A DNA stretch of 64,000 nt from Stieleria maiorica. GTDB taxonomy: Bacteria > Planctomycetota > Planctomycetia > Pirellulales > Pirellulaceae. Where the stretch lies: positions 3,656,402 through 3,720,401 of the forward strand of contig NZ_CP036264.1 of NCBI RefSeq assembly GCF_008035925.1, given 5' to 3'. Position 1 is the stretch's first letter. Each line of letters opens with the position of its first letter. The translations under genes and the position numbers were made by a program. The notes under the pieces were generated by a model that was given only the letters and a program-made list of their open reading frames with translations, made no database searches and was not told the DNA's origin. Positions 1 through 64,000 of this stretch are shown here, one piece after another.

Positions 1-313
1 CCCAAGGTTTGATGTCCAGCTTCAGCCCTTCCTCGTTGATGTAGACGATCAGGTCCAACCCCAGCTCTTTGGCGACATAATTGTCACGGAACTCATACAT
101 CTCCTTGAACTTCCACGTCGTGTCGACGTGCAGCAGTGGGAACGGCGGCTTGGCCGGAGCGAACGCTTTGCGTGCCAGGTGCAGCAACACCGCGGAGTCT
201 TTGCCGACGCTGTAGAGCATCACGGGATTCTGGAATTCTGCGGCCACCTCACGAAAAATATGGATGCTCTCTGCTTCCAGTTGCTTGAGGTGGGTCAGGT
301 TGTAATCCGACAT
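1..313 (-). CDS. cysD: Sulfate adenylyltransferase subunit 2, 3'-truncated by window edge
   Basis: This is the N-terminal 104 residues of CysD, the catalytic subunit that makes adenosine 5'-phosphosulfate from ATP and sulfate for assimilation, normally with the GTPase CysN. The translation begins [16 protein letters not shown] and carries the PP-loop ATP pyrophosphatase motif [17 protein letters not shown], followed by [10 protein letters not shown] and the family block [14 protein letters not shown]. The ATG at 313 was chosen because the conserved N-terminus starts there. The rest of the gene and any cysN lie outside the window. It is transcribed away from purA, so the 314-678 gap must serve both directions. 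Confidence is high from the PP-loop and flanking sequence. Confidence 0.93.
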
Positions 314-678
314 CAGGACGCCGTAAGGGTGGGGAATCTAACTTAAGTGACCGCCAAGGTTCGCTCGGCTAGGGGAGTGAGGGGGAGTATACGTGCCGCG
401 TGCGGATTTTCAGAGTGGGTTTCAGGTTTCAGGTTTCAGGTTTCAGCGACACCCGACATTTTCTCTAGTCCTCGGTTTTCTGTTCTGCCCTCCTCTTTCC
501 GCGGACTCCCAACTCCCAACTCCCAACTCCCAACTCCCCACTCCCCACTGACTCAAAACCTGAAACTCGAAACTCCCCCCTCCCGTTGCCATCCGGGATG
601 CTGGGGCTTAGGCTCTGGGATTCTGCGCCGGGGAACGAGCACCTTCCCGGCCTCATCAATTTTTCCGGAGTGATTCTG
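314..678. other. Divergent intergenic region with heptamer repeats
   Basis: No gene is supported between cysD and purA. The stretch holds two low-complexity blocks: four tandem copies of the heptamer TTCAGGT (421-447) and about six copies of ACTCCCA-like heptamers (504-550). A related arrangement lies at 25728-25797 in the opposite orientation. Promoters for both flanking genes should be here, but I see no convincing -35/-10 pair. Confidence 0.6.
421..447 (+). repeat. Tandem TTCAGGT heptamers, 4 copies
   Basis: Four perfect or near-perfect tandem units of TTCAGGT are directly visible. Their reverse complement (ACCTGAA) occurs again in tandem at about 25781-25796, where it also follows a GAAAATG motif. 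The two sites therefore look like copies of one intergenic element rather than independent slippage. Confidence 0.8.
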
Positions 679-2007
679 GTGTCGGGAACTTGCGTCATTG
701 GTTTGCAGTGGGGTGATGAAGCGAAAGGCAAATTGGTTGATTTGCTGGCTTCACAGTTTGATATGGTCGTCCGCTATCAAGGCGGGGCGAACGCCGGGCA
801 CACGGTGGTCGTCGGCGATCAGGTCTACAAATTGCACCACATCCCCAGCGGTATTCTGCATCGCGGGGTCAGAAACTTGATCACGCCCGGTGTGGTGATC
901 AATCCCGAAACCATGATCGCCGAGATGGATGGGCTGGCCCCCCGAGGTGTCGATTGCAACGAAAACCTGCAAATCAGCGAGCGGGCGCACCTGGTGATGC
1001 CGTGGCACATCGCCGAAGACCGGCAGATCAATGCGACCGCACTGCGCGGCGAGTCGATCGGGACCACCAACCGCGGGATCGGCCCGTGTTATCGCGACAA
1101 GGTCGGGCGCACCCATGCGATCCGCATGACCGACTTGGTGCAGAGTGACCGTGACGAGCGGATCCGGACGGTTGCCGAACAGAAACTGGCGATCTTGCGC
1201 AACATGGGGGCTTCCGAGGAAGAGCTCGAATCGATTGCCGCGGACAAGGTCATCGCCCAGGCCACGCGGTGGGCGAATCGTTTGGAAGGGATGATCGCCG
1301 ACACAACCGACACGTTGCTGGATGCCGCCGAGCAGGACAAGCGGATGTTGTTCGAAGGTGCCCAGGGGGCGTTGTTGGACATCGATCACGGCACCTATCC
1401 GTTCGTCACCAGCAGCAACAGCAGCGGTGTGGGAGTCTGTGCCGGTGCCGGAGTGCCGCCACGTTGGATCAATACGGTGCTGGGCGTCTGCAAGGCCTAC
1501 AGCACGCGTGTCGGCGGCGGTCCTTTCGTGACGGAACTGGAAGACGAGACGGGCGACAAGATTCGAAAGCTGGGCAATGAATTCGGAACGACGACGGGCC
1601 GCCCGCGGCGTTGTGGTTGGTTCGACGCGGTTGCCGTTCGTTACACGGCGCGATTGAGCGGCGTGACGCGGTTGGCATTGATGATGATGGACGTGCTGGC
1701 GCATCTGGACGAGCTGAAGATTTGCGTCGCCTATGAGCTGGACGGCCAGCGGATCACACGTTTTCCCGGGCACGCCGATCAGCTGCGGCGCTGCAAGCCG
1801 ATTTACGAAACCATTCCGGGATGGAAACAGCCGGTCGATGACGTCCGCCGCGAAGAGGATTTTCCCGAGGGGGCGCTGGCCTATGTGCGCCGGATCGAAG
1901 CCCTGGTCGGAATCCCCGTCGGCGTGCTGTCGGTCGGACCGGACCGTGCCCAAACCATTTTCACGAAGCAATCCGACGAGTTGAATTTGCAGCCGGTCGG
2001 AGCGTGA
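679..2007 (+). CDS. purA: Adenylosuccinate synthetase
   Basis: PurA catalyses the GTP-dependent joining of IMP and aspartate, the first committed step to AMP. The 442-residue product opens with the phosphate loop [11 protein letters not shown] (family consensus GDEGKGK) and then [12 protein letters not shown] with the catalytic His. Further on it has the effector and IMP-binding segments [16 protein letters not shown] and GPDRAQTIF. The frame is open from further upstream, but GTG 679 has GGAG at 667-670 with 8 nt spacing and places the conserved strand directly at the N-terminus, so I prefer it; GTG 670 is the alternative. uppS follows after 7 nt, suggesting an operon with uppS and cdsA. A long antisense frame over this gene is a shadow. 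Confidence 0.96.
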
Positions 2008-2014
2008 GCGATCG

Positions 2015-2824
2015 ATGAACGCAGAGAGTCCCGACTCAATATCCATGCACGGCAAGGTCGACGGTGCCGCGGAACCGGCGGCAGGAAACGACCGTTTGCC
2101 GGATCATGTGGCGATCATCATGGACGGCAACGGACGCTGGGCCCAGTCGCGCGGCTTGCCGCGAATCGAAGGGCACCGTCGCGGCGTCGACTCGGTCAGG
2201 ATGGTCAGCGAGACCTGCACAGAACTCGGGATCGAAGCGGTCACCTTGTACTGTCTTTCCAGCGAAAACTGGAAACGCCCCAAGGCGGAGCTCGACTTCC
2301 TGATGCAGTTGCTGGAGCGGTACCTGGTTGAGGAACGCGACTTGATCATGAAGCAGGGCTTGCGGCTGAAGGTGATCGGGCGTCGGGATCGATTGCCCGC
2401 CAGCGTCTTGGAGGAGATGGACAAGACGATCGAGGTGTCGGCGGACAACCCGGGCACGCAGTTGGTTTTGGCGATCGATTACGGCGGGCGCGATGAGATC
2501 GCGATGGCGGCGCGATCGATCTGCAGCGACGTGCAAGCCGGGCGGTTGGAGATGGATTCGATCGACGAGGAAACGATCAGCCGCCGGCTGTACACGGCAG
2601 GTTTGCCGGACGTCGATTTGATGATCCGCACGGGAGGCGAAATGCGGGTCAGCAACTTTTTGTTGTGGCAGCTCAGCTATGCCGAACTGTGGGTCACGCA
2701 AACGTGCTGGCCGGATTTCAGTCGCGAGGAGTTCAACGCGGCACTGGAGAGTTTTGCTTCCAGGGATCGGCGGTTCGGAGGGCTCTCCGGCCAGCCGGTC
2801 CAATCAACGTTCGGTGAGACTTGA
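2015..2824 (+). CDS. uppS: Isoprenyl transferase (undecaprenyl diphosphate synthase)
   Basis: This cis-prenyltransferase condenses isopentenyl diphosphate onto farnesyl diphosphate to make the C55 lipid carrier for peptidoglycan and surface polysaccharides. The 269-residue protein has the catalytic motif HVAIIMDGNGRWA at about residues 30-42, LYCLSSENWKRP, and the C-terminal signature RTGGEMRVSNFLLWQ with SYAELWVT. About 28 residues precede the conserved core, so a later ATG at 2045 is possible. The stop overlaps the ATG of cdsA, so the two are probably translationally coupled and supply envelope lipid precursors together. Confidence 0.95.
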   Translation: MNAESPDSISMHGKVDGAAEPAAGNDRLPDHVAIIMDGNGRWAQSRGLPRIEGHRRGVDSVRMVSETCTELGIEAVTLYCLSSENWKRPKAELDFLMQLLERYLVEERDLIMKQGLRLKVIGRRDRLPASVLEEMDKTIEVSADNPGTQLVLAIDYGGRDEIAMAARSICSDVQAGRLEMDSIDEETISRRLYTAGLPDVDLMIRTGGEMRVSNFLLWQLSYAELWVTQTCWPDFSREEFNAALESFASRDRRFGGLSGQPVQSTFGET

Positions 2825-3867
2825 TGTTGCGTGATCGTTTGAGAACCAGCGCGATCTTGATTGCCGTCGTTCTCGCCTTGTTGTCGCTCGACTATTTCGT
2901 CCGTGTTCCCGGAGCCGATGGCGTTTGGTTGCTGCCGTTGTTGCTGTTCTTTGCGATCGGCACGGCGTGGGAAATCGCGGTGATGTCGCGCGCCGGCACC
3001 CAACCGATTCGGTTGGGTGTGGCGGTGGTCGGCGCCACCTTGGTCGCTTCGTCCGCGGCGGTCCCGTTTCTGTGGGCGGTCGGTGGCAGTGTTTATCCGC
3101 AAGACTGTCCCGTCGGCCGATTGGGCTGGGTCGTGTTGGCCGTGGCCGCGGCGATTTTTTTGAGTTTGATTGCCGAGATGCGAGATTACGGAACATCGGC
3201 CGAAACTTCAGCGGGGGCGGCGCCGGGGCAAGCCGTGCGGCGAACCTCGATGGCAGTGTTCGTCTCGGTGTATGTCGGAGTGCCGATGGCGATGCTGATC
3301 GCGCTTCGCGGGCTGCACGCCGAAACGACCGCCGGGCGGTTCGGACTGGCCGCACTGATCACGACGATCCTGGTCACCAAAGTGGCCGACGCGGGGGCGT
3401 ATTTTTCGGGCCGGGCACTCGGCCGACACAAATTGATCCCGCGGCTGTCGCCGGGGAAAACCGTCGAAGGCGCGATCGGCGGCATTTTGGCGTCCACGGT
3501 GGTCGCCTATTTGGCGCTGGCGTTCCTGTTTCCGGAATTGTTGGAAACCTCCGCATCACAGGCCGGTGCGGGGGCCGCCGGCGGATCGGCAGACGTTACG
3601 ACGGCGACGAGTGAAACGGTCGTCAAAACTGGATTATCCGCACTTTTGGCGAAACCTTGGATCGGAGCACTCGTGCTGGGGCCGGTGCTGGCGGTCTGCG
3701 GCATGCTCGGCGACTTGGCCGAATCCTTGTTTAAGCGGGATTTGGGGGTCAAGGACAGCGGCAACCTGCTCCCCGGGTTGGGGGGTGTTTGGGACGTCAC
3801 GGACTCCCTGGTCGCCTCCAGTGTGCCGGCATTTTTCTGCTTCGCCACGGGAGTTGGTGGCCCATAA
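2824..3867 (+). CDS. cdsA: Phosphatidate cytidylyltransferase
   Basis: CdsA makes CDP-diacylglycerol from phosphatidic acid and CTP at the membrane. The 347-residue protein has several hydrophobic segments (first at about 10-50) and the C-terminal family signature. Visible are KVADAGAYFSGRALGRHK, RLSPGKTVEGAIGGI and, at the end, SLFKRDLGVKDSGNLLPG. The segment that follows reads LGGVWDVTDS where the classical signature has HGGxxDRxD, so the His and Arg are replaced while the Asp residues remain. An alanine/glycine-rich insert lies at about 240-265. The ATG overlaps the uppS stop; an earlier TTG at 2821 is less likely. Confidence 0.92.
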   Translation: MLRDRLRTSAILIAVVLALLSLDYFVRVPGADGVWLLPLLLFFAIGTAWEIAVMSRAGTQPIRLGVAVVGATLVASSAAVPFLWAVGGSVYPQDCPVGRLGWVVLAVAAAIFLSLIAEMRDYGTSAETSAGAAPGQAVRRTSMAVFVSVYVGVPMAMLIALRGLHAETTAGRFGLAALITTILVTKVADAGAYFSGRALGRHKLIPRLSPGKTVEGAIGGILASTVVAYLALAFLFPELLETSASQAGAGAAGGSADVTTATSETVVKTGLSALLAKPWIGALVLGPVLAVCGMLGDLAESLFKRDLGVKDSGNLLPGLGGVWDVTDSLVASSVPAFFCFATGVGGP

Positions 3868-3997
3868 TGCGGTGTCTTCCTGCGGCGAAGTCGATACGAT
3901 TGATTGAATCTTCCTTGATCCCGGACGCGAGTCCGCCGGCTGGTATTGCCGGGGGGGATCATTCCAAAAATCTGGCCGAGGGGTCGGCCAATTCCGA

Positions 3998-5047
3998 ATG
4001 ACTGAAGCCACATTAACGGTCAGTGCGCCCGACGAGTTGTTGCAGCTTTTCGGCCCGAGAGATCAGCATTTACGAAAGCTGCGGCAGTTGTTCGATGTCA
4101 CGATCACGCATCGAAACGGTCGCGTGAGGATCGCGGGCGAGGACGAAGGCGTCTCCGGGGCGATGCGGACGCTGGAAAAGCTGTTGCACCAAGTCCAAAA
4201 ACAGGGGGCGATCGGCGGCGAGGACGTCGAAACGGCGGCGGTCGAGGAGGGGGCCAGCGTGGAGGCGAAGGCCAAATTGAAGGTGTCCGGCGGGGAGGAC
4301 ATCGCCATTCAGCACGCCGGACGACGCATCCGCCCGCGGACCGAGGGGCAGGCGAAGTACGTCGATGCGATCCGCGAGTTCGATTTGACGTTTGCGACCG
4401 GGCCGGCCGGCTGCGGAAAAACGTATTTGGCAGTGGCGACGGCCGTCGAGGCTCTCAAGGCGGGCCAGATTCGCAAGATCGTGCTCGTCCGGCCCGCCGT
4501 CGAAGCCGGCGAGAGTCTGGGGTTTCTGCCCGGCGATTTACGCGCGAAACTGAACCCTTATCTGCGCCCATTGTTGGACGCGCTCGGTGAAATGGTTGAC
4601 TATGACCAGGCGCGTGAGTTAATGGAGCAGGAGGTCATTGAAGTGATTCCATTGGCATACATGCGTGGGCGGACGCTCAACGATGCCTTCATCATTTTGG
4701 ATGAAGCGCAAAACACGACGATCGCCCAGATGAAAATGTTTCTCACGCGGATGGGGGAACGCAGCAAGATGGTGGTCAGCGGCGACGCGACGCAGCTGGA
4801 CCTGCCCCGCGGGGTGACCAGCGGACTGAAAGACGCGATCCGTCGACTGCATCGGATCAAGGCGATCGGCATGATTCGATTGACCGGCGAGGACATCGTG
4901 CGGCACCGCTTGGTGCAACGAATCGTCGAGGCCTATGAAGAGACCGAGAACACCGGCGCCACGCCACGTTCGCGGCGCGGGGGCGTCCGTGTGATCGGGG
5001 GGGATTTGTCGGGGCGAAGCGGTGGCGAGGAAACATTGGATCGATAG
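3998..5047 (+). CDS. phoH: PhoH-like ATPase (YbeZ family)
   Basis: This cytoplasmic ATPase belongs to the PhoH/YbeZ family, which is linked to RNA handling and usually encoded beside YbeY. In the 349 residues the N-terminal part (about 10-70) resembles the KH-like region of the family. Then come Walker A GPAGCGKTYLAVATAV, the block VRPAVEAGESLGFLPG, Walker B-like AFIILDEAQNTT and the sensor MVVSGDATQLDLP. It starts the phoH-pgpH-ybeY-corC run, an order widely conserved in bacteria. 130 nt separate it from cdsA. Confidence 0.94.
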   Translation: MTEATLTVSAPDELLQLFGPRDQHLRKLRQLFDVTITHRNGRVRIAGEDEGVSGAMRTLEKLLHQVQKQGAIGGEDVETAAVEEGASVEAKAKLKVSGGEDIAIQHAGRRIRPRTEGQAKYVDAIREFDLTFATGPAGCGKTYLAVATAVEALKAGQIRKIVLVRPAVEAGESLGFLPGDLRAKLNPYLRPLLDALGEMVDYDQARELMEQEVIEVIPLAYMRGRTLNDAFIILDEAQNTTIAQMKMFLTRMGERSKMVVSGDATQLDLPRGVTSGLKDAIRRLHRIKAIGMIRLTGEDIVRHRLVQRIVEAYEETENTGATPRSRRGGVRVIGGDLSGRSGGEETLDR

Positions 5048-5078
5048 GGGCCCACCCTGAGGAATCGGATCCGCTGAG

Positions 5079-7457
5079 ATGAACGGCCAAAGCAAGACTC
5101 GAACGCGTCAGGAGCGCATTGAATCGCTTGGGATTCCCAAGCCGAAGATGGTTCAATGGTGGATCGACAGTGACAAAGCGGATTGGGCCGTCCGAATTCT
5201 GATCGGGCTTTCCGCGGCGGCCGCGTTGCTGGTGGTGTGCAAAACCTGGGAGCCCCGCTTCGCCTATCGCACCGGCATGATCCCCGAACGCGACATCATC
5301 GCCCGCGTCAATTTCGAGGTCGAGAACCAGATCGAGACCGAGGCGTTGCGGTTGCAGAAGGTGCGTGAAGTTCCGGTGTACTATCGGAATTGGAAAGCGC
5401 CGTTGGAACAGTTGCGGGCGCGGTTGAAGAACCGATTGTTCGTCATCTTGGACGCCCAGTCGCTGAAGGAAATGAACGACGAAGAGCGCAAGGCGTTCGA
5501 GGAGTTTGTGTCGTTGGCGACCGTGACGCCGGAATCGGCGACCGCGGATCAACCGTCGGCCGATCAGCAGTTCGGCGCGATGAAGGCGGTCTTTGCAAAC
5601 GATCCGGAGTTGGAAAAACTGGACACCGCGATCAAGAACTTGCAAAAGGACGTGTTCGACAACGGATTGCTGCAGGCGATCAAGCACCAAGCCGAACAGG
5701 GCAGCCAGCGATTCATCCGCGTCTACTCGACCGAACCGTCCGATGCCGTGGAAGTGACCGTCGATGACGTTCAAATCGCATTGATGAAACCCAAGGTGGA
5801 ATCGATGCTGGCCGAGGAGTTTCGGTCGATGTTCGGTAGTCAGGTGGAAACTGATCAGCATCGCCTGGTCGCGCAGTTGGTCAGCAATTGGATCGACGCT
5901 CGGTTGCCGGAATATGAAACGCTGTCGTATGACGACGAGGCCAGCGGCAAGGCGCGAGCGGAGATCGCCGCCAGCGTTCCGCCGGTGATGAAAAAGTTTT
6001 ATGCCGGGCAATCCGAATTGGCCGACGCCGGCGAACCGCTGGATGAAAACGAGCTCCGGCTGTTGCAGATGGAGCACCGCGAGTGGACCAATTATCGCGG
6101 CGCGATCGACCGGGTCGCGCGCGTGGCTGCTTACGGCGGCATGATCGCGGCACTTTATCTGCTGTGCGGTTCCTACATCCTGTTTGTCGACGATCGCTCG
6201 CTGGTGTTCGACCGAGTCAAGCTTTCCAAGTTGCTGTTCTTGTTTGTTTGCACGATCGGAATCAGCTACTGGGTCGCCAGCGACAAGTACCGGAGCGAAC
6301 TGGCGCCCTTGGTGATCGCATCGATCATCACGGCGATCGTGTACGGCCGAGATTTATCGCTGTTGCTGATGTCGGCGGCGATCATCAGCGTGACCCTGTT
6401 CTTGCACGAGAGCCTGGGGCATCTGGTGATGCTGGCCGCGGCGGTCACCACGTCGACGCTTCTGACCGGCCGGGTTCGGACGCAAGGGCATCTGCTGTTT
6501 GTCGGCGGCGTTGCCGCGGCGGTCACGTTCTTGACGGTGGTCGGGGTGGGCATCGTCACCGGCGACACGACGACGATTCCGACCGGCGTGGAACGGTCGG
6601 CGCCGACGACGGTCACGTTCCTGGAGGTGCTTGCCGGTCTGGCCCAAGAAGGGCTGCGTGCGGGTGCCTTCATCGTGATTTCGGCCGCGGCATTGACCCC
6701 GATGTTGCCGTTAATCGAAAAGGCCTTCGGTGTCCAAACCGACCTGAGCCTGTTGAGTTTGAGCGATGCCAGCCACCCGTTGCTGCGTCGATTGGCACAG
6801 CGCGCCCCCGGGACGTACAACCACAGCATCAACGTGGCGTCGATCGCCGAGGCGGCGGCCGATGCGATCGGAGCCAACGGATTGCTGGTCCGCGTCGGTG
6901 CCTATTTCCACGACATCGGCAAGATGTTCAAACCGGAATACTTCATCGAGAACCAAAGCGGGGTCAACCAACACGATTCCTTGCAGCCGGCGATGAGCAC
7001 GCTGGTGATCATCGCCCACGTCAAAGACGGCGCGGATCTGGCACGCAACCACCATCTGCCGCAGCCCTTGATCGACTTGATCATGCAGCACCACGGCACG
7101 ACGCTGGTCGAATACTTTTTCAATGAAGCTGCCAAACGCAGCGAAGATAATCCGAACGAAAAAGAAGTCAGCGACAAGGATTTCCGTTATCCTGGACCGA
7201 AGCCCCAAACGCTTGAAGCGGCCGTGATGATGTTGGCAGATACCGTCGAAAGTGCCAGTCGAACCCTGGTCGATCCGACGCCGGCGCGAATTCAGAGCTT
7301 GGTCGATCAGATCGCGCAAAAGAAAATGGCGGATGGTCAATTCGACGAGTGCGGATTGACGTTCCGGCAATTAAATCTGGTCCGCAAGAGTTTGGTGAAG
7401 TCCCTTACCGCTATCTATCACGCACGTGTCAAATACCCCAGCCAACAGCCAGCCTGA
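5079..7457 (+). CDS. pgpH: 7TM-HD phosphohydrolase, PgpH-like
   Basis: The 792-residue membrane protein belongs to the 7TMR-HD family; characterised members hydrolyse cyclic di-AMP. It has one N-terminal membrane helix (about 35-55) and a charged extracytoplasmic 7TMR-HDED region (about 60-335). A bundle of hydrophobic helices follows (about 345-545), then a cytoplasmic HD domain. The HD metal ligands are visible as YNHSINVASIAEAAA, GAYFHDIGKM, IIAHVKDG and IMQHHGTTLVEYFF. Its position between phoH and ybeY matches the usual context (YqfF in Firmicutes). The substrate is inferred from the family, and I see no cyclic di-AMP synthase in the window. Confidence 0.9.
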   Translation: MNGQSKTRTRQERIESLGIPKPKMVQWWIDSDKADWAVRILIGLSAAAALLVVCKTWEPRFAYRTGMIPERDIIARVNFEVENQIETEALRLQKVREVPVYYRNWKAPLEQLRARLKNRLFVILDAQSLKEMNDEERKAFEEFVSLATVTPESATADQPSADQQFGAMKAVFANDPELEKLDTAIKNLQKDVFDNGLLQAIKHQAEQGSQRFIRVYSTEPSDAVEVTVDDVQIALMKPKVESMLAEEFRSMFGSQVETDQHRLVAQLVSNWIDARLPEYETLSYDDEASGKARAEIAASVPPVMKKFYAGQSELADAGEPLDENELRLLQMEHREWTNYRGAIDRVARVAAYGGMIAALYLLCGSYILFVDDRSLVFDRVKLSKLLFLFVCTIGISYWVASDKYRSELAPLVIASIITAIVYGRDLSLLLMSAAIISVTLFLHESLGHLVMLAAAVTTSTLLTGRVRTQGHLLFVGGVAAAVTFLTVVGVGIVTGDTTTIPTGVERSAPTTVTFLEVLAGLAQEGLRAGAFIVISAAALTPMLPLIEKAFGVQTDLSLLSLSDASHPLLRRLAQRAPGTYNHSINVASIAEAAADAIGANGLLVRVGAYFHDIGKMFKPEYFIENQSGVNQHDSLQPAMSTLVIIAHVKDGADLARNHHLPQPLIDLIMQHHGTTLVEYFFNEAAKRSEDNPNEKEVSDKDFRYPGPKPQTLEAAVMMLADTVESASRTLVDPTPARIQSLVDQIAQKKMADGQFDECGLTFRQLNLVRKSLVKSLTAIYHARVKYPSQQPA

Positions 7458-7561
7458 AACGGAAGCGGTTTGTCCGCCGGCGGCCCCCGAAAGCGAGGAT
7501 CCTGAGCCTACAGGAGAAATCGCAAACGAAACTTCACCCGGTCACAACGGCAGTGACGGCC

Positions 7562-7591
7562 CAGACTGTGACATCCCAGACTGTGACATCC
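7562..7591 (+). repeat. 15-bp direct duplication upstream of ybeY
   Basis: The 15-mer CAGACTGTGACATCC occurs twice in tandem just before the preferred ybeY start. It keeps the upstream reading frame open (PDCDI repeated), which is why a longer ybeY frame appears to reach back into pgpH. Confidence 0.85.
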
Positions 7592-7611
7592 CAGACAGGG
7601 GGAATGGCGTC

Positions 7612-8100
7612 GTGGTGGATCTCCTGTGGGATGACAGCGTTTCGGACTGGCAGGGACGGCTGGGGCTGACCGACGCCCGGATCGAACAAGCGGTTCAAGC
7701 CGCCGCGGCGTTGCGCGGGTTCGATCGCGGACACATCGGCGTGCGGATCACCGACGACCCGACGATCCACGCGATCAATGTCCGGCACCTGTCGCATGAC
7801 TACCCGACCGACGTGATCAGTTTTCCATACTCGGATTCCCCGGATCGCATCGAAGGCGAATTGGTCGCCAGTGTCGAAACGGCCCGGCAGAACGCCGCGG
7901 ACGTGGGCTGGCCGACGGGCAACGAGGTGTTGCTGTACGTGATCCACGGCGTGTTGCACATCGGCGGGATGGAGGACCACCGGGCCGAAGATCGTGCGCT
8001 CATGCGGCAAGCCGAACGGCAGGCCTTGCAGCGATTAGGAATTGCGGTGCCGGATCAGGAAGCCGGCCGTGACCGACAGGGAGGCAGTGCTGATGGATAA
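7612..8100 (+). CDS. ybeY: Endoribonuclease YbeY (rRNA maturation factor)
   Basis: YbeY is a metal-dependent endoribonuclease that acts in 16S rRNA 3' maturation and ribosome quality control. The metal site is HGVLHIGGMEDH, matching the family HGxLHxxGxxDH pattern, and TDVISFPY is also typical. GTG 7612 gives a 162-residue protein, the usual family length, and has a GGGGGA Shine-Dalgarno 8 nt upstream. The same frame stays open back to a GTG at 7426, which would overlap pgpH and add 62 low-complexity residues, so the start is not certain. It overlaps corC by 8 nt. Confidence 0.9.
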   Translation: MVDLLWDDSVSDWQGRLGLTDARIEQAVQAAAALRGFDRGHIGVRITDDPTIHAINVRHLSHDYPTDVISFPYSDSPDRIEGELVASVETARQNAADVGWPTGNEVLLYVIHGVLHIGGMEDHRAEDRALMRQAERQALQRLGIAVPDQEAGRDRQGGSADG

Positions 8101-9400
8101 CGTGTGGCCCCACCTGATGGTCTCGGCGGCCGGTTTTTTGCTCAGCAGCATCGGCGGATTGGGCGCGGAATTGCTGGACTGTTTTGCCGGGCGATCGCTG
8201 GAAGCGTTTTGCCGGGTCAAGAAGCGTCGTGAGCGATTCGTATCGGTGTTGGAACACCAGGACGCCGCGATTCGCAGCAGCGAGTACCTGCGGATGATCG
8301 GCACCGTGTTGTTCTTGATCGCGGGAACGGCTGCATTGATCATTTCCAAGCAGGGCAGTGGTTCGCTGGCGCTTGCCGACCTGCTCGGCCCGCTGCTGGC
8401 GTGGGTCGTGTTGGCGACGATCTCGATGATGTTCGTCCACGCCTGGTTGCCGGCCGCGGTCACCCGATTCGCTTCGGCCCCGGTGCTGTATCACACCTGG
8501 CCCTTCTGGCGTTCGCTGACGTCGGTAATGAACCCGTTTTCGATACCCGGCGAAGTGATCGCGGCGCTGACTCGCCGGCTGTCCGGGCAGGACGAGAACG
8601 AAGATGAATCCGAAGAATTGTTGGAGGATGAAATCCGAACGATCATCGCCGCGGGAACCAACAAAGGCATCTTCGGCCCCGGCATTCGCGAGATGATTCA
8701 AAACGTGATGGACCTGGGCGACGATACGGTCGGCCACATCATGACGGTGCGGGGGGACATCGACGCGGTGGAGCTGGGCGACACCTGGCCGGCGGTGATG
8801 CAGCAGGTGATCGATTCCGGCCGCACCCGGTTGCCGGTTTACGACGGGAACTTGGACAAGGTGGTCGGCGTGTTGTACGTGAAGGATCTGCTGCCGGAGA
8901 TTTCGGACGGAAACCTGCCGGCACGCTCCCTGGGGGAGATCATGCGCCACGCCTGGACCGTTCCGGTCGATCGCAGCGTCGAATCCTTGTTGCGCGAGTT
9001 TCTGCATAGCCGTTCGCACATGGCGATCGTCCTGGATGAATTCCAGCAGACCGCCGGCGTGGTGACGATCGAGGATGCGTTGGAGGAGATCGTGGGCGAA
9101 ATCGTCGACGAATCCGACGAAGACGAAGAAACTCGCTTCGAGATCGTCGATGACTCAACGGTGATCGTCAGTGGTCGGGTGATGATCGACGACCTGAACG
9201 ACCGGTTGCACTGGGCGCTCCCCGAAAGTGACGACTATGAAACGATCGCGGGGTTGGTGCTGAGCAACCTGGGAGAAATCCCCGAGGCCGGCGCCACGTT
9301 CACGATCGGCGATGCCGCTTTTGAGGTGCTTCAAGCGACCCGCCAGAAGATCGAAATGATGGAGGTGCGTTACGCCCCCGGACAGCGTGTCGCGGTTTAA
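8093..9400 (+). CDS. CNNM/CBS-domain membrane transporter (CorC/HlyC family)
   Basis: This 435-residue protein has a CNNM (DUF21)-type membrane region (hydrophobic segments within about 1-140), a CBS pair (about 215-345; VGHIMTVRGDIDAVELGD and LPVYDGNLDKVVGVLYV) and a C-terminal CorC_HlyC domain (about 355-435, beginning after EEIVGEIVDE). The family is tied to magnesium or cobalt efflux and is often annotated as hemolysin. ATG 8093 has AGGGAGG at 8078-8084 with 8 nt spacing and overlaps the end of ybeY. Its substrate cannot be read from the sequence. Confidence 0.88.
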   Translation: MDNVWPHLMVSAAGFLLSSIGGLGAELLDCFAGRSLEAFCRVKKRRERFVSVLEHQDAAIRSSEYLRMIGTVLFLIAGTAALIISKQGSGSLALADLLGPLLAWVVLATISMMFVHAWLPAAVTRFASAPVLYHTWPFWRSLTSVMNPFSIPGEVIAALTRRLSGQDENEDESEELLEDEIRTIIAAGTNKGIFGPGIREMIQNVMDLGDDTVGHIMTVRGDIDAVELGDTWPAVMQQVIDSGRTRLPVYDGNLDKVVGVLYVKDLLPEISDGNLPARSLGEIMRHAWTVPVDRSVESLLREFLHSRSHMAIVLDEFQQTAGVVTIEDALEEIVGEIVDESDEDEETRFEIVDDSTVIVSGRVMIDDLNDRLHWALPESDDYETIAGLVLSNLGEIPEAGATFTIGDAAFEVLQATRQKIEMMEVRYAPGQRVAV

Positions 9401-9698
9401 CCGCACGGAAACCCCCGATTTGCAAGCCAAAACGGTGCCCATGGGAGCGTTTCTGGTCCAAAATGCCTGATTCAACACTCTCGGTCATTACGTTTTGATG
9501 GCCGAATTATAGAATTTGACGAAGTTTCCGAATTGGAACACTCGATACAACCCCTACAGTCCGCTCCGGGCCGTTAAAACTTTAGACCCGGCAACGGAAC
9601 ACCGCGGTGAGAGCGCGGTGGAAACCGCGGCCACGCCGCCCAAAGAACTCGGCCACGCCGCCAAGAGATTTCGGCCAGGCCATCAGAAGACGCGAAAG
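9401..9698. other. Intergenic region before korA
   Basis: No gene is supported. The korA frame stays open back to 9516, but that part codes for low-complexity sequence not typical of the family. GCGGTG and GGCCACGCCGCC motifs recur at 9603-9665 and could form secondary structure. No clear promoter or terminator was recognised. Confidence 0.5.
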
Positions 9699-11567
9699 AT
9701 GCAGTTCATGACGACTACAAAACATGTCAAATCCGTCTCCGGAATCACCGTGCGACTGGCCGGAGATTCGGGCGACGGGATGCAGTTATTGGGGACCCAG
9801 CTGACCAACACCAGTGCCCTGGCCGGCAACGATGTCGCGACTTTCCCCGATTTTCCGGCGGAGATCCGTGCCCCCCGCGGCACCCGGGCAGGTGTCAGCG
9901 GCTTTCAGGTCCAATTTGCCAAGGAAGAGATTTTTACGCCCGGTGACACGCTCGATGCGCTGGTGGTGATGAACCCGGCGGCCCTGGTGACCAATGTCCA
10001 GGACCTGCGCAAGGGCGGCATCTTGATCGCCAATGAAGACGGGTTCACCGAGAAAGATTTCAAACTGGCCAAGGTCGAAGCGAATCCACTGGAGGCGACG
10101 GTCATCAATGACAGTTATCGGTTGATCAAAGTGCCGATGACTCAGTTGACCCGGGCGGCGGTGTCCGAGCACGGATTAAGCCCGAAAATCGCCGATCGTT
10201 GCAAGAACTTTTTCGCCATGGGGCTGGTGTACTGGCTGTTCGGCCGATCGCTGGATCCGACGCTGCGTTTCATCGACAACAAGTTCGGCAAGAAGCCTGA
10301 TGTCGCCGCCGCCAACGTGGCCGCCCTGCGCGCCGGGTGGGCGTTCGGTGAGACGACCGAGGCGTTCGGTGAAAGTTACCAGGTCGAAGCCGCCGAGCTG
10401 ACGCCCGGGACGTACCGAAACATCATGGGCAACCAGGCGTTGGCTTGGGGGCTGGTCGCCGCCAGCAAATTGAGCGGCAAAGAACTGTTTTACGGGACGT
10501 ACCCGATCACGCCGGCCAGCGACATTCTGCATGAACTGACCAAACACAAGAACTTCGGAGTTCGCACGTTTCAGGCCGAAGACGAGATCTCGGCGATGTG
10601 CGCGACGATCGGGGCGGCGTTCGGCGGCACCATGGCGGTGACCGCCAGCAGCGGTCCCGGGATCGCGCTCAAGGCCGAGGCGATGGGGTTGGGCATGATG
10701 CTGGAGTTGCCGATGGTCGTCGTCAACGTCCAACGCGGCGGTCCCAGCACCGGGTTGCCGACCAAGACCGAACAAAGCGATTTGTTGCAAGCGATGTTCG
10801 GCCGCAACGGCGAATCCCCGATTCCCGTGATCGCTCCCCAGTCTCCGGCCGACTGCTTCAACACCGCGATCGAAGCCTGGCGGATCGCCACCGAGTGCAT
10901 GATTCCGGTGATGCTGTTGTCGGACGGGTACATCGCCAACGGCAGCGAGCCCTGGAAGATCCCCACCCTCGACGCGTTGCCGAAAATTGAGATTCAGCAT
11001 CCCGTCGATGCCGAGGACGGCGAACTGTTCCTGCCGTACTTGCGCGATGAAAACCTGGGACGGCCCTGGGCCATTCCGGGGACCGAAGGATTGATGCACC
11101 GGGTCGGTGGTCTGGAAAAAGAACATCAAACCGGTAACGTCAGCTATGACCCGGCCAACCACCAGCTGATGACCGAAACGCGGGCGGCCAAGGTCGCCAA
11201 GATCGCCGAGCGGATTCCCGAACAAGACGTTTTTGGCGAAACCAGCGGCGATCTGTTGGTCGTCTCGTGGGGCGGTACCTACGGCGCCTGTCTGACCGCT
11301 GTCCGCCGTTGTCAGCAAGCCGGTCACCGTGTCAGCCATGCCCATTTGCGTTACCTGAATCCGTTGCCCCGAAACCTGGGGCAGTTGCTCAAGTCGTTCG
11401 ATCGTGTCTTGGTACCCGAATTGAACATGGGCCAGCTGCGAATGTTGTTGCGGGCGGAATTCCTGGTGGATTGCATCGGTTACAACAAAGTCCAAGGAAA
11501 ACCATTTGCGGTCAGCGAACTGATCCAACAAATCGAATCGCAATTGCCGTCACCGGTCGCCGTCTAG
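9699..11567 (+). CDS. korA: 2-oxoacid:ferredoxin oxidoreductase, alpha subunit
   Basis: The 622-residue subunit fuses the gamma domain (about 10-190; SGITVRLAGDSGDGMQLLG and FPAEIRAPRGTRAG) to the pyrimidine-binding alpha domain (about 240-620; GTYPITPASDILHEL, FQAEDEISAM, TASSGPGIALKAEAMG). With KorB it decarboxylates a 2-oxoacid, probably 2-oxoglutarate, to the acyl-CoA and reduces ferredoxin. The likely start is ATG 9699 (ATG 9708 is equally possible); upstream codons look non-native. korB follows after 111 nt. The exact substrate is inferred from the fused gamma-alpha architecture. Confidence 0.9.
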   Translation: MQFMTTTKHVKSVSGITVRLAGDSGDGMQLLGTQLTNTSALAGNDVATFPDFPAEIRAPRGTRAGVSGFQVQFAKEEIFTPGDTLDALVVMNPAALVTNVQDLRKGGILIANEDGFTEKDFKLAKVEANPLEATVINDSYRLIKVPMTQLTRAAVSEHGLSPKIADRCKNFFAMGLVYWLFGRSLDPTLRFIDNKFGKKPDVAAANVAALRAGWAFGETTEAFGESYQVEAAELTPGTYRNIMGNQALAWGLVAASKLSGKELFYGTYPITPASDILHELTKHKNFGVRTFQAEDEISAMCATIGAAFGGTMAVTASSGPGIALKAEAMGLGMMLELPMVVVNVQRGGPSTGLPTKTEQSDLLQAMFGRNGESPIPVIAPQSPADCFNTAIEAWRIATECMIPVMLLSDGYIANGSEPWKIPTLDALPKIEIQHPVDAEDGELFLPYLRDENLGRPWAIPGTEGLMHRVGGLEKEHQTGNVSYDPANHQLMTETRAAKVAKIAERIPEQDVFGETSGDLLVVSWGGTYGACLTAVRRCQQAGHRVSHAHLRYLNPLPRNLGQLLKSFDRVLVPELNMGQLRMLLRAEFLVDCIGYNKVQGKPFAVSELIQQIESQLPSPVAV

Positions 11568-11678
11568 CCGCCCGACCCTGCCGGCGTCGGCAACTCCAGC
11601 TCGGGCCATGACGTGTGGCCGACAGCCGACGCCGTTTCTCTGTCACAACAAAACAAACCGTTTCCAATCATTTTCGCC

Positions 11679-12689
11679 ATGTCCCTGCCTGTTCTCAAAG
11701 CCGCTGATTTCGCTTCTGACCAAGACGTACGATGGTGCCCCGGATGCGGCGACTATTCGATCCTGGCGCAGATGAAAAAGGTTCTGCCGGAACTCGGGGT
11801 GCCGCGCGAGAAGATTGTGTTCATCAGCGGGATCGGCTGCAGCAGCCGGTTCCCCTACTACATGAACACCTATGGCATGCACAGCATTCACGGGCGTGCG
11901 CCGACGTTCGCCACGGGGTTGAAATCGACGCGTCCCGATTTGATGGTGTGGGTGATCACCGGTGACGGCGACGCGTTGTCGATCGGCGGCAATCACTTCA
12001 TCCATGTCCTGCGCCGGAACCTGGACATCAACATCGTCCTGTTTAACAACCGGATCTATGGATTGACCAAGGGGCAATACAGCCCGACCAGTACCGAAGG
12101 TCAGGTCACCAAGAGCACGCCGATGGGATCGATCGACCATCCGCTGAGCCCGCTGTCTGTGGCGTTGGCCGCCGAGGCGACCTTTGTGGCTCGATCCCTG
12201 GACGCCCACGTCAAGCACTTGGGCGACGTGCTCAAGCGAGCTTCCGAGCACAAGGGGACGTCGCTGGTCGAGGTCTACCAGAACTGCAACGTGTTCAATG
12301 ACGGTGCGATGGCTTATGCCCAGGAAAAGAAACAGCGTGCCGACAACGTCGTCGAACTCGAGCACGGAAAGCCGCTGGTGTTCGGCAAGAACAACGAGAA
12401 AGCGATCCGCTTGGTCGGCACACACCTGGAAATCGTCGAGCGGAGCGAAGTGCCGGACGATGATCTGTTGATCCACGACGAAAAAGATCCCAACCCGTCG
12501 ATCCAGATGATGTTGGCCCGAATGCGTTATCCTGAAATGCCCGAACCGATCGGGGTTTTGCGTGACGTCGACAACGTCGCGACCTATGACGAACAAATCA
12601 ACGCCCAGGTCGATCTTGCCAAGGAGACCCGCGGCGAAGGCGATTTAGCTAAATTGTTCCACGCCGGGGATACCTGGGTCGTGGACTGA
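11679..12689 (+). CDS. korB: 2-oxoacid:ferredoxin oxidoreductase, beta subunit
   Basis: The 336-residue thiamine-diphosphate-binding subunit partners with KorA. It shows the N-terminal WCPGCGDYSIL motif and the ThDP/magnesium region VITGDGDALSIGGNHF with VLFNNRIYGLTKGQYSPT. It lacks the extra cysteine cluster of four-subunit pyruvate enzymes, as expected for the two-subunit KorAB type. ATG 11679 was chosen because the codons from 11613 are not family-like. Confidence 0.92.
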   Translation: MSLPVLKAADFASDQDVRWCPGCGDYSILAQMKKVLPELGVPREKIVFISGIGCSSRFPYYMNTYGMHSIHGRAPTFATGLKSTRPDLMVWVITGDGDALSIGGNHFIHVLRRNLDINIVLFNNRIYGLTKGQYSPTSTEGQVTKSTPMGSIDHPLSPLSVALAAEATFVARSLDAHVKHLGDVLKRASEHKGTSLVEVYQNCNVFNDGAMAYAQEKKQRADNVVELEHGKPLVFGKNNEKAIRLVGTHLEIVERSEVPDDDLLIHDEKDPNPSIQMMLARMRYPEMPEPIGVLRDVDNVATYDEQINAQVDLAKETRGEGDLAKLFHAGDTWVVD

Positions 12690-12741
12690 ACCGTTTCCAG
12701 ACGATGACATCAATCAATGGTTGTTCCAGGGAGGAATGAAC

Positions 12742-13683
12742 ATGCCACGTGGAAAAAGTTACTCAGACGCAACGAAAGCGATCGGCGACACCCCGATGAT
12801 CCAGGTGAATCGTCTGGTGCCCGACGGGGGCGCAACCGTTTTCGCCAAGTGCGAGTTCTTTCAGCCGCTCAATAGCGTGAAAGATCGTATCGGTGTCGCG
12901 ATGATCGAAGCCGGCGAGAAAGACGGGACGATCACCCCGGCGACGCACGTGATCGAGCCGACCAGTGGCAATACCGGCATCGCGTTGGCGTTCGTGTGTG
13001 CCGCCAAAGGGTACAAGTTGACGTTGACGATGCCCGAATCGATGTCCGTCGAGCGACGGGCGTTGCTTCGCGCAATGGGCGCCAACCTGGTGCTGACACC
13101 CGCCGGGGATGGCATGAAAGGTGCCATCAACAAGGCCGCCGAACTGGTCTCCCAAGACGACAGCGCCTTCATGCCACAACAATTCGAAAACCCGGCCAAT
13201 CCGGCGATCCACGAGGCGACCACCGGGCCGGAGATTTGGGAGGACAGCGGCCATCAGATCGATGCGATCGTGGCCGGTGTCGGGACCGGCGGCACGATCA
13301 CCGGCGTGGCCCGCTACCTGAAACAAAAGAACCCCGACTTCAAAGCGATCGCAGTGGAACCGGTTCACTCGCCGGTGATCAGCGGCGGAGCGCCCGGCAA
13401 GCACCGCATCCAGGGCATCGGCGCCGGGTTCATCCCCAAGAACTTGGACACCAGCATCATCGATGACGTGGTCCAGGTCGACGACGAAGACGCATTCGCG
13501 TGGGGCCGTCGGCTGGCCAAGGAAGAGGGGATCGTCGGCGGGATCAGCAGCGGGGCCAACATGTGGGCCGCCGCACAGGTCGCCGCTCGCCCAGAAATGA
13601 AAGGCAAACGGATCGTCACGATCATGTGCAGCCTGGGCGAACGCTATTTGAGCACCCCGCTGTTCGGCGATCTTGGACTATAG
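12742..13683 (+). CDS. cysK: Cysteine synthase A (O-acetylserine sulfhydrylase)
   Basis: This PLP enzyme makes cysteine from O-acetylserine and sulfide. Visible are the lysine in LNSVKDRIGVAMIEA, the substrate loop EPTSGNTGIALA, the phosphate-binding VGTGGTITGVARYL and the late serine in GGISSGANMWAA. The length of 313 aa is typical. ATG 12742 is preferred because GGGAGG at 12729-12734 is then 7 nt away; ATG 12736 would sit too close. It lies 52 nt after korB, and cysD at the window start is another sulfur-assimilation gene. Confidence 0.94.
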   Translation: MPRGKSYSDATKAIGDTPMIQVNRLVPDGGATVFAKCEFFQPLNSVKDRIGVAMIEAGEKDGTITPATHVIEPTSGNTGIALAFVCAAKGYKLTLTMPESMSVERRALLRAMGANLVLTPAGDGMKGAINKAAELVSQDDSAFMPQQFENPANPAIHEATTGPEIWEDSGHQIDAIVAGVGTGGTITGVARYLKQKNPDFKAIAVEPVHSPVISGGAPGKHRIQGIGAGFIPKNLDTSIIDDVVQVDDEDAFAWGRRLAKEEGIVGGISSGANMWAAAQVAARPEMKGKRIVTIMCSLGERYLSTPLFGDLGL

Positions 13684-13827
13684 CGCTCGCGCGTCTTCGA
13701 AGGACGGATTGTCATTCGACGCCCGTTTGGACTCGTCCATGCCGGCCCGATGCGGTAAAAATCACAGTACGGCGGCGAATCTTTGCCGCCGATTTTTATT
13801 TTGGCAGAGGAGCGATTGCAGGCGATC

Positions 13828-14856
13828 ATGGCAAAGGGTTTGTTTACTCAAGGGATGTGTGTGTTGCTGCGAAGCCCGGTCGCTTTGGCCGAGCTGCAGG
13901 ACAAACTCTCCGACTTTGACATGATCGGTGTGCAAGAGTCCGCCGTCGATGGAGCCTCGCCCGAAACGTTGGTGATGAGTTTTCGGCCCGAGGTGGGAGG
14001 GCACTTGCTGGTCACGCCCTCGACCGACAAGTGGCCCGATCAGATGGGCGACCCCGAAACGGCACCCGATGTGTTTGTCGCCTGGTCGCTGGGGCAATTC
14101 GGACCGCTGGCGTTCCCCGGGTGCCTGGAACGGGCGGCCGAACAATCTTGGGGTTGGGAAGACGGTGAGGATGTTCCCACGCAACACACCTCCCACATTC
14201 GATTGCTGATCAGCTACGTCCTGGGAGCCGACGAGTCCGAACAGGATGACGACGATTCCGACGACATCGTGCTAATCCCCGATGATTATGACCCGGTCGC
14301 GGAACTGCGATTTCTGACCAAAGCCGTCTCGGCTCTGTTGGATTTGCCCCAGGCGATTTGCTATTTCAATCCGGGCGGTGAGGTGCTGCGTGATCAAAAT
14401 GGGTTGCGGCAAGGACTCAATTACGCCTGGAATTATGAATTGCCACCGCTGGACATGTGGACCAACGTGCGACTGTTCCGCGTCGATGAATCCTGGGCGT
14501 TGATGGACACCGTCGGGATGGGGCAATTGGACATGCCGGATATGGAGGCCGTCTACGACACCGATCGCTATGAACCGGCCGAAGTCGAGCGGTTCTTGCG
14601 CAACGCCTCGTTGTATCTGATGAGCACCGACGAGGAGTTCGAGGAGGGGGATGTGGCCGATGGCCCCGGCGACATCAGCTGGAACGCGATCGAGTGTGAA
14701 GAAAGTCTGTCCGATCCGCCGCGGGAAACCATTCGCTGGTTCCCGGACGACGGCTCCGATCCGCCCGAGGTGCTGATGCGGCGGACGGGCGACGACGAAG
14801 ACGATCCGTATGACGAGGAGCCGGAAGACCTGGACGACGAGGCATTTGAGCTCTAA
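13828..14856 (+). CDS. DUF4261-like protein of unknown function
   Basis: This 342-residue acidic protein has no signal peptide or membrane helix. The N-terminal two thirds (from GLFTQGMCVLLRSPVALAEL through FNPGGEVLRDQNGL and WALMDTVGMGQLD) resemble what I recall of DUF4261 proteins; no enzyme motif is visible. The C-terminus is very rich in Asp and Glu. The start is uncertain: GAGGAG at 13807-13812 is too far from ATG 13828, and an in-frame TTG at 13816 is too near. Its function is unknown. Confidence 0.75.
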   Translation: MAKGLFTQGMCVLLRSPVALAELQDKLSDFDMIGVQESAVDGASPETLVMSFRPEVGGHLLVTPSTDKWPDQMGDPETAPDVFVAWSLGQFGPLAFPGCLERAAEQSWGWEDGEDVPTQHTSHIRLLISYVLGADESEQDDDDSDDIVLIPDDYDPVAELRFLTKAVSALLDLPQAICYFNPGGEVLRDQNGLRQGLNYAWNYELPPLDMWTNVRLFRVDESWALMDTVGMGQLDMPDMEAVYDTDRYEPAEVERFLRNASLYLMSTDEEFEEGDVADGPGDISWNAIECEESLSDPPRETIRWFPDDGSDPPEVLMRRTGDDEDDPYDEEPEDLDDEAFEL

Positions 14857-14985
14857 AGACGCAAACTTCCGGTTTGCTTGCCGATTCCGACGCCCGAACC
14901 GCAAACCAATCTTGGGCTCTACCCCGGCAGATTGCTAGACTCGGCGATCCACTTCGCCTAGCCGTCTTGCTATCAAAGCTCCGCG

Positions 14986-17631
14986 ATGACGCTGTCGGGC
15001 CAATGCCCTGTTTGCCGTACGACGCTCGCTTTCACCGAAGCGTCGTTGGTCGCTGCGCACTGCGAAGGGGCAGTGGTGCCGGCGGAAACACCCGTGCTGG
15101 AATGCCAATGCGACACGACGTTGATCGCGACTGGCCTGGCCGCTGCCACCGAGGTCGCGGCCGAATGCACCGCTTGCGGCAGCAACTACGTCGTCGATCG
15201 ATCGGCAGCGGGTGAAGAATTGCCATGCCGCTGTGGAGCAGTCGTCAAAATCCCGACCGCCATCCTAGTTCGAGTCACGGTCGCTAAAGACGACGGCAAC
15301 ACGGCCTCCGAACAGAGCCTCGTCGATCTCGATCACGACGCCGAAGACGGAGCGTCAAACCTGCCCCAACAGCCGACCCCCGAGGTCGTGGCGGAAGTCG
15401 CCGAGACGTTCGACGACGATCAGGTCCCATGCGAAACTCTTGGCGAGTTCCGCTACCCGGACGGCGAATCGGAGCCACACGCTTCAGAATCGGAATCGGA
15501 CGACGAAGCGATTCAGCTTCCGATCGTGGGGCTGCCGGAGTTGTATTCGCTGCAGGTTCCCGAGTTCGTGGCGGAAGTCGCCGAGACGTGCGGCGAAGAC
15601 CAGGTCCCACGCGAAACTCTTGGCGAGTTCCGCTACCAGGACTGCGAATCGGAGCCACAGGCTTCCGAGTCGGAATTGGTCGACGACGAAGTGATTCAGC
15701 TTCCGATCGTGGGGCTGCCGGAGTTGTATTCGCTGCAGGTCCCCGAGGTCGTGGCGGAAGTCGCCGAGACGTTCGACGAAGATCAGGTCCCATGCGAAAC
15801 TCTTGGCGAGTTCCGCTACCCGGACGGCGAATCGGAGCGACACGCTTCAGAATCGGAATCGGACGACGAAGCGATTCAGCTTCCGATCGTGGGGCTGCCG
15901 GAGTTGTGTTCGCTGCAGGTCCCCGAGGTCGTGGCGGAAGTCGCCGAGACGTTCGACGACGATCAGGTCCCATGCGAAACTCTTGGCGAGTTCCGCTACC
16001 CGGATGGCGAATTGGAGCCACACGCTTCAGAATCGGAATCAGTCGACGACGAAGCGATTCAGCTTCCGATCGTGGGGCTGCCGGAGTTGTATTCGCTGCG
16101 GGTTCCCGAGGTCGTGGCGGAAGTCGCCGAGACATTCGACGAAGATCAGGTCCCAGGCGAAACTCTTGGCGAGTTCCGCTACTCGGACTGCGAATCGGAG
16201 CCACACGCTTCAGAATCGGAATCGGTCGACGACGAAGCGATTCAGCTTCCGATCGTGGCGCTGCCGGAGTTGTATTCGCTGCAGGTTCCCGAGGTCGTGG
16301 CGGAAGTCGCCGAGACATTCGACGAAGATCAGGTCCCACGCGAAACTCTTGGCGAGTTCCGCTACCCGGACGGCGAATCGGAGCGACACGCTTCAGAATC
16401 GGAATCGGTCGACGACGAAGCGATTCAGCTTCCGATCGTGGGGCTGCCGGAGTTGTATTCGCTGCAGGTTCCCGAGGTCGTGGCGGAAGTCGCCGAGACG
16501 TTCGGCGAAGACCAGGCCCCAGGCGAAACTCTTGGCGAGTTCCGCTACCCAAACGGCGAATCGGAGCCACACGCTTCAGAATCGGAATCGGTCGACGACG
16601 AAGGGGACTTGGAACCAGAGTCGGTGGTTTCCTGCCCGGGGTGCCGACGCGAGTTTTCGGTGACCAAGGCGGAGATGGGGCAGACGGCAGAGTGCGAGTG
16701 CGGTTTCGTATTCGTGATGCAAGAGAACGTTGATGCACTCGACTCGGCATTGTGCAGCGACTTGATGCCCTACCAACCCTTGGCCATCGACCGTACCGGG
16801 GCCAAGGTAATTGCCGACCGAGGCGAGGTGGCGGAGGCGTTCGAGAAGCGTTCTGACCGTCCAACCGCGTCTCCGGGTGTGCCCACGGCAAATCGGCATC
16901 GCGATCGACCACGACGTTCCAACTTTGCCGGAAACTTGATCGTCGTCGCCGCAGCGTTGATGTTGATGGCAACCGCAATCGGATTCGTTTACCGAGATCG
17001 CTTGGGGTTCCCAGTCGTCGCTTTGAACGGTGTCGCCGAGGCACCCAAGCGGGGCGGTCCGTTGCCGATCCCTGCGGCCGAAGCCACGGTGACGACCGAG
17101 AACGCAACGCCGCGGCAACCGAACGAGAGCCCAACTTCGCCAGAAAGATCCTGGGGAGACGCCCCCAACGACGTCCAACCCCCGGAACCGTCGCCTGAGC
17201 TCGTTGTTCAATCGGCGCACCGAAGTATCCCCTCGCCGCCAAAGCTGTCTTCATTCTTACGTTCGGTGTACTTGCAGGCGCGGGAATTGGAAACGGAGGC
17301 GACTCTCGGAAAAGACACGTTGTATTTGTTCAGTGAAATGGTGAACCAGTTGGACGCATCAGGTGTACAGTTTTCGGTCGCCGATCTGTTTTGGCTGGCC
17401 GACACCTGGGAGGGGTTTGGCCGGCGAGCGGCGAATCCCGATCTGGCGTCAAAGTGTTATTGGCAGGCCGCTGGTGCCTTTGCGTTGGCGCAGACGCTTG
17501 ACGGGATCGGACCGCAGGATCGCTTGATCGCCGATCAGCGTCAGCGCGAATTGTCTCAGAAGTCGCGATATGCACTGCGAGTGGCATCTCATCAGGAGCC
17601 CGCGGAACCACCGACCAGTGAACGCCGCTAA
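14986..17631 (+). CDS. Zinc-ribbon membrane protein with seven near-identical tandem repeats
   Basis: The 881-residue protein is not recognised as a whole. The N-terminus carries Cys pairs of zinc-ribbon type (CPVC at 7-10, CQC, CTAC, CRC). Seven tandem 60/61-residue acidic repeats follow (about 132-540; typical core ETLGEFRYPDGESEPH and IQLPIVGLPELYSLQVP). Then come another ribbon (CPGCRREF with CECG), one membrane helix at about 646-668 (LIVVAAALMLMATAIGFVY), a Pro/Glu-rich linker and a helical C-terminal domain (about 745-881). It may be a membrane-anchored sensor or scaffold. The repeats are almost identical in DNA, implying recent expansion. The next gene also encodes a single-helix membrane protein. 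Confidence 0.8.
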   Translation: MTLSGQCPVCRTTLAFTEASLVAAHCEGAVVPAETPVLECQCDTTLIATGLAAATEVAAECTACGSNYVVDRSAAGEELPCRCGAVVKIPTAILVRVTVAKDDGNTASEQSLVDLDHDAEDGASNLPQQPTPEVVAEVAETFDDDQVPCETLGEFRYPDGESEPHASESESDDEAIQLPIVGLPELYSLQVPEFVAEVAETCGEDQVPRETLGEFRYQDCESEPQASESELVDDEVIQLPIVGLPELYSLQVPEVVAEVAETFDEDQVPCETLGEFRYPDGESERHASESESDDEAIQLPIVGLPELCSLQVPEVVAEVAETFDDDQVPCETLGEFRYPDGELEPHASESESVDDEAIQLPIVGLPELYSLRVPEVVAEVAETFDEDQVPGETLGEFRYSDCESEPHASESESVDDEAIQLPIVALPELYSLQVPEVVAEVAETFDEDQVPRETLGEFRYPDGESERHASESESVDDEAIQLPIVGLPELYSLQVPEVVAEVAETFGEDQAPGETLGEFRYPNGESEPHASESESVDDEGDLEPESVVSCPGCRREFSVTKAEMGQTAECECGFVFVMQENVDALDSALCSDLMPYQPLAIDRTGAKVIADRGEVAEAFEKRSDRPTASPGVPTANRHRDRPRRSNFAGNLIVVAAALMLMATAIGFVYRDRLGFPVVALNGVAEAPKRGGPLPIPAAEATVTTENATPRQPNESPTSPERSWGDAPNDVQPPEPSPELVVQSAHRSIPSPPKLSSFLRSVYLQARELETEATLGKDTLYLFSEMVNQLDASGVQFSVADLFWLADTWEGFGRRAANPDLASKCYWQAAGAFALAQTLDGIGPQDRLIADQRQRELSQKSRYALRVASHQEPAEPPTSERR
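15379..16608 (+). repeat. Seven tandem 180/183-bp coding repeats
   Basis: Units start with CCCGAGGTCGTGGCGGAAG or a one-base variant at 15379, 15559, 15742, 15922, 16105, 16288 and 16471; the last is incomplete. Spacing alternates between 180 and 183 bp because a Val codon (VDDE versus DDE) is present or absent. All spacings are multiples of three, which also keeps long spurious frames open on both strands. Confidence 0.97.
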
Positions 17632-17744
17632 TTTTTTTTCTGTTCACATTGCGGTGTCGTGGCCGCGATGGAACATCGATCACGCGTATCGCCGTGTTAT
17701 AAAGGACGTTCTCCAAGACGTCCTCATCTGCCTGAATATCTGCA

Positions 17745-19250
17745 ATGCCGATTCCCGATCCTGCCGAGTTGAACACGTTGTACCAAGAGTGGCTGGAGAT
17801 TCCGGCGGAGAGGTTGCCGCCGAACCACTATGCCTTGTTGGGGCTCGCCGATTTTGAGTCCGATGAAGCATTGATCGAATCGGCGGCAAGGTCTCGCAGT
17901 GCCTATTTGCACCAGATCGCCGCCGGGCCGCAACGAAAGATCGTCCAGGAAATGCTGGGGCAGGTGGCGATCGCGCGTCGCACATTGATGAGCGCCGAAT
18001 CGCGAAGGGCGTATGACCAGTCATTGCGCTCCCCGGTCGCGTCGGCAGACAATGTAACTTCAACAGCGCCCTTGTCAGGTCATGCGTCATCGGACAACTC
18101 GCATCGAGGCAATGTCGAGGTCGATCAACCCGACAACACCGTCGAATCACAATCGACGACGGCGACGGGAACGGCAGTGCAGCGTCGCAGGCACACCGCC
18201 GGCGATTGGAAGTACCACGGCATCAGCGCCGCGGTCTTGCTGACGATCGTCGCCATTGTGTTTTTGGTGAATCGGAATCCCGGTGGTCGACGCGCAGCCG
18301 AAGCCCGGCCGCAGGAAATGGGGGCCGACGTTCGTGGTTCGTCCTTACAGTCCGCTGGGGCGGAGCGGAACGCAGATCAAGACAACGAATCGGGCGCCGG
18401 CCGAAGAGCTGCGGGGACGACGGGACGAAAAGCAAGTCCGCAAGCATCCCGTGCCGACGGACCGCCGGCCCAACATCGGTCACCGATCGCCAAGCGGCGG
18501 GACACGGGCAGCGGACTCGGCGCCGGCCTGGGTGATAAGTTCGGCGATGTGCTTTCCGACATTGCCAAACAAGGCGACGAGGGGATGCCGGCAAAGGCTG
18601 CGTCATCGGAAAACCGGGGCAAATTTCGCCCCCTGGGCGGATTGTCGATCAGTCCGGCCACGACACTTCCCGATTCGGTGGATCCGATCGCAAGCCTCCG
18701 CGCCGTCGCGGAATTCCCCGGCCAGTTAGCCGATCGATTTGAATGCGAACAAGGGTTCCAGTGGTATGAGGCGACCGATGAAGCGATCCGATTGGTTCCG
18801 AACGAAGCACACACATCGTTCATCATTCGCGACAAGCAATTCACGTTGACCTCGGGGGCGGCGATGGCGGTCTCGACTTCGTTGTCCGCGGGGATGCGGG
18901 GCGAGACACAAGTCGGATTTCAAGTCGATGGAATCCGGATCGGATTGCGTTCGGCGAAGAATGCGATTGAAGTGTTTGCGCGAGACCGTGGCGACGATGT
19001 CCGCCGCGATCTGGTGGACAAAATCAAAACGCCCGGTGATTCTACGACGCTGTCGATCCAACGCGACGCCAACGAGCCTGACCTGTTCCACTGGTTCGTC
19101 CAGTCAGGCGAGACCACTCGGACCGGAACGATCGGCGTGACGTCGTTGGCGGAGTCGGCTCCGGTAGCGGTGTTCGTGACTGCATCCAAGCCTGACCCGA
19201 AACGCCCGCTGACACTCAGCGGTTTGAAAACCAGTGCGGGGCAGCCGTAG
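17745..19250 (+). CDS. J-like domain membrane protein, planctomycete type
   Basis: The 501-residue protein begins with a DnaJ-like helical module (about 10-95: LPPNHYALLGLADFESDEAL, then ESRRAYDQSL) that lacks the HPD motif needed to stimulate Hsp70. A polar linker and a single membrane helix (about 168-188; AAVLLTIVAIVFLVNR) follow. The C-terminal region of about 180 residues is unassigned, and a basic low-complexity section (about 200-265) separates it from the helix. The N-terminal module recurs in many planctomycete proteins, as I recall. The element copy at 19258 begins 8 bp after its stop. Confidence 0.75.
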   Translation: MPIPDPAELNTLYQEWLEIPAERLPPNHYALLGLADFESDEALIESAARSRSAYLHQIAAGPQRKIVQEMLGQVAIARRTLMSAESRRAYDQSLRSPVASADNVTSTAPLSGHASSDNSHRGNVEVDQPDNTVESQSTTATGTAVQRRRHTAGDWKYHGISAAVLLTIVAIVFLVNRNPGGRRAAEARPQEMGADVRGSSLQSAGAERNADQDNESGAGRRAAGTTGRKASPQASRADGPPAQHRSPIAKRRDTGSGLGAGLGDKFGDVLSDIAKQGDEGMPAKAASSENRGKFRPLGGLSISPATTLPDSVDPIASLRAVAEFPGQLADRFECEQGFQWYEATDEAIRLVPNEAHTSFIIRDKQFTLTSGAAMAVSTSLSAGMRGETQVGFQVDGIRIGLRSAKNAIEVFARDRGDDVRRDLVDKIKTPGDSTTLSIQRDANEPDLFHWFVQSGETTRTGTIGVTSLAESAPVAVFVTASKPDPKRPLTLSGLKTSAGQP

Positions 19251-19257
19251 CTGGCCA

Positions 19258-19340
19258 ACACCACCGCGACGTAGCTACGCTCGCCAGAGCATGGAGGAAT
19301 TCGCAGATCCACCTTCTGGCGAAGGCAGCTACGTTGGAGA
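19258..19340 (+). repeat. Copy A (partial) of the 117-bp palindromic element
   Basis: This copy contains the inner inverted repeat GTAGCTACGCTCGCCAGA / TTCTGGCGAAGGCAGCTAC of the element seen in full at 30660, 42766 and 54364. The outer ends have diverged. It lies exactly between two convergent genes, where the hairpin could end transcription from both sides. Confidence 0.85.
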
Positions 19341-19347
19341 CGCAATC

Positions 19348-19866
19348 CTACTGAACCAAATACATCATCAACGCCTGCCATTCGATCCACTGCGAATCGA
19401 CGCACCGTTGCATCTGATCGTCTGACCGGCTTGCCTGTGCCTGCTGGCATTGATCGACAAACTCGAACGGGTCGGCGTAGTGACCGTCGGTTTCGCTGTT
19501 GATTTGATCGAACACGCAATGGGACCCGACGCGTCGGAACCAGTATTTCGAGTTGCCGAAGTCACCTTCGCGTCGATGCATGATGCCGTGCAAGAAACTG
19601 CCTTCGGCGCTGCCGAGGTCCTGGCTGATCGAATGGCTGCGATGAATATCGCCGGCGACCAGCCACAATCCGCTCATCACTTCCATCTGCCGCGCGGCGG
19701 GGACATCGATCAGATGATCTCCGATTCCGCCGGACAGGAGTGTTTGTAGAGGTTTCTGCAGCGTGCCGTCTCCGAGCGGGGGCAGCGGCGCGGCCTGGAT
19801 TGCGGACAGAAGTTCGGTTGAGAAGGACTGGCTGAGCGTTTGAGCAAAATCGGTAAATTCGGGCAT
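19348..19866 (-). CDS. Conserved hypothetical protein
   Basis: The 172-residue protein has no signal or membrane segment. It carries a histidine-rich core, SHSISQDLGSAEGSFLHGIM then HRREGDFGNSKYWFRRVG, followed by DPFEFVDQCQQA. I recall this pattern from uncharacterised planctomycete and verrucomicrobial proteins but know no function. ATG 19866 has a GGAGAA-like site upstream. The frame continues further upstream through 20601, but that part is antisense to the S1 gene and its Pro/Ala-rich region. Its 3' end faces the J-like gene across the repeat. Confidence 0.8.
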   Translation of the reverse strand: MPEFTDFAQTLSQSFSTELLSAIQAAPLPPLGDGTLQKPLQTLLSGGIGDHLIDVPAARQMEVMSGLWLVAGDIHRSHSISQDLGSAEGSFLHGIMHRREGDFGNSKYWFRRVGSHCVFDQINSETDGHYADPFEFVDQCQQAQASRSDDQMQRCVDSQWIEWQALMMYLVQ

Positions 19867-19984
19867 CTGGCGCTGTTCTCCATCAGAAGCGGACAAACCT
19901 GCTGCGAAGACTACCGACAAAGTTTTCGGGGTGCTAGACTGCCGAATTGATCCCCTGTCTCTTTTCCCCACGTCGATTGTTTCG

Positions 19985-21682
19985 ATGAGCAACGAACCAC
20001 AGCCCGTGACGGACGAACCCGCCAGCGACCTTGCCCCCTCCACGGCAGATTCGGCCGCGTCTCCCGAACCGGCCGCCCCCGCCGAACCAGCCCCCGCCTC
20101 GGAAACACCCGCCTCGGAGATGCCTGCCCCCGTCGCAGCTACCTCGTCTGCGGAGAGCACTGCCCCTGCGGAGAGCACTGCCCCTGCGGAGAGCACTGCC
20201 GGGGCTGCGCCCCAAGCCGCCCGCAGCGGTTCGGGCCCACTGGCCGCCCGAGGCCTGGGGGTCGCCAAGCCCGCCTCGCCGACCGTGTCCACCGAGCAGC
20301 TCGAGGCGGCTGAGAAGAAGCAAGCAAAAAAACCGGGCAAGAAGAAAAAGCACCCCAAGCCGCGATTGAAGGGTGAAAAGGAAAAACCGGCCGCTGCCGC
20401 GGCGGCTCCGCCGACAGCAAACAAGCCCCAGCGTGTGGCGGTTCCGTCGGTGCGTGGGGCGCTCAGCGAGGATCTGGAGGCAGAGCTGCAGGCCGAACTG
20501 GCTGCGGCGGACGTTGAATCCATGCTCAGCGGGTCGGCCGGCATGTCGGATCGGAAAGAGGCGCTGGCCGAGGGGACGCGGATCTCCGGAAAAGTGCTCA
20601 AGATCCACCAGGATAGCGTTTACATCGCGCTCGGCGGTCCGGACGAGGGTGTGATTCCGTTCGAACAATTCAAAGAGGCTGAACCGGCCGTGGGCAGCAC
20701 GGTCGAAGTCATGGTGCGCGGGTTCAATCGCGACGACGGCTTGTACATGTGCTCGTTGCCCGGATCGACGATCGATGTCGCCGATTGGAGCGACCTGGAA
20801 GAAGGCTCGGTGGTCGAGGCCGTCGTGACCGGCCACAACAGCGGCGGACTGGAGTGCAAGGTCGGCGGCGTCCGCGGCTTCATGCCGATCAGCCAAATCG
20901 CCGAGTACCGCGTGGAGGACGCCAGCGAGTTCGTCGACCAGAAATTCGTTTGCCTGGTGACCGAAGCCAACGAGCGACGCGGCAATCTGGTGCTCAGCCG
21001 GCGTGCAATTCTTGAGCGCGAGCGAGAACAAAAGCGAGCCGAGCAACTGCAGAAGATCCAGCCCGGCGATGTGATGGAAGGCGTCGTGCGCAGCGTCAAA
21101 GATTTCGGGGCCTTCGTCGATCTGGGCGCCTTGGACGGTTTGATCCATGTCAGCAAACTCAGCTGGGAACGCATCAAACATCCCAGCGAAGTGCTTGAGG
21201 TCGGCCAAAAGGTGAAGGTGAAATTGGATTCGGTGGACAAGGACACCGGCAAGATTTCACTGTCCTATCGCGACCTGCTGGAAAACCCCTGGGACACCGC
21301 CGAAGCCGACTTCGCGATCGGAAGCGTCCACAAAGGCACCGTGACCCGGATCGCATCGTTCGGTTGTTTCGTCCGCTTGACCGCCGGAGTCGAAGGGCTG
21401 GTGCACGTCAGCGAACTGGCCCACCACCGTGTCTCGAAAATCGATGCCTTTGTCAGCGAAGGCCAGGAAGTCGACGTGAAGGTCATGTCCTTCGATCGCG
21501 ACAGCCAGAAGATCGGATTGTCGATGAAGGCGGCGCAAAGCGTCGCCGAAGATGCGAAGCCGAAAGAAGATGAGGTCGAAGAACCACAGCGTGAAGTCGC
21601 CGTCAAACCCGCTCATGAAGGCCCCCTCAAGGGCGGCAACAACCGCGAAACCGGCGGCGAGCGATTCGGACTTCGTTGGTAA
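19985..21682 (+). CDS. S1 RNA-binding domain protein (RpsA-like)
   Basis: The 565-residue protein has a Pro/Ala/Glu-rich N-terminal extension (about 1-160, with the tandem ESTAPAESTAPAESTA) and a Lys-rich patch (KKQAKKPGKKKKHPK). Four S1 domains follow. Their starts are visible at GTRISGKVLKIHQDSVYIAL (about 197), GSVVEAVVTGHNSGGLECKV (about 275), GDVMEGVVRSVKDFGAFVDL (about 360) and GSVHKGTVTRIASFGCFVRL (about 447). It may be ribosomal protein S1 or a paralogue, since canonical S1 has up to six domains. The start ATG 19985 has no obvious Shine-Dalgarno. Confidence 0.85.
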   Translation: MSNEPQPVTDEPASDLAPSTADSAASPEPAAPAEPAPASETPASEMPAPVAATSSAESTAPAESTAPAESTAGAAPQAARSGSGPLAARGLGVAKPASPTVSTEQLEAAEKKQAKKPGKKKKHPKPRLKGEKEKPAAAAAAPPTANKPQRVAVPSVRGALSEDLEAELQAELAAADVESMLSGSAGMSDRKEALAEGTRISGKVLKIHQDSVYIALGGPDEGVIPFEQFKEAEPAVGSTVEVMVRGFNRDDGLYMCSLPGSTIDVADWSDLEEGSVVEAVVTGHNSGGLECKVGGVRGFMPISQIAEYRVEDASEFVDQKFVCLVTEANERRGNLVLSRRAILEREREQKRAEQLQKIQPGDVMEGVVRSVKDFGAFVDLGALDGLIHVSKLSWERIKHPSEVLEVGQKVKVKLDSVDKDTGKISLSYRDLLENPWDTAEADFAIGSVHKGTVTRIASFGCFVRLTAGVEGLVHVSELAHHRVSKIDAFVSEGQEVDVKVMSFDRDSQKIGLSMKAAQSVAEDAKPKEDEVEEPQREVAVKPAHEGPLKGGNNRETGGERFGLRW

Positions 21683-21800
21683 AGCATGGCTGCGCTTGTT
21701 TCGGACGGGCGTTGTCGCTATTTGCGACCCATGACTGCCAATCGATGACCTCAACCGGGAATCTTACAGGAGTGTCCTCGCGGATTCGGTTCTGCCACAC

Positions 21801-21880
21801 ATCCGCGGGTACGCTCTGCCATCCGCGGGTACGCTCTGCCATCCGTGGGTACGCTCTGCCATCCGTGGGGGGCTCTCAAA
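21801..21880 (+). repeat. Four tandem 20-bp repeats
   Basis: The unit ATCCGCGGGTACGCTCTGCC is repeated at 21801, 21821, 21841 and 21861. The third and fourth units carry CGTGGG instead of CGCGGG, and the fourth is degenerate at its end. There are no spacers, so this is not a CRISPR array. Confidence 0.9.
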
Positions 21881-21978
21881 GGTCGCGTTCCAATGGTGCC
21901 GGATCGGTTACAATCACACGGCGGCGTTGCTGGCTCACGTCAAGTTATCGAGCAGCTTTTGCTTAAGTGGATGGCTTG

Positions 21979-22023
21979 CCATGCTCTGGCGAGCGTCGCT
22001 ACGTCAAGATAGCTCAGTCCAGC
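21979..22023 (-). repeat. Copy D (half) of the palindromic element
   Basis: The sequence from CCATGCTCTGGCGAGCG onward matches the reverse complement of one arm of copy A over about 27 nt, with one mismatch (TCGCTAC for TAGCTAC). The other arm is missing. Confidence 0.65.
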
Positions 22024-22069
22024 AAACCGCTACTTGGGCAGTGTTCACGCCTCTTCTCGGGGATGATTG

Positions 22070-23818
22070 GTGACGGAATCGGCTTCTTTGCATCAGCCTG
22101 CCGCGTCGCGGCCGCTGGTGACGCGTCTGATGGGGATGGAGACCGAGTACGCGACCTTGGTGGCGAATCGGCCCGAGTTGATGACCGATGATCTGCCGCG
22201 TTTTTCGGAGATCTATTCGCGAATCTGTGCCGCCATTGGCCGCAATCAACCGACCGTCCCCGGCGTGTTTGATCAGCACCAACTGTTTCTCGCCAGCGGT
22301 GGAGCGGTGACCTGCGAAACGCATCCCACCTTCCACGCGCTACCGGGAGGCTTGGTCGAAATCGCAACGCCGGAAGTCACCAGCCCGGATGAACTGTTGG
22401 CTTGCCAGCGTTCGATCGATGCGCTGGTGGCCGATGCGGCGGAAACGGTAAACGAATTTGACGTGCGTCTGCTGAAGAACAGCAGCGATGCGCTGGGACA
22501 CGTTTACGGTTGCCAAGAGAATTACGAGGCGGTGGTCGCAACGGGGGTTTGGTTATTGGTTTATCGCAGCTGTATCCTGCTGTTATGGATGATGCAGTTG
22601 GTCAGCGTGGTCGTCTCGTTGCCGGTGCTTGCCGCTGCCTATGGCGCAATGATGTGGATTCGATTTCGTCGTCGCCGCAGTCACTGCGGCGGTGACGAAA
22701 CACCTGATTCACCGCCATCCTCGGACGAACAGAACGCGGGGCAGTCGCCCGCCGAACTCTTTGACACGCTGCCCCCTTGGGCTCAATCGGTGCTGACGGG
22801 ATTGCTCCGCTTCATCCACTGTCCCACAGTGATCGTCTTGCGAATGGTCGCCCGTCACGTGGCATTCCGAAAGCAGCGGAAATACCTGACGGCGTTGTTG
22901 GTTTCTCGCACGGCGCTTTGCGGCAGCGGTGATTTGGATGAAGAGGGGCGATATCGATTGAGCGCGAAAGCGATGGCCATTGATGTCGTCGCCGACATGG
23001 GACGCTATCGCGGCGAACGACCGATCTTTGTCTATGGCCATTGGCTGGGGCACTTTTGCGAACGATCGTTTTTGTCACTCGGGGCGACCAAGGCGATGTT
23101 CGCACGACGTCAACGATTACAGATCGGATTGTCGGACTCCAATCTGTCCGAGCTGGCCGAATACGTCAAACTCGGATCGGTCTCACTGGTTTTGGACATG
23201 ATCGAATCGGGGGCGACGAAGGAATTCGTGACACTTTCGCGCTCCGTCGCCGCCTTGCACGAGATCACGTCGGACTGGAATCTGGTGCGACGAGTGATGA
23301 CCAGTCGAGGTCGGTTGAGTGCATTGGAAATCCAACGCCGGTATTTGAAGGCGGCGAAACGATTTGTCGACCAGACGCCGTGGCTCGAGCGTGGGGAGGC
23401 CGAATTGGTGGTCCAGCGTTGGTCAGACCTGATCAACGTCGTGTCCGCCTTCCGGCGCGATTCGCGGAACGTTACTCCGGCGCTCGGCAGGGTGGACTGG
23501 TTGAGCAAGCGTTGGATGATCGATCAGCTCGGCGAGCACGCCGAGTGGCTGGAAAAAAGGAAGACCGACCTGCGCTATCACGAACTCTCGCCCGACGGAT
23601 ATTTCCAGCGATTGGCTGCAGCGAACCCGTCGCTGGCGTTGATCGCCCCGGAACGAATCCGCCGCCGTCGCCGCTGGCCGCCGGCGGACTCCCCCGCGGC
23701 CCGACGCGGCTGGCTGATCCGCGAATTCGCCGGCAGCGGCAATTCGATCACCGCAGACTGGGGCTACGCGATGGTGCGCGCAGGGGGAGAAACCAAGCGG
23801 GTCGATTTCAAACACTGA
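22070..23818 (+). CDS. Dop/PafA-family (Pup ligase/deamidase-like) protein with inserted membrane helices
   Basis: The 582-residue protein matches the carboxylate-amine ligase fold of PafA and Dop, which attach or remove the ubiquitin-like modifier Pup. Family blocks in order are RLMGMETEYA (about 19-28), ATPEVTSPDEL, LLKNSSDALGHVYGCQENYE, the block IGLSDSNLSELAEYVKLG with LVLDMIESGA, SALEIQRRYLKAAKRFV, and VDWLSKRW with LRYHELSPDGYFQRL. About 159-200 is strongly hydrophobic (one or two helices) and is followed by an RRRR/Ser/Asp/Pro-rich linker, all inserted where soluble family members continue directly. The Asp expected before the HPE-like block is not evident. No Pup, Mpa/ARC or proteasome gene is nearby. 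Start GTG 22070 (TTG 22067 is also possible). Confidence 0.82.
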   Translation: MTESASLHQPAASRPLVTRLMGMETEYATLVANRPELMTDDLPRFSEIYSRICAAIGRNQPTVPGVFDQHQLFLASGGAVTCETHPTFHALPGGLVEIATPEVTSPDELLACQRSIDALVADAAETVNEFDVRLLKNSSDALGHVYGCQENYEAVVATGVWLLVYRSCILLLWMMQLVSVVVSLPVLAAAYGAMMWIRFRRRRSHCGGDETPDSPPSSDEQNAGQSPAELFDTLPPWAQSVLTGLLRFIHCPTVIVLRMVARHVAFRKQRKYLTALLVSRTALCGSGDLDEEGRYRLSAKAMAIDVVADMGRYRGERPIFVYGHWLGHFCERSFLSLGATKAMFARRQRLQIGLSDSNLSELAEYVKLGSVSLVLDMIESGATKEFVTLSRSVAALHEITSDWNLVRRVMTSRGRLSALEIQRRYLKAAKRFVDQTPWLERGEAELVVQRWSDLINVVSAFRRDSRNVTPALGRVDWLSKRWMIDQLGEHAEWLEKRKTDLRYHELSPDGYFQRLAAANPSLALIAPERIRRRRRWPPADSPAARRGWLIREFAGSGNSITADWGYAMVRAGGETKRVDFKH

Positions 23819-23957
23819 CGCGTCGGGAGACCCTCTCTGGCATCCCGCCTCGTTCCCGGGCTCCGCCTGGTCTACACGAAGTCATTCCGCAATGGATGGT
23901 CGACTCACGGCAACCATTGGACGACGAAACACGAGTGACATCAGCCGGTTCGCGCAA

Positions 23958-23989
23958 GCGTTCGGGCCCCTGAGCGTTCGGGCCCCTGA
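23958..23989 (+). repeat. 16-bp direct duplication
   Basis: GCGTTCGGGCCCCTGA is present twice head to tail. Confidence 0.9.
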
Positions 23990-24000
23990 GTTTATAGAGG

Positions 24001-24030
24001 CCCGTAGGCTGGCGCCAAACGGCTGATCCC
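24001..24030 (+). repeat. CCCGTAGGCT palindrome-family half-site
   Basis: CCCGTAGGCTGGCGCCAAAC followed by GGCTGATCCC matches the right arm of the hairpin at 32740-32823 with one mismatch in the shared core. Confidence 0.75.
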
Positions 24031-24045
24031 AAGAGGGTTACGCCT

Positions 24046-24070
24046 CGTTCCCGGGCTCCGCCTGGGAACG
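24046..24070 (+). repeat. Palindromic hairpin with GGAGC core
   Basis: The arms CGTTCCC and GGGAACG flank GGCTCCGCC-type sequence, giving a near-perfect 25-nt palindrome. A second, incomplete copy lies at about 23850. Confidence 0.8.
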
Positions 24071-24223
24071 GGATTTCCCGAGGCTCCGCCTCCGGACGCC
24101 CGCGGTGTGTGTGGCTGGAGCCACACTTGCCGTGCGTTCCAAGGCGGAGCCTTGGAAGGAGGGGGGCAACATGCCTCGGAACGGGTGTGGGGCGTGGTCG
24201 CGATCCTACCCGACCGACGTTTC

Positions 24224-25588
24224 TCAACCGAAGTCGCGTGACTTTCGGCTCAGCAGTTTGTTGGCTTCATCGTCACCGATGAACATTTCCTGCTTGGGAT
24301 CCCAATTCAGTTCGCGACCGGTCATCAGCGCGATATTGCAGAGGTGACAGGACGTCATCGTGCGGTGGTGCGACCAAACGTCGGAGATCGGTTTTCCACG
24401 ATCCTCGATGCACTCGAAGAAGTTGCCCATGTGGTTGCCGGGATTCTTGCCGTGGCACAATTCAACGATGTACTCATTCAGTTCGGCTTTGTCGTTCTCG
24501 GTCAGGTTGTCGACCGGCGACCCTTGCAGTTTTCCGCGGTTGACGAAGATCCGGCCCTTGTCGCCTTCGAACAAGATTCCGTTGGGGAAATCAATGTTCT
24601 CGCTTTCACGGGTGTAGCGATCATTCACGCTGATCAGCGATCCGTTGTCGTACTTCAGGTCGATGCTGAATTTCGTCGCGGTGTTGTAGGCGTTGGGCAA
24701 CGAGATCTCACCGTCCAAGAACGCGGCCCAGTCCAGATCACTGGGGACGGAACTGGGGAATTGACCGGTCCCCTTGATCCGCGTCGGTCCGTCTTCGCCC
24801 GGTGCGAGGGCCCACTGGGCGATGTCGATGTGGTGAGCGCCCCAGTCGGTCATTTTTCCGCCGGAGTACTCGAAGTACCAGCGGAACATTCGTCGTCGCT
24901 CTTCACAGTATTCCGCCTCCGGAGCCGGCCCGACCCACAGGTTCCAATCCAAGTCGGCGGGGGCTGCGGTGGATTCGAAGGGGCCGTCGCCAGGCGCGCC
25001 GCCGATCGCGACGTAGGCGTTGACGTTGTCGCCCAGTCGGCCGCTGTGGACCATGGCGATCGCCGTCAGGAACAAATCCTTGCTGCTGCGTTGTTGCGTG
25101 CCGACCTGAAAGACGCGTCCGGTTTCTTCAACGACCGCGCGAATCTGCTTGCCTTCGTCGATCGTCAATGTCAGCGGTTTTTCGCAATAGACATCGGCGC
25201 CGCTGCGCAGTGCGGCGATGGCGATCGGAACGTGCCAATGGTCCGGCGTGCCGATCGTAACGACTTGCGGCTGTTCCTTTTCCAGCATCTCGCGATAGTC
25301 ACGGTACTTCGCCAGTTTGCCGCCGAACTCTTGATTGAACTCTTCGGCGTGAAGATCGTCGACGTCACAGACCGCGATCATGTTGGCAAACTTCGACGCC
25401 GCGCGGGCGATCGAACCGCCACGGTTGTACCGCCCCCGAGATCCCCCCACGCCGATCGATGCAAGACGCAGTTTCGCATCGTTGTCCTGCGCAATCAGCG
25501 GTGCATCCAAGGACAGCCCGGTGCCCGTTGCAGCGACAGCCGATCCGGCGGCGGCGGCTTTCAGAAAGTGACGACGATTGGTAGACAT
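24224..25588 (-). CDS. Gfo/Idh/MocA-family dehydrogenase, Tat-exported
   Basis: The 454-residue protein starts with a twin-arginine signal (NRRHFLKAAAAGSAVAATG, RRxFLK type), so it is probably exported folded. The Rossmann domain follows (LRLASIGVGGSRGRYNRGG), with the family block IGTPDHWHVPIAIAALRSG then DVYCEKPLT carrying the conserved EKP lysine. The C-terminal substrate domain includes DWGAHHIDIAQWAL. Substrates are likely sugars or inositols; planctomycetes have many paralogues. ATG 25588 was chosen because it starts the Tat signal; the open frame goes 17 codons further. A 3'-flanking repeat cluster may end its transcript. Confidence 0.88.
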   Translation of the reverse strand: MSTNRRHFLKAAAAGSAVAATGTGLSLDAPLIAQDNDAKLRLASIGVGGSRGRYNRGGSIARAASKFANMIAVCDVDDLHAEEFNQEFGGKLAKYRDYREMLEKEQPQVVTIGTPDHWHVPIAIAALRSGADVYCEKPLTLTIDEGKQIRAVVEETGRVFQVGTQQRSSKDLFLTAIAMVHSGRLGDNVNAYVAIGGAPGDGPFESTAAPADLDWNLWVGPAPEAEYCEERRRMFRWYFEYSGGKMTDWGAHHIDIAQWALAPGEDGPTRIKGTGQFPSSVPSDLDWAAFLDGEISLPNAYNTATKFSIDLKYDNGSLISVNDRYTRESENIDFPNGILFEGDKGRIFVNRGKLQGSPVDNLTENDKAELNEYIVELCHGKNPGNHMGNFFECIEDRGKPISDVWSHHRTMTSCHLCNIALMTGRELNWDPKQEMFIGDDEANKLLSRKSRDFG

Positions 25589-25727
25589 GAATGGTTTCCG
25601 TGAAAAATGAGGGAGGGAGGGGGTAATTCGGAAGGCCAACAGGATAGTCGATTCGCACGCCCAAAGGGCGGTGAGAACGACGTTGGGGAAGAGGTCGCGG
25701 TGGGAAGGGGAGGAGAGGACAGAAAAA

Positions 25728-25797
25728 TGAAGGACAGAAAAATGGGCGTGGCGAAAAAGAGAGACAGGAAAATGCGTGACCTGAAACCTGAAACCTA
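25728..25797 (+). repeat. Heptamer and GGACAGAAAAATG repeats
   Basis: GGACAGAAAAATG occurs twice, with a third degenerate copy (GACAGGAAAATG), followed by tandem ACCTGAA heptamers ending in the TerC stop codon. The reverse complement of 421-480 shows the same order (GAGAAAATG, then CTGAAAC heptamers). Confidence 0.75.
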
Positions 25798-26676
25798 GAC
25801 CCTGCCCCGCACGCTTCCGGTTTCCCCTTCACCGCGGCTGGGGCGGACGCGTTTCATTTTCATCCTCAGATTCAAGAATTCGACACTCAAGGAGAATGCC
25901 ATCGCGAAGTAGACGTAGCCTTTGTGGATCGGCGTTCCGGAGGCTTCGCTGACCAGGACGACACTGATCAGGATCAGGAACGAGAGGGCCAGCATTTTGA
26001 CCGTCGGGTGCTGCTGGACGAACTCGCTGATCTGGTTGGCAAAGGCGATCATGACCAGGACGCTGATCACGACGGCGGCGACCATCACGTAGATTTCTTT
26101 GGCCATTCCCACGGCGGTGATGACCGAATCGAGCGAAAAGATGACGTCCATGAACGCGATTCGAAACAATACACCGCCGACGGTCACGCCGGCCTGCGTC
26201 TTCGGTGTGATCGGGGCGATTCCGTCGGCCGATCCGCCGCTGTCCCCGGGCAAATTTCCGACTTCGGCCTCCTCCTCTTTGCCTTCGATCTTGTGGTGGA
26301 TTTCCCGTACCGCGGTCCACAACAGGAACAGCCCGCCGACGAGCAGAATGATATCTTTGCCGCTGATCACATCGGCCTCTTCGTTCTCGCGCAGCCAATC
26401 CGCCAAGGCTTCGATGGGAATCACGTCGGACAGATGGAACAGCGGATCGACCAACTGCATCAAGTAGCCGATGCCCATCAGTAACAAGATCCGCATGCCC
26501 ATGGCCAGCACCAAGCCGAATCGCCGGGCGAAGGATCGTTTCTCCTCCGGCAAGCGTCCGGTGATGATTGCGATGAACACGATGTTGTCGATCCCCAGGA
26601 CGATCTCCATCATCGTCAACGTCAGCAATGCGATGATCGCATCGGCGGTGAAGAGGGACCCGAGTTCCGCGATCAT
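25795..26676 (-). CDS. TerC-family integral membrane protein
   Basis: The 293-residue protein has about seven hydrophobic segments and the TerC signatures EIVLGIDNIVFIAII (acidic/Asn site in helix 2), FMDVIFSLDSVITAVG (helix 5) and a charged cytoplasmic loop at about 140-165. Family members are proposed to export metals such as manganese or to support protein metallation; the name comes from tellurite resistance. The extreme C-terminus (RGRV) is encoded by the start of the intergenic repeat, so the tail may be recent. It lies 25 nt downstream of tauE. Confidence 0.88.
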   Translation of the reverse strand: MIAELGSLFTADAIIALLTLTMMEIVLGIDNIVFIAIITGRLPEEKRSFARRFGLVLAMGMRILLLMGIGYLMQLVDPLFHLSDVIPIEALADWLRENEEADVISGKDIILLVGGLFLLWTAVREIHHKIEGKEEEAEVGNLPGDSGGSADGIAPITPKTQAGVTVGGVLFRIAFMDVIFSLDSVITAVGMAKEIYVMVAAVVISVLVMIAFANQISEFVQQHPTVKMLALSFLILISVVLVSEASGTPIHKGYVYFAMAFSLSVEFLNLRMKMKRVRPSRGEGETGSVRGRV

Positions 26677-26701
26677 GGTGATTCCTTGCCGTGTCGCCGC
26701 G

Positions 26702-27478
26702 TTAACCGGGGCGAATCCACGGAGCGGCCAATCCGAGAACCCCCATCAAGAACAACAGGCCCAACGTGACGCCTCGCAGACGATTTCGCCCGAGCCAGTT
26801 GCCGAATTTAAGTCCCAGCGATGTCGCCAACAACAGGACAGGAATGGATGCACCGGCATTGAGCGCCGGGACGACCAATCGATCCCCAAAAAACGCAAAC
26901 AACATCGCGATGGCCGGAGCCAGACTGACCAGATACATCGCGAACAGGAAGCCGCGAATTTGACGGGTATTCCAGTCGTGGGCGGAAACCCAAAACACCA
27001 TCGCCGGCCCTCCCATCCCGACCAACCCCTGCAGAAAACCGGAAACGGGGAACGCAATCCAAGCCCAGATCGGTGAGAGTTTCGCTTTGGGAACAGGGTG
27101 ATAAATGATCGTCGCCAGCGTCGCCGCCAACACGACGCCGCCGACGAACTGGCGGATGCGCACCAGGGGAAACGTTTCTTCGATCGCGATCAACGCGAGA
27201 ATCCCGAGCGGAAAAAAAGCGACACGTCCGATCCCCGGCCAAAGAATCGATTTCGCCCGGATCGAATCTCGCAGCGCATAGACGCCGGCAATGTTCTGCG
27301 GGATCGTCGCCACCAGCAGCGCGATGCCGGCTTCGGGAATCAGGTACCCCAGCCACAACAGGGTCGGCACGATCAACATTCCGGCTGCGAATCCGGCGGC
27401 CGCCTGGACGAAGATCCCGACCGACAAGACCAACGTGATGGTCAACCAGGGAAACAGCCAGGAAGCGACGTCAGGCAT
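26702..27478 (-). CDS. TauE/SafE-family anion exporter
   Basis: The 258-residue protein has about eight membrane segments. The two half-repeats typical of TauE/SafE are visible: VQAAAGFAAGMLIVPTLLWL near the N-terminus and GFLQGLVGMGGPAMVFW in the middle. The family exports sulfite, sulfoacetate or related anions. It lies 11 nt after nusB on the same strand and precedes terC, so the three may be co-transcribed. The substrate is not determinable here. Confidence 0.85.
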   Translation of the reverse strand: MPDVASWLFPWLTITLVLSVGIFVQAAAGFAAGMLIVPTLLWLGYLIPEAGIALLVATIPQNIAGVYALRDSIRAKSILWPGIGRVAFFPLGILALIAIEETFPLVRIRQFVGGVVLAATLATIIYHPVPKAKLSPIWAWIAFPVSGFLQGLVGMGGPAMVFWVSAHDWNTRQIRGFLFAMYLVSLAPAIAMLFAFFGDRLVVPALNAGASIPVLLLATSLGLKFGNWLGRNRLRGVTLGLLFLMGVLGLAAPWIRPG

Positions 27479-27489
27479 CGGTCGAGCGC

Positions 27490-27948
27490 CTAACCGTTGT
27501 CGTCCTGCCCGGCGTCTACTTCACCTGCAACACCGAGCGAGTTGGATTCATGTTCCTTCAGCAGGCGGTCCAAAATTCCGTTGACAAACCGCGGGCTATT
27601 TTTGTCGCCGTATCGTTTGATCAACACCACCGCCTCGTTGACCGCGACTCTGCCGGGCGTTTCGGAGAACAGGATTTCGTAGGCCGCCATCCGCATGACA
27701 TTGCGGTCGGTGACCGCCATCCGCCCCAGCGCCCATCCCTTGGCCAACCGCGCCAGATGCCGATCCACCTCCTGGCGGTGTTCCAGTGTGCCGGTGAGCA
27801 ACTTTTCCGCAAATGCCGTTAACGCCGATCGGCCCTGTAGACGCGACTTGATGAACCGGCGCGCGGAAATGGCGTCACGCGTGCCGTTCAGATCGGCTTC
27901 GTAAAGTAACTGCAAAACAATTTCGCGGGCACGACGACGGGTGGACAT
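27490..27948 (-). CDS. nusB: Transcription antitermination factor NusB
   Basis: NusB, with NusE (S10), joins the rRNA antitermination complex on boxA RNA. The 152-residue protein has the N-terminal RNA-binding helix [19 protein letters not shown] and the conserved later segments [13 protein letters not shown] and [20 protein letters not shown] followed by [10 protein letters not shown]. The length is normal with a short acidic tail. It begins the nusB-tauE-terC run. Around 240 bp upstream, on the opposite strand, lies tRNA-Ala. Confidence 0.95.
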
Positions 27949-28215
27949 TCAGGATCTCGGAGCGCGTTTTTGGGATCTGACGCATTTTTTAGGGGATTTG
28001 AGGTGTGTCAGAGGCGGATTGTAGGCGCGACCCGCCACCGCGCCGACCTACCTCGAAAATGCTTCCGAAACACAGGTTGACGAATCGCTCGCCGCCCTGA
28101 TAATACCGCCCATGATCAGTCGGTCGTCCCGCTCTGTCGGTTTCGACCATCCTTCCCCATCGCACCAAAATGGTGCAGAATCTCACTGATCGGATTCCCA
28201 GTGGGGGCCGAACAA

Positions 28216-28288
28216 GGGGGTATAGCTCAGTTGGGAGAGCGACGCGCTGGCAGCGCGTAGGTCGTCGGTTCAAGTCCGTCTACCTCCA
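28216..28288 (+). tRNA. tRNA-Ala (anticodon GGC)
   Basis: The cloverleaf was folded by eye. The acceptor is GGGGGTA/TACCTCC with the G3-U70 wobble that identifies alanine tRNAs, the D stem is GCTC/GAGC, the anticodon stem ACGCG/CGCGT with loop CTGGCAG (anticodon GGC at 28249-28251), and the T loop TTCAAGT. One T-T mismatch occurs in the T stem. The discriminator is A and CCA is not encoded. A terminator follows. Confidence 0.96.
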
Positions 28289-28305
28289 CCTTTGAAATCG
28301 AAAAG

Positions 28306-28338
28306 CCGCTGACCATTCTCTGGTCAGCGGTTTTTTTT
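28306..28338 (+). terminator. Rho-independent terminator of tRNA-Ala
   Basis: A perfect 10-bp stem, CCGCTGACCA / TGGTCAGCGG, with a TTCTC loop is followed by eight T residues. Confidence 0.96.
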
Positions 28339-28340
28339 GT

Positions 28341-28761
28341 GTTTGCTCCTCAGGAATCGATGCCGCAGGCAGCGCAATCCGTTCGGCCAACTTTCAACGT
28401 CGGCCCAACGCGTTGGCGATCGGTCCATCGCAAACGTTCGCGAGCCCAACGAGCGAATCATTGATGTGGCGATGACCGAACGCTCGGTCTGCCCCGTGCC
28501 CTTGTTCCGGCAAACCTGTTTTGGTGACGTCATTGACACCGCACGGCGTCCCGCTATTTTTGTTCCGACTCAATTGCAACAAGGAATTGAGCCAGCAAAG
28601 CAAGCAAGCCCGTAACCCGCGCAAATTCTTCGGAACGCCGATTCGGTCCCTTCCGCCTCAAACCAGGGTCGACACGCCAGCCAGCCAGCCATGCGTTTAC
28701 TGCGCGCAGCGAAGTTCGATGCGCGTCAATGAAACCTTCCTCTGGTTAAAGGCTGCTTCGA
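28341..28761. other. Intergenic region, no supported gene
   Basis: Short frames on both strands have no recognisable features. A small palindrome (CAATTGCAACAAGGAATTG) sits at about 28571-28590. I looked for a Fur-type operator upstream of the siderophore gene and saw none that matches. Confidence 0.5.
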
Positions 28762-29847
28762 ATGCCAACTTTCAGTTTGATCGCAATTCGCCTCGCTGTA
28801 TTCGCAACGATTTCTGCTCGCCATGCTTGTGACCGAGTTGTTTGCGGTCCGATCCGACAATGGAATTGTCTCGCGATTCTCGCAATCGTCGTACTCAGCG
28901 TCGGGTTTGACTCGACATCGTGTCAGGCCACCGACATATCGCCCAGGCAATTCGTTCACATGCAGGGCACGGTCAAATTGCCTTCCGTGCCGCGACGCGT
29001 CGTCACGTTGGACCTGGCGTCTCTGGAAAACCTGCATGCGTTGAATGTTCCTGTTGTTGGTGTTCCATCGACAAATGTCGACATGCTGCCGGAACACTTA
29101 AAGCAGTATGCGGGCGATGAGTTTGCGAAAGTCGGTTCATTGTTCGAGCCAGAAATAGAAACGATCAAGTCGCTGAAGCCAGACTTGATCATCGTTGGTG
29201 GGCGTTCCAGTCGCCAATGCGAATCGCTCAGTGAAATCGCACCGACGATCGACCTGTCGACGTCAACAACAGGTTTCATTCCCAGTGTGGTGGGGAATCT
29301 GCTGACCCTTGGAGCGATCTTTGAAAAGGAAAGGGAAGCCAGCCGACTCACTCGCGACCTGCTGAATGACGTGCGAATGCTGCAATCGAAGGCAGGCGAG
29401 CAAGGCAGCGGGTTGTTGCTGTTCAGTGTCGGCGAAAAGGTCATCGCTCAGCAACCGGCGACGCGATTCGGAATCGTTTACGAGCTTGTCGGGATCGCCC
29501 CGGCTGTGACTGCGGAGGATGCTGAGCCAACAGGCGAGCGCCGCGGGCGGGAGCAGCAAGCCAAGCGGAACGTCGACGACGCGGCAGCCCGTGAACGACT
29601 TGCGAAAATTTTGCGACGCGAGCCGGCCTGGATGTTCGCCATCGACCGCAACTCGGCATTCGGAGAACGGGCCAACGCGAGCGAGGTGCTTTCCACGGTA
29701 CCGGCGATCGCCGAGTCCGAGGCGTGGAAGAATGGCAAGGTCGTTTACCTGAGCGGCACCGGCTGGTACTTGATCGGCGGCGGCGTACTCCAATTGCAGC
29801 AAACGATCGACCAAGTCAACAACGCCTTCGACGAAAACGGATCATGA
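28762..29847 (+). CDS. Siderophore ABC-transporter substrate-binding protein (FecB/FepB type)
   Basis: The 361-residue protein has an N-terminal hydrophobic segment (about 36-52, LAILAIVVLSVGFDSTSC) and the two-lobed Fe-siderophore binding fold. Visible are RRVVTLDLASLENLHALNVP, LFEPEIETIKSLKPDLIIVG and, in the second lobe, LSTVPAIAESEAWKNGKVVY. An insertion rich in Glu, Arg and Ala (about 250-280) interrupts the second lobe. The signal region ends with Cys, so it may be a lipoprotein. ATG 28762 has AAAGG about 9 nt upstream. No permease or ATPase lies beside it; the next gene, 7 nt on, is a siderophore-type esterase. Confidence 0.82.
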   Translation: MPTFSLIAIRLAVFATISARHACDRVVCGPIRQWNCLAILAIVVLSVGFDSTSCQATDISPRQFVHMQGTVKLPSVPRRVVTLDLASLENLHALNVPVVGVPSTNVDMLPEHLKQYAGDEFAKVGSLFEPEIETIKSLKPDLIIVGGRSSRQCESLSEIAPTIDLSTSTTGFIPSVVGNLLTLGAIFEKEREASRLTRDLLNDVRMLQSKAGEQGSGLLLFSVGEKVIAQQPATRFGIVYELVGIAPAVTAEDAEPTGERRGREQQAKRNVDDAAARERLAKILRREPAWMFAIDRNSAFGERANASEVLSTVPAIAESEAWKNGKVVYLSGTGWYLIGGGVLQLQQTIDQVNNAFDENGS

Positions 29848-29854
29848 GTTTGCC

Positions 29855-30787
29855 ATGTATCGTGCTGCACTCCTACAGGTATTGCTGTTGATTGCAAACA
29901 GCGTTTCCGCGCAACCGCCGGCGGCGCGAATCAATCAACGTGTCGACCCGGGACGGTTTGCGACCCAGATATGGGAGACCAAATCGAATGACGATCGGCT
30001 CTATCGAATTTTCGTTTCGGTTCCTGACGGCACACCACCAAGTGAAGGCTATTCGGTGATGTACGTCCTCGACGGAAATGCCTATTTTGGGCAAGCTGTC
30101 GAGTCGCGAAACAAACTGGCGAATCAGAATGAGAAGGCGATCATCGTTGGCATCGGCTATCCGATCGACACCCGCATCGACGTTGTTCGACGCACCTACG
30201 ACTTGACTCCGCCAGCCGATGAGGTGAACTTGCCTCCACGACGTGGCGGAGAACGCTGGCCGACTTGGGGCGGGGCTGACGATTTTTTGAGCTTTGTCCA
30301 GAACGAATTGAAAGGGGACGTCGAACAACGCTATTCGATCAATCGATACCGCCAAGCCTTGTTTGGTCATTCGTTTGGTGGGCTGTTTGCATTGCACGCG
30401 ATGTTCACCCGATCATCGTGTTTTCAAACCTACATCGCCGCGAGCCCCTCGGTGTGGTGGAACGACTATGCGATCGAAAACGCCCGGACTGAACTCCGGT
30501 CTCCTGTCGATTTGATTCTGACGGTTGGCGAGTTGGAACTGTCCAGCGACGTGGGGCCGGCGGCCGCGCTCGCCCCGACCGACGCGAAGCGACAGTTCGG
30601 GACGACGAAAGACTTTGCGGCTTCCGCTTCGGGTTTAGGAGCAAAGCCAAAAGTGGACTGCGCCACTTTGCTCAAGAAACACCGTGAATCGCCAGTCGAA
30701 CGTAGCTACCTTCGCCAGAAGGTGGATCCCCAGGGTTATCCACGCTCTGGCGGACGTAGCTACGCCAAGGTGGCGCTGTCCAGCTAG
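29855..30787 (+). CDS. Enterochelin-esterase-like hydrolase, C-terminus replaced by a repeat
   Basis: The 310-residue protein has a signal-like N-terminus and an alpha/beta-hydrolase fold of the Fes/IroE type: YRIFVSVPDGTPPSEGYSVM, YVLDGNAYF, the nucleophile elbow FGHSFGGLFAL and SPSVWWND. Such enzymes cleave ferric siderophore esters so that iron is released. From about residue 269 onward the codons belong to the palindromic element (copy B at 30660), including the stop. The segment that should contain the catalytic His is therefore absent. It probably forms a damaged or retargeted enzyme. It follows the siderophore-binding gene by 7 nt. Confidence 0.75.
   Translation: MYRAALLQVLLLIANSVSAQPPAARINQRVDPGRFATQIWETKSNDDRLYRIFVSVPDGTPPSEGYSVMYVLDGNAYFGQAVESRNKLANQNEKAIIVGIGYPIDTRIDVVRRTYDLTPPADEVNLPPRRGGERWPTWGGADDFLSFVQNELKGDVEQRYSINRYRQALFGHSFGGLFALHAMFTRSSCFQTYIAASPSVWWNDYAIENARTELRSPVDLILTVGELELSSDVGPAAALAPTDAKRQFGTTKDFAASASGLGAKPKVDCATLLKKHRESPVERSYLRQKVDPQGYPRSGGRSYAKVALSS
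30660..30787 (-). repeat. Copy B of the 117-bp palindromic element, inside a gene
   Basis: The core, 30660-30776, runs from GCGCCACTTT to a GGTGGCGC end (terminal inverted repeats). Inner arms are GTAGCTACCTTCGCCAGA and TCTGGCGGACGTAGCTAC. Its reverse complement is nearly identical to copy C over about 128 nt, including the flanking CTAGCTGGACA. It supplies the last 42 codons and stop of the esterase. Confidence 0.93.
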
Positions 30788-31437
30788 TTCTCTGTCCGTC
30801 GCAGGATGACTGCCATACTGATGTGGCCAACTGGTTGATTGAACGCGAGTTCGGGCAGGCTGGACCCGTTGATGTTTGAAGGACGACACCCATGTGAAAG
30901 AGTTGGATGAAGCGAACATCGCGCTGTGCCAGCCGACGGGCAAGCAGACAATTGTAAGCTTATGTACCACGATTCTGCACATCGGGGCCGTCGGCATCCA
31001 GTAAATGCTGCGGTTCGTCGGAGAAATCGATCAAATCGGGCACCGACGTTTGCATCCGATAGGCCAGTTCGTACTGCTGGATGCGCGTGTGAATTTCGGG
31101 ATCGGCATCGTCGTCACGCTTTTCCTGATTCTGCCAGGCAAGATCGTCCAGCATCCGACGCCGGCCGGTGGCAGCGAGTCCATCGGGGTTGCTCAAAAAC
31201 ACCGGGTCGCCAACACTCATCAGTTTGACGCCGTTACGATCATGGCCTGGATTCAGATCAATCGACTCGACCACGCACTGCAAGCGGTCTTTCATACTCG
31301 CGACTGGGAAGCCGGCAACGGATTTGACTAATCGCGAGACATGATCAGAATCTTGAGCGGGAGAAATAGAGAGAAGAGCAAACCGACCGCATTCGTTATC
31401 CGCAAATCACGCTTAATCTACACATTGGAAAAAAACG
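30788..31437. other. Degenerate region between esterases
   Basis: Apart from the DUF1501 fragment at 30960-31295 no gene is supported. A short open stretch at about 30885-30985 (DDTHVKELDEANIALCQPTG) looks coding-like but has no start and no recognised family. Confidence 0.5.
30960..31295 (-). pseudogene. Internal fragment of a DUF1501 gene
   Basis: The 111-codon frame reads RRRMLDDLAWQNQEKRDD, DPEIHTRIQQYELAYRMQTS and VPDLIDFSDEPQHLLDADGP, which is the internal block of planctomycete DUF1501 proteins (family members run to about 450 residues). The N-terminal Tat signal and the metal-binding C-terminal half are missing. Normally such genes pair with a DUF1549/DUF1553 cytochrome gene, and none is here. 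It lies between copy B of the element and an intact esterase, and I infer decay after rearrangement. Confidence 0.7.
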
Positions 31438-32652
31438 ATGGATCTTCGGTCTTTGATTCTTTCGGGAACGCTTTTGAGTGCATTTGCCATGAACACAATC
31501 GCGCAGGAGTCGATGTTTACGGTGATCGTCGATCCGATCGCCGGCGGAACGATCTCCGTAGATCCGCCGCTGCCCGATGACGGAAAGGTCGCTGCCGGAA
31601 CGCGAATCAAGATCAAGTCGATGCCGTCTGACGGATATGCGGTGGACTCCATCTACTATTCGGTCCCCGGGCGCTGGGGCGCGATGTACCACGAATCGCT
31701 CACCGACCAGTTCGAGGTGGTCATCGATCAAGACAAAAACATCGGCGCGTCGTTTATCGCGAATTCGGCGGTCGAGCATCTCGACGTTCATCACAGTATC
31801 GTTTACGCCCAACCCGGAAAGAAGCCGCTTAAGTACGATGTCTACACGCCCAAGAGTGCGAAACAGTTGCCGATCATCGTCATCATCCATGGCGGCGGCT
31901 GGTCCTCCAACGACGAAGACATCATGCGGGGCCTGGCACGCGAGTTGACCAAGGGGGGGAAGTTCGTGGTCGCCAGCATGGACTATCGTTGGATCGGCGA
32001 TCTGGATGGAGACGAAACCCCCAACACGATGGCCAATTTGATCGAGGACGTTTTCGGCGGGATCGCACACATCCTGGAACACGCCGAATCCTACGGCGGC
32101 GACGCGAGTCGGGTTGGAGTGACCGGAGACAGCGCGGGCGGACACCTCAGCGCGTCGGCGTCGCTGTTGATCGAACGCATCGGCGACGGCGGATTCGGTG
32201 CGACCGATGGCGTATTCCAGTTTAAACCGACCTATCTTCCCGACGGGATGTCGGCAGACGATTTCCGTGCCCAGTTAATGAAGTCCGTCAAAGCGGCTGC
32301 CCCCAGTTACGGTGTCTTCGCGGCCGAATCGCTCGGGCGTTTCTCACCCGGGCTCGGTGCCGAAGCCGGCGCCGCAGTCGCTCCACAGCAAAACATTCCC
32401 GAAGCGAGTGTTCGGTCCGTTCCGCAGTACCTGCTGCGCGGCACCGAGGACTTTCTCATCCGTCATGAATCCGTTGAATCCTTTGTCAATGCACTGGAGG
32501 CAAAAGGTCAATCGGCCGTTTACGAACAGGTCGAAGGGGCCGGTCACGCGTTTTTCGACTGGAAACCGAACGACCAAGTCAAAGCAACGTTTGAAACCTA
32601 CGGCGTGCCCTACGCCAAAAAAATGCGTGAGTTCTTCGAAATGCACCTCTAA
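31438..32652 (+). CDS. Secreted alpha/beta-hydrolase esterase with N-terminal InlB-repeat-like domain
   Basis: The 404-residue protein has a signal peptide (LILSGTLLSAFAMNTIAQ). A beta-rich module at about 25-105 (VDPIAGGTISVDPP, then NKNIGASFI) resembles a divergent InlB B-repeat. The hydrolase domain follows: oxyanion loop IIHGGGWSSNDED, nucleophile GDSAGGHLSAS, late acid GTEDFLIRHES and histidine GAGHAFFDW. The full Ser-Asp-His triad is therefore present. It is similar to carboxylesterases and xylan or pectin deacetylating lipases. ATG 31438 has a GGAAAAAA stretch upstream. Confidence 0.83.
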   Translation: MDLRSLILSGTLLSAFAMNTIAQESMFTVIVDPIAGGTISVDPPLPDDGKVAAGTRIKIKSMPSDGYAVDSIYYSVPGRWGAMYHESLTDQFEVVIDQDKNIGASFIANSAVEHLDVHHSIVYAQPGKKPLKYDVYTPKSAKQLPIIVIIHGGGWSSNDEDIMRGLARELTKGGKFVVASMDYRWIGDLDGDETPNTMANLIEDVFGGIAHILEHAESYGGDASRVGVTGDSAGGHLSASASLLIERIGDGGFGATDGVFQFKPTYLPDGMSADDFRAQLMKSVKAAAPSYGVFAAESLGRFSPGLGAEAGAAVAPQQNIPEASVRSVPQYLLRGTEDFLIRHESVESFVNALEAKGQSAVYEQVEGAGHAFFDWKPNDQVKATFETYGVPYAKKMREFFEMHL

Positions 32653-32739
32653 CAATGCCCAAAGCATTCCCAGCTTCCGCTACCGATCGCATCGGCCCTC
32701 TTCTCCTCGTATCGGAACTCGCCAGCGGCTTGTCGATCT

Positions 32740-32823
32740 GATCAGCCGTATGACGCGAGCCTACGGGCAACGGTGAGAAATCTGCATGCCGGGTGCCCGT
32801 AGGCTCGCGCCAAACGGCTAATC
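32740..32823. repeat. Long inverted repeat between convergent genes (CCCGTAGGCT family)
   Basis: The left arm at 32740-32769 (GATCAGCCGTATGACGCGAG then CCTACGGGCA) pairs with the right arm at 32794-32823 (TGCCCGTAGGCTCGCGCCAA then ACGGCTAATC), with a 24-nt loop. A half-site of the same family lies at 24001. Position and symmetry suggest a bidirectional terminator or REP-like sequence. Confidence 0.88.
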
Positions 32824-32885
32824 CCTCATGTGATCAGATTAAATCGACAAGCCACCAGAAGTTTCGGCTCCGTTTCCGAATCGGA

Positions 32886-34109
32886 TCACTTCGAATCGGC
32901 GTCGACGCGGATGTTTTCCATCAAGGTTCGCGCGCACAGTTTAGCGAAGCTGGGATCATTGATCTCCCGATCCTCCCATCGCACCTCGATTCCGTCTCGC
33001 AACGAATCGGCCAGGGTGCTGAACAGTGCCTCGTCGGCCTCGGCATCATGAAACGGTCCGCCGGCCGCACTGATCACGCTGATCGCTTTTTGCGGGATCA
33101 AGACCGACACGGGAGCGGAGTACTGGTTGATCTTGCCGGCCAGCAACCTCCCCAGTTCACGACACTCCTGGGGCGAGGTTCGCATCAGCGTGACTTGTGG
33201 GTTGTGGATGTAAAAGTTTCGCTGGGCAAACTTGTCCGGGATCGTTTCGGGGCCGCCGAAATTGACCATGTCCAAACAACCCGGAACGACAATCGCGGGC
33301 ACACCTGCTTTGCCGGCGGCTTCCAAGCGTTGCGGACCGGCCGACAAGACGCCACCGACCAACTCGTCCGCCCACTCGGTCGTGGTGATGTCCAGGACTC
33401 CGGCGACCATCCCGCTTTCGATCAGTGCCTCCATGGCTTTTCCGCCCGCACCGGTCGCGTGAAAGACCAGCACCTCGTAGCCCGCTTCTTCGAGCACGGG
33501 GATGGCAGCGTTGATGCAATCGGTGGTGTTGCCGAACATGCTGGCAACGATCAATGGTCGATCGGCACTGCTGGACGCGATCTCGGTTTCCACCATGCCA
33601 CAGATCGCGCCAACAGCACGGCTGAAGATTATCCGTGAGACCCGATTCAATCCGGAAACATCGACCACGCTGGGGATCATCACGATGTCTTTGGTTCCGA
33701 CATAGTGCGCGATGTTGCCGCTGGCCATCGTCGACACCATCACCTTGGGAAACCCGATCGGCAACGCCCTCATCGTCGCCGTGCCGATCGCGGTGCCGCC
33801 ACTGCCTCCTAGCGAGATCACGCCCTGAATACGACCTTGGTCGGACAATTTCAGCAGCAATGCCGCTGCCGCATCGGCCATCGCCGCAACACACTCGCCC
33901 CGATCTTGCCGAGACAGCGTCGGCGGCAAGTCAATTCCGCCGGCGGTTGCAACTTCGTCGCGGCTGATGTCCGCCGGGATTTGCGTCGGCCCCAATGTGC
34001 CGACATCGATCAGCAGTGGGGCATGGCCGCGTTGCCGAATCAGATCGGCAACAAAACCATGTTCAGTTCCTTTGCTGTCCAGCGTTCCCAACACCGCAAT
34101 CGTAGCCAT
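32886..34109 (-). CDS. Tm-1-like ATP-binding domain protein (UPF0261)
   Basis: The 407-residue soluble protein matches UPF0261/Tm-1-like proteins: MATIAVLGTLDSKGTEHGFV at the N-terminus, the Gly-rich loop VISLGGSGGTAIGTATMRAL, then KVMVSTMASGNIAHYVG and VFHATGAGGKAMEALIESG. The plant homologue Tm-1 binds ATP and blocks tobamovirus replication. Bacterial functions are unknown. No methyltransferase-like partner (often adjacent in other bacteria) is seen here; the neighbours are a secreted esterase and a sulfatase, so the role is unclear. Confidence 0.88.
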   Translation of the reverse strand: MATIAVLGTLDSKGTEHGFVADLIRQRGHAPLLIDVGTLGPTQIPADISRDEVATAGGIDLPPTLSRQDRGECVAAMADAAAALLLKLSDQGRIQGVISLGGSGGTAIGTATMRALPIGFPKVMVSTMASGNIAHYVGTKDIVMIPSVVDVSGLNRVSRIIFSRAVGAICGMVETEIASSSADRPLIVASMFGNTTDCINAAIPVLEEAGYEVLVFHATGAGGKAMEALIESGMVAGVLDITTTEWADELVGGVLSAGPQRLEAAGKAGVPAIVVPGCLDMVNFGGPETIPDKFAQRNFYIHNPQVTLMRTSPQECRELGRLLAGKINQYSAPVSVLIPQKAISVISAAGGPFHDAEADEALFSTLADSLRDGIEVRWEDREINDPSFAKLCARTLMENIRVDADSK

Positions 34110-34378
34110 GCGTCTTCTCTTTTCCGTTGTGCGGGGATCTGTCTAAACCGCTGCGTTAAACCGAACCGTGATTTATCGAAGGCCAATCAACGTCGCCCTC
34201 AGACGCCCCGCAACCTCGCCTCGGGAGTAAGGGGGGCTGATTTCAAACCAAGGAGTTCCGCATGCTCTTTCGCTCGTATTGTAGCCAGTGTGAAGTCGGT
34301 CGTTGCCTAGGTCGTCTGCATCCTGGGGCTGCTAAACTGTTGGAGGTGTTTCCCTTCAAGATACAAAGGAATGAAGCC

Positions 34379-37300
34379 GTGAATCGTGTGAATACGCTCG
34401 TCTCATCAACACTGCTATTGATCCTGCTGACGTCGCCGCTTGCGGCGGACGCTCCCAATGTCATCCTGATCATGACGGATGATCAAGGGTACGGGGATCT
34501 TTCGTGTCATGGAAATCCGACGCAAAAAACACCCCATCTGGATCATTTGCATTCCCAATCGGTGCGGTTCACCGACTTTCATGTCGCTCCGTTTTGCACT
34601 CCGACGCGAGCGGCATTGATGACCGGACGCTACCCGGCTCGAACGGGAGCGTACCGCACGTCCTCGGGGAGGACGTCGCTGCACCGGCGCGAAAAGACCC
34701 TCGGCAATCTGTTCACCCGCAATGGCTATGCAACGGGGATCTTCGGCAAGTGGCACTTGGGCGATTGCGCTCCGTCGCGGCCGATGGACAAGGGTTTTGA
34801 ACGCAGCGTTTGGCATCGTTGTGGGGGACTGACGCAGATCTCGGACTACTGGACCAACGATTATTTCGATGACACCTACCTTGTCGGTGATCGATGGAAG
34901 GCGTTTGAAGGCTATTGCACGGACGTCTGGTTTGATGAAGCGATGAAATTCATCACATCGGTCGTTTCCGATGCCGGTGGCAGCAAGCCGTTTTTTGTCT
35001 ATTTGCCCACCAATGCCCCTCACGGCCCCTATCTGGTCGCACCGAAGTGGAAGCAGCCATTTCTAGAGATGGGCATGAACAATGCGAAAGCAAGTTTCAA
35101 AGGAATGGTTGCGAACTTCGATTGGAACCTGGGGCGATTGCTTCGGTTCCTGGACGACGAGCGATTGGCCGATGACACCGTCGTCATTTTTATGACCGAC
35201 AACGGGACGTCGGCGGGGACCACGTTCGACAAGGGCACGCGGATTTATGGCTGGCCGTTGGACCCGTCCGAAAACGCCAACATGCGTGGCGGAAAAAGCT
35301 CGGCTTACGATGGCGGGCATCGCGTGCCACTGTTCATTCGCTGGCCCAACGGTCAATTGGGATCGCCACGCGACATCGACACGCTTGCCGCACATTTCGA
35401 CATCACGCCGACGCTGATGGATTTGTGTGAACTGGATCGGCCGGCGTCTTGGCCCAGCTTGGATGGTCGATCACTTGTACCGTTGATAAAAAGCGACGAA
35501 GCGTCTTGGCCGCCGCGAACGCTGCACACGCAGATGCACGGTGGCAACGGCTATCACAAGCCGGGGGACCTGTGGGAAATCGGTGCGGTGCTGACGGAGC
35601 GTTGGCGGTTGGTCGAAGGCCGAGAGCTGTATGACATCGTCGCCGACCCGGCACAACGCAACGACGTCGCGGAAGCACATCCCGACGTGGTTGGCGAACT
35701 TACCAAGGCGCATGAAGAGTGGTTTGATTCGGTGAAGCCCGGGATGATTCCGACGCGAATCCTGGTGGGATCTGACATGGAAAACCCGACACACCTGACC
35801 AGTCAAGAATGGGTGATGCCGGAGGGAAGTCCGCCTTGGGCTCACGGGCACGTGCTCAAACGGATGATCGCAAGTGGACCCTGGTACTTGGACGTGGCAA
35901 CAGCGGGGACGTATGTGATCTCGTTGTCGCGTTGGCCGGGCTATCTGAACAAACCGATCGAATCAAAAAGGGCGGCGATCGAAATTGGGGGACAATCGTT
36001 GTCCATTGAAATCCCCGAACCGGACAACATGCCCGCTGCGAATTTCACGGTCAATCTGCCTGCCGGTCCGACCGAGTTGACGACGACTCTGACAACCCTG
36101 GACGGCCAAACGCACGGTGCCTACTTTGCGACGGTCAAACGCGTTGAGGCCGCGGGAAACGACCAGACCACGCTGCTTTGGACTCAGTACTGCGTCGCGG
36201 GCAACACATTGAAACTGTCCGCCCACACCGACGCGGACCCGACGCGGCCAACCGATTCTACGGCAACGCTCGCGCTGGAAACGGACGCGGGGTGGCAACC
36301 GGTTGCGACGGTTGACGTCGATTCGTTGACTGCGATGGCAGCGTTTCGCATCGAGCAGTGGGACGCGAAGGTCGCAAAAAAGTACCGTGTGACCTGCGGC
36401 GGCAGCGAACGGACCGGAACGATCCGCGCCGAGCCGAAGGACAACGGGACGCTAAAGTTGATGGCGGTCGCATGCGTCAACGACAAATACTTTCCTTATG
36501 AGGAAGCCGTCGCCCAAATGATCGATCAGGATCCCGACCTGGTCTTTTTCGCGGGCGATCAGATCTACGAGAGCAACGCCGGGGGCGAGGTTGTCGAGGC
36601 GAAGACCGAAGCGGACGTTCCCCGAGCGATGGCGAATTATTTGGCCAAGTGGAGACGCTTTGGGATGATCTTTCGTGACCTGTTGAAGGATCGCCCGTCG
36701 GTCATGATCACCGACGACCACGATGTATATGCAAACGATCTGTGGGGCGACGGGGGCCGTCACATGACGGGTGATCGCACCTCCGGCGGTTACCCGATGC
36801 ATCCGACATGGGTTAACGCCGCCGAACGGACTCAAATGTGGCATCTACCCGATCCGGTTGCCGCCGGGCCATGGGGCGATGGCATCAACGCCTACTTCAC
36901 CTCGCTCGACTACGGCGGCGTCAGCTTTGCCATTTTGGAAGATCGCAAGTTCAAATCACCGCCCTCGGAAGTCCTTTCCGAGGCCATTGGCGACCCCCGC
37001 ACAGACAAGCCCAACCGAACGCTCGAAGTCATCATGGACCCCGCGTTCGACGCCGGCAAGTTGGACCGACCGGACCTGCAATTATTGGGACAGGTGCAAG
37101 AGGCGTTTTTGGGCGTGTGGGGCCAGCGGGTCAAACAGAAACGGCTGCTCGCCGCCGTGCTCTCTCAATCACCGTTTGTCAACATCGGAAACTACGACGT
37201 CACCTATGGCGATATGGATGCGAACGGCTGGCCGCAATCGGCACGCAACCGCGCGCTCCGCGCCATCGCACCGGCAAATGCCGTGATGATCAGCGGCGAC

Positions 37301-37645
37301 ATTCACTTCGGCACGTTGCACCGACATGGGATTGACGCCTGGGGTGACGGCCCGTGGGGGTATTCGTTACCGGCATTCGCGTCAAATCAAAACCGAAGTT
37401 GGCGACCTCGTGCGCCGGCCCAAGGCGGTCAGATCGACGGCGTCGTCGGATCGGGAAACCATCACGACCGCTTCGGCAACAAGCTGACCGTCGCGGGGAC
37501 GGCGCACGGCTATAACGGGTACGGGATGGTGCTGTTTGACAATGTGAAACGTCAAATCACGCTTCAGCTGCATACCATGGACGGCGACCGGAACCCGAGC
37601 AACGAACCGGTGCCCGGGTGGCCGCTGACGATCGATGTTCCCTGA
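34379..37645 (+). CDS. Sulfatase fused to a PhoD-like phosphatase
   Basis: The 1088-residue secreted protein joins two hydrolases. After a signal peptide (VSSTLLLILLTSPLAA) comes a type I sulfatase (about 20-490): VILIMTDDQGYGDL, the formylglycine site CTPTRAALMTGR with Cys73, GIFGKWHLGD and IFMTDNGTSAG. A beta-rich linker (about 490-690) leads to a PhoD-type metallophosphatase (about 691-1088) with FFAGDQIYES, DDHDVYANDLWG and MISGDIHFGTLHRHG. It may release both sulfate and phosphate from a polymer. GTG 34379 has AAAGGA 8 nt upstream and begins the signal; the ATG at 34262 would add 39 unlikely residues. An anaerobic maturase or FGE gene was not seen. Confidence 0.88.
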   Translation: MNRVNTLVSSTLLLILLTSPLAADAPNVILIMTDDQGYGDLSCHGNPTQKTPHLDHLHSQSVRFTDFHVAPFCTPTRAALMTGRYPARTGAYRTSSGRTSLHRREKTLGNLFTRNGYATGIFGKWHLGDCAPSRPMDKGFERSVWHRCGGLTQISDYWTNDYFDDTYLVGDRWKAFEGYCTDVWFDEAMKFITSVVSDAGGSKPFFVYLPTNAPHGPYLVAPKWKQPFLEMGMNNAKASFKGMVANFDWNLGRLLRFLDDERLADDTVVIFMTDNGTSAGTTFDKGTRIYGWPLDPSENANMRGGKSSAYDGGHRVPLFIRWPNGQLGSPRDIDTLAAHFDITPTLMDLCELDRPASWPSLDGRSLVPLIKSDEASWPPRTLHTQMHGGNGYHKPGDLWEIGAVLTERWRLVEGRELYDIVADPAQRNDVAEAHPDVVGELTKAHEEWFDSVKPGMIPTRILVGSDMENPTHLTSQEWVMPEGSPPWAHGHVLKRMIASGPWYLDVATAGTYVISLSRWPGYLNKPIESKRAAIEIGGQSLSIEIPEPDNMPAANFTVNLPAGPTELTTTLTTLDGQTHGAYFATVKRVEAAGNDQTTLLWTQYCVAGNTLKLSAHTDADPTRPTDSTATLALETDAGWQPVATVDVDSLTAMAAFRIEQWDAKVAKKYRVTCGGSERTGTIRAEPKDNGTLKLMAVACVNDKYFPYEEAVAQMIDQDPDLVFFAGDQIYESNAGGEVVEAKTEADVPRAMANYLAKWRRFGMIFRDLLKDRPSVMITDDHDVYANDLWGDGGRHMTGDRTSGGYPMHPTWVNAAERTQMWHLPDPVAAGPWGDGINAYFTSLDYGGVSFAILEDRKFKSPPSEVLSEAIGDPRTDKPNRTLEVIMDPAFDAGKLDRPDLQLLGQVQEAFLGVWGQRVKQKRLLAAVLSQSPFVNIGNYDVTYGDMDANGWPQSARNRALRAIAPANAVMISGDIHFGTLHRHGIDAWGDGPWGYSLPAFASNQNRSWRPRAPAQGGQIDGVVGSGNHHDRFGNKLTVAGTAHGYNGYGMVLFDNVKRQITLQLHTMDGDRNPSNEPVPGWPLTIDVP

Positions 37646-37887
37646 TGCGACAGTTCCGGTCGCGGAACGGCCTGTTGATTCAATCGTTTTCGATGAAAGA
37701 ACAGGACAGTATGAAGCGCAAAACGCTAGCGAGTGGATCTGCCCCGCCCCTTGCTAGCGCTGCGGGCTAGTAAATCAACAGGCCGGGAAGCCGCTTGAAC
37801 AAATCGGGTTGATGGTGAATAGTTTCGTACCGCCTCTTATCGCGCCGCGAAATCGGCTGATGGATGGCCTGACCTACGAAAAACTTC
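37646..37887. other. Intergenic region with GCTAGC palindromes
   Basis: No gene is supported. At 37723-37770 GCTAGCG and TTGCTAGCGCTGCGGGCTAG form an imperfect palindrome. The adjacent TAGTAAATCAACAGGCCGGG has a close match at 54489, before element copy C. Confidence 0.55.
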
Positions 37888-38439
37888 ATGAATTCATCTC
37901 CAACATCGACGAACTCCCGTTTTCTCCTCCGACGGATCGGCGCGAGCGCTCGATCGGCGGCCCTGGCCGCCGGTGGCTTGATCGTTGCCGGTATCGTGGC
38001 GTGGATCGGCTGGGTGGGATTTCGCAATGAGCCAGCGTTGACGCATCTGGACGTCAACGTGGTCGGATTGGATTACCACCTCTATTTTCAATATCCCGGC
38101 CCCGATTCGGTGCTTGGAACAAGCGATGATCGGCTGGGAACGCGGAATTTTTTTGCCCCGGCCAATGCTCGGGTCGACCTAAACCTGACGAGCCGGGATT
38201 TCGTTTATTTGGTGGAAATCCCCGAAGTCGGCCTCTACGAGGTCGCTGCACCGGGGCTGGAATTTAAAACCCGGATTGAAACGGGGGATTCAGGGGTGCA
38301 CTCTTTGCTGGGAAGCCAGATGTGTGGCTACGATCACCCGGAACTTATTGGGGATTTCGTGGTTCAACATTCGGCGGATTTTAGGCGGACCGTCCGAAAA
38401 CTCTCCCCCGCACCATCACCTGCAAACCGAACTCAATGA
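37888..38439 (+). CDS. COX2-like cupredoxin protein lacking CuA ligands
   Basis: The 183-residue protein has one N-terminal membrane helix (about 24-46; AALAAGGLIVAGIVAWIGW) and a periplasmic domain resembling cytochrome c oxidase subunit II. Compare NFFAPANARVDLNLTSRDFV, EIPEVGLYEVAAPGL and the end SQMCGYDHPELIGDFVV with the COX2 pattern ending C-x3-C-G-x2-H. Only the second Cys of the CuA pair remains (GSQMCG), and the usual early His is Tyr. It is therefore probably not a functional CuA electron carrier. It overlaps the SCO1-fusion start by ATGA, implying coupling to a copper-chaperone-like protein. The start is by context only. Confidence 0.7.
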   Translation: MNSSPTSTNSRFLLRRIGASARSAALAAGGLIVAGIVAWIGWVGFRNEPALTHLDVNVVGLDYHLYFQYPGPDSVLGTSDDRLGTRNFFAPANARVDLNLTSRDFVYLVEIPEVGLYEVAAPGLEFKTRIETGDSGVHSLLGSQMCGYDHPELIGDFVVQHSADFRRTVRKLSPAPSPANRTQ

Positions 38440-40946
38440 TTTTTTCTCGCCTGTCTCACTGGAATCCGTTGGTTTTTCTGGTGATTTGGAGCATGGCCGT
38501 GCATGTGGGGTGTGCCCCCGATGCAGATCAAGAACGCGACTCCACGCCGGAAGTGGACCGCTCACTGCGAACCGCAGAAGCCCAAGGGCTGCGGGTTTTC
38601 GGAGAAATTCCTGCGTTTTCCCTGACGGACCAGCACGGAGATCCCTTCGACCGTAGCCGATTGGATGGCAAAATCTGGGTCGCCACCTTTGTGTTCACGC
38701 GTTGCGGGGCGACCTGCCCCTATCAGACCGCCGCATTCAGCGAGCTGCAACAAACCCTTCAGCGGGCTGACGAATGGGGCAAGGTCCAGCTGGTTTCGTT
38801 CACAGTGGATCCCGAATTCGACACCCCCGAGGTGCTGACGGAGTACGGGAAAAAGGCGGGAGCCGATTTCGAACATTGGCATTTTTTGACCGGCGAACGA
38901 TCCCGTCTGTGGGATCTAAGCAAAGACGGTTTCAAGTTGGATGTCCAATCGGGTCGTGATGCGAGCAATCTGATCGCGCACAGTTCGCTGTTCGTCCTGG
39001 TGGATCAAGATTCCAAAATCCGCGGCTACTACGAAGGTTTGTCGCCGGAGGCCAACAAAAAGCTTTTGGACGATGTACGTGAATTGCTGGACCAACAAGA
39101 CCCCGCTCGGATGGACCGGGTCACCGAAGTGTCCGTTCCACGCGACGTTCGTGATCCGAAATGGCTGGAACCCCGTGCCCAGGCCCAACGTGCGCTCGCG
39201 TCCAGCTACGACGTGACCTGCGATTTTCAGTTCACCGACACGCTGTCCGCCAGCGGCATCACGTTCAAGGACAACGTGGTCGACGATGTAAAGCGAGATT
39301 TCAAAGCCGCCCACTATGACCACGGCACGGCCGTGGCGGTTGCCGACGTCGACCAAGACGGGTTGATGGATCTGTACTTCGTCTGCCAATTGGGAAGCAA
39401 TCAGTTGTGGCGGAACCTTGGCGGCGGCAAGTTTGAGAACATCACCGAATCAGCCGGCGTCGCGGTCGCCGAGGAGGTCTCGACCGGCGCATCATTCGCC
39501 GACGTCGACAATGACGGCGACGCGGATCTGTACGTCACGCGTGTCCGCGCACCCAATCGATTGTTTCTCAATGACGGAACAGGCGTGTTTGAAGACGTTT
39601 CCCAGGACTCGGGATTGGATCACGTCGGCCATTCCTCCGGGGCCGTCTTCTTCGATTACGATCGCGACGGTTTATTGGATGTGCTGCTGACAAACGTCGG
39701 AAAATACACGACCGAGCAGCGCGGTCCTGGGGGATATTATCTGGCGTACAAAGCCGCCTTTACCGGGCATCTGTTCCCCGAACGAGCCGAGCCGAACATC
39801 TTGTTCCGCAACCTGGGTGACGCCCGTTTTGAAAATGTCAACGAAAAGGTCGGTTTCAACGACCTGTCCTGGTCCGGGGATGCGACGCCGATCGACGGCA
39901 ATGATGACGGCTGGCCCGACATTTACGTGCTCAGCATGCAAGGCCATGACCAGTATTTTGAAAACCAGCAGGGCAAGGGCTTTGTCAGCAAGGGGCACGA
40001 GTTGTTTCCCAGCAGCGCCTGGGGATCGATGGGCGTCAAAGTGTTTGACTTCAACCGCGACTCCCGCTTGGATCTTTACGTCACCGACATGCACACCGAC
40101 ATGGTTCACGACGTGGAGCCGGAAAACGAGAAGGCGAAAATGCAACGGAATCTGCCGATCTCGATGCTCGCCACCGACGGCAATCACATCCTCGGAAACG
40201 CTTTTTATCTGAAAGACGACAAAGATTCCTACCGCGAGGTGTCCGACGAAATCGGGGCCGAAAACTACTGGCCGTGGGGAATCAGCGTGGCGGACCTGAA
40301 TGCCGACGGGTTCGAAGACGTCTTCATCGCGGCCAGCATGAACTTTGATTTCCGCTACGGCATCAACTCCGTTCTTTTGAACGATCATGGAAAACGATTT
40401 CTGGACAGCGAGTTCATTTTGGGAGTCGAGCCGCGAGCCAAAGGCACCGCGCAACCCTGGATGGAACTGGATTGTGACGGCGTGGATGCGAAACACCGGT
40501 TATGCGAAGGCCGTAGCGGCAAACTGTTGGTCTGGGGGGCCACCGGCTCGCGAAGTTCCGTCGTCTTCGACATCGAAAACGATGGCGACCTGGACATCGT
40601 GACCAACGACTTCGGTGGAACCCCGATGGTGTTGACCAGCAATCTGACCGACAGCCACGACGTCCATGCGCTCAGCGTCCAATTGGTCGGAACAGATTCG
40701 AATCGGGACGGGCTCGGTGCTCTGGTGGATGTTCTGGTCGCTGACAACCATCTGATTTCGGTCCACGACGGAAAATCGGGTTATTTGTCGCAAAGTAGAA
40801 TGCCGATGTACGTCGGATTGGGGGATGCGACGCAGGTTGATTCGGTCACCGTCACCTGGCCCTCGGGGATCGTGCAGACCGTCCCTGGACCGATTCCTTC
40901 GAACCAAAAGCTGACCATTGTTGAAAAAGGCGAAATCGCAGAGTAA
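38436..40946 (+). CDS. SCO1/SenC domain fused to FG-GAP/UnbV (CRTAC1-like) repeats
   Basis: The 836-residue secreted protein starts with a lipobox-like signal (AVHVGC at about residue 26). An SCO1/SenC domain (about 45-225) follows: EIPAFSLTDQHGDPFDR, FVFTRCGATCPYQTAAFSEL with the copper-binding C-x3-C, and the late His in LIAHSSLFVLVDQD. The remaining about 600 residues are FG-GAP/VCBS beta-propeller repeats (DVDQDGLMDLYFV, DVDNDGDADLYV, DYDRDGLLDVLL) ending in an ASPIC/UnbV-type tail. SCO1 proteins deliver copper to COX2; fusion to a calcium-binding propeller is unusual. It overlaps the COX2-like gene upstream and the MBL gene downstream. Confidence 0.85.
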   Translation: MIFSRLSHWNPLVFLVIWSMAVHVGCAPDADQERDSTPEVDRSLRTAEAQGLRVFGEIPAFSLTDQHGDPFDRSRLDGKIWVATFVFTRCGATCPYQTAAFSELQQTLQRADEWGKVQLVSFTVDPEFDTPEVLTEYGKKAGADFEHWHFLTGERSRLWDLSKDGFKLDVQSGRDASNLIAHSSLFVLVDQDSKIRGYYEGLSPEANKKLLDDVRELLDQQDPARMDRVTEVSVPRDVRDPKWLEPRAQAQRALASSYDVTCDFQFTDTLSASGITFKDNVVDDVKRDFKAAHYDHGTAVAVADVDQDGLMDLYFVCQLGSNQLWRNLGGGKFENITESAGVAVAEEVSTGASFADVDNDGDADLYVTRVRAPNRLFLNDGTGVFEDVSQDSGLDHVGHSSGAVFFDYDRDGLLDVLLTNVGKYTTEQRGPGGYYLAYKAAFTGHLFPERAEPNILFRNLGDARFENVNEKVGFNDLSWSGDATPIDGNDDGWPDIYVLSMQGHDQYFENQQGKGFVSKGHELFPSSAWGSMGVKVFDFNRDSRLDLYVTDMHTDMVHDVEPENEKAKMQRNLPISMLATDGNHILGNAFYLKDDKDSYREVSDEIGAENYWPWGISVADLNADGFEDVFIAASMNFDFRYGINSVLLNDHGKRFLDSEFILGVEPRAKGTAQPWMELDCDGVDAKHRLCEGRSGKLLVWGATGSRSSVVFDIENDGDLDIVTNDFGGTPMVLTSNLTDSHDVHALSVQLVGTDSNRDGLGALVDVLVADNHLISVHDGKSGYLSQSRMPMYVGLGDATQVDSVTVTWPSGIVQTVPGPIPSNQKLTIVEKGEIAE

Positions 40947-42612
40947 TCGCGCCGAATCGCGAGACTCTTTTTCAAGGCCCCTGTTCCAGTTTTGTGTCGT
41001 GATTGCGGCGGTTTCGACCCTTGGCCTGGAGTCCGGGTGCAGCCCCTCGTCACCTCCGCCCGGCGGCAAACCGATGGAAACGTTGGTTCGCCGCGATGCC
41101 CAAAGCGGTGCTGGCCCCCGCCAGTACGCGACACAGTGGCTGGGCGGCAAAACGCTGACCGTGGCACCCGGCGTGCATGTGCTTGGCGAACTCAGCCCCA
41201 GCGCGGTGTATGCCATCGAAACCTCCGACGGCATCATCCTGATCGACTCGGGAAGTGACGAACTGGCGCGCGGCGTTCGCGAATCATTGCTGTCGGTGGG
41301 GTTGCGGCTGGAGGATGTGCGTTATGTGCTGATCACACACGCCCACTACGACCACGTGTTTGGGGCCAATCGGATCCGCACCCTTTCGGGAGCCGTCGTC
41401 GCTGCCGGCAAAGACGATTGTCAGGTGCTTCGCACGCCCGACTTGCCGGCGTTGTACTCCGTGTTTCCCATCATCCCTTATTCGGGAGCACCGATCGAGG
41501 TGGATCGTGAACTGGTTGACGGCGACCGGATCGACTTGGGCGGCGTCACGGTGGAAGCGATTGCCGCCCCGGGGCACACTCCGGGCAGCACGTGCTACCT
41601 GCTGACCCGAGACAGCCAGACGATCCTTTTCTGCGGAGACGTGATTTCGTCGATCGACTTCGGTCCCGCCACGTATTCCGCCGAACTCGCGCCCAAATAC
41701 CGAGGCGACGCCGGCGCATTTGTCGCCACGATCGACCGGCTGCTGGAAATGGGGCCGCCCGACCTGTTGCTGACGGGGCACCCGAGGCAACAAAAACAAT
41801 TGCAATCGATTCGGTTGGATCCAGCGACATGGCAGGGGATGCTTGGCCCGGCTCGCGACGAACTGCAGTCGATCGTCGAGCGGCATGCGCGTGACGGAGC
41901 CGACTTTCTTGATGGCCATCCCAAGCCGATCGAACCGGGCTTGTACTACCTGGGCGACCTGGACGGCATTGCGGTGTATGGAATTTTCGATCAAGAGAAT
42001 TTCATGGTGGTCAATGCGCCCGGGGGAGACGCCTACGAAGCGTTTCTATCGGCACGTCTCGAATCTTTGGGGCTGAAGACCGATCTGCCGGCGATGATCT
42101 TGCTGACCTCGGATCGGCCCGATCACCGCTCGGGGCTGGAGTCGATGCCCGCAAACACGGTCGTGGTCGCCCCCGCGTCGATTGCCGCGACGTTACGAAA
42201 CGAAGGCATGGACGTCCGCACGCCCGCGGATGTGTCGGCGACGCTTCAGCTGAAGCCCATGGAAACCCCCCTGGGCGTCAGCTATTCGTATTCCGCCAAC
42301 GGAAGGGAAATTCTGTTGACGCCCGACGTACCGCGAAACGTGTCGCTGGTATGGACGAACCGGCTTTCGGGACGCAAGACCATGGGCGATCTACAGCCGC
42401 AGATGGAGGATCTGATGGGCGAACTCGCCGAAGCGGAGGGGCGATTAACCGCCTATCGGAAAACGCTGTTGCGGATGGAGCAATTTCAACCGGATGTCTG
42501 GTTGCCGTCGCGGCCGTTGACGGATCAAAATGCCAACTTGTATGACGACGAGTGGGACGAGATCATTGAAAACAACCTGCGGCCCGCCGACGCTGTCGAG
42601 CGCCGGTTCTAA
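40918..42612 (+). CDS. Metallo-beta-lactamase-fold lipoprotein
   Basis: The 564-residue protein has a lipoprotein signal (VVIAAVSTLGLESGC) and a metallo-beta-lactamase domain (about 65-320). Zinc ligands are visible as THAHYDHVFGA, GHTPGSTCYL, LFCGDVISS and a late LLTGHPRQ. The C-terminal about 230 residues are unassigned, though FMVVNAPGGDAYEAFLSARL and LTSDRPDHRSGLES suggest a second, degenerate MBL-like half. The start is TTG 40918 or 40921, overlapping the SCO1-fusion end by up to 29 nt. The overlap suggests one operon for the cluster. The substrate is unknown; it could act as a hydrolase at the cell surface. Confidence 0.82.
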   Translation: MLKKAKSQSNRAESRDSFSRPLFQFCVVIAAVSTLGLESGCSPSSPPPGGKPMETLVRRDAQSGAGPRQYATQWLGGKTLTVAPGVHVLGELSPSAVYAIETSDGIILIDSGSDELARGVRESLLSVGLRLEDVRYVLITHAHYDHVFGANRIRTLSGAVVAAGKDDCQVLRTPDLPALYSVFPIIPYSGAPIEVDRELVDGDRIDLGGVTVEAIAAPGHTPGSTCYLLTRDSQTILFCGDVISSIDFGPATYSAELAPKYRGDAGAFVATIDRLLEMGPPDLLLTGHPRQQKQLQSIRLDPATWQGMLGPARDELQSIVERHARDGADFLDGHPKPIEPGLYYLGDLDGIAVYGIFDQENFMVVNAPGGDAYEAFLSARLESLGLKTDLPAMILLTSDRPDHRSGLESMPANTVVVAPASIAATLRNEGMDVRTPADVSATLQLKPMETPLGVSYSYSANGREILLTPDVPRNVSLVWTNRLSGRKTMGDLQPQMEDLMGELAEAEGRLTAYRKTLLRMEQFQPDVWLPSRPLTDQNANLYDDEWDEIIENNLRPADAVERRF

Positions 42613-42657
42613 GCACCGCGCGATTGCGCCTCTGTCGACCGTGTCCGGGGCGGACGC

Positions 42658-45600
42658 GTGAAGCCCCGATCGAACGATCGATCCGTGAAGACCGTAACGA
42701 TGAACATGAATCGATTGTTTTCTGTCCCGCACCGCTCCATTGCAAGATCGCCGGCTAGCCGGATCGCGCCAGGTTGCACCAGTAACATCGTGATTCGCCG
42801 TTCGAACGTCGCGAAATTCGACAGGAGGTGGGTTCCCAGAGTTTGCGACATTCTGGAGAGCGTCGCTCCGTCATCGTGGCCCGGTCGAGCGCGCGCCCTC
42901 ATTTGGGTTTTCGGCGCCCTCGCTTTGGTCGGGTGTGGGCAGAACGATCGCACGGCGTCGTCGGTCGAATCGTCGGTCGAATCTTCGGTCGGGGCGTCAG
43001 TCGACGATGACACGAAAGGGATCGAAGCGGCGTTTCGCCTCTACCAACAGGGGAAAACCGACCAGGCACTCGAATCAGTGCAAGGGATCCTGATTCGATC
43101 GCCGAGCAATGTCGACGCGTTAAGTTTGGCGATTGAATTGTACAACCAACGGGGAGATTACTGCCGCGCGGCCGAATTGGCGGCCACCGTGGCCGAGGCC
43201 GATCCGACGCGCGGCTCGGAAATTCTGGTCCGTGCCTTTGATTGGAATCTGCGTTGCGGCGACTTTTCTGCCGCGGAAGCGAATCTGCAGCGTGCGGTCG
43301 AATTGGACAACATGAATGTTCAGACCCATCGGTTGTTGGCGCAACTTTTCAATGCACAAGGCCGCCGCTACGAAGCGAGCCGACATGTGCGTCAATTGAT
43401 CCGACTTCGCGCCGTCCAACCCAACGAAACACTCAGCCTGATCGACCTTCAAGGTCCCTTCTATCTGGTTTCGTTCGCGGGATTCGTCTCCGGGCAAACG
43501 GTCACACTGTTCGACTTGGGGCAGCTTCGCGAGCTGTACACGCGGATCAACGCCGAACCGGAGGACGTTCTGCAGCGGATGCATCAAATCAGGGCTGCGT
43601 TTCCCGCGAATACCGCGGCGGCTGCGCTGCACGGCCGCATCCTTGCCGAAACCGGGCGCCAGCGAGAGCTTGCCGAGTGGGCGAAAAACCTGCCGCCGGG
43701 GACGCAAGATCAACCGGAATACTGGAGCGCGATCGGCAGTTGGATGGCGTTGCAGGATCGTCACGACGAGGCGATCCGAGCGTTCGGAGAAGCTCTGCGT
43801 CGCGACCCCGGCGATCGCGAATCGCTGCGTGGGATGATTCAGTCATTGATCGTCACCGGCAAGGAATCGCAGACGCCCGAGTTGCGAAAACGGCTCGCCG
43901 TGCTGGACCAGATCTTTCGCATCGCCAAGGATGCCGACGCCGAACAATCGATGTGGATCTCGCAGCAGTTGGCGGCACTCGCTCGCCCCTGGGAGTCGTG
44001 CGCTTGGCTGATGCGAGAAGCTCAGATGAGCGGGGCAATGTCACAGCGGATCCCCGAATTGAATCGGCGCCATCAAGCCATCGTCGCTTGGGAACAAGAC
44101 GCGACGGACAGCCAAATTGCCACGGCCAAACTGGACCGTCTGCTCGGATTTGATATCCAGCAGTGGCCCCTGCCGCAATTACAAACGCAAAATCAACCTC
44201 CTTCGATCGTCCCAGCGGAGGCTAACGATCAGGAATTGCGCCTGGTCGACGTCGCGCCGCAATTGAAGCTTCACGCCAAGTACGTGGGTGGATTCGCGTC
44301 GGACGGCAGCAGATTCTATCCGTACCAAGTTAACGGCGGTGGATTGGCCGTGGTCGATTTCGACCTGGACGGCCGCTGTGATCTCTATGTGGCGCAGAGC
44401 GGTGGAACGCCAGTCGAATCGGGTTCGTCCGAGCCGAATCAACTGTTTCGATTCAGCGCCGAAGGGGAATTCACAGAGGCCACCAAGCACGCGGCCGTCG
44501 GCGATCGCGGGTTCGGACAAGGCGTTTGCGCCGGTGACGTCAATCAAGACGGATTCCCCGACCTGTTGGTCGCCAACATCGGAAAGAATGTGATCTATCT
44601 GAACCAGGGCGACGGTACGTTTCGCGATGCAAGCGACCTGTATTCTGCCCCGGCGGCCGACTGGACGTCCTGCATCGGTCTGGCGGACGTGGACGGCGAC
44701 ACCTTGCCAGACATCATCGAAGTCAATTACATCGACGATCCGCTGGCGTTCACGGTCAGTTGCACCGACGATCACTTGCCGTGCCAGCCACAGCGGTTCA
44801 ACGCCGCGGCGGATCGAGTCTGGTTGTCCGCCCGCGACGGAGGGTTTGCCGAGTCGGACAAGGCGGCCGATATGCGTGCCAACCCCAAACTGGGGTTCGG
44901 TCTGGTGATCACCAATTTCGACGGCAAGCTGGGCAACGACTTTTTCATCGCCAACGACGGAGACCTGAACCATTTTTGGGTCAGCACCGCAGCGGAGGAT
45001 GAGAGTGATGCCCCGTTTTCGTTGGTCGAATCCGCCGGGGTGCGCGGCTGCAGCATCGGAAAAGGCGGCGACAGCCAAGCTTGCATGGGCGTCGCTTCGG
45101 GCGATTTTGATCGCGACGGTCAACTCGATTTACATGTCACCAATTTCCACAACGAATCGGTCAACCTGTTTACGCAGAACGTTCCTGGATTTTTCTTCGA
45201 CGAGTCGCTCAGGTACGGATTGCATGAACCATCATTCTCGGTGCTTGGTTTCGGTACTCAGGCAGCCGATTTGGACAACGACGGCTGGCTCGATTTAGCC
45301 GTCTTGAATGGACACGTGTTTGACGCCCGCGACGAAGGCATCCCGTTTCAAATGGTCCCGCAACTGTTCCGAGGTGGCCAGGAAGGATTTCGGCTTCAAG
45401 AACGTACTCTCGGCGGCGACTACTGGAAACAGCAGCAACTCGGACGCACCCTGGCAACGTTGGACTGGAATCGCGATGGAAAAATGGACCTCGTCGCGGG
45501 GCACTTGGATCTGCCTATCGCGCTGTTGCAGAACGAATCGACGACGCAGCACTGGATTCAAATTGAGTTGATCGGCGTGGACTGTGAACGCGATGCCATC

Positions 45601-45834
45601 GGTGCCGAGGTCCGCATCACGGCCGATCAAGAGAGCTGGACCGGTTGGCAAACCGGCGGGGACGGCTACATGTGCAGCAACGAGCAGGTCGTGCATTTCG
45701 GTGTGGGGGCGGCGGAGGCGATCGACCAGGTCCAGATCCGTTGGCCGGGTGGTGCGACGCAAGTGTTTGACAGCGTCCAGGCGGATGCCCGTTATCTGGC
45801 CATCGAAGGCGTCGAAGCGCTCGAGGAGCGTTGA
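42658..45834 (+). CDS. TPR-FG-GAP-UnbV lipoprotein (paralogue 1)
   Basis: The frame codes for up to 1058 residues. A signal with lipobox sits inside it (RALIWVFGALALVGC), so the true protein is probably about 980 residues. TPR units (about 120-470) are followed by FG-GAP/VCBS repeats (DFDLDGRCDLYVAQSG, DVNQDGFPDLLVANIG, DFDRDGQLDLHVTNFH) and a UnbV/ASPIC tail (ERDAIGAEVRITADQ, IRWPGGATQVFDS). Copy E of the palindromic element covers 42766-42882, just before the signal, so upstream codons may not be translated. No start codon with a good ribosome site is clear. AGGAGGTG at 42823 has no ATG/GTG/TTG at usual spacing. Confidence 0.8.
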   Translation: MKPRSNDRSVKTVTMNMNRLFSVPHRSIARSPASRIAPGCTSNIVIRRSNVAKFDRRWVPRVCDILESVAPSSWPGRARALIWVFGALALVGCGQNDRTASSVESSVESSVGASVDDDTKGIEAAFRLYQQGKTDQALESVQGILIRSPSNVDALSLAIELYNQRGDYCRAAELAATVAEADPTRGSEILVRAFDWNLRCGDFSAAEANLQRAVELDNMNVQTHRLLAQLFNAQGRRYEASRHVRQLIRLRAVQPNETLSLIDLQGPFYLVSFAGFVSGQTVTLFDLGQLRELYTRINAEPEDVLQRMHQIRAAFPANTAAAALHGRILAETGRQRELAEWAKNLPPGTQDQPEYWSAIGSWMALQDRHDEAIRAFGEALRRDPGDRESLRGMIQSLIVTGKESQTPELRKRLAVLDQIFRIAKDADAEQSMWISQQLAALARPWESCAWLMREAQMSGAMSQRIPELNRRHQAIVAWEQDATDSQIATAKLDRLLGFDIQQWPLPQLQTQNQPPSIVPAEANDQELRLVDVAPQLKLHAKYVGGFASDGSRFYPYQVNGGGLAVVDFDLDGRCDLYVAQSGGTPVESGSSEPNQLFRFSAEGEFTEATKHAAVGDRGFGQGVCAGDVNQDGFPDLLVANIGKNVIYLNQGDGTFRDASDLYSAPAADWTSCIGLADVDGDTLPDIIEVNYIDDPLAFTVSCTDDHLPCQPQRFNAAADRVWLSARDGGFAESDKAADMRANPKLGFGLVITNFDGKLGNDFFIANDGDLNHFWVSTAAEDESDAPFSLVESAGVRGCSIGKGGDSQACMGVASGDFDRDGQLDLHVTNFHNESVNLFTQNVPGFFFDESLRYGLHEPSFSVLGFGTQAADLDNDGWLDLAVLNGHVFDARDEGIPFQMVPQLFRGGQEGFRLQERTLGGDYWKQQQLGRTLATLDWNRDGKMDLVAGHLDLPIALLQNESTTQHWIQIELIGVDCERDAIGAEVRITADQESWTGWQTGGDGYMCSNEQVVHFGVGAAEAIDQVQIRWPGGATQVFDSVQADARYLAIEGVEALEER
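42766..42882 (-). repeat. Copy E (diverged, full length) of the 117-bp palindromic element
   Basis: It aligns with copy B over the full 117 bp, from GCGCCAGGTT to CATCGTGGCCC. Shared stretches include GAACGTCGCG (B: GAACGTAGCT), CAGGAGGTGGGTTCCCAGAG (B: CAGAAGGTGGATCCCCAGGG) and TTCTGGAGAGCGTCGCTCCG (B: CTCTGGCGGACGTAGCTACG). It lies in the 5' part of the TPR-FG-GAP frame. Confidence 0.82.
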
Positions 45835-45850
45835 GAGAGGGACACACGCT

Positions 45851-45920
45851 GGTGTTCAGGCTTTAGCCGCTCGGAGTCGCTGCGGAGCAGCGAGGGGGAG
45901 TCGCCTGAAGGCTAAACACC
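45851..45920. repeat. Inverted repeat between convergent FG-GAP genes
   Basis: GGTGTTCAGGCTTTAGCC at 45851 pairs imperfectly with GGCTAAACACC at 45910, with inner GGAGTCGC sequences that also pair partly. It lies between convergent stops and may act as a terminator. Confidence 0.75.
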
Positions 45921-45935
45921 AACGTGCGCTGGTGG

Positions 45936-48900
45936 TTAACGCTGTAACAATTCGACTTCGCCCTCGACAATCAGGTAGCGCCGGTTTGCCTTGACGTCCG
46001 AGAAAGATTGGCGGGTCCCCGATGGCCAGGCCACTTCGATGCGATCAATGGAATCGTATGGACCGAGTCCGAAATCCAGCATCGATTCGTTGGTGCACAA
46101 CAGCCCATCGCCGCCGAACACCCACCCCACCCACGATTCGTCTCCGCTCGTGAGGGAGACCTTGGCACCGATCGCATCGCGTTCGCTGGTCGTCCCAATC
46201 AATTCCAGCTGGAGTGCGTTTTCCGTCACCGTGCGGTTCTCCAGCAGCGCCGCCGGGGCGTCCAAATGGTTCGTCACCAGATCGGGTTTCAAATCGCGAT
46301 TGAAATCCAGCACCGCCATCGTGCGTCCCAGGGCGGGGGTCGACCAATAGCGATCCGCCGGGTTTTGCAATTCAAATCCGCCGGCGTCGCCACGAAATAG
46401 TTGCGGCAGCATCTGATAGGCGCGACCGCGTTGGCGGTGGTCGGTCAAGTTGCCATTGAGCACGGGCAGATCAAGCCAACCGTTGCGATCAAAATCGACC
46501 GCCTGCGATCCCCACCCGACCGTCATCCGCGTGTCTTCGTACAGCCCTCGTTTGGCGTTGACGTTGGTAAACACGCCCGGCGTTTCCTGGCTGTAGAGAT
46601 CGGCCGCTTGATTCCAAAAGTTGGTGACGTGCAGATCGACCAGCCCGTTTCGGTCGAAGTCGCCCGCCGCGATACCCATGCATCCCTGGCGCTGCCCCAA
46701 CAGCCCAAACGCACAACCTGCAATTTGCGCGCTTTCCTGCAGCGTGATCGGATCGGAAGTGCCGTCACGCTGCGACAACCAAAAATGATTGAACTCGGTG
46801 TCGTTCGCGATGAACAAGTCATTGCCGTGGGAGTCGTCGAAATTTGCGATGACGCCGCCGAACCCGTAATTGGGCCGTTCATCCATCGCTTGGCAGCCGT
46901 CCCAGCGGGAGACCGCGCCATCGGATCCGACCTGCCACGCGCGATCGACGGCGGGTCGGAAAACGCTGGGGTTGCAGGCGTCTTTGTCGGGCGTGCACCC
47001 GATCGTCAACGCAGTCGGGTCGTCGATGTAATTGATCTCGACGATTTCAGGCAGATGATCGCCGCTCAAGTCGCCGCAGGCGATCGACGATGTCCAATCG
47101 CCTTGAGCGTCAACTGCCGCCATCAACTGGCGTCGAAAGGTCCCGTCGCCGTTGTTTTGGTAGATTACATTCGGGCCGATATTGGCCAAGATCATGTCCG
47201 GGAAACCGTCTTGATTAAGATCTGCGACGGCAACGCCCTGGCCGTAACCCAAGTCACCGGTTCCCGCTTCGGCGGATACCGAAGTCCACGGCGCAGACGG
47301 CAGATTGCGGAACAGCACGTTCGGTTTCGAGCCGTCGGCGTCAAAGGCATCTCCGCCGCCTTGTGTGAAATACACATCGGGGTGACCGTCCAAGTCAAAG
47401 TCGATCACACCGATCCCTCCCCCGGTCAATTGATGCAAAAGCTGAACTTCGTCCGAGGTGTCGTCACCACTGTCGTAATGAAAATCCATTCCGACGTCGG
47501 CAGCGACATCGTGCAAGCGGATCTCGGTCCGGCTGTCGGCGGTCGTTTGATCGGAACCCGGATCCACAAGATCGTTGGGCGCAATTTCCTTCGTTGACGG
47601 AAGCGGCCATCGGTCAAGTTCCAGCCCGCATCGGACGCCGGAAGGATCCGAGGCGGCGGTCGCGTTTTCGGCAATCTGTTCGCGTTGCTGCCGTAATCGC
47701 TGACGCCACTCGGGACTCCCACCGTAGGTCTTCAGCGCGACGTCCCGCCATGCAGCCGCCTCCCAAGGTCGATTTAACGTGTCCAGGATTTCTGCCAACC
47801 GACTCAGCTCCGCCGCAGTCCCTGGCTGGCTACCGATCTTTGCCGTGATGACGGCAGATTCGTGCAGTAACGAAAAACGTTGATTCGCGCAGTCGGCTTC
47901 GGTGTTTTTCCCCAGTGCCCTCAGTGATCGGGCCAACGCCAGATAGGAAAAGCGGTCTGTCGGATCCAGGGTGACCGCTTCCAGGAAGCAACGCACCGCC
48001 TCGGAATCCCGATTGGAACTCTGCAACCGCGTGCCCAGAGCGTACCAGTACTCAGGTTCACGCTCGATTCCCACCGGCACCGATTTTAGATAGTCGTCCA
48101 AAAGGGCATCCAGTTTCATTTCACCGTACACGCGACAACGAAAGGCCGCGATGGGAGTCGATTTCGGAAAGGCGGCGCTGAGTCGTTCGATCAGCAGTTT
48201 CGCTTGTTCCAACTCCCCATCGCCCCGCAACCGTTTCGCTTCGGCCAAGGCGGCCGGGGGCAGCGTTCCGCTAAAACTGGGTTTGGGCATCGAAACGTCG
48301 ATGAAGGCGTCGCCGAACGTATTCATCGCGAACAGCTCTTTCTCCGTGATGTCCTCGGCCCGCAGCAGTCGACGCAGGTACTCGGCGGCTTCGATTCGGC
48401 GTCCTTGGTTATTCAGTAGCGACGCCAAGCGATGGTAGACGGCATTGATTCGGGGGACGTCGACGGTTTTCGCCAAGTCAACGACCCGCATCAAGCTCGC
48501 TTCGGCGCTCTCATACTCGCCCTGCTGAAGGTACAGGTCAGCCGCCAGCAGTCCGGCGTCGGCAAAGACCACCGGTTCAGTCGGCGGGATCGTACCCAGC
48601 ACTTCGCACGCGGCCAGGGGAGCTCCGATCGCCGCTTCACACTTTGCGTACAAAAGCAGCGCGTCGGCATCGACATCATCGGCCACCAACAGGGGGCGCA
48701 GTCGGTCCTGAGCGGCTGCGTAATTCTGCTGGTCGTAGTACGCTTGCGCTTCATCGATCCGCTGGCCAACCGACTTGGGGGCTGCTTCCTGTGCCTGCTG
48801 GCGTCTCCGCTGGCTTTGGAGAAGTTCGGCGGCCCGTTGTTCCTCTGAATCCCCGCCACAGCCGACGACCCCGAGGCCGATGACCCCGAGGCCGATGACC

Positions 48901-48953
48901 CCGAGGCCGATGACGCGGATCAAAACCGAGCGAACCGTGCGATGAATCTTCAA
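45936..48953 (-). CDS. TPR-FG-GAP-UnbV lipoprotein (paralogue 2)
   Basis: The 1005-residue protein starts with a TTG whose TTGA overlaps the stop of paralogue 3, so they are translationally coupled. The signal LKIHRTVRSVLIRVIGLG contains the tandem VIGLG repeated three times and the lipobox VVGCGG. TPR-like helical units (about 55-475) are followed by FG-GAP repeats (DFDLDGHPDVYFTQGG, DLNQDGFPDMILANIG, DFDRNGLVDLHVTNFW) and a UnbV tail (ERDAIGAKVSLTSGDES, VAWPSGTRQSFSDV). The propeller repeats carry Asp/Asn-rich calcium-binding loops. Paralogue 1 faces it head to head at the 3' end. The exact function is unknown. Confidence 0.85.
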   Translation of the reverse strand: MKIHRTVRSVLIRVIGLGVIGLGVIGLGVVGCGGDSEEQRAAELLQSQRRRQQAQEAAPKSVGQRIDEAQAYYDQQNYAAAQDRLRPLLVADDVDADALLLYAKCEAAIGAPLAACEVLGTIPPTEPVVFADAGLLAADLYLQQGEYESAEASLMRVVDLAKTVDVPRINAVYHRLASLLNNQGRRIEAAEYLRRLLRAEDITEKELFAMNTFGDAFIDVSMPKPSFSGTLPPAALAEAKRLRGDGELEQAKLLIERLSAAFPKSTPIAAFRCRVYGEMKLDALLDDYLKSVPVGIEREPEYWYALGTRLQSSNRDSEAVRCFLEAVTLDPTDRFSYLALARSLRALGKNTEADCANQRFSLLHESAVITAKIGSQPGTAAELSRLAEILDTLNRPWEAAAWRDVALKTYGGSPEWRQRLRQQREQIAENATAASDPSGVRCGLELDRWPLPSTKEIAPNDLVDPGSDQTTADSRTEIRLHDVAADVGMDFHYDSGDDTSDEVQLLHQLTGGGIGVIDFDLDGHPDVYFTQGGGDAFDADGSKPNVLFRNLPSAPWTSVSAEAGTGDLGYGQGVAVADLNQDGFPDMILANIGPNVIYQNNGDGTFRRQLMAAVDAQGDWTSSIACGDLSGDHLPEIVEINYIDDPTALTIGCTPDKDACNPSVFRPAVDRAWQVGSDGAVSRWDGCQAMDERPNYGFGGVIANFDDSHGNDLFIANDTEFNHFWLSQRDGTSDPITLQESAQIAGCAFGLLGQRQGCMGIAAGDFDRNGLVDLHVTNFWNQAADLYSQETPGVFTNVNAKRGLYEDTRMTVGWGSQAVDFDRNGWLDLPVLNGNLTDHRQRGRAYQMLPQLFRGDAGGFELQNPADRYWSTPALGRTMAVLDFNRDLKPDLVTNHLDAPAALLENRTVTENALQLELIGTTSERDAIGAKVSLTSGDESWVGWVFGGDGLLCTNESMLDFGLGPYDSIDRIEVAWPSGTRQSFSDVKANRRYLIVEGEVELLQR

Positions 48954-51900
48954 CGATGACCCTGTAACTGAAATGCCTCTTGCTCTCCTTCGACCAGAAC
49001 GTAGTCGCGGCCGCCTTGTAATGTACCGAACGACTGCGTCGCGCCCGAGGGCCATTTTATGGTGACGGCCTGGGCGGCGGACTGATCGCCCAGCCCGATC
49101 GAAATCCTGCGTTGGTTGGTGCACATGTAACCGTCCCCGGCGGTCAATTGATGCGTCACTGTTTGGGATTCCACCGTCGCCGTGGCCACCGCGCCGATGG
49201 CGTCACGCTGTGATCGCGTTGCCTTGAGGATCAAACCGACCGACTGGCCTGCGTCATCGGTTCGATTGACCAACAGCGAAACAGGCTCGTACAGATGGGT
49301 AATGACCACGTCGGTTCGTCCATCACGGTCCACGTCGACCGAGGAAAGCGCGCGGCCCAGGTGCGGCTTGGAAAAGTAGTCTCCCATGGAGTCCGGGGGC
49401 AGTTCTTCCCAGCGTCCCGACCGCTGGCGGCGGAATGTCTGCGGGGGCATCGCATAAGCCACGTCGGTACGCTTGACGTCGTCGACATGGCCGTTGGTGA
49501 CCATCAATTCCAGTGACCCGCTGTTGTCGAAATCCACCCACTCGGCCCCAAACCCCAACAGCTTCATCGACGGCTGCCCCAGTCCGACCTGGAACGAGCG
49601 GTCGGTCCAGAATCCGGGCGAGACCTGTTCGTAATACGTGTTGTGATCGTCGGCAAAGTGCGTGAGAAAGAAATCGATGTCACCGTCGGCATCCGGGTCG
49701 GCCGCCGCAATCCCCATCGACGCCTGCGATCGCGCATCTCCGCTGAATCCGACGCCGCGGGTCGCAGCCAAATCGACCAGCCGGAATTGCCCCTCGCGGA
49801 CTTCGGGTGACCACAGCTGGTTGGCGGTCATGTCGTTGGCGACATAGACGTCCAGCCCGGGCCGCTCATCGAATTGCCCCGTGACCAGCCCCAGCCCTCG
49901 ACCGGGGGCTTGATCTTTCAACCACCGGGCCGAAACATCCACGAAGGTCCCGTCGCCGCGGCCTCGCCAGACTCGGTCCGGTTCGGCCTCGAACAACAGC
50001 GGCGGGCAGGTCGAGAAACCGTCAGCATTGCGGCACGGTCGATCCAACGGTGCCCGGCCGGCGCAGTAGTTTGTCGCGAACAGGTCTGCAATGCCATCTC
50101 CGTCCAAGTCGGCGATCACCGCCGACGTCGTCCAGGACTGGTCGGACAATCCGGCGGGCATCGAAATCTCATCAAACGTTCCGTCGCCGTTGTTGCGAAA
50201 CAGTCGGTTCTGGCCGTAATTGCAATCGAAAATGTCGGGGAAGCCGTCATCGTTGTAATCGCCGATCGTGATCCCTTGAGAGAATCCGGTGTCGTGGTAA
50301 GCCGCAGGGCGTTCGGTCGCGACAAATGTTTCGCCGTGATTTCGGAACAGCCGATTGGACGACGAGTCGGACTGCAGCGGGCGGCCGTTGAGCATCGCGG
50401 CAGCCAGATCCGGCCATCCGTCCAAGTCGTAGTCAATCACGCCCACACCACCGCCGACGCTTTGGTAGATCCAGTGGCCTTCGGTGACCGCTTCCGGCGC
50501 GATTTCACAGGTATGAACGAACCCGCGCCGCTGGGCTTGGTTTTCAAAGTACAGCGGTCGCTGAAAACTGTCGCCCATCGCCTCTGAAGGGGACCGCGAT
50601 AGTTTCCAGGAAATCGATGGCAAGTTGGCCACGTCGATCTGTCGGCTGACCTCCATTTCCGGCAGCACCCAGGGCGTGCCGGTGGTCAGTTTGGAGCGGA
50701 CGGCCATGTACCGGTCGCGGATATCCGCCACCGGTTCCTCGGGCAACGTCGTCGCGAATCGGGCCCAGCCTTCGGCCTCCCAGACGCGGCCCAGTTCCAA
50801 CATCGCATCAGCCACCTCCAGCGCCGCCCGCTGCGAACGGCCGCCGCGCTCCAGGTGTGTCTTTAAGGTGTCCCGCAACACGCCTAGCTTGGTAATCTGG
50901 TCGGCAACCTTGTCGGCATCACCCGTACGGCCGATCAGCGTCAGGCTTTGGAACAGTCCGTTGAGCGCGGCCGGCAACGCATGGCTGCTTTGACGAATCG
51001 CTTGCCAGTAGGCTCGTGCGGCCTGTTCGTGTTGCCCTTGTCGCTGAGCCCAATCGCCGGCGACCAACCAGTATTCGGGCAATTGGTCGACACTGCCGGG
51101 CAATTGCCGCTGCCAATCCGGAATCGATTCGAATTCGTCCAGCTCCACCAACGCACGCCCATAGAGAGCGTGTGCCGGTGCAAAATCTCGTTGGCGCCGC
51201 AGGACGGGTTTCAGTCGGTCGGCTACCGACCGCCAATTCGATTTCAACGCATCCAGTCGAGCCAGAGAATACTGCGGCCGCAAGTCATCACCGGATCGCT
51301 GCAACATCGACTGACACATCTCTCCGTCCGGTTCCACACGATCCGGGTCGGCGAGCACCAACAGGGACTCTGGGTCGCCTTGACCGTGCTGGGCCAACCA
51401 CTGCAGCGACGGCAGGGCCAACGGCGTGCGTCCGACCATGGTCGCCAACCCGATCAAGTCAAAGCGCGGCTGGGGGCGATTGGGAAATCGATCCACAAAC
51501 GTCTGCAAGACGGTGATCGCATCGAATGGCCGCCCGGCCGCGACCAAGGTGTGCGTCAGTTTGTCCAACAAGGCCTCGTTGGGGGAATCCGTTGACGCCA
51601 ACGCCCCTTGGTACATTTCTATCGCCGTCTCTGTGTTCCCCTGTTGCGATGCGATATCGCCGGCGAGCTCGATCGCACGGGCGTCCTCGGGATCTTGCAA
51701 CAGATGCTTCCGTATGGCCGCCTCTGCCCCGTCAAGGTCTCCTGCGGAGAGCGCGTCGAAGGACCGGGCGACAAAGTCTGTCGACGTCGGATCACCGCCG
51801 CCGGTCTGATCGCTTGAAACGCGTTGCGTCGTTTGGCTTGTTTCGCCTCTCTCTGGTGCCTCATCCGGCTGATCGCAACCGGACAAGCACGGCGACAGAC

Positions 51901-51961
51901 TCAGCAAAAGAAGCAGGAGGCGGACACCCGAATGGGGAGCGACTCGCAACGCTTTCTTCAC
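48950..51961 (-). CDS. TPR-FG-GAP-UnbV lipoprotein (paralogue 3)
   Basis: The 1003-residue protein starts at GTG 51961, giving a textbook lipoprotein signal: KKALRVAPHSGVRLLLLLLS then LSPCLSGC. This makes its length match paralogue 2, though no strong Shine-Dalgarno is seen; ATG 52051 is the alternative. TPR-like units (about 55-455) precede FG-GAP repeats (DYDLDGWPDLAAAMLNG, DYNDDGFPDIFDCNYG, DPDADGDIDFFLTHF) and a UnbV tail (QRDAIGAVATATVES, KWPSGATQSFGTLQGG). The stop overlaps the start of paralogue 2. The three proteins are likely surface-anchored, but substrate or partner is unknown. Confidence 0.84.
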   Translation of the reverse strand: MKKALRVAPHSGVRLLLLLLSLSPCLSGCDQPDEAPERGETSQTTQRVSSDQTGGGDPTSTDFVARSFDALSAGDLDGAEAAIRKHLLQDPEDARAIELAGDIASQQGNTETAIEMYQGALASTDSPNEALLDKLTHTLVAAGRPFDAITVLQTFVDRFPNRPQPRFDLIGLATMVGRTPLALPSLQWLAQHGQGDPESLLVLADPDRVEPDGEMCQSMLQRSGDDLRPQYSLARLDALKSNWRSVADRLKPVLRRQRDFAPAHALYGRALVELDEFESIPDWQRQLPGSVDQLPEYWLVAGDWAQRQGQHEQAARAYWQAIRQSSHALPAALNGLFQSLTLIGRTGDADKVADQITKLGVLRDTLKTHLERGGRSQRAALEVADAMLELGRVWEAEGWARFATTLPEEPVADIRDRYMAVRSKLTTGTPWVLPEMEVSRQIDVANLPSISWKLSRSPSEAMGDSFQRPLYFENQAQRRGFVHTCEIAPEAVTEGHWIYQSVGGGVGVIDYDLDGWPDLAAAMLNGRPLQSDSSSNRLFRNHGETFVATERPAAYHDTGFSQGITIGDYNDDGFPDIFDCNYGQNRLFRNNGDGTFDEISMPAGLSDQSWTTSAVIADLDGDGIADLFATNYCAGRAPLDRPCRNADGFSTCPPLLFEAEPDRVWRGRGDGTFVDVSARWLKDQAPGRGLGLVTGQFDERPGLDVYVANDMTANQLWSPEVREGQFRLVDLAATRGVGFSGDARSQASMGIAAADPDADGDIDFFLTHFADDHNTYYEQVSPGFWTDRSFQVGLGQPSMKLLGFGAEWVDFDNSGSLELMVTNGHVDDVKRTDVAYAMPPQTFRRQRSGRWEELPPDSMGDYFSKPHLGRALSSVDVDRDGRTDVVITHLYEPVSLLVNRTDDAGQSVGLILKATRSQRDAIGAVATATVESQTVTHQLTAGDGYMCTNQRRISIGLGDQSAAQAVTIKWPSGATQSFGTLQGGRDYVLVEGEQEAFQLQGHR

Positions 51962-52253
51962 CGTCAGCAGTTGCCGATGCAAGATGGCGGTGCGATCAAT
52001 CCAGAACCGACCGATCGGCCAAATGGGATGTGATGAAGGGGAGTGGTTCATTCGATGAGGGAGATCTGCAGTCGGAGTGCTGCAACGCAACCGGTGTTTG
52101 CATGGTTGCCGTGATCGGCAAGGTCCGGAGCCACCGCCGCCACGATGTTCAGTGCCAAGGTCTTTGACGTGCCACTTGATTTTACCAGACGCGTGGATAC
52201 GATCTCGACTTCTGAAAATCAGTAATGTTGGCTTCTTTACCAAAGAGATTGAA

Positions 52254-52442
52254 ATGACCCGCTCTTTACTGTGCGTAATTGCACTGGCTTGCGTTGTTTT
52301 TGTTGTTCCCGGTTGCGGTCGCGGCAGCGGTGAAGCAACGATTGAAGATACAGCGGCCCAAACCGCGGAGGAAGTTCAAGAAGCTGAAGACTATGAAGAA
52401 ATGCTGCGGAAGCAAGAGCAAGAGAACTTTAAAAAGAAGTAG
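52254..52442 (+). CDS. Small lipoprotein
   Basis: The 62-residue protein has a signal (LLCVIALACVVFVVPGC) with lipobox Cys at about residue 21, and a short acidic and basic tail ending in NFKKK. ATG 52254 has an AAAGAGAT region about 7 nt upstream. Divergent from paralogue 3, it precedes the DUF1559 gene by 0.6 kb. Function is unknown; small lipoproteins next to DUF1559 genes are common in planctomycetes as I recall. Confidence 0.75.
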   Translation: MTRSLLCVIALACVVFVVPGCGRGSGEATIEDTAAQTAEEVQEAEDYEEMLRKQEQENFKKK

Positions 52443-53045
52443 AAGTTAGCGCTCGGACGCTCAAGCACGGCCTTGACCAAATCAGCGTCGTGGTTCGATT
52501 GCAACCATCGCCCGCCATGTTTTCCCGGTTGGTTTCCAACCACCCGGTCCCGCCCTCCCGCTGATGGCCTCGCGGTTTCAGTGTTCGCTTCGCCCGGGAA
52601 ACCACGCCCTTAGAAACTGAGAAGTGTTTCCCGGGATCAGCCGGCAGCGTTTAGCGGGCGGTTTCCCCCCAGCTGTCCGGGCATCGCTAGCCCGAACGGA
52701 GACGGCGAAGCTTGACCGACCCGGTTGGGTGCCGCGGGGATTGCGGGCCCCATTAAGAAGGTTCCCCTGGCAAGGGAGGCACTCGGGGCCAGATGAGAGG
52801 CGAGAAGACGTGTTGCATCTCTATAAAGGCGATGCGATTCACATTATGAAATATTTTTAGTTTCGCGCGATTCGATCACGCGGCTTTGGAGTTAACTAAG
52901 TCAGACGCAATGCCGAGTTTTGTCGTCCGGAACGTGATTCGGAATTAGCCTCGGAACCCAACGTATGCCTGGGGGCGATCAGTGTTCGCCCTTCAGAGGT
53001 CATATAAACCTTTTCAACTGGAAATGAATGTCTTTGGAGACGCAA
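52443..53045. other. Long leader region before the DUF1559 gene
   Basis: No gene is convincing here (a 78-codon frame at 52624 has no support). An inverted repeat, CCCGGGAAAC (52593-52602) and GTTTCCCGGG (52626-52635), and GC-rich pairs such as GGGCCCC at about 52748 suggest structured RNA. Between 52800 and 53045 the composition changes to AT-rich, with TATAAA at 52824. Confidence 0.5.
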
Positions 53046-54263
53046 ATGACGAATCGTTCTCCTCAACGAAGTGGTTTTACACTCGTTGAGCTTTTGGTGG
53101 TGATCGCCATCATCGGTATTTTGGTCGGGCTGTTATTGCCCGCGGTCCAAGCTGCACGTGAAGCAGCGCGGCGGATGAGTTGCAGCAACAATTTCAAACA
53201 AATCGGGTTGGCACTGCACAACTACCATTCGGCGTACAAGAATCTCCCCATGAATGCGACGGGCACGTACGAGTGGCCGGGCAACCGCGGTGGCGACTAT
53301 CACAACCGCTTTTGCTTGAGCTGGATGGTCGGCATTCTGCCGTTTATCGAGCAACAGGCGATGTGGGACCGAATCAGCAACCCCTACAACGTCAACCGCG
53401 ACGGTTCGATTCGGCCCCCGGCCGACGTGTTCCCGCCGATGGGTCCGGTGCCGTGGAATGAAAACTATCAACCTTGGTTGACCCAGGTCCCCGGTTACCG
53501 CTGCCCCAGCGATCCGACCGAAAGCACGCCTGCCCGTGTCGCCTTCACCAACTACGCGGTCTGCCAGGGCGACGCGTACTTCGAAGGCCACCACGGCGGA
53601 ATCAACTGGAACGGTGTTCCGGGAACCGACGGTACTTGGGGCGATGAAGCGCAAGCTCGCTGGGCGCGCGGCGTTTTCCGCAACCACCACTTCACCAAGT
53701 TCCGCGACATCCTTGACGGTCTGTCCAATACCATTGCAGCCGGCGAAAATATCGTCGACGCACGCGAGCGATTGGCCGCATCCACCCCGTATCGGGATAA
53801 CACCAGCAACATGGCGTTGCCGCCCAACCACTGGGAACAATTCCTGGACCCCGATCGTCCGCAGTACTGGGACGATAGTGTCGCGAGCAACGCAACCCCC
53901 GGGTTGGACGATCCGGCCAACCACGGACGCGGTCGCCGCTGGCCCGACGGTCGCCCCCAGTTCTCGATGTTCAACACGGTCCGTCCGCCGAACAGCTACA
54001 GTGTTTACCGCAACCACGGTGACTTCGGCTACGGTTCAGCCTCCAGCCTTCACCAAGGCGGTGCCCACATCCTGATGGCCGACGGGGCAGTCGTGTTCAT
54101 GACCGACTCGATCGATGCCGGTGACCAAAACCAAGTTCCCTACAGCAACAACGACCCGAACTTCGGCGTCCGCGGAGCAGGTAGGCAAAGCCCGTATGGT
54201 TTGTGGGGTGCCTTGGGAACCAAGGCCTCCAAAGAGACCATTCAGGAACAGCTCAATCAGTAG
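53046..54263 (+). CDS. DUF1559 prepilin-type protein
   Basis: The 405-residue protein carries a type IV prepilin signal: RSGFTLVELLVVIAIIGILV, with Gly before the FTLVE methylation motif. The membrane helix, the DUF1559 start (AVQAAREAARRMSCSNNFKQ then IGLALHNYH) and the conserved C-terminal ADGAVVFM follow. DUF1559 is abundant in planctomycetes and is thought to form pseudopilus-like structures. ATG 53046 has GGAGA 5 nt upstream; ATG 53028 adds only six residues. A strong terminator follows. Confidence 0.9.
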   Translation: MTNRSPQRSGFTLVELLVVIAIIGILVGLLLPAVQAAREAARRMSCSNNFKQIGLALHNYHSAYKNLPMNATGTYEWPGNRGGDYHNRFCLSWMVGILPFIEQQAMWDRISNPYNVNRDGSIRPPADVFPPMGPVPWNENYQPWLTQVPGYRCPSDPTESTPARVAFTNYAVCQGDAYFEGHHGGINWNGVPGTDGTWGDEAQARWARGVFRNHHFTKFRDILDGLSNTIAAGENIVDARERLAASTPYRDNTSNMALPPNHWEQFLDPDRPQYWDDSVASNATPGLDDPANHGRGRRWPDGRPQFSMFNTVRPPNSYSVYRNHGDFGYGSASSLHQGGAHILMADGAVVFMTDSIDAGDQNQVPYSNNDPNFGVRGAGRQSPYGLWGALGTKASKETIQEQLNQ

Positions 54264-54294
54264 TTGATCCTTCAACGACCTGATCATTCGACAG

Positions 54295-54334
54295 AGGGAT
54301 GCGGCGCCAGCGCTCGCATCCCTTTGTTTTTTTT
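54295..54334 (+). terminator. Rho-independent terminator after DUF1559 gene
   Basis: Stem AGGGATGCG / CGCATCCCT with an 11-nt loop, followed by TTGTTTTTTTT. Confidence 0.93.
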
Positions 54335-55001
54335 CTACGCAAAGCTCGCGGGCTAGCTGGACAGCGCCACTTTGGCGTAGCTACGCTCGATGGGAGCGTG
54401 GAAAACCCTGGGGATCCACCTTCTGGCGAAGGTAGCTACGTTCGACCGGCGATTCACGGTGTTTCCTGATTAAAGTGGCGCCTTACAGATAGTAAATCAA
54501 CACGCCGGGTAGCGAATCGCGGCCCATCGCATTGATCAGGCCATCAGGCCGGTGGAACGAGACGCCGTCAGCAGATGGTCAGACGACGTCCTTCTGAGGA
54601 GCGTTCCACAGAGCCGCTGCCGTCAGCCCGGAAGGGGCGTTTTACTTAGGAACCGCTGCCGATCCGGCGATTTTTTGAGAGGGATGGTGGGGTTGCCGTC
54701 CTGTGTGATCGGCCGATCACGCTAAACTGGACCCCCTACCGGCCTCCAACGGGCCCGACCGGCGGCTTCGAGCGAGCTTCGTCTAGGACCGAGCGGCTTG
54801 CCATGTTGGTGTCGACGCCGATCGGGCACTGTCCGTGATGAACGCACCGAAGGGGGCCGGAATAATCGATCCGAATCGCAAAAACGAACGTCTCACCCGT
54901 GAATCTGTCCGTCAACGCGATCGGCTCCGGTTCGTAGTGGAAAGGCGATATTAGCATCCAGGTTGCTTTTTCTGTCCGTTCAAGCTCTTTGCACGAATTC
55001 C
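54335..55001. other. Non-coding region with element copy C and a gene remnant
   Basis: Copy C of the palindromic element is at 54353-54481. On the minus strand the region 54485-54550 reads INAMGRDSLPGVLIYYL then stop, which looks like the C-terminus of a lost gene; a similar tail (LPGLLIY) lies at 37767. A 73-codon frame on the minus strand at 54736-54957 is not supported by a family or ribosome site. Confidence 0.55.
54353..54481 (+). repeat. Copy C (full) of the 117-bp palindromic element
   Basis: The core (54364-54481) is bounded by GCGCCACTTT and AAAGTGGCGC. Inner arms GTAGCTACG and GGCGAAGGTAGCTACG with the GGGGATCCACCTTCTGGCG block match copy B closely. It sits downstream of the DUF1559 terminator. 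Confidence 0.95.
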
Positions 55002-56627
55002 ATGAACTCCCTCATTTTGTGGCGCGCTTCGCTTCGACGTCACTGGTTTGCCGCTTCATTCGCGTTTGCCGCTGTCCTTGCGATCGCGGTGGCGGTGATT
55101 TTGTATGCACCGCGGCAGTACCGGTCGGTTTCCAAGCTGTTGCTGCGCGTCGGGTACGAAAGCGGGTCGCTGGACCCGACCATGTCGGTTGTCGGTGACC
55201 CTAATGCGCCGCTGAATACACGTCAGGACGAGATCGAGACGGCACTGGATGTGATGCACAGCCGCACGATCATGAATGACGTCGTCGATCGGCTGGGGAC
55301 GGATTTGATTCTCGAAGATCAGCTTTCCCAGTCTGGCGATGTCTCCGAGGAGCCCCAGAACCCGGTGGCGGCATGGATCGGGGCACTGAAAACGTGGGCC
55401 AGTAACATCGACCCGATCGGAAGCCGGGAACGAGCCATTCGGACACTGGAGCAATCCATCGACATTTCTGCATCGGAAAGATCCAGCCTGGTGACGGTGC
55501 AGTTCAAATCCAAAGATCCGAAGGTCGCCCAGACGATCGTCTCGGCTTGGGTGGACGCCTACTTGGATCACCACGCACAGGTCAATCGCACCCGTGGAAC
55601 CTACGCGTTTTTCTTGGAGCAAGACGCGGAGCTGAAAAACCAGCTCGACGAGGTTCACCGAAAAATCCGTGACGCAAAAAATGCCGCAGGATTTGCAACG
55701 CTGGATGGACACCAAAAACTGCTGGAATCGCAATTGGAAAAGGTTTCGGGCGAACTGTTCAAGGTCGAAGCGGACCTGGTCGAGTCTTCGATGCGTGCCC
55801 AAGCCTACGCCGATCTGTTGACCACCACCGTCCAGCCCACCGTCAAGGAGGAAACCACGGGGATTGAACGCAGTTCACACGATGAAATGCGGAGCGCGTT
55901 GTTCCAATTGGAGGTGCTCGAAAACGAATACGCGGCCAAGTACAAACCCGGGCACCCCAAGTTGACGTCCATTCGCGAACAGCTCAACGAGGCACGGAAG
56001 ATTGTAGAAGCACAGGAGTCCGATCGCACCGAATCGCGAGAGCTGATCAATCCGACCCATCAGCAATTGTTCGCCAACCAGGTCGTCGACCTCGCCACCG
56101 AAAAATCGCTCCGCGAGCGGCAGAAGAAGCTGCGCGAGCAGCAGCGTTACTTGATCGGTGAAATCAATTCGATCAACGAACACGAGCAGCTGCTTTCCAA
56201 ACTGCAACGCGATTCACAGGTGTTGGAGGAGCGTTACAAGGTGCATTCGGTGATGTTGGAACAGGCCAGACTGAACGAGGAATTGGAAGCCAACCGGATC
56301 ACCAGTATCAATGTTTCCCAGCCCGCGACGCTGGAGGAGCGACCGGTCTCGCCGAACAAGCCGCTGTGTGCGTTGGCCGGGCTGATCGCCGCATTCGCCT
56401 TGGCGATCGGCATTCCCGTCCTGATGGATGTTCGATCCTACTGGCCGACCGATGATTTCCCCCAATCCGACGACCACGAATCGGCAGACGACTCCTGGGA
56501 CGAATCACGGCCGGAGAGTGCCGAGGAACCGGACCGCGTCCGAACATCGGTCCCGATTCGGATCGACAAGGCGGTCGTTTCGCATGAAGCCCCGGCTGAA
56601 TCTTCCGCGGCGACGCGTCCACGTTGA
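55002..56627 (+). CDS. Wzz/GumC-type polysaccharide chain-length determinant
   Basis: The 541-residue inner-membrane protein has an N-terminal helix (about 15-36; FAFAAVLAIAVAVILY), a large periplasmic coiled-coil region (about 100-420) and a second helix near 455-480 (LCALAGLIAAFALAIGIPVL). No tyrosine-kinase domain is fused and the acidic tail is short. Such proteins set export or chain length of surface polysaccharide with a Wzy polymerase. ATG 55002 is followed by the family-type start MNSLILWRASLRRHW. The O-antigen ligase gene begins 21 nt after its stop. Confidence 0.85.
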   Translation: MNSLILWRASLRRHWFAASFAFAAVLAIAVAVILYAPRQYRSVSKLLLRVGYESGSLDPTMSVVGDPNAPLNTRQDEIETALDVMHSRTIMNDVVDRLGTDLILEDQLSQSGDVSEEPQNPVAAWIGALKTWASNIDPIGSRERAIRTLEQSIDISASERSSLVTVQFKSKDPKVAQTIVSAWVDAYLDHHAQVNRTRGTYAFFLEQDAELKNQLDEVHRKIRDAKNAAGFATLDGHQKLLESQLEKVSGELFKVEADLVESSMRAQAYADLLTTTVQPTVKEETTGIERSSHDEMRSALFQLEVLENEYAAKYKPGHPKLTSIREQLNEARKIVEAQESDRTESRELINPTHQQLFANQVVDLATEKSLRERQKKLREQQRYLIGEINSINEHEQLLSKLQRDSQVLEERYKVHSVMLEQARLNEELEANRITSINVSQPATLEERPVSPNKPLCALAGLIAAFALAIGIPVLMDVRSYWPTDDFPQSDDHESADDSWDESRPESAEEPDRVRTSVPIRIDKAVVSHEAPAESSAATRPR

Positions 56628-56648
56628 TCCCGTCCCTTTCGGATCGTC

Positions 56649-57989
56649 ATGTTTCGCTCTGACACCTCGTTGCGACGTCTCACGACCTTTGGGGTCTGCG
56701 CGTTGCCCCTGCTGACGTTCACCCTTCCATCGCGCTGGGAAGCGGTGACGATCGCGTCGCTTGATCCGCTGGCGATGGTCAAACTGGTGATCTTGTTGAT
56801 CGTCTTCTTCGGCGGCACGGCCTTGATCCTGGCCCGGATCGGGGACCGCAGCTCCCGTGCGGTCCTGCGTCCCTTGGTCCCGTTCTACCTGTTTTTCGCC
56901 TGGGCGGTTTTGAGCCTGCTGTGGACACCGCGACCCGCCGTCTCGATCGGCCAGGCGGGCGGATTGGCTAGCCTGCTGGTGCTCGCCTCGCTGGTTGCGT
57001 TGCTGACCCGCGGCCAGGATCGGATCGAATCGATGATGCGACTGCTGGTGCGGATGCTGTTTGTGTTCAGCGTTTTTGTGCTGGTGGTGCATTTGGCTTT
57101 CCCTGATCTATCCGGTTTGAACCGCCGCCTCATGATGGGCGGCCATTCGGGCATCGTTCACCCCACCGCGGCAGGCGCCAACGCATCGCTGGGGCTGTTG
57201 GCCTGTGTCCTCTGCCTGTTTGTCGGCAGGTACACGTGGTCGCTGCGCGCGGCCATCCTCGGCAGCTTGGTTCATGGGGCGGTGTTGTATGTCGCCAACA
57301 GCCGGATGGCGTTGTTGATGGCTGCCGTGACGGTCGGGTTGGTGTTGTTTGTTTACGCCGGAAACGTGGTCCGCGCCGCCGCGATCAGTATTTTCGCGCT
57401 GGGGCTGATCACCGTCGTGCTGATCGATCCGTCGTTCGCATCCGTCCTGGATCCCAAGAGCTCGACGGTCCAATACCTCACCCGCGGCCAGTCCGCCAGA
57501 CAATTAAGCCAAGTCTCTGGTCGCGAAGAAATGTGGACCAAGGTGTGGCAAGAGTTCACCAAATCCAAATGGATCGGACACGGGTACTTTATCACCAGCG
57601 AGACCGGCGAACTCGAGGTCTGGTCGATGAAGACCAACCATCCGGCCCACAACATCCAGCTTCAAATTCTCGTCTCAACGGGCGTGATCGGCATGGCGCT
57701 GTTCACCGCCGCGATGGCCAACCTGTTCTTCCATCTGATCCGATTGACGGGCGGCGCTCCGCGCCAGAGAGCCTTCGCCGCCGCACTCGCCGTTTTTGCC
57801 CTCTGGTACCTCGGCTGGTCGCTGTTGTGCACGTCGTTCATGGGGCCCGTACGATCCGAATCGGTGCTGTTTTTCGCCTTGATCGGAATCGGGATCGGCC
57901 AGTTGTCCCGGCTGCCGGATCGCCCGCGTAGGCAAGCCCGCCGTCGGCCACTGCCGGAATTCTCGTTGCGGCAGGGGCAAGTTCTCTGA
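56649..57989 (+). CDS. O-antigen ligase/polymerase family protein
   Basis: The 446-residue polytopic membrane protein has about ten or more hydrophobic segments and the WaaL-type periplasmic loop (about 290-345) with SGREEMWTKVWQEFTKS, IGHGYF and NHPAHNIQLQILVSTG. The His in the last block is typical. It may ligate or polymerise glycan units. ATG 56649 is 21 nt after the Wzz-like gene. The C-terminus is basic and probably cytoplasmic. Confidence 0.85.
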   Translation: MFRSDTSLRRLTTFGVCALPLLTFTLPSRWEAVTIASLDPLAMVKLVILLIVFFGGTALILARIGDRSSRAVLRPLVPFYLFFAWAVLSLLWTPRPAVSIGQAGGLASLLVLASLVALLTRGQDRIESMMRLLVRMLFVFSVFVLVVHLAFPDLSGLNRRLMMGGHSGIVHPTAAGANASLGLLACVLCLFVGRYTWSLRAAILGSLVHGAVLYVANSRMALLMAAVTVGLVLFVYAGNVVRAAAISIFALGLITVVLIDPSFASVLDPKSSTVQYLTRGQSARQLSQVSGREEMWTKVWQEFTKSKWIGHGYFITSETGELEVWSMKTNHPAHNIQLQILVSTGVIGMALFTAAMANLFFHLIRLTGGAPRQRAFAAALAVFALWYLGWSLLCTSFMGPVRSESVLFFALIGIGIGQLSRLPDRPRRQARRRPLPEFSLRQGQVL

Positions 57990-58355
57990 AACAGACCTCA
58001 CCGATCTCCACTTGAAAGGGTGTCAGCAAACAATTCACCGCACCAATTCAGTCACGGGAATCGGATCACGCCGCTACACGCTGATCAGCGGAAACCGCTT
58101 CATGGATTACACTTCCTACGAAGGTGACAACTACGACTTTCAGTGGCAGTAGTCTGGAAAAAGGCTACCCGCGAATTTGATGCTGACAGAGCACTCGTAT
58201 TCCGCCACAGCTTGATCTCCGGGTAGCCGATGCGTTCGGAGAGTCGCCGTGTTCTCCGAACTCGGCGCACGCGAAAAAGCGGAGCTTTGCTCTGCGCCGA
58301 CCTCGGAGAGGACGGCGACTGTCCAGCCAAATCGAATATGAGCTGCGGCGGAGTA
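57990..58355. other. Intergenic region with fragment and palindrome
   Basis: The plus strand reads YTLISGNRFMDYTSYEGD then NYDFQWQ and stop at 58150-58152, a protein-like C-terminal tail with no identifiable start, perhaps a remnant. The hairpin at 58239-58324 occupies most of the rest. Confidence 0.5.
58239..58324. repeat. Palindromic element (GTCGCCGT family)
   Basis: Arms 58243-58268 and 58294-58319 are inverted with about 22 of 26 positions matching. It sits between convergent genes and may terminate both. Confidence 0.82.
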
Positions 58356-59027
58356 CTAGCCCGCCCCGACAGCATCGATTCCCCACTCGTCGTTTTGATT
58401 CCTTTGCAAGAACGATTCGACACGGGGCAGTTTTTCGGGGCCGCGAAAGTGCAGGAAATGTGCCAATTCGGCCCGGAAGTTTGGCACCTGGTCGTGTTGG
58501 TTCCAGCGCCAGGATAAAGGGGTTGGCGTGACGCCGGTTCGCTTGACCATCACGCAAAAGTAGACTTGGTCGGCGAATCGCGTCTGTTCGACATCGCGAC
58601 CGAGTGATCGGATCGCCCCGGCGATGGTCCGCAGGTAGGCTCGCGAAGCCAGGATCACGCCGCTGTTGTACATGTCGGCGACGACAAAATCGTCCGCGAT
58701 CTTCTCGTGAATGCGGCGCAGGAACCGCGGCGAAACCCAACCGGACGGCTTCATCGCGATGTCAGCGAACGGGACGTCGAACAGGCTGGGAGCCCCACGT
58801 CGCACCAGGATGTCGCTGTCCAAGATCGCGATCCGTTCGTAGTCCGAATCGCACAGCTCGATGATCGCTTCCCAGTAGGCGAACACAGGACGGCGGTACG
58901 CGTCGCACCGGTTCATGACACGGAAGTCCACACCATGTGATTCCGCATAGCGGCGCATTCGCGGCATCGTGTGCCTTGCGGCTTCATCGTTTCCAATGCT
59001 GACGGTCAGCAGTAAATCGCGGGACAC
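58356..59027 (-). CDS. Glycosyltransferase-like protein (GT-A fold with DSD)
   Basis: The 223-residue protein resembles short GT8-like nucleotide-sugar transferases: TVSIGNDEAARHTMPRMRRY near the start, the metal motif RIAILDSDILVRRG (DxD), then MYNSGVILASR and a Trp-rich end. GTG 59027 has AGGA about 5 nt upstream; an in-frame GTG at 59051 would add eight residues. No membrane segment is present. Context with a sulfotransferase and an aminotransferase suggests action on a surface glycan; donor and acceptor are unknown. Confidence 0.75.
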   Translation of the reverse strand: MSRDLLLTVSIGNDEAARHTMPRMRRYAESHGVDFRVMNRCDAYRRPVFAYWEAIIELCDSDYERIAILDSDILVRRGAPSLFDVPFADIAMKPSGWVSPRFLRRIHEKIADDFVVADMYNSGVILASRAYLRTIAGAIRSLGRDVEQTRFADQVYFCVMVKRTGVTPTPLSWRWNQHDQVPNFRAELAHFLHFRGPEKLPRVESFLQRNQNDEWGIDAVGAG

Positions 59028-59146
59028 GGAATTCCTGACGAAAGGGCGCACGAATCGGATCGATCACGAGAAAGTCTTCACCTTCAAATTAGAGTATATT
59101 CTCGGATCCATGTGTTCATCTCAGAACGTGCGAGACGGAGATGTAA

Positions 59147-60382
59147 GTGTCAAAGAAGTCGAACTCGAATCTTAAACGCCCCTGTTCGTGGCGTGAAGTG
59201 CGTCGCGAGTTTCGGCTGGCCCCCAACGTCGCACACCTGGCGCCGATGCTATTCGCGTCACATCCGCGCGTTGTGCGTCGCGCCATCGCCAAGCATCGTC
59301 GAGTTCTGGATCGCAATCCGAAGCGGGCTCACGACGATCTGGAAATCAACGATGTCCGCGTCCTCTGTTCCGCCGCGTCTTATTTCGGCTGCTCGCCGAA
59401 TCAAATTGCATTGACCGACAGCACGACCATGGGTTTGGGACTGGTCCTGACGTCATTGAAATTCAGTGCGGGCGATCAGATTCTGCAAAGCGAACACGGT
59501 CATTACTCTTCCGACGCGGCGATCGGATACGCCTGCGATCGGTATGATGCCGTCCGCGTCAAGAAAACGCTCTACGACTCCGACGATCCGGCTGAAGCAT
59601 GCCAGGATGAAATGGTTCATCAATTGATGTCCGGAATCACCGATGCCACGCGCGTCGTGGTGATCACCTGGGTGCACTCATCATCAGGTGTCAAGCTTCC
59701 GTTGCAGCGGATCGCCGAACACCTTCGGCAGATCAACGAGAAACGTCCGGCCGAGCGAAAGATCTTACTGGTCGTCGATGGAGTCCACGCGTTGGGCGTG
59801 GAAGACTTCGAATTGCGGGAAGGGTGTTGTGACTTTTTCATCGCCGGATGCCACAAGACGCTGTGCGGGCCGAGGGGGACTGGCATCATCTGGGGAAGTG
59901 CGGCGGGTTGGAATCGAATGCGACCCACGATTCCGCCCTTCGGTCGCGATCGCATCGAATGCTGGCGCCTAGGCAAAGCGGACATCGGGGCGATCGGTCG
60001 ACGGATGACGCCCGGCGGCTACCACAGCTATGAAAACCGCTGGGCGCTCGCCGATGCCTTTGACTTTCAACTGGAAATCGGGAAACAACGCATCCGACAC
60101 CGAATCCATCGCCTGGCACAGTTTTGCAAACAGCGTTTGGCCTCCATGCCTCACGTGCGACTTTTAACGCCGATGTCGCAGGACCTTTCGTCGGGGATCG
60201 TCTGTTTCAATGTCGACGGCTGGGAACCCGATGACCTGGAAACGGAATTAGCTCGCAACGGCGTGATCGCCAGCGCAAACCCTTACAAAATTCCTTGTAT
60301 GCGATTCTCGTTCGGCTTGTACACCAGCCGCCGAGACATCCGAAAAGGACTGTCCGTCATCCAATCGGTTGGTCAAAGATAG
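59147..60382 (+). CDS. Class V aminotransferase-like PLP enzyme
   Basis: The 411-residue protein has the PLP fold of the class V family (NifS/isopenicillin-N-epimerase-like). Key segments are the cofactor-phosphate region TDSTTMGLGLVLTSL, LVVDGVHALGVEDFEL with the Asp, and the lysine loop FIAGCHKTLCGPRGTG. It lacks the Cys expected of a desulfurase active loop, so an amino-sugar or amino-acid role is more likely. GTG 59147 has GGAG 6 nt upstream. The sulfotransferase gene starts 15 nt after its stop. Confidence 0.82.
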   Translation: MSKKSNSNLKRPCSWREVRREFRLAPNVAHLAPMLFASHPRVVRRAIAKHRRVLDRNPKRAHDDLEINDVRVLCSAASYFGCSPNQIALTDSTTMGLGLVLTSLKFSAGDQILQSEHGHYSSDAAIGYACDRYDAVRVKKTLYDSDDPAEACQDEMVHQLMSGITDATRVVVITWVHSSSGVKLPLQRIAEHLRQINEKRPAERKILLVVDGVHALGVEDFELREGCCDFFIAGCHKTLCGPRGTGIIWGSAAGWNRMRPTIPPFGRDRIECWRLGKADIGAIGRRMTPGGYHSYENRWALADAFDFQLEIGKQRIRHRIHRLAQFCKQRLASMPHVRLLTPMSQDLSSGIVCFNVDGWEPDDLETELARNGVIASANPYKIPCMRFSFGLYTSRRDIRKGLSVIQSVGQR

Positions 60383-60397
60383 GTCGGAGAGACTGCA

Positions 60398-61681
60398 TTG
60401 ACGATTCAGAACATTGACGTCACTTATCAGCCGAATCTGGATGAAGTTTTGCATGGGTTTGAGATACACGAACCGCGATCAGGGGCGGATTCGGATTCCC
60501 ACAGCATTCGGCTGGACGGCTGGGCCTTGGCTCGGCGGGGCAAGGTCCGCCGATTGCAATTGATGCATGGCGGCGTGCCCTGGAAATCGATTCCGGTGAC
60601 GCTACACAGCAGCGTCGCGGCGAACCGGCACGCGGACGTTCGGGGCAGCTCGACGTGTGGGTTTCGCGGCAGTTTCGGCACACTGGGATTGCCGCCACAA
60701 TTTCGCATCGACGTGTTTGCGGTGATGCAAAACGGCAAACGCCTGCACTGTGCCGTCATCACAGGAACGCGTCACAGCGCGCCGACGGGTTACGCCCCGC
60801 GGCTCTCGCCGCTGACGATCACGTCGCTGGCCAGAACGGGGACGACGCGGATGATGCAGACCCTGCATCAACATCCGTCGATCGTGCTGGACAATCAGTA
60901 TCCGTTCGAAGCCCGCCCGGCCGGGTATTGGTTTCACATGCTGAAGATTCTTGCCGAACCTTCCTCGGGAAAGAACACGTTCGAAGCGGACCTGACGACG
61001 TTGCCACCGTGCCCCTTTCACAGCGAAGTCACCGCGAATCGGCCGCCGCTTCGAAACTGGTTCGAAACGACCTATGTCAATCGCACCGCCGAGTTTGCCC
61101 AGCGGAATATCGACCAGCTTTACCAGGAGATCGCGGCCACGCAGGGGAAAGCCGACGCTCAGTACTTTGCCGAAAAATCGCTTCCCTGCCATCTGCAATG
61201 GATCGCCCGAGAACTGTACGAGGACGCCAAGGAAATCATCTTGGTTCGCGATTTTCGCGACATGGTTTGCTCGATGATTTCATTCAATCGCAAGCGAGGC
61301 TTCGCAACGTTCGGCCGCGAAAACGTTGACAGCGACGGGGAATTCATCCGGATGAAGCGGCATGACGTGGGACGGCTGATGGCAGTCGCAAGGGAGCGAC
61401 AGGCCAAAATCCTACTGGTGCGTTACGAAGATCTGGTGCTGGACACGGAAGCCAGCTTGACGCGAATCTTTCAATATTTACAGATCGACGATACACCGAC
61501 GTTAGTTGCGGACATCATCGAGCGACACCACCGTGTCTCCGATGACCTGGATTTTCACCGCACGACCGCCGACGAACTTGCGTCGGTGGGCCGATGGAAA
61601 ACTGATCTTCCGCCGAAACTGCAGGTGCTGTGCAATGATGTGTTTGGCGAACTGCTGACCGAAGCCGGATACGACGTCTGA
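60398..61681 (+). CDS. Sulfotransferase family protein
   Basis: The 427-residue protein has a beta-rich N-terminal domain (about 1-130) and a PAPS-dependent sulfotransferase domain. The 5'-phosphosulfate loop is SLARTGTTRMMQTL, and the 3'-phosphate region is ILVRDFRDMVCSMISFN with Arg and Ser. TTG 60398 has GGAGA 7 nt upstream and is the preferred start. It probably sulfates a surface polysaccharide or small acceptor. Expression with the class V aminotransferase is likely from the short spacing. Confidence 0.82.
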   Translation: MTIQNIDVTYQPNLDEVLHGFEIHEPRSGADSDSHSIRLDGWALARRGKVRRLQLMHGGVPWKSIPVTLHSSVAANRHADVRGSSTCGFRGSFGTLGLPPQFRIDVFAVMQNGKRLHCAVITGTRHSAPTGYAPRLSPLTITSLARTGTTRMMQTLHQHPSIVLDNQYPFEARPAGYWFHMLKILAEPSSGKNTFEADLTTLPPCPFHSEVTANRPPLRNWFETTYVNRTAEFAQRNIDQLYQEIAATQGKADAQYFAEKSLPCHLQWIARELYEDAKEIILVRDFRDMVCSMISFNRKRGFATFGRENVDSDGEFIRMKRHDVGRLMAVARERQAKILLVRYEDLVLDTEASLTRIFQYLQIDDTPTLVADIIERHHRVSDDLDFHRTTADELASVGRWKTDLPPKLQVLCNDVFGELLTEAGYDV

Positions 61682-61713
61682 ATCCGATCGCGACGGCTGT
61701 GAACGAGCCTGCC

Positions 61714-62709
61714 TTATTCCGCCAGGTGATCTCGAATCGCGCCGAGTAACTGTGACGCGCGGTGTTGATAAAGGTGCCCCTGGAATACGGTCTGCTGGGC
61801 TCGATCGACTTTCTGTTTTCGCTCGGCCGTCGAATCGATCGCTTCTTCAAACCTTTCGCCGAAGCCGTCGATGTCGTCAAACAGATAGATTGAATCGCCA
61901 AAGATCTGCTCGAGCTCCTCACGGCGGTTGCTGATCAATGCCGGGCGCCCCAACGCCGCGACTTCGTAGACCCGTGGACTGGCCGATCGAGCCGGTTGGT
62001 CACCGCTGTCTCGAAACAGGTTCAGCACCATTTTGCTCTGGCTGTAAAGACTCCACTTCTGTTCGGCCGAAACCGTCCCGGGGATCAATCGTACGAATTC
62101 CAAATCCTGCAACCCGTCGCACCTGGACGGAAAATGACCAAAGATGTCGAAACGATACTCGTTGATCTCGCAATACATGGCGATCTGGCGGAGCATCTCC
62201 CAGCGGTCTTCGAACACGGTGCCGACGAAGACCAGATCTCGCACCCACGGATCATCGTCCAACGCCGGTGGCAGCATGGTTGCCGTGGGCAGATACTTCG
62301 CTCGGCCGTTGACGCAGGACAACTCGTTAGAAAACCGCATGCTGTAGCCATCGTGCATGCCGATCGGCTCGTACGGATCGTCGGTCGCGATCAACACGGT
62401 CGGCATCCCGCGATGTGTCAATGATTCGACGACCCAACTGCGTGAGTCGCGAAAATACATCCCGCTGATGAACACGATCGCCTGAACGCCGTTGCGAATG
62501 TCCATCGCTTTGCCGATCAGGTCGCTGCCCAACAGATTCGGGCTAAGCAATTCCAGAATCGAGAAGGTGGGATAGGGCAAGACATTTGCACCGATCTCGG
62601 TCAATCCTTCCAGATATCCTTCCCACACATCACGCGTCGAAAACGGCGCCGCATCGGCGACCAGCATGATCGTCCCGTCCTGGAAACTGATCTCATCGCC
62701 GTCACTCAT
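61714..62709 (-). CDS. CgeB-like glycosyltransferase family protein
   Basis: The 331-residue protein resembles CgeB-type transferases. Segments include MLVADAAPFSTRDVWEGYLE, DLVFVGTVFEDRWEMLRQ, SQSKMVLNLFRDSGDQPARS and the nucleotide-binding-like ASPRVYEVAALGRPALIS. No membrane helix is present. ATG 62709 overlaps the stop of the upstream small gene by 8 nt, suggesting coupling. It is convergent with the sulfotransferase gene (32 nt between stops). Confidence 0.8.
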   Translation of the reverse strand: MSDGDEISFQDGTIMLVADAAPFSTRDVWEGYLEGLTEIGANVLPYPTFSILELLSPNLLGSDLIGKAMDIRNGVQAIVFISGMYFRDSRSWVVESLTHRGMPTVLIATDDPYEPIGMHDGYSMRFSNELSCVNGRAKYLPTATMLPPALDDDPWVRDLVFVGTVFEDRWEMLRQIAMYCEINEYRFDIFGHFPSRCDGLQDLEFVRLIPGTVSAEQKWSLYSQSKMVLNLFRDSGDQPARSASPRVYEVAALGRPALISNRREELEQIFGDSIYLFDDIDGFGERFEEAIDSTAERKQKVDRAQQTVFQGHLYQHRASQLLGAIRDHLAE

Positions 62710-63073
62710 TGCCACCAAAGTATCCTGCGTAAAGTGAAAACTCTTCGTTGGACCGGGCGATCTCCAGGTACGTGAATTCGGCGCCGAGCAAATTCTGCAC
62801 CTCACGCTGCCTGGCGCGGCGAATCCGACCGATCCGCCGCCGATTCTCGCGTAAACGGTCGGCCAAGCGATTGATCCGCGCGGTGAACTCGGTCGTGCTG
62901 AGCGCCGAACGCTCGCCCGGAATCGTCCGCACGCGTTCGCGTTTGAGCTGCAACTCGGATCGGCGAACGCGGATCCGAGCCGAATGCAGGCGCGTCGTCC
63001 CCAATCGATCCGACAATTCCACCAGCGGTTGGATCTCTCGTCGCAGCGCCCGTTGTCGCTTTTTCTTGCTCAT
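62702..63073 (-). CDS. Small basic coiled-coil protein, unknown
   Basis: The 123-residue protein is highly basic with an Arg/Lys-rich helical pattern (INRLADRLRENRRRIGRIRR) likely to form a coiled coil. No family is recognised. It overlaps the CgeB-like gene by 8 nt, so the two may be expressed together. It starts at ATG 63073 (MSKKKRQRALRREIQ). Confidence 0.65.
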   Translation of the reverse strand: MSKKKRQRALRREIQPLVELSDRLGTTRLHSARIRVRRSELQLKRERVRTIPGERSALSTTEFTARINRLADRLRENRRRIGRIRRARQREVQNLLGAEFTYLEIARSNEEFSLYAGYFGGNE

Positions 63074-63187
63074 GGTGCAAACTCATGGAGGGATGAATCG
63101 ACCGATGCGGCTATCTTACATCAAAGTCGCTTCGAGGTTGGCATCCAGATCGTCAAAAATCGACAACGGATCGTGTGCTGCCGCCAG

Positions 63188-64000
63188 CTAGATCTGATCG
63201 GCCGCGTGTTTTCGAAGCAGCCGCTCGGCGGACTCGATCGCGCGGAGTCGCGTCTGATCGGGTTGATCGATTTGCTTCATCGATTCGGTCCACTGGACGG
63301 CTTGCCGGACCAATTCCGACGCGGCACCTTCATCACCACTTTGGCGGCGCAACTCTGCCAAGTCCAGCGAGATTCGGATGGAAGCCAAGGCCATCGTAGG
63401 GTCCTCGGGGACCAGATCGATCAGTTGACTGTAGAACCGTAGTGCAGCCACGAAGTGCAGCATCGCCGCTTCATGGTTCTTAATCTGCTGGGCCAGCGAA
63501 CCGGCCGTCGCGTGGTGGGACGCAAACACTTTCAGCCGACTTTCGCTGGGCGCATCCGCAGCGGCCTGGGACCAACTTTGCAACCCGATTTCACAGTGGT
63601 CAAGCGCCTCCTGCCGTTTTCCCAACCGCATCAGGATTTGCGAGTACCGCGTGTGCAACCCGCCCTTGACGTCTCGATGACTGCGGCGATGGGGGTAGTC
63701 TTTGACGACGTCATCAATGAGCTCCACGGCCGCACGAAAATGAACTTCGGCGCCAACATCGTCGTTTTCCGCCTCACAAATCTGTCCCAGCGTTCGGTGG
63801 CTCGCCGCCAAGTCACGTCGGATGGAAAACGTTTGTTTGGGCGACGGGTAATGCACCACCGTGGAAGGGTGAAACCGGTAACCGTCGGGATGCACACGTT
63901 GCAATTGAAGCCGCTGCTGCAACAATTCCTCATGGATCTGCCTGGATTGATCCAATTTGCCTTGCCGGCAATACATGTCAGCCAGTTGGTGTCGATTCCA
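63188..64000 (-). CDS. TPR-containing protein, 5'-truncated by window edge
   Basis: The frame is open to the end of the window (271 codons visible) and ends at TAG 63188. TPR-like helices are visible: WNRHQLADMYCRQGKLDQSR, FSIRRDLAASHRTLGQI, LGKRQEALDHCEIGL and ISLDLAELRRQSGDEGAASE. In planctomycetes such a tail often belongs to a Ser/Thr kinase or a sigma-factor-linked protein, but the N-terminal part is outside the window, so the protein cannot be assigned further. Confidence 0.75.
   Translation of the reverse strand, partial: WNRHQLADMYCRQGKLDQSRQIHEELLQQRLQLQRVHPDGYRFHPSTVVHYPSPKQTFSIRRDLAASHRTLGQICEAENDDVGAEVHFRAAVELIDDVVKDYPHRRSHRDVKGGLHTRYSQILMRLGKRQEALDHCEIGLQSWSQAAADAPSESRLKVFASHHATAGSLAQQIKNHEAAMLHFVAALRFYSQLIDLVPEDPTMALASIRISLDLAELRRQSGDEGAASELVRQAVQWTESMKQIDQPDQTRLRAIESAERLLRKHAADQI

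Follow-up and report, generated by a model that had tools for sequence, protein, structure and literature searches.

Results

A Pup ligase-family gene with a hydrophobic insert

The window, a 64,000-nucleotide stretch of the Stieleria maiorica genome (GCF_008035925.1, contig NZ_CP036264.1, positions 3,656,402 to 3,720,401 of the forward strand), carries a gene of the Pup ligase (PafA/Dop-like) family, whose features are listed in Table 1. The Pfam profile Pup_ligase (PF03136) matched residues 20-566 of its product with an E-value of 1.3e-72 and 245.7 bits (cut-off 25), and the structure model showed the PafA/Dop variant of the glutamine-synthetase (GS) fold, which places the protein in the superfamily. 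A sequence-only reading of this DNA had assigned the ORF to Dop/PafA and named a profile search and a structure prediction as checks; both bore the assignment out. The NCBIfam equivalog model of PafA (TIGR03686) scored 133.3 bits, far below its cut-off of 551.3, and that of Dop (TIGR03688) scored 123.3 bits, below its cut-off of 492.3. The fold score of the structure model was slightly higher to Dop than to PafA. The genome (one contig, 99.99% complete) has one PF03136 gene, and viral contigs yielded no relative. Across 81 sequences (the window ligase and 80 named loci), the Glu, Arg and His letters that were checked are kept in 78 to 80, while N152 is replaced by Ser and Q352 by Glu in 14 sequences each.

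Table 1. Features of the ligase locus (window coordinates)
Feature	Position	Strand	Remarks
Region 5' of the ligase, the place of the Pup gene in linked relatives	21683..22066	+	without a Pup-like ORF
Pup_ligase-family (PafA/Dop-like) gene	22067..23818	+	583 aa from TTG 22067 or 582 aa from GTG 22070
GhExE motif of strand 1 (E25, T26, E27)	22139..22147	+	predicted Mg/ATP site
Glu84, aligned with Asp64 of PafA	22316..22318	+	invariant in alignment A5
Family-specific insert after strand 4	22526..22864	+	residues 154-266
Hydrophobic stretch, then basic cluster	22526..22660	+	residues 154-198; residues 160-207 are one helix in the model
Second, weaker hydrophobic insert helix	22775..22861	+	residues 237-265; 19-mer mean up to 1.49

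Two tandem repeats were also seen in the window: a 20-bp unit present 3.5 times between an S1-domain gene and the ligase gene (21800-21869), and a 183-bp unit present 6.7 times with 93% matches (15379-16603) within ORF 14986-17631, which encodes a hypothetical protein with acidic repeats of about 60 residues.

The insert had been described from the letters as a hydrophobic stretch with a basic linker, and this description agrees with residues 154-198, which are hydrophobic and are followed by the basic cluster. In the window ligase, Y153 of the ENY block and F267 are separated by 113 residues. Kyte-Doolittle means over 19 residues reached 2.34 within residues 154-198 and did not exceed 0.92 outside residues 141-279; two non-overlapping hydrophobic 19-mers were counted. 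The model likewise contains two long insert helices, one of 48 residues (160-207) and one at 237-265, joined by a lower-confidence link (block means 65-83). Pattern parsing of the insert failed in 25 of 116 rows, and the question was redone by alignment on the 81 sequences. The Y153-F267 stretch measured 87-164 residues in 80 of them, the other being a fragment (L156) that lacks this part, and at least two hydrophobic 19-mers were present in 77. The insert is therefore a family trait and not an assembly artefact, which the earlier reading had named as a possible objection.

Glutamate at the position of the catalytic aspartate

The usual Asp, reported missing in the sequence-only reading, is indeed absent, and Glu84 stands at its position. 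In the profile alignment Glu84 is paired with Asp64 of PafA in entry 4b0t; the 4bjr entry shows Asn there. All 116 sequences of alignment A5, the window included, have this Glu. In the same column over the 81 sequences, 78 have Glu, L169 has Asp, and L152 and L156 have a gap. Since Glu84 is invariant in A5 and is common to members with an adjoining Pup, it is not peculiar to the window. Judged from these alignments, the change from Asp to Glu is family-wide and leaves the residue acidic, and it could lower activity.

The spacing between E27 and E84 is 57 residues in the window ligase, compared with 46 in PafA and 84 in Dop, a comparison that drew on an excerpt of PMC8599861. The distance from strand 1 to the catalytic Asp position is thus too short for a Dop-loop.

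An unlinked Pup-like gene in the same genome

We found no Pup-like ORF adjoining the window ligase. Within 2.5 kb of the ligase, the window's clade has several ORFs that end in GE or GQ, none of which matches the Pup model (best E 0.82). The statement that Pup is missing therefore holds for the window and was not borne out for the genome, which has a Pup-like gene about 2 million bases from the ligase (contig positions 5727556-5727756, minus strand). Its product is 67 aa long and has the C-terminus ...HYLIRSNTLCDGE. Model A3, which was made from 12 linked Pups and contained no unlinked one, had its top match in this genome at 5727556-5727675 on the minus strand, with an E-value of 1.08 and a frame that ends DDPMHYLIRSNTLCDGE. 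Alignment A4 includes this gene, so that its score of 71 bits with A4 is circular; the Pup-like gene of G013, a genome outside A4, scored an E-value of 4.3e-16.

The encoded protein ends in CDGE and is unrecognised by the Pfam Pup model; the gene is conserved in relatives. All 20 ORFs fetched from unlinked regions, which had been picked as matches, end in DGE before the stop and have the tail Y..R.[ND]...DGE in common. Over the last 32 codons, the Ka/Ks ratio of the gene against four relatives was 0.15-0.22, and over the full length it was about 0.4. Tail ratios for other same-genus Pup pairs ranged from 0 to about 0.7, the high value (G001-G002) coming from a pair with few changes. Pfam and PDB profile searches did not recognise the planctomycete small proteins as Pup, and comparison of planctomycete Pup with solved structures gave chance-like matches only. 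Because these searches fail, the case for homology to actinobacterial Pup is built on gene position, protein size, the C-terminus, the co-occurrence with the ligase and the 2008 paper (PMC2588565). One Pfam Pup match in the genome was discarded (16.2 bits, below the cut-off, inside a 472-aa frame).

Same-strand ORFs, among them a Ser/Thr protein kinase (PF00069, 4.9e-48), follow the unlinked Pup in 8 of 11 regions from the same genus. The order of this kinase operon in L079 (860-5444, minus strand) is a protein without a Pfam family over the cut-off, a 227-aa protein, the Ser/Thr protein kinase and a further ORF.

Linkage of ligase and Pup among relatives

Outside the window's clade, 12 of 13 relative regions have an ORF of 51-70 aa (lengths that depend on the chosen start) ending in GE directly upstream of the ligase, and the thirteenth (L035) starts at a contig end. 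Within the window's clade, none of the 14 regions, of which the window is one, has a Pup-like ORF upstream of the ligase. Model A3 matched 97 of the 241 family genomes at E≤0.1, with 94 matches reaching the last model position; the matched genomes include 10 of the same genus in which the Pup gene lies away from the ligase.

The two genes are apart in 34 genomes of five genera (g1, 12; g14, 3; g76, 1; g80, 3; g83, 15), the genus names for these numbered groups being inferred. They lie 0.59-7.4 Mb apart, in linear contig coordinates, in 8 of these genomes and on different contigs in 26, where single cases in drafts could be contig breaks. One of the 34 (G007) also carries a second, linked pair. 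In a midpoint-rooted FastTree of 65 sequences, the ligases of the five unlinked genera form one clade with a local support of 0.995, and the g12, g81 and g7 copies of the same branch fall outside it. Pup and ligase matches are 29-95 bp apart in 13 genomes of g12, g81, g7 and g82, the last of which is absent from the tree.

The gene order in the Rhodopirellula baltica-like genome G195 is Pup, ligase and a gene for an 832-aa protein. Four of the five fetched g83 Pup regions have a homologue of the 832-aa protein downstream of Pup and lack the ligase; in G213, a hisA-like gene sits between Pup and this homologue. The synteny therefore connects the unlinked with the linked Pup, and from these gene orders Pup seems to have stayed in g83 while the ligase gene left. 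The same arrangement was not seen in g1. Among 27 regions, no conserved ligase neighbour besides Pup rose above antisense frames outside the window's genus.

Many of the 80 named loci come from the same genomes as the numbered set. An upstream Pup-like ORF was found in 54 of them (53 at E≤0.01, L208 at 0.55) with a Pup model that includes Pups from some of those genomes; all 54 ORFs end in GE, and the gap exceeds 150 bp in three. No such ORF lies upstream in L132-L152, the 21 loci most closely related to the window ligase, in L187 (a Rhodopirellula fragment, 51% identical) or in L192, and L155, L156 and L181 come without upstream sequence. Hosts of the 54 include Candidatus Uabimicrobium amorphum (L197) and, from metagenome assemblies, Myxococcota (L211), Leptospiraceae (L208, L209), Thermoanaerobaculia (L198) and Deltaproteobacteria (L201, L207).

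Roseiconus nitratireducens JC645 has two ligases, one of the unlinked type (L139) and one divergent with its own adjacent Pup (L210), perhaps as two parallel systems. Pairs of divergent PF03136 matches that lie near each other on a single contig were seen in G022 (L031/L032, contig C75), G112, G114, G116 and G235, and the first four of these genomes also have an ordinary ligase elsewhere. L031/L032 were left out of the ligase alignment and tree.

Co-occurrence of ligase and Pup

We compared ligase and Pup occurrence in the family genomes, taking the better of the A3 and A4 searches at E≤1e-3 and only matches that reached the last model position. Pup was detected in 105 of 120 ligase genomes vs 2 of 121 others (Fisher p 9e-49, kinship ignored); with A3 alone the numbers were 79 of 120 and 0 of 121. 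The two genomes with Pup and no ligase are G229, which is fragmentary as a genome, and G163, which shows an in-frame stop. Weak internal matches in the ligase-free genomes G068, G157, G067, G080, G095, G118, G169, G202 and G203 (E 0.018-0.08) were left out, and G016, with a match at a contig end (8.9e-5), was counted as lacking Pup. G011, a one-contig genome of the same genus, has neither gene. The co-occurrence is not a perfect rule, as 15 ligase genomes had no Pup at E≤1e-3, including the complete single contig of G129.

Survey of proteasome and Mpa/ARC genes

No bacterial 20S beta subunit was found in the 241 family genomes at E≤1e-10, and none of them had a pup_AAA (Mpa/ARC) match over the cut-off. 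With the best five candidates scored per genome, pup_AAA gave 208-241 bits in 8 of the 241, short of its cut-off of 504.75. The survey covers the bacterial 20S beta and Mpa/ARC models. Its 20S beta control is a weak positive one, four archaea giving a signal and none passing the bacterial 20S cut-off; in the Mpa/ARC control one genome, taken as Corynebacterium, passed.

The genome scan suggested by the sequence-only reading gave the same picture for S. maiorica, with no bacterial 20S beta, no pup_AAA match over the cut-off and the Pup-like gene unlinked. The two best of its six pup_AAA matches were dismissed as FtsH with Peptidase_M41. One Proteasome-superfamily ORF, at a great distance from the window, passed the Pfam cut-off (257 aa, 27.7 bits; L003 1306-2079, minus strand) and was unmatched by the bacterial 20S beta model at E≤1e-10. 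From a look at its sequence we take this ORF to be of the Anbu/HslV type, and its neighbour is presumably transglutaminase-like.

Discussion

The excerpt of Iyer, Burroughs and Aravind (2008; PMC2588565) describes Pup ligases of Rhodopirellula and Plesiocystis with four trans-membrane segments inserted after strand 4 and without linked proteasome genes, and suggests pupylation of membrane-associated proteins; there, the Pup gene is said to adjoin the PafA gene invariably, and a linked membrane-protein gene is reported. The window ligase shares with these enzymes the Pup ligase fold, the position and hydrophobic nature of the insertion, the lack of linked proteasome genes and a planctomycete host, and it groups with the G195 ligase (L071) on one side of the midpoint-rooted tree. 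In contrast to them, its Pup is unlinked, no linked membrane-protein gene is known beside it, and its insert is modelled with two long helices, compared with the four segments given in that excerpt. With actinobacterial PafA (4b0t, 4bjr) it has the fold, GhExE, the Arg/His motifs and the absence of a Dop-loop-sized spacing in common, whereas it is only 24% identical, has Glu for Asp64 and carries the hydrophobic insert, and its genome yielded no bacterial 20S beta or Mpa/ARC. Unlike Dop (4b0r, 5lrt, 7oyh), it has neither the Dop-loop spacing nor the Asp. Single-copy planctomycete PafA/Dop homologues, about 29-31% identical to PafA and Dop and by description the same protein group, served in PMC7947786 as the outgroup for rooting a tree, and the excerpt of that paper does not mention a Pup partner. 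The excerpt of PMC2837639 repeats the Rhodopirellula/Plesiocystis case and suggests lateral transfer. No further paper on planctomycete pupylation was found in the openly licensed literature, judged by titles and abstract starts. A system of this kind was thus already known from the 2008 paper, to which the present analysis adds the unlinked Pup, the conserved Glu, the proteasome survey and a broader host range.

The fold, the conserved motifs, the hydrophobic insert, the absence of the tested proteasome parts, the conserved unlinked Pup-like gene and its co-occurrence with the ligase are computed results. The best explanation of them, and one that we regard as likely, is a membrane-anchored enzyme of the Pup-ligase type acting on the unlinked Pup-like protein. 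A membrane-tethered modifier ligase had been put forward in the sequence-only reading and is retained as the best reading, although it had been proposed for planctomycetes already in 2008 (PMC2588565). The helical insert that follows core strand 4 would anchor the enzyme, with the glutamine-synthetase-fold domain on the cytoplasmic side of the membrane. By analogy with PafA and from the fold, ATP would phosphorylate the unlinked Pup-like protein at the gamma-carboxylate of its C-terminal Glu, which lysines of membrane or membrane-near proteins may then attack, receiving the tag. Since the tag ends in Glu already, no Dop deamidase would be needed.

Several database names of relatives point instead to a depupylase or deamidase of the Dop type that acts on Pup conjugates or Pup. 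We consider this improbable, because the sole PF03136 gene of the genome would leave no family member to make conjugates, deamidation would be superfluous for Pups ending in Glu, and the E27-E84 spacing is too short for the usual Dop-loop. Although the fold score is slightly higher to Dop, a ligase is favoured over a depupylase by the conserved ATP/Mg letters, the short PafA-like spacing, the single gene copy and a tag that ends in Glu. The Glu at the catalytic Asp position could also point to a non-catalytic, regulatory pseudoenzyme at the membrane with Pup or ATP as its ligand; with the checked Glu, Arg and His letters kept in 78 to 80 of 81 sequences, and Glu itself acidic, this seems very unlikely.

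The same substitution is consistent with an enzyme that has stopped using Pup and ligates another carboxylate (free Glu, a peptide or an envelope precursor) at the membrane, the small protein being unrelated or vestigial. Such a reading would fit the unlinked Pup gene of the window's clade, the failure of Pfam to recognise the small protein and the 15 of 120 ligase genomes without Pup. It is nevertheless about as improbable as a depupylase, since Glu84 is common to members with an adjacent Pup, the co-occurrence persists after unlinking and the tail motif is conserved. A repurposed carboxylate-amine enzyme, the other proposal of the sequence-only reading, is thus disfavoured by the unlinked Pup-like gene with its conserved Gly-Glu end and by the co-occurrence in the family.

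As no bacterial 20S beta gene was found, tagging by the proposed membrane-anchored Pup ligase probably serves something other than proteasomal destruction. With neither bacterial 20S beta nor Mpa/ARC found, the tag may act in regulation or sorting, or may feed a general membrane protease such as FtsH; our guess is stable marking or handover to a membrane protease. More broadly, and with somewhat less than even confidence, we propose a Pup conjugation system that is tethered to the membrane, works with neither a proteasome nor a dedicated depupylase, and serves as a stable or regulatory modifier in 105 of 241 family genomes and in other phyla. It would have survived the separation of enzyme and tag genes in the Stieleria/Rubripirellula/Novipirellula clade and would work with Glu for the catalytic Asp.

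Nearly all work on pupylation treats it as a degradation tag. A conserved pair of ligase and tag in genomes where no bacterial 20S beta or Mpa/ARC gene was found, and where a separate Dop is lacking, offers a natural case for pupylation without a proteasome, a question raised by the 2008 prediction (PMC2588565). With the unlinked Pup located, the ligases of Stieleria, Rubripirellula and Novipirellula, which look like orphans, become open to testing. In S. maiorica the lysine mass signature would be +819.307 Da (SNTLCDGE), or 876.328 Da when the Cys is carbamidomethylated, and in the Rhodopirellula baltica-like G195 it would be +861.337 Da (ANTHHDGE).
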